Shown here piece by piece: positions 1-20,347 of a DNA stretch of 20,347 bases; within the stretch, counting starts at the first letter, position 1; each line of letters opens with the position of its first letter. Position numbers and translations under genes: made by a program. The notes beneath the pieces were generated by a model. The model searched no databases and had not been told where the DNA came from. It saw only the letters and a program-made list of their open reading frames with translations. Origin of the DNA: a virus; IMG/VR virus record IMGVR_UViG_3300030406_000167, positions 1-20,347 of that record; one strand, 5' to 3'.

Positions 1-6
1 TAGATC

Positions 7-537
7 GTGGCAGCTACCATAAATGCAACTGTTAAAGGAGAAAATGCTAATAGCTATGTCACATTGACAGAAGCTAATGCTTATTTTGAAACAGTTCCAG
101 ATTCAACAACTTGGGATAATAAAACTGATGACCAAAAGAACAGATCATTAATAGCAGCTACCAGATGGATTGATAGTTTTGTTTACTATGGAGATAGATG
201 TGATGATGGACAGGCATTAAAGTTTCCAAGAAATAATTATCAGGTAGATGGTGTTGAATTAGCTTGCTCTAAAATTCCAAACAATATTAAGTATGCACAA
301 TATGAACTAGCAAGAGCATTAGCAAACGACACAGACGCAATGACAGGAAATGTAGGAACAAACGGAAACATAGCCGAAGCAAAACTAGGAGACTTAGCAG
401 TTAAATACAACACATCTAGTCAGGGAACAGGATCAGTAAATAATGTTTTAGACGTTTATCCTTGGTTACAAAGTTACCTTGGAGCGTATATGTTAGGTGG
501 TGCAGGAACTTTTCAACTACGAGCAGTAAGAGGATAA
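7..537 (+). CDS. Head-tail connector protein (DnaT-like phage family)
   Basis: A 176-aa protein starting at GTG; an in-frame TAG at 1-3 makes this GTG the only possible start in the window. The N-terminus reads like the phage family often labelled 'putative DnaT-like ssDNA-binding protein': a short strand with SYVTLTEANAYF (about residues 16-27), then a helical stretch with LIAATRWIDS and the FPRNN segment. Members normally sit between the capsid gene and the tail-completion genes, and the position fits here. I infer a head-tail connector (adaptor ring) role in the virion; real DNA binding is not supported by anything visible. It is followed after 1 nt by the next neck gene. Family placement is fairly sure; the exact neck role is inferred from gene order. 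Confidence 0.75.
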   Translation: MAATINATVKGENANSYVTLTEANAYFETVPDSTTWDNKTDDQKNRSLIAATRWIDSFVYYGDRCDDGQALKFPRNNYQVDGVELACSKIPNNIKYAQYELARALANDTDAMTGNVGTNGNIAEAKLGDLAVKYNTSSQGTGSVNNVLDVYPWLQSYLGAYMLGGAGTFQLRAVRG

Positions 538-538
538 T

Positions 539-916
539 ATGTCATTTGTAGACGATACATTTAAGACCTTACCAGCACAGCTACTAAATCAGTTCGGCAT
601 AGACATAACTTACATAAAAGCTGCTGCTATACAAGGATATAACGCAACTACAGGAGAAACAGTAGGATCTGACACGAACGTATCCATGAAAGCCCTGATA
701 ACCAGTGTCACAGCTACAGAGTTTCAATCAACATCCCAGACAACAGACGTACAAGTAATATTTGGTAACGCAGAACTAGGAAACTATTTCCCAACCAGTA
801 GAGATCGCATACAATACACAGAAGCAGGAGCAACTAAAATAGCGAGAATAGTAGACGTAAAAACATCCAGAGGCGACCAACCTATCCTTCACACAATATT
901 GGCACGACCACAATAA
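539..916 (+). CDS. Probable head-closure / neck protein
   Basis: A 125-aa protein with no membrane segment and a beta-rich composition (alternating VKALITSV, VQVIFGNAEL, RIQYTEAG, ARIVDVKT segments). This suits the small beta-barrel head-closure proteins (lambda gpFII or SPP1 gp16 type). An AAGAGG ribosome-binding sequence at 528-533 lies 5 nt before the ATG. The stop overlaps the next start as TAATG. I do not recognise a diagnostic motif. The role is inferred from size, beta pattern and position between a connector and a gp10-like tail-completion gene. Confidence 0.6.
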   Translation: MSFVDDTFKTLPAQLLNQFGIDITYIKAAAIQGYNATTGETVGSDTNVSMKALITSVTATEFQSTSQTTDVQVIFGNAELGNYFPTSRDRIQYTEAGATKIARIVDVKTSRGDQPILHTILARPQ

Positions 917-1461
917 TGGCTAAAAACGAAATTCCAAAACTAATAGAAAGAATAAAAGCTGTATCTTATGCAGTTGCTTTTACTGCTCCTGCTCGTTCAT
1001 CCGAAAAAGTAATAGACTCTATGCAAAAGGTTGGACCACGTTGGACAGGAAGATTTTCTAACTCTTGGATAATACAGAATGAACAATTAGGGCTATTAGC
1101 TGATGGTACTCAACAACCAGGAGATCCATCTCCAATAAAATTTGCAATTAGTCCAAGCAGAACCGCTATAAAAAGAGCATTAAAATCAGGAAAATCAATA
1201 TTTTCGATAACTAATATGACTCCCTACGCAAACCAAGCAGCAGATTTAGAGGATTTTGTAGCTGAACCAGTAGGTTTTGAGCCTGATAATTTTAAAAGAG
1301 GTGAAAGAGAGAGTAAAAGAGGTTTAGTCAGTGTATTTGATGAAGGACCAGATAGAGCAACTGCTGAGTTAGATTGGTTTTCTGACTATGCCCAAAGTGG
1401 AGGTACTATGCAATCAGAGGTAGAAAGTACCTTTAGAAGAATTTTTGAAAAAGTAAAATGA
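916..1461 (+). CDS. Tail completion protein, HK97 gp10 / lambda gpZ-like
   Basis: A 181-aa soluble protein. The central motif GPRWTGRFSNSW (about residues 40-51) is the typical signature of HK97 gp10-type neck proteins, in which a 'TGxLxxSW' segment follows the first helix. A later segment, SITNMTPYANQAADLED (about residues 96-112), resembles the 'N..pYA..ve.g' part of the same family. Such proteins join the finished tail to the head. The start overlaps the previous stop (TAATG) and the stop overlaps the next start (ATGA), so it is translationally coupled on both sides. The family call is well supported; the exact step, completion rather than tube interaction, comes from the lambda gene order. 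Confidence 0.72.
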   Translation: MAKNEIPKLIERIKAVSYAVAFTAPARSSEKVIDSMQKVGPRWTGRFSNSWIIQNEQLGLLADGTQQPGDPSPIKFAISPSRTAIKRALKSGKSIFSITNMTPYANQAADLEDFVAEPVGFEPDNFKRGERESKRGLVSVFDEGPDRATAELDWFSDYAQSGGTMQSEVESTFRRIFEKVK

Positions 1462-1913
1462 ACTATCAATCTGTCCGAACCGCTATCGAAACTCCGTTCC
1501 AAACTAATTATGGAGCATTAAGTCCTGCGATACCTGTATTTTTTGACAACTTTTACAATGTTTTAGCGGATAGTGTAGACGAATTTATCCATGTGAACAT
1601 AAAATTTGGGCTTACCACTGAAACAGCATTAACTACTTCGCACAACCATATACGAGGAATAATCATAGCAAGAATATGCACAGAAAAGAATAAAGGGCCA
1701 GCTAGAAATCAAACCCTTGCTACAACAGCGTTTACAACTCTAAATACCCTGGACAACACAGCAAAATCAACAAGCGGAGTCTACTTACGCATGGGTCAAA
1801 TTGATGGACCGAGCTTCACAACAATAGAGGGTGGTCAAGAATCCAGAAAAGGTCTGTATCCATTTTTTATATCAAGAATAGAAACAAATTTTCAAGCTCA
1901 GTTAACTCCTTGA
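1458..1913 (+). CDS. Tail terminator protein, gpU-like (DUF4128 type)
   Basis: A 151-aa protein overlapping the previous gene by 4 nt (ATGA). It starts MNYQSVRTAIETPF and has alternating strands and helices with FIHVNIKFG (about residues 43-51) and the C-terminal YPFFISRIETNFQ. This pattern resembles the DUF4128 / gpU-like terminator family, a small alpha/beta ring protein that caps the tail tube once it has reached the tape-measure length. It sits directly before the major tail protein, exactly where lambda U lies relative to V. Membership was judged by eye and by context, so the role is likely but not proven. Confidence 0.68.
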   Translation: MNYQSVRTAIETPFQTNYGALSPAIPVFFDNFYNVLADSVDEFIHVNIKFGLTTETALTTSHNHIRGIIIARICTEKNKGPARNQTLATTAFTTLNTLDNTAKSTSGVYLRMGQIDGPSFTTIEGGQESRKGLYPFFISRIETNFQAQLTP

Positions 1914-1944
1914 ATCTTTTCATAGATTTACGCTATCCTATAGA

Positions 1945-1966
1945 CATATCGGGTAGTACCCGTATG
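1945..1966. repeat. Imperfect inverted repeat before the major tail gene
   Basis: CATA (1945-1948) and CGGGT (1950-1954) pair with ACCCG (1958-1962) and TATG (1963-1966), leaving one bulged T (1949) and a 3-nt AGT loop (1955-1957). No T-run follows, so it is not a normal intrinsic terminator. It lies in the 76-bp gap ahead of the major tail tube gene, 23 nt upstream of its ATG. It could be an mRNA-stabilising or processing hairpin for a highly expressed gene, an operator, or chance. Confidence 0.4.
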
Positions 1967-1989
1967 TTCAAACCTTAGAATTATTAATC

Positions 1990-2739
1990 ATGGCTACAGT
2001 TCTATCGGGTACTTCGGGAGCGTTATATTATTCTCCTGCTGGTACAAGTGCAACAACTCTTACAGCATCAGCTTTTCCCTCATCAGGAGGAAACATCACT
2101 GTCGGATCTCAGTTGGGTTATAGAGTAAATGACACAGTAACACTCGCATATCCAACAGGATCTACAGTAACTAACTGTATTCCAGCAGCAGATTACTTTG
2201 TAAAAACTTATGATGCCTCAACTGGTGTTATGACAGTTTCCTCAACAGCAGGAGGAGCAGCAGTAACAGCATCAGCATCTCCTACTTTCGTTGCTGGAAC
2301 ATTTGCAAGCATTACATTTACAGCACCATTAGTTGTTGGATCTGTAAGAGAGTGGAGTTTTGAGATAACCAGAGCAGAAATTGACGTAACAAGTATTGGT
2401 CAAACTGTTACTCAAACCGCACCATTTAGAACCTTCATCTCAGGTTTCGCTGATGGTAGTGGTTCTGCCAGTGTTTACTCAACAGATGATGACACACTTC
2501 TATCCAGCAGAATGGTTGAAGATGTTATTCAACGTCAGCAAGCTGGTGCAAAAGTTAGATTGTATATTGATCGTCAGATGAGTGGTGCTAACGTAGATCA
2601 AACCGCAAGTAGATCAATCTTGGCAGACATCATTCTTACTTCTGCAAGTTTCAACGTTAACCCAGATGACGGACAGATTGTAGAGATAGCCTTCAGACCT
2701 AGTGCTGCTCCTACATTCGACCTATCTAAGACTGCATAA
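1990..2739 (+). CDS. Major tail tube protein (gpV-like)
   Basis: A 249-aa protein rich in Ser, Thr, Ala and Gly. The N-terminal part (to about residue 110) has Ig-like or decoration-type beta composition. The tube-subunit core follows: VREWSFEITRAEIDVTSIG (about residues 118-136), then FRTFISGFADGSGS (about 147-160). These are typical of siphovirus major tail proteins, in which a 'W.l....e..DvT..g' segment is followed by '..tG..dg.gs....'. The protein polymerises into stacked hexamers to form the tail tube. Its own 76-bp leader and a terminator directly downstream suggest a separately controlled, abundant transcript. The start follows no clear Shine-Dalgarno sequence. It occupies the V position after the terminator-like gene and before the chaperones. 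Confidence 0.85.
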   Translation: MATVLSGTSGALYYSPAGTSATTLTASAFPSSGGNITVGSQLGYRVNDTVTLAYPTGSTVTNCIPAADYFVKTYDASTGVMTVSSTAGGAAVTASASPTFVAGTFASITFTAPLVVGSVREWSFEITRAEIDVTSIGQTVTQTAPFRTFISGFADGSGSASVYSTDDDTLLSSRMVEDVIQRQQAGAKVRLYIDRQMSGANVDQTASRSILADIILTSASFNVNPDDGQIVEIAFRPSAAPTFDLSKTA

Positions 2740-2768
2740 TATTTTACTAGTAGTTATTAATTATTATG

Positions 2769-2793
2769 AACCTCGGTCAATCCGAGGTTTTTT
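2769..2793 (+). terminator. Rho-independent terminator after the major tail gene
   Basis: An 8-bp perfect stem, AACCTCGG (2769-2776) with CCGAGGTT (2782-2789), closes a 5-nt loop (TCAAT) and runs into six T residues (2788-2793). The run of T follows the stem on the plus strand only, so it acts on rightward transcription. It begins 30 nt after the tail tube stop codon. Confidence 0.88.
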
Positions 2794-2834
2794 ATTGCAT
2801 AATGAAGTACACTAATAAAAACAATACGAAATTT

Positions 2835-3176
2835 ATGGCGACAATGAACGCTCTCGACAGACTTAAAAAAGCTGCGAATCTCAGCCCAATCAAGAAAGAG
2901 GTAAAACTATCCGATGGATCGCTCTTCGTCATGTATGTAACTCCTTTGACAATGGCAGAGCGTGAAAGAGCACAAAGGCAAGTAAGAAGCGATGACTCAA
3001 ATGGCTTTGCTTTACAATTATTAATAAACAAAGCATTAGACGAAAACGGAACAAAACTATTCAACGCAGGAGAAATAGACGTTCTTAAAAACGAAGTCAA
3101 GGACAGTGACCTTCAGTCTCTTATGCTTGCAGTGATAAACGCAGAGGAGGAAGAAGTAATAGACCCAAAATCTTAG
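2835..3176 (+). CDS. Tail assembly chaperone, gpG-like (zero-frame product)
   Basis: A 113-aa acidic, helical protein. In-frame ATGs at 2766 and 2802 precede it, but 2766 lies before the terminator hairpin at 2769-2793, so a start at 2835 (MATMNALDRLKKAA), or possibly 2844, is preferred. A beta segment EVKLSDGSLFVMYVTPLTMAE (about residues 18-38) is followed by helices and a Glu-rich tail, EEEEVID. In lambda-like phages the G protein and its frameshifted GT form bind the tape measure and recruit tube subunits; neither stays in the virion. The last codons contain the slippery heptamer at 3164-3170, three nucleotides before the TAG. Location between V and the tape measure and the frameshift architecture together make the call firm despite low sequence conservation in this family. 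Confidence 0.8.
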   Translation: MATMNALDRLKKAANLSPIKKEVKLSDGSLFVMYVTPLTMAERERAQRQVRSDDSNGFALQLLINKALDENGTKLFNAGEIDVLKNEVKDSDLQSLMLAVINAEEEEVIDPKS

Positions 3177-3202
3177 CCAGCCAGTTAAAAAAAGATAACT
3201 GG
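3164..3202 (+). promoter_or_regulatory. Programmed -1 frameshift site: slippery heptamer plus stem-loop
   Basis: In the zero frame the bases read GAC CCA AAA TCT TAG. CCCAAAA at 3164-3170 is in phase as C_CCA_AAA, an exact X_XXY_YYZ heptamer. After a 10-nt spacer, CCAGTTA (3181-3187) and TAACTGG (3196-3202) form a perfect 7-bp stem around an 8-nt A-rich loop. A slip of -1 avoids the TAG at 3174-3176 and enters an open frame that ends at 3358. Lambda G-T and many other siphoviruses use the same layout. Confidence 0.82.
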
Positions 3203-3358
3203 ATGATGCTCAAGTTCGGGGTAGCCAAAGAATTAGGTAAGACGCTCCACGAAATAGGAGAAATGACAGAGCAGGAACTTATTGGTTGGAGTGCTTACTT
3301 TCAAATATTGAATGAAGAACAAGAAAAGCAGTACCAGAAAATAAAACGTGCTAGATAG
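3170..3358 (+). CDS. T-like extension of the tail chaperone, reached by -1 frameshift
   Basis: This frame is open across the end of the gpG-like gene and adds 62 residues starting ILASQLKKDNW, giving a predicted GT-type fusion of about 174 aa. The segment MLKFGVAKELGKTLHEIGEM followed by TEQELIGWSAYFQ is the classic T-domain pattern, in which a helical stretch 'lGktl.ei..mt..El..W.ayf' contacts the tube protein. A separate start at ATG 3203 or 3206 is possible but has no ribosome-binding site and would remove part of the conserved helix. In the lambda model the fusion is made in small amounts and ties the tape measure to tail tube subunits during assembly. Frame, heptamer, stem-loop and sequence pattern all agree. 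Confidence 0.82.
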   Translation: MLASQLKKDNWMMLKFGVAKELGKTLHEIGEMTEQELIGWSAYFQILNEEQEKQYQKIKRAR

Positions 3359-3408
3359 TGCTAATCAGTTTATTTAATGTAAAATAAAGTAAGTATTTCT
3401 TTTTGACT

Positions 3409-5958
3409 GTGGCATATAAAGCCGAGATAGATGTAAAAGTACGGAATCTTGGCTCGATTAGTCAATTAGAACAGAAGTTAAGCAGTATAAGCAAAAATGT
3501 AAACGCAATAAATAAGAAAAACCTAAAAGGTGGTGGAGGAGGTTCTAGGGCTACCAAAGATCCATTAAAAGATGAGTTAGCCAGTTTAAGATTACAAAAT
3601 ACAGCTTTATCTAATATAAATAGAGCACAAAGAGCAGCCAATAAGTTAAAGGACATAGGAGTAACTTTAGAAGAAGAAATGGCAGCTTTGAAAAAAGTGT
3701 CAAAAAGAAGTGTAAGCGATAGCTTAAGTGAGGACAGAAAGATTGTTGAATTAAAGAAGAAGAGTATTCAAGATGCTGAAAGATTAATACTACTCACACA
3801 AAAGAGGGGAAAAGCTCAAACAGAGGTAGCAAAAGCCACCGAAAGAACTCTCACAGCACAAGAGCGAATAAATGTTTTACGTTTATCTGGCAGTGCTAAT
3901 AAATTAGCAGGAGGAATGGGTGGATTTATTGATAACCAGAGAAAAGGTCTAGGTCCAGGGAATTTACTAGGCTTACCTAGTTCAAAAGATATAGAAGGTA
4001 GAGGAATACAGAGATTAGGAGCAACCCCAACAATTAGAGATAAAGCAGGAGAGTTTACTGCGAGTTCTGTAGAAAAGGCTGAATTTTTTGAAAAACGTAG
4101 AAATGCTGCTATTGAAAGAGGAATAGAAGCTAATAACAAATTAGTAGGCTCTGAGCGAATAAGAAATAGACAGACTATTAGAGTTAACAGAGCAATCGAG
4201 AAAAACAACAGACAGACTATAAGGCAAGCAAATAATCTCGTAAAGTTGGGAGATAGATTTGGTCAACTTGGAACAAATATAGCCAAATTCCAAGATGGTC
4301 TACTAAAAACTAGAGGACCAGGTGGAAGTATGCTCGCTCTTCCTAGTGCTCAAATGCTAGATAAAAGAGTTAAGGCTACAGGTCAAGCTGGTGGATTTAG
4401 TAGAGCAATACCAAGATTTAGGATGCCTTCTCCTACCAGAGGTTTTGATTTTGAAAGTGCTCTTATTAGTGGAGGTTTTCCTCTATTATTTGGTCAAGGT
4501 CCAGGTGTAGCAGCAGCAGGAGCTTTAGGTGGTGGTGTAGGTGGAATGTTTGGTGGTATGGGTGGTTTTGCAGGAGGTATTGCAGCTACCGCTTTAGTAA
4601 CCAGTATTCAAAATGCTATAAATGCAATAAGCGAATTAGGTCAAGCTCTCGGACCATTCACACAAAACAGTCAAGCTGCTATAGACGCACTGGGTTTACA
4701 AGGATCGGCAGAAGAAGCTCGAATAAAACTAATTGAACAGACAAAAGGTAAGACAGCAGCCTTCAATGCTGCCATGAACTTAATGTCCACTCAAATAGGA
4801 CAAAAAGGAGTCGATGCCCTAAAACAATTTGGTGATTCTACACGATTATTAGGTGGTCAATTTGCGCTCGCTCTTACTAAATTACAAGCATTTACAGCAG
4901 GAGTCGCAAACTTCATAATTAGAATTTCTGGATTGCAAGATTCTTTAGAAGCAGGAGCAGCTACTCAAACAGTTGCAGCAGCAGCAGGAGAAGGGAATGC
5001 AGAGGCAAAAGCCCTAGTTGCAAGAAGACAAGCTGCCGAATCCTTGAGAGGTCAAGGAGGTCAAGGTGCAAGGAAAAAACAATTATTAGAAGAAATTAGT
5101 GCTGAAGAAAAAATATTTGCAATTAGAAGAAATACAACAATAGAAGCAGATAACTTAACTCAGAAGTTTGATGCTTTGGGAATTAGCTTAAAAGCAGAGA
5201 AAGAAGAATCACAGCGAATATTAGAGCTAAGAAAACAGGGAATAAACCCAGAACTAGCTAAGACTCTTGCTTCTATTGAAAAGGAGGGCACTATAGCTAA
5301 AGATAATCTACAAGTTGAGATTGATAAACTTCTTGAAAAACAAGCTAAAGAGGGAGAACTTAATGAAAAACTTCAAACAAGACTAACAACACTTGAAAAA
5401 ATACAGGATGAAATAGATGAAGAAATTGGTTCAATGTCTGAACTTGCTGAAGCAACAGATGAATTAAATGAGTCAACTAAAAATTTAAAATCTAATTTTG
5501 AAAGAATTGGAGAATCTATTGCTTCTGGTGTTACTGACAATATAACTGCTGCTATTCAAGGAACAAAAACTTTGGGTGATGCAGCTAAATCAATTTTAAA
5601 CGATTTAAGCTCCTCACTTATACGACTCGGTGTGAATACATTATTATCTAAGATCCCTGGCTTCGGTGGTTTACCTATTTTAGGAACTAGATCAAAAGGT
5701 GGACCAGTTAGAACAGGAGGCAGTTTTGTAGTAGGAGAAAAAGGGCCAGAACTATTCGTACCAAAAAGATCAGGTACAATAATTCCTAATGATAAATTAG
5801 CTGGAGGAGGAACTACAAATATCAGTGTAAATGTAGATGCTTCTGGATCTTCTGTTCAAAGTAATGAGCAACAAGGAAAAGAGCTTGGCAGAGTTATTTC
5901 AGCAGCGATACAATCAGAATTAATTAAACAAAGAAGACCTGGAGGTTTATTAAGATAA
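3409..5958 (+). CDS. Tail tape measure protein
   Basis: About 849 aa, the length ruler for the tail and usually the longest or second-longest tail gene. I prefer GTG at 3409 (MAYKAEIDVKV), because GTG-GCA also starts the first gene of the window; TTG at 3403 is the alternative. The N-terminal third is Lys/Glu/Arg-rich and helical. A Gly/Ala-rich hydrophobic stretch (about residues 350-410, GGFPLLFGQGPG to ALVTSIQNAI) fits the segment thought to enter the host membrane during DNA injection. A coiled-coil region follows (about 540-680). The C-terminus has the conserved tape-measure block with GGPVRTGGSFVVGEKGPELF (about 765-785) and SGTIIPN. No lysozyme or peptidase domain is visible. The last base of its stop overlaps the next ATG. 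Confidence 0.93.
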   Translation: MAYKAEIDVKVRNLGSISQLEQKLSSISKNVNAINKKNLKGGGGGSRATKDPLKDELASLRLQNTALSNINRAQRAANKLKDIGVTLEEEMAALKKVSKRSVSDSLSEDRKIVELKKKSIQDAERLILLTQKRGKAQTEVAKATERTLTAQERINVLRLSGSANKLAGGMGGFIDNQRKGLGPGNLLGLPSSKDIEGRGIQRLGATPTIRDKAGEFTASSVEKAEFFEKRRNAAIERGIEANNKLVGSERIRNRQTIRVNRAIEKNNRQTIRQANNLVKLGDRFGQLGTNIAKFQDGLLKTRGPGGSMLALPSAQMLDKRVKATGQAGGFSRAIPRFRMPSPTRGFDFESALISGGFPLLFGQGPGVAAAGALGGGVGGMFGGMGGFAGGIAATALVTSIQNAINAISELGQALGPFTQNSQAAIDALGLQGSAEEARIKLIEQTKGKTAAFNAAMNLMSTQIGQKGVDALKQFGDSTRLLGGQFALALTKLQAFTAGVANFIIRISGLQDSLEAGAATQTVAAAAGEGNAEAKALVARRQAAESLRGQGGQGARKKQLLEEISAEEKIFAIRRNTTIEADNLTQKFDALGISLKAEKEESQRILELRKQGINPELAKTLASIEKEGTIAKDNLQVEIDKLLEKQAKEGELNEKLQTRLTTLEKIQDEIDEEIGSMSELAEATDELNESTKNLKSNFERIGESIASGVTDNITAAIQGTKTLGDAAKSILNDLSSSLIRLGVNTLLSKIPGFGGLPILGTRSKGGPVRTGGSFVVGEKGPELFVPKRSGTIIPNDKLAGGGTTNISVNVDASGSSVQSNEQQGKELGRVISAAIQSELIKQRRPGGLLR

Positions 5959-6299
5959 TGGCTACTTTTCCTAGTTATAACCCTGTTTTTTCTGCAAACA
6001 AAACTGATATTACTAATACTAGAGTAGTTCAGTTTGGTGATGGCTATCAGCAAAGATTTACTTTTGGTTTAAATCAAAATGCAAAACAATGGAGTTTAGT
6101 TTTTAACGAAGATAATACAGACGCAGCCATAATAGAAAGTTTTTTAGAAGCAAGAAAAGTTGATGGTGCATCTTTTGATTGGTCACCTCCAGATGAAACA
6201 GTAACTTATAAATGGGTATGTCCTTCTTTTACAAAAGAAATATTTGATTTCAATAGAAATAGAATAAATGTAACTTTCATACAAGTATTTGAACCCTAA
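5958..6299 (+). CDS. Minor tail protein, gpM-like
   Basis: A 113-aa protein, the usual size for lambda gpM-type tail tip proteins. The family pattern is clear: RVVQFGDGYQQRFTFGLN (about residues 22-39), then WSLVFNEDN (46-54), and the Asp/Trp-containing FDWSPPDE (about 74-81) with a following beta strand. These proteins form a ring between the tape measure base and the tail tip cone. It lies immediately after the tape measure and before the gpL-like gene, as in lambda, and both junctions are TAATG overlaps. Confidence 0.88.
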   Translation: MATFPSYNPVFSANKTDITNTRVVQFGDGYQQRFTFGLNQNAKQWSLVFNEDNTDAAIIESFLEARKVDGASFDWSPPDETVTYKWVCPSFTKEIFDFNRNRINVTFIQVFEP

Positions 6300-6889
6300 T
6301 GGCAAAACCTGTATCTGAAACCCAATCAATAAATCCTGGTTCAGTTATTGAAATGTTTGAACTGACAACAGACGCAGCTTTACATGGATCAGCTACTACA
6401 TATAGATTTCATGATGGCAGTAATCCAATAGCTTATGGCAATAATAATTCTAATGGAAATATCGTTTGGAACGGTAATACTTATATTGCTGTACCTTTAG
6501 AAGCTGATGGATTTAAATATGCGAATGGTCAATTACCCAGACCTACATTAACGATAAGTAATGTCACAAATTTAATTACAGCTATTTTATTAAATGTAAA
6601 TGTTGTAACCCCTGGAAATGATTTAACTGGTGCTGTAGTAACAAGAGTTAGAACATTAGCAAGATTTTTAGATGCTGTAAATTTTACAGGCAATACAAAT
6701 CCCTATGGAACCCCCGATCCAACAGCAGAATATGCAAAAGAAATATACAAAATTGATAGAAAATCAGCAGAAAACAGAGCCGTTGTTCAATTTGAATTAG
6801 CTGCTGCTTTTGATTTAGCAAACATACGAATACCTTTGAGAGTATGTACTAAAGAATTATTTCCTTCTATTGGTACGTTTATGCCATGA
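6299..6889 (+). CDS. Minor tail protein, gpL-like, lacking the Fe-S C-terminus
   Basis: A 196-aa protein whose N-terminal two thirds match the gpL pattern: [16 protein letters not shown] near the start, [17 protein letters not shown] (about residues 60-76), [10 protein letters not shown] (about 81-90), and the [20 protein letters not shown] segment (about 141-160). Lambda gpL is about 232 aa and ends in a cysteine-bearing domain that binds an iron-sulfur cluster. Here only one cysteine exists (C183) and the chain stops 13 residues later (FPSIGTFMP), so the cluster domain is absent. The stop overlaps the next start (ATGA), giving no sign of a recent frameshift. Tail tip location and M-L-K order make the family call firm. 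Confidence 0.85.
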
Positions 6890-7590
6890 ATGAGTGGAAA
6901 GAAGCTGCTCTTAGTCATGCAAAGGTTGAAGATCCTAAAGAATCTTGTGGTTTATTGTTAAATATAAAAGGTAAGGAAAGGTATCATCCTTGTCGTAACC
7001 TATCTATGACAAACCATCAATGTTTCATTCTCGATCCAGAAGATTATGTAAAGGCAGATAATACAGGAGAAATAGTAGCTATTATTCATAGTCATCCAAT
7101 TACACCTCCAACACCTAGTCAGGCAGATTTAGTTAGTTGTGAAAGATCCAATTTACCTTGGTATATTGTCAATCCTAAAACAGAACAATGGGGACATTGT
7201 AAACCCAAAGGATATAAAGCTCCTTTAATAGGTAGAGAATGGGTTTGGGGTATAACTGATTGTTGGTCATTAGTGAGAGACTGGTATAAGGAAGAGAAAA
7301 ATATTGAACTTAGAGATTGGCAAAGACCGACAACACCAGAAGAATTTATTAAAAATCCCATGTTTGAAAGATGTGCTGAAGCTACTGGATTTAGAGAGTT
7401 AGAACCAAATGAGAAACTTGAAAATGGTGATTTGTTATTTATGTCAATAATGGATGCTGGTTTAAATCATGTAGCTATTTTCATAGATGGAGATGTCTTA
7501 CATCATTTATCTAGTAGACTTAGTTGTAAAGAACCATACTCACCTTGGTTACTAAAATGCACAGGCAAGAGGTTGCGTTATGTTGCGTAA
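6886..7590 (+). CDS. Tail tip assembly protein, gpK-like, with JAMM and NlpC/P60 domains
   Basis: A 234-aa two-domain protein. The N-terminal JAB/MPN metallopeptidase is complete: Glu in KESCGLL (E19), then [14 protein letters not shown] with H68, H70, S78 and D81, the zinc-binding JAMM set. The C-terminal half is NlpC/P60-like: catalytic Cys in [10 protein letters not shown] (C126), His in NHVAIFIDG (H195), and a downstream His pair (H206-H207) that could supply the third polar residue. In lambda-like phages K is needed for tail tip assembly. The NlpC part is thought to cleave peptidoglycan peptide bonds, and the JAMM part may process a partner such as the adjacent ubiquitin-like gpI. It overlaps its neighbours by 4 nt upstream and 11 nt downstream. 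Both active sites look intact. Confidence 0.9.
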
Positions 7591-8239
7591 ATTAAAACTA
7601 TATGGAGAGTTGGCTACATTTGTAGGCCATAAAGAATTTGAGATACAGGTACATAATTTACCTCAAGCTATTAGCTTTTTAGTAAATAATTTTCCAGAAG
7701 TTGAAAAATATATGAATCCAAAACATTATTTAGTAAAAGTAGGTAATTATGAAATAACTGAGAATGAAATCCACGATCCAATAGGTCAACAAGATATTCA
7801 TATAATTCCTGTTATTAGTGGTGCTGGTGGAGATACTTTTAATACTATTTTGTTGGGAGCAGCATTAATAGGTGCATCATTCTTTTTTCCAGGTGCAGGA
7901 CTTTTTGGAACATTTGGATCTGGAGGTGTTGCTGCTGCTGGTACAGCCCTTACTAAAGCACAAGTAGCAGCAGGGTTCACAGTGGGAGGAACAGTAGGAA
8001 CTCTTGTAGGTACAGGTATTAGTGCGATTGGTGCTGGTCTAATACTTCAAGGTGTTGGTAATATACTTTACCCAACTCAAGATCCTACATTTGAAGACAA
8101 TCCACAAATATCATTTAATTTTTCTGGAACGCAAAATACAGCAAGAGCTGGTACTCCAGTTCCTATTGTTTATGGTGAGATATTTACAGGTTCAGTTGTT
8201 ATAAGTGGTGATGTAGATACAGAAGCGGTACAAGCATGA
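7580..8239 (+). CDS. Tail tip assembly protein, gpI-like, with ubiquitin-like fold
   Basis: A 219-aa protein beginning 11 nt inside the K-like gene. Residues 1-77 have the beta-grasp pattern known from lambda gp[16 protein letters not shown], then [19 protein letters not shown] as the helix, and [15 protein letters not shown] as the last strand with a Gly-rich end. A long Gly/Ala hydrophobic section follows (about residues 88-165, including [14 protein letters not shown]) and may be a membrane-active or glycine-zipper segment. The C-terminal [19 protein letters not shown] is the usual gpI tail that leads into J. gpI assists formation of the J-based tip; whether it is clipped by the K-type JAMM peptidase is an inference from the gene pairing. 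Confidence 0.87.
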
Positions 8240-11200
8240 TTGAAGATAATAAACATATAGCTGGATCTGGTGGTGGTGGCGGTAAAGGTGGAGGTCAAGA
8301 TCCACCAACCATTACACCTGATAACTTACATAGTAAACAGTTTGCGACTTTACTTGATCTTATTTCTGAAGGTGAGATAGAAGGTTTTTCAAGTCCTTCA
8401 AAAGAAGGAAGAACTAAAGGTACTACTGCATATAAAAATGCTGCAAAGAAAGATATTTTTTTAGATGACACACCAATTTTATCTTCTACGGCTGACTCAA
8501 CTAATCCACAAAATGTTGACTTTAATCATCAAAATGTAGATCTTGATATTCGTTTTGGTACAGATCCCCAAGCAAAAATGTCTAAAGTTTCGGGAAGTGC
8601 TTCTCTTTTTAGCGTAGGGGTGAAAGTTGAAAATGGTAGCCCAATAACAAGACAACTTACTAATAATTCTGACTTAGATGCTGTGAAAGTTACTGTTACT
8701 GTTCCTATTTTGCAAATTATTGAAGATGATGGCGATGTTGTAGGTTCTTCAGTTAGTTTTGATATTCAACTTCAATACAATGGAGGTGGTTTTACAACAG
8801 TTCATTCAGATACTATAAGAGGTAGAACAGCAGATGCTTATAACAGAGAATATAGAATTGAACTTACTGGTGCTCATCCTGTAGATGTTCGCTTGGTAAA
8901 AACATCAGCAAATAGTACAGATAGAATACAAAGAGATTTAATTTGGCAGTCTTATTCAGAATTAGAGGATGATTCAAGCACATATCCAAACAGTGCATAT
9001 ACAAGACTACGTTTAGATTCAGAGTTTTTCAGTAGGATTCCTGGTAGAAAATTTAGAGTTAGAGGAGTAAAAGTAAGAATCCCAGGTACAGGAGCTAGTG
9101 GATCGGGTACTCCAACTGTAGATTTACAAACTGGAAGAATAGAATATCCTACTGGTTACATTTTTAATGGTGTGATGGGTGCTGCCCAATGGACAACTTG
9201 TCCTGCCATGATACTCCTCGACTTGCTGACTAATACTAGATATGGATTAGGTAATCATATTATTGATAGTAATTTAGATTTATTTTCATTTGTAACTGCC
9301 AGTAAATTTTCTAACACTCTTGTATCAGATGGATTTGGTGGACAAGAAGCTAGATTTGCTTGCAATATAAATATTCAGACAAGCGTTGAAGCATTTAGTG
9401 TCATAAATACTTTGTCAGGAATAATGAGATGTATGCCTATTTGGTCTGAAGGAGCTTTACTTCTTACTCAAGATAGTCCAAAAGATCCAAGTTATTTATT
9501 TACATTAGCTAATGTTGGCCCAGAAGGTTTTAGTTACACAGGAAGCAGTTTAAAAACTAGAAGTACAGTAGTCGCAGTTTCGTATTTTAATATGGAAACT
9601 AGAGATTTAGATTACGAAGAAGTTGAAGCGGAAGCAGCCTATAAAAGTAAATATGGACTTCATGTAAAAAGGGTAAAAGCATTAGGTTGTACGAGTAGAG
9701 GACAAGCTAGAAGATTTGCAAAAGCTATATTATTTGCAGAACAGAGAGAAACTGAAGCTGTAAACTTCTCTGTCTCTATGGAATCAGGATGCGTTGTACG
9801 TCCTGGAGCGATTATTAGCATTTCCGATCCAGCAAGAGCAGGGATAAGAAGAGCAGGAAGAATTAATGCAGCTACTACGACCCAAATAACAGTAGATGAT
9901 TCTAGTTCTACTGATTTATCAGATCAGAATAATCCCAAGTTAAGTGTCATATTACCTAACGGAACTGTTGAAACTAAAAATGTAACTTCTATTTCTGGCA
10001 AAGTAATTACTTTAGAAAGTGCATTAAGTCAGACACCGAATGTTAATAGTATTTGGATGCTTGAAAATGATACTGTTTCTGCTCAGTCATTTAGAGTAAT
10101 GTCTGTTGAAGAACGAGATGGAATTAGTTATGGAATATCAGCATTAGCTTATGTAAATGAAAAATACGCATTTATTGAAGATGGAGAGACAATAACACCA
10201 CAACAAATATCAACTTTAAATTTACTTAAACCTCCTCCAGAAGGATTAGATGCTGAAGAAACTATAGTTCTTATCAATAACCAGCCTGTATCTAAATTAA
10301 TTATTAGATGGAAACCTGTGACGGGTGTTTCAAATTATATGGTTAACTATAGATTTGATGATAATAATATTGTTTCTGCCACAACAAGTAGTCCTGATTT
10401 TGAAATATTTAACACAAAAGTAGGATCTTATGAAGTGTCTGTTCGCAGTTTAAACTCTGGTTTAGAACCTAGTGCCACAGATACTTCTAGAATTTTTAAT
10501 ACTGTTGGTAAAACTGCTGTTCCTGCTGACGTTACTGGACTTACAGGAGAACCAATAAGCAAAAAAACCATAAGATTACGTTGGAATCTAGCAACAGATT
10601 TAGACGTTACTCACGGTGGTCGTGTTTATGTAAGACATTCTTCAAAAACTGATGGAACAGGAACATTTTCAAACGCTACAGACTTAGTAGAAGGATTAGC
10701 TGGTAATACAACAATCGCTGACGTTCCTTTGCTTGAAGGAGAATATATTCTTAAATTTCAAGATGATGGCGGTAGATTTAGTAATGGTGAAGCAAGTGTA
10801 ATTGTAGATTTACCAGATACAGTTGATGATAAATTAATTCAGACAAGAAGAGAAGATTTAGATGTTCCTAAATTTCAAGGTACAAAAACTAATGTTGCTT
10901 TTGATGCAACAACAAATTCTCTTAATTTAACTGGTACAGGACAATTTGATAGTATTACTGATTTTGATGTTGAAAATTCTATAGATGATATAGGAGGTAT
11001 TGCTCCATTAGGCACTTATGAATTTGGTGGAACAGCAGGAGGTACAACCTTAGACTTGGGAGATGTATTTAGTATTGATTTAAAACGTCATTTTTTAACA
11101 GAAGCATTTTATCCGTCTGATTTGTTTGATTCAGTGCCAAATTTAGATGTGAGAGATGATTTTGATGGTTTAACTGCTACTGATGTAAACGCTGAAATGT

Positions 11201-11673
11201 TGGTTCGTGTAACTCAAGATAATCCTAATACTGGATCACCTACTTATGGGCCTTTTCAAACGTTTGCAAATGGAACATATAAAGGAAGAGGTTTTCAATT
11301 CAAAGTGAATTTAACAAGTAATGATGCTGCCCAAGATATTCGAGTATTTGAATTAGGATATACAGCTTCTATGGAACAAAGAACTGAACAGAGTCCTTCA
11401 ACTTTAAGAAGCGTTGATTCAAATAATAATCCTGTTGCAAAAGCAGTTACGTTCCAGCATCCTTTCTTTGTCGGCACTGCTAATACTGAAGGTGGAGCAA
11501 ATAGTATATTGCCTTCAGTTGGTATTACCGCACAAAATATGCAATCTGGAGATTTCTTTGAAATATCAAATGTTTCTGGAACGGGATTTACTGTTCATTT
11601 TAAGAACTCTTCAAATGCTTCAGTTGATAGAAATTTTACCTATCAAGCTGTCGGATTTGGTAAAGCAAGTTAG
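8236..11673 (+). CDS. Central tail tip / host-specificity protein, gpJ-like
   Basis: 1145 aa, about the size of lambda J (1132 aa). The Gly-rich N-terminus (GSGGGGGKGGGQ) followed by DNLHSKQFATLLDLISEGEI (about residues 30-49) and 'EGF' is the diagnostic J opening. The hub domains follow (about residues 50-640), with ARLDS-like strands, GYIFNGVMGAAQWTTCPAMI (about 305-325) and the FAEQRETEAVNFSVSMESGC region (about 500-520). Two fibronectin type III-like units lie near residues 685-760 and 760-860 (IIRWKPVTGVSNYMVNY; IRLRWNLATD). The C-terminal beta domain ends FTYQAVGFG, a common J ending. It forms the trimeric tip spike and, in lambda, contacts the receptor; here the many downstream fibres may share that job. 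Confidence 0.93.
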   Translation: MIEDNKHIAGSGGGGGKGGGQDPPTITPDNLHSKQFATLLDLISEGEIEGFSSPSKEGRTKGTTAYKNAAKKDIFLDDTPILSSTADSTNPQNVDFNHQNVDLDIRFGTDPQAKMSKVSGSASLFSVGVKVENGSPITRQLTNNSDLDAVKVTVTVPILQIIEDDGDVVGSSVSFDIQLQYNGGGFTTVHSDTIRGRTADAYNREYRIELTGAHPVDVRLVKTSANSTDRIQRDLIWQSYSELEDDSSTYPNSAYTRLRLDSEFFSRIPGRKFRVRGVKVRIPGTGASGSGTPTVDLQTGRIEYPTGYIFNGVMGAAQWTTCPAMILLDLLTNTRYGLGNHIIDSNLDLFSFVTASKFSNTLVSDGFGGQEARFACNINIQTSVEAFSVINTLSGIMRCMPIWSEGALLLTQDSPKDPSYLFTLANVGPEGFSYTGSSLKTRSTVVAVSYFNMETRDLDYEEVEAEAAYKSKYGLHVKRVKALGCTSRGQARRFAKAILFAEQRETEAVNFSVSMESGCVVRPGAIISISDPARAGIRRAGRINAATTTQITVDDSSSTDLSDQNNPKLSVILPNGTVETKNVTSISGKVITLESALSQTPNVNSIWMLENDTVSAQSFRVMSVEERDGISYGISALAYVNEKYAFIEDGETITPQQISTLNLLKPPPEGLDAEETIVLINNQPVSKLIIRWKPVTGVSNYMVNYRFDDNNIVSATTSSPDFEIFNTKVGSYEVSVRSLNSGLEPSATDTSRIFNTVGKTAVPADVTGLTGEPISKKTIRLRWNLATDLDVTHGGRVYVRHSSKTDGTGTFSNATDLVEGLAGNTTIADVPLLEGEYILKFQDDGGRFSNGEASVIVDLPDTVDDKLIQTRREDLDVPKFQGTKTNVAFDATTNSLNLTGTGQFDSITDFDVENSIDDIGGIAPLGTYEFGGTAGGTTLDLGDVFSIDLKRHFLTEAFYPSDLFDSVPNLDVRDDFDGLTATDVNAEMLVRVTQDNPNTGSPTYGPFQTFANGTYKGRGFQFKVNLTSNDAAQDIRVFELGYTASMEQRTEQSPSTLRSVDSNNNPVAKAVTFQHPFFVGTANTEGGANSILPSVGITAQNMQSGDFFEISNVSGTGFTVHFKNSSNASVDRNFTYQAVGFGKAS

Positions 11674-11698
11674 AATAGGTTCAATGTTACTTCTTTAA

Positions 11699-12340
11699 AT
11701 GGCTAGACCAGGCTCTACTACCAGTGAAACAGGTAATAATTATCAGTCAGCCAACGGAACGGGTGCTGCTGTTCGTGCAAAAATAAATGAAATATTTCAA
11801 GCATTAAGAACAATAAGTTCTGGAAGTACCGATCCGTCTGGAGCAGCGAATATAGCTCAACATCAACCTCATATAAATACTTCTACTAATGAATTAAAAA
11901 TAGCAACATCAGTGTCGGGAGATACTGCACAATATGTTGTGTTAGGAAAGATAAATGAAGCAAACTTTGGTCATGTTGTAGCTGCAACTCCTGTAATGAC
12001 AGGTGATGTAAGCATGAACTCTAACGGGTTTTTAAAAATTCCTGTTGGTAACAATGCACAGCAACCTGGACAATCTGGTCAACCAGCAGCAGCAGCAGGA
12101 CAGTTTAGATATAACTCTGATTTAGGACAGTTTGAAGGTTATACAACATCTTGGGGTGCTATTGGAGGAGGTGCTGGAGCTACTGGAGGTGGCACGGATG
12201 AGGTGTTTTTGGAGACAGGCCAGAATGTTACAGAAAACTATACTTTATCTACTGGTAAAAATGCGATCACAGTATCACCTACAATAGCTGCGGGTAAAGA
12301 AATTGTCGTGCCAAATGGTGCAACCCTTGTTATCTTATAA
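11699..12340 (+). CDS. Tail fibre / structural protein with marine-phage C-terminal cap
   Basis: A 213-aa protein, 25 bp after J. The central segment QPAAAAGQFRYNSDLGQFEG (about residues 127-146) followed by a Trp-Gly and a Gly-rich stretch is a common fibre module that displays short beta turns. The C-terminus, DEVFLETGQNVTENYTLSTG followed by KNAITVSPTI and VPNGATLVIL, is a beta-helix-like cap I know from cyanophage structural proteins. No chaperone or enzyme motif is visible. It is probably a distal fibre or tip accessory. The precise role is unknown. Confidence 0.75.
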   Translation: MARPGSTTSETGNNYQSANGTGAAVRAKINEIFQALRTISSGSTDPSGAANIAQHQPHINTSTNELKIATSVSGDTAQYVVLGKINEANFGHVVAATPVMTGDVSMNSNGFLKIPVGNNAQQPGQSGQPAAAAGQFRYNSDLGQFEGYTTSWGAIGGGAGATGGGTDEVFLETGQNVTENYTLSTGKNAITVSPTIAAGKEIVVPNGATLVIL

Positions 12341-12342
12341 TT

Positions 12343-12984
12343 ATGCCAGTAACAATCAACGGATCAGGAACAATAACAGGATTAGTAGCAGGAGGTTTGC
12401 CTGATGGAATTGTTCAAGTTGCTGATTTAGCAACAACAGGCACAGCCTCCAGTTCTACATTTTTAAGAGGAGATGGAACATTTGCTGAAGCTGGTGGTGG
12501 TGGTAAAGTTTTACAATATAAACAATATCAAGCAGTAGGTAGTTACTCAACAAGCTCAACATCATGGGTAAGTATATCAAGTGACTTTGAATTTGATTTA
12601 CCTAATGTTGCAACCAATTCTAACGTGCTTATACACTTTACTGGTACTAAAGGAACAACCACTACTGACGTTGTAATGTTTAAAATTGTAAGAACAAAAG
12701 GTGGTGTCTCAACAGACTTAGGCATGAATACTACAGCAGATCACGCTGGTAGAACTGCTACTATGTTCGATTATATAGGTGGAGATATGTCAAACCAAAT
12801 ATACCCAACAACTTTTTCATGGTGGGATATGGATCCAGGTGGAGATGGTAACACAACAATAACTTATAAAATTCAATGGAAAGCCAACTCTGGACAAACT
12901 ATATATGTAGGTCAATCTAGTCCTGCTTCAATACAACAACGTTCTGGTGGTACACAAGCCTATGTAGTGGAGTACGCAGCATAA
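12343..12984 (+). CDS. Tail fibre protein with phage 'GSGTITGL' N-terminus
   Basis: A 213-aa protein. Its N-terminus, MPVTINGSGTITGLVAGGLP, is a widespread attachment module of phage fibres, followed by the FLRGDGTFAEAGGGG hinge (about residues 40-54). The rest (about 58-213) is a beta-sandwich-like domain with many aromatics (FSWWDMDPGGDG at about 158-169; QTIYVGQSSP), suggesting a globular receptor or glycan-binding head. It starts 3 nt after the previous stop and its own stop overlaps the next ATG. The fibre call is good; the ligand is not known. Confidence 0.75.
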   Translation: MPVTINGSGTITGLVAGGLPDGIVQVADLATTGTASSSTFLRGDGTFAEAGGGGKVLQYKQYQAVGSYSTSSTSWVSISSDFEFDLPNVATNSNVLIHFTGTKGTTTTDVVMFKIVRTKGGVSTDLGMNTTADHAGRTATMFDYIGGDMSNQIYPTTFSWWDMDPGGDGNTTITYKIQWKANSGQTIYVGQSSPASIQQRSGGTQAYVVEYAA

Positions 12985-13307
12985 TGTTTTTAGATCACGA
13001 AGCGGTAAGAAAAGCATATCCAACAGTTGTTAGTATTGCTGATGGCACTGGTGCGTTTGATAAAGATGGTAAGCCTGTAACTCTTGAACAAAGTAAGATT
13101 GATGCTGCACGAACAGAATTAAACACGGAAGCAGCTAAAGTCAAATACAAAACTGATAGAACGACTAATGGTTCTACAATTTATGCTTCTTTTGGAGACC
13201 AGCTTGATATGTTGTATGCCGACATGAAAGCAGGTAAACTAGATACAACTGGAACGTGGGCTACCCACATCAAAGCGGTTAAAGACGCTAACCCAAAACC
13301 TAGTTAA
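12984..13307 (+). CDS. Small conserved fibre-associated protein (possible assembly chaperone)
   Basis: A 107-aa soluble, mainly helical protein. It begins with a short YPTVVSIADGTGAFDKDGKP strand-turn region and ends with SFGDQLDMLYADMKAGKLDT (about residues 70-89) and IKAVKDANPKP. This C-terminal 'GDQLDmLy.di..G.l..tG.w...Ik.vK...Pkp' signature recurs in small proteins encoded among marine phage fibre genes. The start overlaps the previous stop. I infer a fibre-assembly helper or fibre-bound subunit, by analogy with gpXkdW or Tfa-type neighbours. No enzymatic motif is present. Confidence 0.7.
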   Translation: MFLDHEAVRKAYPTVVSIADGTGAFDKDGKPVTLEQSKIDAARTELNTEAAKVKYKTDRTTNGSTIYASFGDQLDMLYADMKAGKLDTTGTWATHIKAVKDANPKPS

Positions 13308-13309
13308 TT

Positions 13310-14419
13310 ATGAGCAAAATATCACTAAAACACTCAGGCGGTAATGTTGTTTCACTCAACGCTCCAACCAACGCTCCAGGTGCAGCAGATGTAGCATTTA
13401 AACTACCTAATAATGATGGATCTGATGGTCAGGCTTTAGTCACAGATGGATCGGGTAATTTATCATTTACATCTGTATCTGGAGCAGGAAAAGCAAGAAA
13501 TTTGATAATTAATGGAGCATTTCAAGTGGCACAATATGGGGTATCATCTACTTCTGTTGGTTATCAGACTTGTGATAGATGGTATTTAGCTTTTGGAGGA
13601 ACTGATGAAGCTCCTGAACAAAGACGAGCAAATTTAGGGGCTGGAGATGCTCCATACGAACTAGGATTTCCTACTGCTTATAAGATTACAAACGGTAACC
13701 AAACAAGTGGTGCTGGTGCTTCTGATTACATCGTTTTTATCACAAGTTTAGAGGCACAAGATATAGCAAATAGCGGTTGGAACTATAAGTCCGCATCAAG
13801 TTATATTACACTTTCATTTTGGGCAAAATCTAGTGTAGCAAAGACTTTTGATGTAAAGCTCACAACTAATGATGGAACACCGCAGCAATTTAATCATAAG
13901 TTTACACTTGCACAAGACACTTGGACAAAGGTAACTAAAGCAATTCCAGGTAATTCTAATCTTGTATTTGATAATAATGCCTCGAAAGGTGTAGAGATAC
14001 AATGGGATATGTATAGCGGAACAAACTATACAAGTGGTTCAACAGTCGATCAGTGGGTGACTTATAACGGCAATACTTCGGCTCCAGATGAAACTGCCGA
14101 TTGGTACACAACAAATGATGCAACTTTTGAACTTACAGCAGTTCAGTTAGAAGTAGGCAACGTGGCAACAGATTTTGAGCATAGGTCATTTGGTGAAATG
14201 CTTGGTTTATGTCAAAGATATTTCTTTACAAATTCTTCTGCCTATTTCCCATCACCAATGGCAATGCAATTCGAGTTCCCTACAACAATGAGAGCAGCAC
14301 CTACAATTACTCATGGGCATTCAGGTTCTCCTCAAATGTATAATATTACTCAATATGGATTTAATGGATATAGTTCGGGTAATAGTCAAGGCCCATATTA
14401 TGCAAGTGCGGAGCTTTAA
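13310..14419 (+). CDS. Tail fibre with carbohydrate-binding-like beta domain
   Basis: A 369-aa protein. The N-terminal module (residues 1-65) has KISLKHSGGNVVSLNAPTN and the VTDGSGNLSFTSVSGAG hinge, common to phage fibres. From about residue 64 the sequence KARNLIINGAFQVAQYGVSS, then CDRWYL, opens a beta-sandwich module of the carbohydrate-binding type (about residues 64-290) that ends in the AVQLEVGNVATDFEHRSFGE segment. The tail region LCQRYFFTNSS is typical of the end of this module. It probably binds a surface glycan on the host. The C-terminus (about 300-369) is likely the outermost tip. Confidence 0.8.
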   Translation: MSKISLKHSGGNVVSLNAPTNAPGAADVAFKLPNNDGSDGQALVTDGSGNLSFTSVSGAGKARNLIINGAFQVAQYGVSSTSVGYQTCDRWYLAFGGTDEAPEQRRANLGAGDAPYELGFPTAYKITNGNQTSGAGASDYIVFITSLEAQDIANSGWNYKSASSYITLSFWAKSSVAKTFDVKLTTNDGTPQQFNHKFTLAQDTWTKVTKAIPGNSNLVFDNNASKGVEIQWDMYSGTNYTSGSTVDQWVTYNGNTSAPDETADWYTTNDATFELTAVQLEVGNVATDFEHRSFGEMLGLCQRYFFTNSSAYFPSPMAMQFEFPTTMRAAPTITHGHSGSPQMYNITQYGFNGYSSGNSQGPYYASAEL

Positions 14420-14421
14420 CT

Positions 14422-14592
14422 ATGACTTATACTTATAAAAAGATAATAGATTTTTCTACAAAGAAGGAATCTACAAATACGATTTTAAGAAAAGAAGATA
14501 ACGCTTTCATACCAATAAATGAAGAAAACAAGGATTATCAAGATTATTTGGAATGGGTAGCGAAAGGAAACACAATAGAGGAGGCTGATTAA
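14422..14592 (+). CDS. 56-aa fibre-associated small protein
   Basis: A short gene starting ATG at 14422, 2 nt after the preceding fibre stop, and ending TAA at 14590-14592, which overlaps the next ATG. The product begins MTYTYKKIIDFSTKK and contains NTILRKEDNAFIPINEENKD followed by YQDYLEWVAKGNTIEEAD. The 'R.dNAfIP.d..N.DY..yl.Wv.eGNt.ee' pattern is a recurrent small phage family found beside tail fibres, often as a stand-alone protein or a domain of fibre-assembly proteins. This strongly suggests real coding despite the length. Function is unknown; a fibre chaperone or capping role is the simplest guess. Confidence 0.8.
   Translation: MTYTYKKIIDFSTKKESTNTILRKEDNAFIPINEENKDYQDYLEWVAKGNTIEEAD
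14579..14584 (+). promoter_or_regulatory. Strong Shine-Dalgarno site before the 144-aa fibre gene
   Basis: AGGAGG at 14579-14584 lies 7 nt before the ATG at 14592, inside the end of the 56-aa gene. It is the best ribosome-binding sequence in the window; most other starts have none or rely on stop-start overlap. Confidence 0.75.
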
Positions 14593-15026
14593 TGTCAACA
14601 CTTAAAGTCACAAACGTAAAACACGAAACAAGCGGACTAAATACCCTCGTATTTGATAACGGTGGAACGTCTGGTGGTAATGGAAGAGTCACAACAAAAG
14701 GAACTATCGGAGAAGTTTCTGCTTTAGGAAACTTAGCTGCTGGTACTCATACTTTAGATTTCGGAACTGCTAATAATTTTTCAATGACACTTACAGGTAA
14801 TGTAACTCTTGCCAACCCTTCTAATATCTCTGCTGGACAGAGTGGTGTTTTGTTTATAACTCAAGATTCTAATGGAAGCAGAACCGCAGCGTTTGGATCG
14901 TATTGGGATTTTAGTGATGGTGTTGCACCTACATTATCTACAGGAGCAGATGCAGTTGATATGATTGCTTGGATCGCTCGATCATCTACTAAAATTTCTG
15001 CACAGTTTGTCGGAAACTTTAGCTAA
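14592..15026 (+). CDS. Short tail fibre protein
   Basis: A 144-aa protein that starts MSTLKVTNVKHETSGLNTLV, an N-terminal fibre module shared by many marine phage structural proteins. The body is Gly/Thr/Ser-rich beta repeats (TLDFGTANNFSMTLTGNVTL at about residues 56-75, then SAGQSGVLFITQDSNGSRTA at about 82-101). It finishes with AWIARSSTKISAQFVGNFS, a common phage fibre ending. It carries no obvious receptor-binding insert, so it may be a spacer or collar for the large adhesin that follows. Its stop overlaps the next ATG. Confidence 0.75.
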   Translation: MSTLKVTNVKHETSGLNTLVFDNGGTSGGNGRVTTKGTIGEVSALGNLAAGTHTLDFGTANNFSMTLTGNVTLANPSNISAGQSGVLFITQDSNGSRTAAFGSYWDFSDGVAPTLSTGADAVDMIAWIARSSTKISAQFVGNFS

Positions 15027-17815
15027 TGACCAGTATAGGAAGTCCATCACCTTTCTTTCTAGCAGGAAAGAAGGCATACGCAGTAGATCGCAGTTTAAGG
15101 TTTAATAGAGCAGATAGTACATATGTTACTAGATCGGTAAGTTCAACTGGAAACCGAAAAACTTGGACTGTTTCTTTTTGGATGAAATTTTGTGGAGTGA
15201 CACTAAATAATTCACAAAGATTATGGTCAAATGACTCAGGTAATGGTAGTGGTGATATTTTAAAAATAGAATTTGATAGTGGTTCTGATTCAAATAGAAG
15301 ACTATCAGTTATTGATAACAATCATGCTGGAAGTGGTATTAGATTTGTAGGCGATAGACGCTTTAGAGATCCTAGTGCATGGTATCACATAGTTTTGGCA
15401 GTCGATACGACACAAGCTACTGCTACTAATAGAGTTAAAATATATGTTAATAACGAACAAGTAAGTGATTGGAAAAGTGGGTCAGAACATAATCATCCAC
15501 CAGATCAAAATTATGATACTTGTGTAAATCTGTCTGGTAAAAGTAATACTTGGGGTCGCTCCTTTTCTTTTGGTAATTCATCCGCAGATCATTTTGATGG
15601 TTATTTAGCAGAAATCAATTTTATTGATGGATTTCAATATGATCCTTCATATTTTGGAGAAACAAATGTTATAACTGGTCAATGGAATCCTAAAAAGTAT
15701 GTTGGAAGTTATGGAACAAATGGTTATTATTTAAATTTTTCAGACAATTCTGGAACGACTGCAACAACACTTGGCAAAGATTCAAGTGGTAATGGTAATA
15801 ATTTCACACCAAATAATTTTTCTGTAGCTGCTGGTGCTGGTAATGATTCTGTACAAGATACACCAACTAATAATTTCTGTACTTTAAACGCTATAGCATT
15901 AGGGCAAGGAAATGAACAAAGAGCAACTTTAAGTAATGGTAATTTAGATTTCACCGAATCAAGTTCTAGTAATAGAACTGCTGTTAGCACTTTTGGATTA
16001 AAAACTGGCAAATGGTATTTTGAGTTCTTAAGCACCAATACTGGTACATTTTCTATAGGCTGGCACGATATGGAAAATAATCAGGGATCTTTTTATAGAA
16101 ATAATGGTTATTACTCTTCATCTTTTGGAGGAGGAGGTGCATCTGGTTATGCTTCTTGGACAACTAATGATATTGTGGGAGTTGCTATTGATTTCGATAG
16201 TGGGAAAATATGGTATGCAAAAAATAATACCTGGCAATCAGGTGATCCAGCCACAGGAAATTCTCCTACAAATACTTTTACAACAGGTAGAACTCTTCAT
16301 ACAGAGGCTTTTACTGATAACAGTTCTGGCACTAAGTCTGGATCGTTTAATTATGGACAAAGACCATTTACTTATACCCCTCCAACAGGGTATAAATCAA
16401 TGTGCTCTGCAAACTTACCCGACCCAGCAATAACGCTACCTAATAAACATTTTGGAATAATTTTATACACAGGTAATGGTTCATCACAATCTATATCAGA
16501 TTCAAATGCTGTAAACTTTAAACCTGATTGGATTTGGTTTAAAAAAAGAAATGAAGCTGAAAGTCACCATCTAAGTGATTCAGTTAGAGGTGCAAATAAA
16601 CGATTAATATCAAATAGCAACGCAGCAGAAACTACTGACAATAACCTGACATCATTTGATAATAATGGTTTTACGATTAGTGGTACAAGTGGAGGGTCAA
16701 CAAATGATAATAGCGATACTTACGTTGCATGGAACTGGAATGGTGGCGATACAGATGGTAAAACTTATACAGTAAAAGTTCACAATTTTTCTGGAAATAA
16801 TAGGTATATCTTTGATGATTTTCAAACTGAAGCTGTGACTATTCGTCTTGCAAAAGGTGGTACTTATATTTTCAATATGGATGACTCTTCAAACGCTTCA
16901 CATCCATTCAGTATTGGAACGGCAGCTAACGGAACTGTTTATGCTGTTGGAACTACATACTTTTTAGATGGAGTATCTAAAAGTTATGCTGACTATACTT
17001 CTGGTTTTTATGCTGCTACTACAAGAAGATTACATATAACAGTACCAGCAAATGCACCAGTGCTCTACTATTGGTGCTCAAATCACAGTGGGATGGGTGG
17101 GCAGATAGATACAAACTCTGATCTTGGCTCAAGTAATTTTGATGGCACAATTCAATCATTAGTAAAAGTTAATACAACAGCAGGGTTTTCTATAATTACA
17201 TGGACAGGTAATCAAACATCAGGAGCTACATTAGGACATGGATTAGGAGTTGCACCTAAAATTGCATTTGTTAAAAGACGAGATGGCACAGGTAATTGGA
17301 TTGTACCTTTTTTCGATTTACAAACTGCTGGAAAATTAAATGATCAAGATGCTTTTACAAATAATTATTACAATGTTTTCTTTACAAGTCAGCCATCATC
17401 AACTTTACTAACAATAGGCAGTAATGATGATATTAATAGAAATACTTCAACTTATGTAGCTTATGTATTTAGCGAAGTAGCAGGGTATAGCAAACGTGGT
17501 AACTATACTGGAAATGGTTCTTCTAGTGGGCCGTTTGTTTTTACAGGTTTTAGACCAGCCTGGGTCATAATTAAACAAACTGGACAAATGGATTGGGTTA
17601 TTGATGATACTACAAGAAGCCCATTTAACGAATCAAATGCTACTCTTTTCTCAAACTTAAATGATGCAGAATATACAGGGGGTGCGTATGGTATAGATTT
17701 TTATTCAAATGGGTTTAGACCCTTAAACACATACACTCAATACAACGCAAATGGAGGAACATATATTTATTTAGCATTTGCAGAATCTCCTTTCAAAAAT
17801 GCAAGGGCAAGGTAA
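15026..17815 (+). CDS. Large multi-domain adhesin: LamG, SPRY, repeats and cupredoxin-like insert
   Basis: A 929-aa tail adhesin. Residues about 18-200 form a LamG/concanavalin-like lectin: SLRFNRADSTYVTRS, WTVSFWMK, WYHIVLAVDTTQ, then KIYVNNEQVSDW. Residues about 320-445 are SPRY-like (GKWYFEFLS, FSIGWHDM, GVAIDFDSGKIWYAKN, ending FNYGQRPFTYTPPTGY). Three copies of a 'TGNG...F.P.W...K' unit begin near residues 478, 723 and 828. Between copies 1 and 2, about residues 580-700, sits a cupredoxin-like domain with H626, C684, H687 and M690 (YYWCSNHSGMGG). Several domains fit glycan or protein recognition, so this is the best receptor-binding candidate in the window. Copper binding is untested: spacing after the Cys (C-x2-H-x2-M) is shorter than in plastocyanin. 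Confidence 0.85.
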   Translation: MTSIGSPSPFFLAGKKAYAVDRSLRFNRADSTYVTRSVSSTGNRKTWTVSFWMKFCGVTLNNSQRLWSNDSGNGSGDILKIEFDSGSDSNRRLSVIDNNHAGSGIRFVGDRRFRDPSAWYHIVLAVDTTQATATNRVKIYVNNEQVSDWKSGSEHNHPPDQNYDTCVNLSGKSNTWGRSFSFGNSSADHFDGYLAEINFIDGFQYDPSYFGETNVITGQWNPKKYVGSYGTNGYYLNFSDNSGTTATTLGKDSSGNGNNFTPNNFSVAAGAGNDSVQDTPTNNFCTLNAIALGQGNEQRATLSNGNLDFTESSSSNRTAVSTFGLKTGKWYFEFLSTNTGTFSIGWHDMENNQGSFYRNNGYYSSSFGGGGASGYASWTTNDIVGVAIDFDSGKIWYAKNNTWQSGDPATGNSPTNTFTTGRTLHTEAFTDNSSGTKSGSFNYGQRPFTYTPPTGYKSMCSANLPDPAITLPNKHFGIILYTGNGSSQSISDSNAVNFKPDWIWFKKRNEAESHHLSDSVRGANKRLISNSNAAETTDNNLTSFDNNGFTISGTSGGSTNDNSDTYVAWNWNGGDTDGKTYTVKVHNFSGNNRYIFDDFQTEAVTIRLAKGGTYIFNMDDSSNASHPFSIGTAANGTVYAVGTTYFLDGVSKSYADYTSGFYAATTRRLHITVPANAPVLYYWCSNHSGMGGQIDTNSDLGSSNFDGTIQSLVKVNTTAGFSIITWTGNQTSGATLGHGLGVAPKIAFVKRRDGTGNWIVPFFDLQTAGKLNDQDAFTNNYYNVFFTSQPSSTLLTIGSNDDINRNTSTYVAYVFSEVAGYSKRGNYTGNGSSSGPFVFTGFRPAWVIIKQTGQMDWVIDDTTRSPFNESNATLFSNLNDAEYTGGAYGIDFYSNGFRPLNTYTQYNANGGTYIYLAFAESPFKNARAR

Positions 17816-17824
17816 TATAGAGTT

Positions 17825-18370
17825 ATGGCTTTTAAATTAAACGGATCACCCTTAGCTATTGATGTTGCATTTAAAACATCTGATGGAACACAGTACCCTG
17901 CTAACTGGTTAAGACTTGCTAGTGCTGATGAAAAAGCAGCCTTAAAAATTACAGAGGTTGCTGATGATCCAATATATGATTCACGTTTTTATTGGGGTGA
18001 TGGAACTGCAAAAACTCTCACAGATACAAATGAAGTTGATGAGAATGGTGATCCATTATTAGATGAAAATGGAAATCAAGTTGTTACTTTAGGTGTTAAA
18101 TCAGTATTAAAGGCACAGGAAAAAGCAACTGCTGGTAGTTTATTAGCAAAATATGATTGGTACGTTGTAAGAAAAGCAGAGACATCAAAAGCTATTCCTA
18201 CAGCAATAAAAACTTACAGGACTGCAATTAGAACTGCTTGTGCAACAAGAGAAACAGAAATTGATAACTGTGCAGATACCGCAGCTTTAATTACTCTTTA
18301 TGGACAAACAGAAAAAGATGGAGTGTTTACTCCAAATATGACACAATATCCAGTAGATCCTAACGGGTAG
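17825..18370 (+). CDS. Probable tail fibre assembly protein
   Basis: A 181-aa soluble protein after the large adhesin. Its N-terminal segment, DGTQYPANWLRLASADEKAA (about residues 20-39) followed by LKITEVADDP, is typical of short proteins that follow phage fibre genes and are related to fibre-assembly chaperones. A mid-region with EVDENGDPLLDENGNQVVTL (about 71-90) and a helical second half (about 95-160, including the pair C139 and C147) follow. It probably folds or trimerises the upstream adhesin. The last 11 nt overlap a minus-strand micro-ORF. Confidence 0.7.
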   Translation: MAFKLNGSPLAIDVAFKTSDGTQYPANWLRLASADEKAALKITEVADDPIYDSRFYWGDGTAKTLTDTNEVDENGDPLLDENGNQVVTLGVKSVLKAQEKATAGSLLAKYDWYVVRKAETSKAIPTAIKTYRTAIRTACATRETEIDNCADTAALITLYGQTEKDGVFTPNMTQYPVDPNG

Positions 18371-18491
18371 ATTCCTGCATTTGTCTTGTCATTAACCCCA
18401 TAGTGACGTAAAGAGGAGACAGGGCTACAATAAGCAGTAATACAAGCACACTTGTAAAAGACAGTGCTTTTAGTATCGCAAATTTAATCAT
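18360..18491 (-). CDS. Candidate 43-aa single-span membrane protein
   Basis: Reading the minus strand from ATG (18491-18489) to TAG (18362-18360) gives 43 residues: MIKFAILKALSFTSVLVLLL, then IVALSPLYVTMGLMTRQMQE and STR. Residues about 9-33 are one continuous hydrophobic span with Lys before and Arg after it. The ORF fills the 119-bp gap between two plus-strand genes almost exactly, ending 11 nt inside one and starting in a CATG shared with the start of the other. No ribosome-binding site is visible. I recognise no family; a holin-like or small regulatory membrane peptide is possible. The hydrophobic pattern could still arise by chance. Confidence 0.45.
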   Translation of the reverse strand: MIKFAILKALSFTSVLVLLLIVALSPLYVTMGLMTRQMQESTR

Positions 18492-18711
18492 GTTTCAAAA
18501 AATCGCTAATGTTCTTAGCATTGTTTCTTTTCTTATGGTAGCTTCCATGAGTGGTGGAACGTACTTTGCATATAAATATGTAACATCAGAGCAATTTAAA
18601 GCAAAAGTAATGAATGAAATTATGGGAAATGTTCAAACCCTAATGCCTAAAGTACTAGATAACGCTATGCCCGAAATATCTGGCCCATCTATTCCTATTC
18701 CTAAAAAATGA
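18490..18711 (+). CDS. 73-aa small membrane protein
   Basis: A single hydrophobic span (about residues 6-30, IANVLSIVSFLMVASMSGGT then YFAYKYV) is followed by a soluble helical region (TSEQFKAKVMNEIMGNVQTL) and a Pro-rich end, SGPSIPIPKK. A short charged N-terminus (MFQK) precedes the span. Similar small single-span proteins with a 'YKYVTS.eF' segment occur in marine cyanophages. It starts in a CATG that is also the start of a minus-strand ORF, and its TGA overlaps the next ATG. A lysis-related role is possible from context, but no holin signature is visible. Confidence 0.75.
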   Translation: MFQKIANVLSIVSFLMVASMSGGTYFAYKYVTSEQFKAKVMNEIMGNVQTLMPKVLDNAMPEISGPSIPIPKK

Positions 18712-18875
18712 ACTGTTGGCACTGTAATACTGAACTAATCTGGGGTGCTGATGCAGATATAGAGGAAGATTTTCAACCTGTTCTATATCAAGAGTATTCA
18801 ATGGTTAGTAATTTCTCCTGTCCTAAATGCGACTCATATGTAGAAGTTTATAAAAGAAGAGATGCCTATGACTGA
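18708..18875 (+). CDS. 55-aa zinc-ribbon protein
   Basis: A short gene, ATG 18708 to TGA 18873-18875, overlapping the previous gene by 4 nt (ATGA) and the next by 14 nt. The product has two Cys pairs: MNCWHCNTEL (C3, C6) and FSCPKCDSYVEVY (C39, C42). They are separated by an acidic linker with YSMVSNF, giving a compact zinc ribbon (C-x2-C, 32 residues, C-x2-C). Small proteins of this kind are frequent in cyanophages and probably bind one zinc ion. Their function is not known; nucleic acid or protein contact is the usual role of such a fold. Coding is supported by the double CxxC and by the tight overlaps. Confidence 0.8.
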   Translation: MNCWHCNTELIWGADADIEEDFQPVLYQEYSMVSNFSCPKCDSYVEVYKRRDAYD

Positions 18876-19512
18876 AATTCGTGAAATAGTAATACCGCAG
18901 ATACCTCAGATAAATGTAAATACTTATATTTCTACCCCTTTACCTATTTTAAATGTACCTTTACCAAATATAGATTTACCTGGGTGTGTTAAAACTCATA
19001 GAGATGCAAGTGTAAAAAATACACAAATAATTGAAGATGATGTAAATGGAGCGTTTTATAGCTGCCCTGAAGGTAAGATACCTTCTTTCGTCCCGATAAA
19101 TTATGACAGGAAAAAAATTGAAATTGTAGAGCAAAAGCAAGAGAAGCCTGTAAATAATGCTAATATCCCAGAACCTAAGACACCTGAGATTCCCGATATT
19201 CCAAAAGAAAAAGAAGCTATAAAAATAGAACCTTGCCCAGGTAGTAAAGATCAACGAGTTGGAGACTTTCGTAACGAAAAACGATTGGAACGTGTCATCG
19301 GGCATGAAAGAGGTGATGATGGGATTGAGTGCATAACTCTATATGAAAACGTTCCTTTTGTGGATCAATACATCCCAGAACCGAGCACTATTGTTTCTAC
19401 TGCTGTTATCGGCCTTGTGGCTGCGAGTTCTCCTCTTATTCTCAATATAATCAAACCAGCTATAAAAAATATCGTTAAAAAACTGACAAAGAAGAAAGAT
19501 AAGGTAGAATAA
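18862..19512 (+). CDS. 216-aa proline-rich, tail-anchored membrane protein
   Basis: The N-terminal half is rich in Pro and Ile (IPQIPQINVNTYISTPLPIL, then PLPNIDLPGCVKTHRDAS, about residues 11-51). A Pro/Glu/Lys linker (about 95-122) and a conserved block, GDFRNEKRLERVIGHERGDD (about 133-152), follow. Four cysteines (C42, C68, C125, C157) could form disulfides. One span (about residues 178-200, IVSTAVIGLVAASSPLILNI) near the end is followed by a Lys-rich tail. I associate this arrangement with a conserved hypothetical family of marine picocyanobacterial phages. ATG 18862 or 18868 could be the start; the former is chosen. Function is unknown. A role across the host envelope, for instance lysis, fits the topology but is inference. 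Confidence 0.75.
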   Translation: MPMTEIREIVIPQIPQINVNTYISTPLPILNVPLPNIDLPGCVKTHRDASVKNTQIIEDDVNGAFYSCPEGKIPSFVPINYDRKKIEIVEQKQEKPVNNANIPEPKTPEIPDIPKEKEAIKIEPCPGSKDQRVGDFRNEKRLERVIGHERGDDGIECITLYENVPFVDQYIPEPSTIVSTAVIGLVAASSPLILNIIKPAIKNIVKKLTKKKDKVE

Positions 19513-19563
19513 TAATCCGTAGATGAGTTTAATACCCGTGACTTGTCTACTGCTAATTTGATG

Positions 19564-19569
19564 TATAAT
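19564..19569 (+). promoter_or_regulatory. Possible sigma-70-type -10 box
   Basis: TATAAT is a perfect -10 hexamer. A weak -35 match, TTGTCT at 19543-19548, lies 15 nt upstream, a short spacing. The box sits between convergent genes. It points rightwards into the hairpin at 19576-19634 and then antisense to the minus-strand gene, so it has no plus-strand coding gene to serve in the window. Confidence 0.35.
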
Positions 19570-19575
19570 AGATAT

Positions 19576-19634
19576 TAAGCAAAGGAAGTTCTAACCACAG
19601 CTAACACTCCCTAGTTAGAAAGAGCTTTTGCTTA
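19576..19634. ncRNA. Structured intergenic element: candidate small RNA or boundary hairpin
   Basis: TAAGCAAA (19576-19583) pairs with TTTGCTTA (19627-19634). Inside it TTCTAAC (19589-19595) pairs with GTTAGAA (19614-19620). This leaves an internal loop (GGAAG opposite AGAGCT) and an 18-nt apical loop. It begins 7 nt after a perfect TATAAT and its right arm covers the stop codon of the minus-strand gene at 19632. It is too short for a tRNA and lacks a T-arm. No long T-run follows on either strand, so it is not a classic terminator. Confidence 0.35.
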
Positions 19635-20345
19635 CTTTAATTTGTGAGTATGTGGGATAACTTGATTAGCCTTCGGCACTAAATAAACATCTTTACAGAT
19701 ATTAAAAAAGGGACTATCGGCAGTCAGCATTATTCCCTCCTGTTTCAACTTTCCACATTCACGGATTCTTGCGATCTGCCAATCAAGCCTTTTGTTCTCC
19801 AGGACTTGCTTTTGTATAGAAATCTGTGTATCAGCAGCAGATTTACATTGATTTTGAAAACCTCTATCTAACGGAATACTAAACGTAGCTGATATTCCAA
19901 AGTTCAAAGCATAACTATCTTTATTCGTTCCAGAATAATTTTTTTGATTGAAAAGCACATTACCTGGGTTATCTGGCACACCATCGTCATTAGCATCTGT
20001 TGGATCGTAAAAAGGTGTTTCATAGTAATCCCGATAAGGCTTGAGGTAATTTGCTCCAAAAGTGGTGAATGGGCTAATAGATAAGGTTGGCCCTTGGCAT
20101 ACAATATTGCCACCATACTGATTAGTTGTCATATTACCCGTAAGCGTTTGTACAGCCATATTCGTGACGCTTCCGTTGTTTGACTGACTTACAGCATTAG
20201 CTAAAACCTGTGCAGGAGATAGCAGAATTACTGAGAGAACACTGAGGTACTTGTAACTACGCTTGTTGACTCTATATTTCTTTGGATCGTTGTCACGTTT
20301 GATACCCCACCTGGGCCACGATAAGTTTCTGTAAATTGAAATGCG
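19632..20345 (-). CDS. Secreted conserved hypothetical protein (start beyond or unclear)
   Basis: The minus-strand frame is open from 19632 to the right edge. The first in-frame ATG, at 20159-20157, would give 175 aa. The codons before it, however, encode an evident signal peptide: KRSYKYLSVLSVILLSPAQV then LANA, followed by VSQSNNGSVTN. The true start is therefore upstream, yet no ATG, GTG or TTG occurs in frame up to 20345, so the start is outside the window or is a rare ATT/ATC. The mature part has NIVCQGPTLSISPF, an Asp-rich DPTDANDDGVPDNPG loop that looks calcium-binding, and GISATFSIPLD. A helical C-terminus contains RIRECGKLKQEG and FFNICKDVYL with paired cysteines. I associate it with a conserved cyanophage/picocyanobacterial family; function is unknown. 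Confidence 0.65.
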   Translation of the reverse strand, partial: RISIYRNLSWPRWGIKRDNDPKKYRVNKRSYKYLSVLSVILLSPAQVLANAVSQSNNGSVTNMAVQTLTGNMTTNQYGGNIVCQGPTLSISPFTTFGANYLKPYRDYYETPFYDPTDANDDGVPDNPGNVLFNQKNYSGTNKDSYALNFGISATFSIPLDRGFQNQCKSAADTQISIQKQVLENKRLDWQIARIRECGKLKQEGIMLTADSPFFNICKDVYLVPKANQVIPHTHKLK

Positions 20346-20347
20346 TT
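20228..20347 (-). CDS. C-terminal fragment of an unidentified protein
   Basis: In the frame beginning at the right edge the minus strand encodes 39 residues ending at TAA (20230-20228): NAFQFTETYRGPGGVSNVTT, then IQRNIESTSVVTSTSVFSQ. The composition (Gly, Ser, Thr, Val) looks like a real protein C-terminus. It overlaps the reading frame that carries the neighbouring signal-peptide protein, so the two may be coupled. The family cannot be named from this piece. Confidence 0.5.
   Translation of the reverse strand, partial: NAFQFTETYRGPGGVSNVTTIQRNIESTSVVTSTSVFSQ

Follow-up and report, generated by a model that had tools for sequence, protein, structure and literature searches.

Small β-sandwich domains of the Ig-like type occur on phages as promiscuous modules (PMC10385173, PMC10721106, PMC10276861). 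Metal has also been described at the tail end, in the iron-binding HxH tail fibres of T4 (gp37) and Alteromonas phage R22Y (PMC11705849) and in the [4Fe-4S] domain of lambda gpL, which has four Cys (PMC10721106). The phage metal sites that we found described in the open-access literature are iron sites, and no report of a cupredoxin on a phage, virion or cyanophage was found there. Cupredoxins of the plastocyanin, amicyanin and pseudoazurin type (PF00127) are soluble electron carriers, whereas the cupredoxin-like module described here is part of a viral adhesin. Like the Ig-like domains of Hoc, gpJ (FNIII-A) and the R4C adaptor, it is a small, horizontally spread β-sandwich that occurs in virion proteins with no relation to one another, but it belongs to another family and keeps copper ligands, while the Ig-like domains have no metal site. 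With the HxH fibres and lambda gpL it would share a metal at the tail end, predicted to be copper; those proteins have unrelated folds and ligands and bind iron, and neither is a cupredoxin. The module appears to be undescribed as a family.

The window, a stretch of 20,347 nucleotides of viral DNA (IMG/VR record IMGVR_UViG_3300030406_000167), carries lambda-like tail genes (tape measure, M-, L-, K-, I- and J-like), several fibre-type genes and, downstream of these, the adhesin gene. Marine virus AG-345-A17 is the nearest relative of the phage (78% in gpK, 65% in J); the Prochlorococcus siphophages MED4-117 and P-HS2 are more distant (38% in J). Photosystem genes, sought as a clue to a cyanobacterial host, are absent from eight related contigs, which is uninformative on the host. 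The features of the adhesin region are as follows.

15026-17815, + strand: tail adhesin of 929 amino acids (open reading frame call, Pfam, PHROGs)
16436-16756, + strand: DUF7483 repeat 1 (residues ~471-577), ending ...YVAWNWNGGD at the insertion point
16757 to about 17116, + strand: cupredoxin-like inserted domain (residues ~578-697), with no Pfam match of its own
17117-17815, + strand: remainder of DUF7483 after the insert, repeats 2 and 3
17825-18370, + strand: gene resembling a tail-fibre assembly chaperone, directly after the adhesin (PHROG 4912, E 1.3e-7; Pfam Phage_tail_APC below cut-off)

We consider it likely that residues 578-697 form an independently folding cupredoxin with an intact type 1 site, serving as an exchangeable copper-binding surface module that aids adsorption.

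The N-terminal region of the adhesin is probably LamG/lectin-like, judging by the annotations of its relatives, and a weak SPRY-like region covers residues 329-404 (Pfam). Relatives in PHROGs are called virion structural or tail fibre proteins. The adhesin belongs to DUF7483 (PF24299; 318 bits against a cut-off of 27), on which no paper was found in the open-access literature. The match (E 8e-95) falls in two stretches, and Pfam models the flanks of the insert as one domain; the stretch after the insert starts at model position 106, and the insert therefore lies near that position. DUF7483 itself contains three related repeats (repeat 1 against repeat 3, z 8.7 over shuffles; repeat 2 is weaker), with the insert placed between repeats 1 and 2.

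Alignment with homologues reveals ~120 extra residues in the window adhesin between YVAWNWNGGD and SSNFDGTIQS. The adhesins of CRP-811, MEP301, SS120-1 and HTVC202P are continuous through this site, for example YVAWNWLAGNG/TSSNTDGSITSTVSVN, and the phages with such empty-site homologues are those of Roseobacter, Methylophilales, Pelagibacter and Prochlorococcus. Synechococcus phage S-B68 carries an insert at the same place as the window adhesin. It is the only one with an insert among 54 isolate records with a strong adhesin match, absence having been followed residue by residue for four homologues and judged for the remaining records by the alignment breaking into pieces. An IMG/VR query with the C-terminal part of DUF7483 returned three loci only, so no insert frequency was derived. 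The sequence-only reading had proposed a modular insertion that interrupts two copies of a repeated domain; homologous adhesins with empty and filled sites bear out the insertion, and its placement within the repeats was essentially right. The homologous adhesin of the Pelagibacter phage HTVC202P (L039, 1462-4003) is annotated as three consecutive genes, not one.

Four residues of the insert align with the copper ligands of plastocyanin.

16901-16903 (cat), + strand: H626, predicted first type 1 copper ligand, aligned with the plastocyanin ligand His
17075-17095, + strand: C684-x2-H687-x2-M690, predicted remaining copper ligands, aligned with the plastocyanin Cys, His and Met

The segments SHPFSIG and YYWCSNHSGMGG, from which a copper site had been suggested, are present in the open reading frame, and all four residues were confirmed at the codon level (C684, 17075-17077, tgc; H687, 17084-17086, cac; M690, 17093-17095, atg). 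The domain has the His, Cys, His and axial Met of a type 1 (blue) copper site in canonical order.

Single-sequence searches of the domain against Pfam and the PDB gave nothing useful. No Pfam family reaches its cut-off for the module: the window domain falls outside PF00127 (Copper-bind), for which the best family member gave an E of 0.078, below the cut-off, and it matches none of the Ig-like families Big_2, I-set and FN3. Profile comparisons were more sensitive. Using hhalign, the family profile matched 52 cupredoxin stretches, drawn from 51 genome loci found with PF00127, with a probability of 96.9 and a single-comparison E of 1.6e-10, and all four ligands were co-aligned. When the ligand columns were masked, the match dropped to 34.6% (E 4e-4); a large share of the sequence signal therefore comes from the ligand motif. 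A chance motif was rejected, since reversed or column-shuffled profiles scored 0-0.7%. Against the PDB, a 67-sequence profile retrieved CuNIR (3.6e-6), plastocyanins (from 4.1e-5), amicyanin (2e-3) and pseudoazurin, and nearly all of the 60 matches listed are cupredoxin-fold proteins; the alignment used for the PDB search and for a second model (A4) was built almost wholly from sequences picked for carrying all four ligands. Antibody chains, mixed with cupredoxins in a first PDB profile search (A1), reflect a chance YYC match and nearly all disappeared with the deeper A4.

The AlphaFold model of the domain has a pLDDT of 92.0 and a pTM of 0.86. Foldseek against solved structures placed the cupredoxin AcoP of Acidithiobacillus ferrooxidans first (PDB 7z3b, 7z3f; E 1.2e-4, prob 1.00), with a TM-score of about 0.5 and no sequence family link shown. 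It was followed by multicopper oxidases (laccases), CuNIR and other proteins including factor VIII, PAD2 and N2OR, which we take to contain cupredoxin folds. Solved cupredoxins are matched with modest TM-scores (about 0.50-0.56), which indicates a remote member of the superfamily with its own decorations. In the model, the first His lies just before a strand, the Cys ends the penultimate strand, and the second His and the Met lie in the loop before the last strand; this predicted strand order is the cupredoxin topology. A search of the predicted structure for a fold other than a cupredoxin found none. Thus, profile-profile comparison, PDB profile search and structure prediction with Foldseek all point to cupredoxins, in support of the type 1 copper-protein fold first suggested, and the domain joins the superfamily by a predicted β-sandwich fold and by sequence homology that is weaker with the ligands masked.

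Comparison with the PF00127 proteins shows a homologous profile, a His followed by C-x2-H..M, and the same strand order around the site. Unlike in those proteins, the module His precedes Pro rather than Asn, and the stretch from His to Cys is variable, spanning 40-76 residues. The C-terminal cupredoxins of CuNIR 6hbe and 9cck have CX2HX2M, as in the module.

We gathered relatives from phage genomes, IMG/VR and GTDB genomes and reduced them to 83 sequences below 70% identity (nr70; median pairwise identity 31%). All four ligands are present in 70 of the 83, a proportion somewhat overestimated because profile recruitment favours ligand-bearing copies; such retention among divergent relatives argues that the motif is not a chance one. 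The four ligand columns are 87-89% conserved, and the equivalent of H626 is retained in 74/83. CX2HX2M, which is the amicyanin spacing, occurs in 68 of the 70 intact relatives, and Gln replaces Met in one copy. Retention and loss affect the four ligands as a block: of the complete rows, 70 carry all four, 1 carries three, none carries two, 5 carry one and 6 have lost every ligand, and the 6 partial sites compare with ~33 expected under independent loss, several of the degenerate copies being mutually related. The structural positions G34, F39, G72 and Y105, which are similarly conserved, erode gradually (66/10/5). Copies that have lost most or all of the copper ligands include the wedge proteins at L037 and L032, gp7 at L030, and L133, L155 and L160. 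The fold can persist without the copper site.

These counts bear on the strongest of the rival explanations, that the domain is a metal-free cupredoxin-fold decoration which, in the manner of the Ig-like domains of phages, makes weak contacts with surfaces or acts as a spacer, and that its copper residues are relics. Loss of the whole site in some copies fits this explanation, as do the promiscuous insertion into different virion proteins, the tandem copies and the Thr-rich linkers in gpL described below, and Ig-like domains behave in this way (PMC10385173). It is harder to reconcile with the block loss in place of single erosion, with the intact site of the window copy and 70/83 relatives, and with the survival of the ligands through core swaps that alter most other residues. 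Given this joint retention or loss of the ligands, a metal-free rigid decoration is less likely than the sequence-only reading implied, and we regard it as unlikely. Retention of the site suggests that metal binding is part of the function.

Two further readings concern what the site holds and does. The cupredoxin ligand set is able to bind Zn(II) or Cu(I), and zinc would be favoured over copper during cytoplasmic assembly, so that either ion could be the natural occupant and act purely as a structural staple; nearly all intact copies, however, have Met as the fourth ligand, which is typical of copper sites, and we judge this reading exceedingly unlikely. Similarly, type 1 sites are normally redox sites and the intact ligand set would allow the domain to transfer electrons or to shield the tail from oxidants. 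The adhesin is extracellular and has no redox partner domain, and Pfam and PHROGs revealed no oxidase or trinuclear-site partner in it; a redox role thus seems extremely improbable. The reading of a copper-binding adsorption module remains preferred over both.

We next consider the mobility of the module, for which a second carrier protein is informative.

6299-6889, + strand: gpL-like minor tail protein, with an empty second insertion site after ...ARFLDAVNF, at about nucleotide 6686

In three relatives (L035 4557-5549, L258 and L259; AG-345-A17 and the IMG/VR phages G180 and G181) the module lies inside this gpL-like tail-tip protein. These copies are related to the window module and have Thr-rich linkers on their flanks. 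The window gpL is continuous through the site and its flanks are otherwise closely similar to those of the relatives. In G180 and G181, the adhesin and the gpL-like protein each contain the module.

Exchange has also occurred within a single site. The loci L004 and L024 have flanks with DNA identity of 93-100% over 900 bases 5' and about 98-100% 3', whereas the domain core between them (around locus position 4001-4360) is only 42% identical, with the four ligands kept in both. The replaced core is probably a recent cassette exchange, an assembly chimera being less likely. Two types of N-terminal block and three types of core occur in all six combinations, counting S-B68, a pattern that calls for recombination within the domain or for types that arose repeatedly. 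Between adhesins that are 33-65% identical elsewhere, the domain reaches 83-97% protein identity, and identity at fourfold sites is 66-84% in the domain against 41-66% elsewhere, being higher in the domain for all ten pairs listed. The module is exchanged more freely than its carrier protein. Empty and filled sites, cassette exchange and recurrence on other tail proteins make up the computational case for modularity.

The domain is widespread. With the window domain as query, 304 of 50,697 phage records matched, and a relative from P-SSM2 (a gp9-type domain) matched 352/50,697; 298 and 345 of these, respectively, have Synechococcus, Prochlorococcus or cyanophage names. More than 580 stretches were found among the IMG/VR matches listed, tandem copies of the module occur, and plasmids searched for it gave no match. 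In T4-like cyanophages the domain is the C-terminal part of gp9, the baseplate-fibre connector, and is also found in gp7 and wedge proteins, in line with the sequence-only reading, which had expected relatives of the domain elsewhere among the virion proteins of marine phages. The cyanophages S-SSM4, P-SSM4 and Syn9 are among those with gp9-type domains. Cyanophage gp9 with a terminal cupredoxin-like domain and intact ligands is encoded at L029 (3856-5034), L032 (5002-6234) and L037 (2040-3269).

Outside phages, the domain forms the end of CHRD or DUF7282 proteins from flavobacteria and related organisms. It also ends proteins of marine group II archaea (L091, L094-L109, L111), which are collagen-like where tested (L091, L096). 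These archaeal copies resemble the phage 'HPLRFSTTSDGTHGGG' core, and exchange of the module between phages and archaea is possible.

The cyanophage names suggest another explanation, a copper 'Trojan horse' in which the metal-loaded site baits a host copper-uptake or copper-trafficking receptor. Cyanobacteria, unusually among bacteria, import copper for thylakoid plastocyanin, and 345 of the 352 records with the gp9-type domain bear such names. An iron analogue has been proposed for tail fibres (PMC11705849). Against this, flavobacteria and archaea have the domain in proteins of their own, and because the many cyanophage records are close relatives of one another, the host bias may be one inheritance. 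We consider the explanation very unlikely.

Insertion into a loop of a receptor-binding protein, freer exchange than the carrier, and recurrence on tail proteins near the host-facing end make an adsorption module the best explanation. We propose that the domain occupies the loop that connects repeats 1 and 2 of DUF7483, and that each chain most likely binds a single copper ion, which would fix the CX2HX2M ligand loop. The exchangeable module may then help the tail end to grip the host envelope or its extracellular polymers, a role that we infer from the gene context. Free copper is scarce in the cytoplasm, where virions assemble, which counts against copper as the metal and its occupancy in the virion; because virion proteins fold there, the site would probably be filled late, with copper from lysis or seawater.

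If correct, this would be the first copper-binding decoration on virions, one that distal adhesin, tail-tip and T4-like baseplate proteins have in common across hundreds of marine cyanophages. Many 'hypothetical' structural proteins would gain a domain identity, copper may be present on many ocean viruses at the tip in contact with the host, and the copper dependence of cyanophage adsorption becomes directly testable. More tentatively, and with considerable doubt on our part, the module could represent a large, unnamed and mobile blue-copper family on the host-contacting end of marine phages, in which copper from lysis or seawater arms the adhesin, adsorption depends on copper, and ocean phages form a pool of protein-bound copper.

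Finally, several observations were made beside these results. The window gpL-like protein stops right behind a single Cys, as do those of three relatives, and thus lacks the greater part of the four-Cys [4Fe-4S] domain known from lambda gpL. No RNA families or tRNAs were found within the window. A contig of Rhodopirellula sp. NAT69 (L078) encodes gp9- and wedge-like cyanophage proteins; it is probably phage DNA that was assigned to a planctomycete genome during binning. At the end of the window, an open frame on the minus strand (19632-20345) opposes the direction of the tail genes and runs off the window end.
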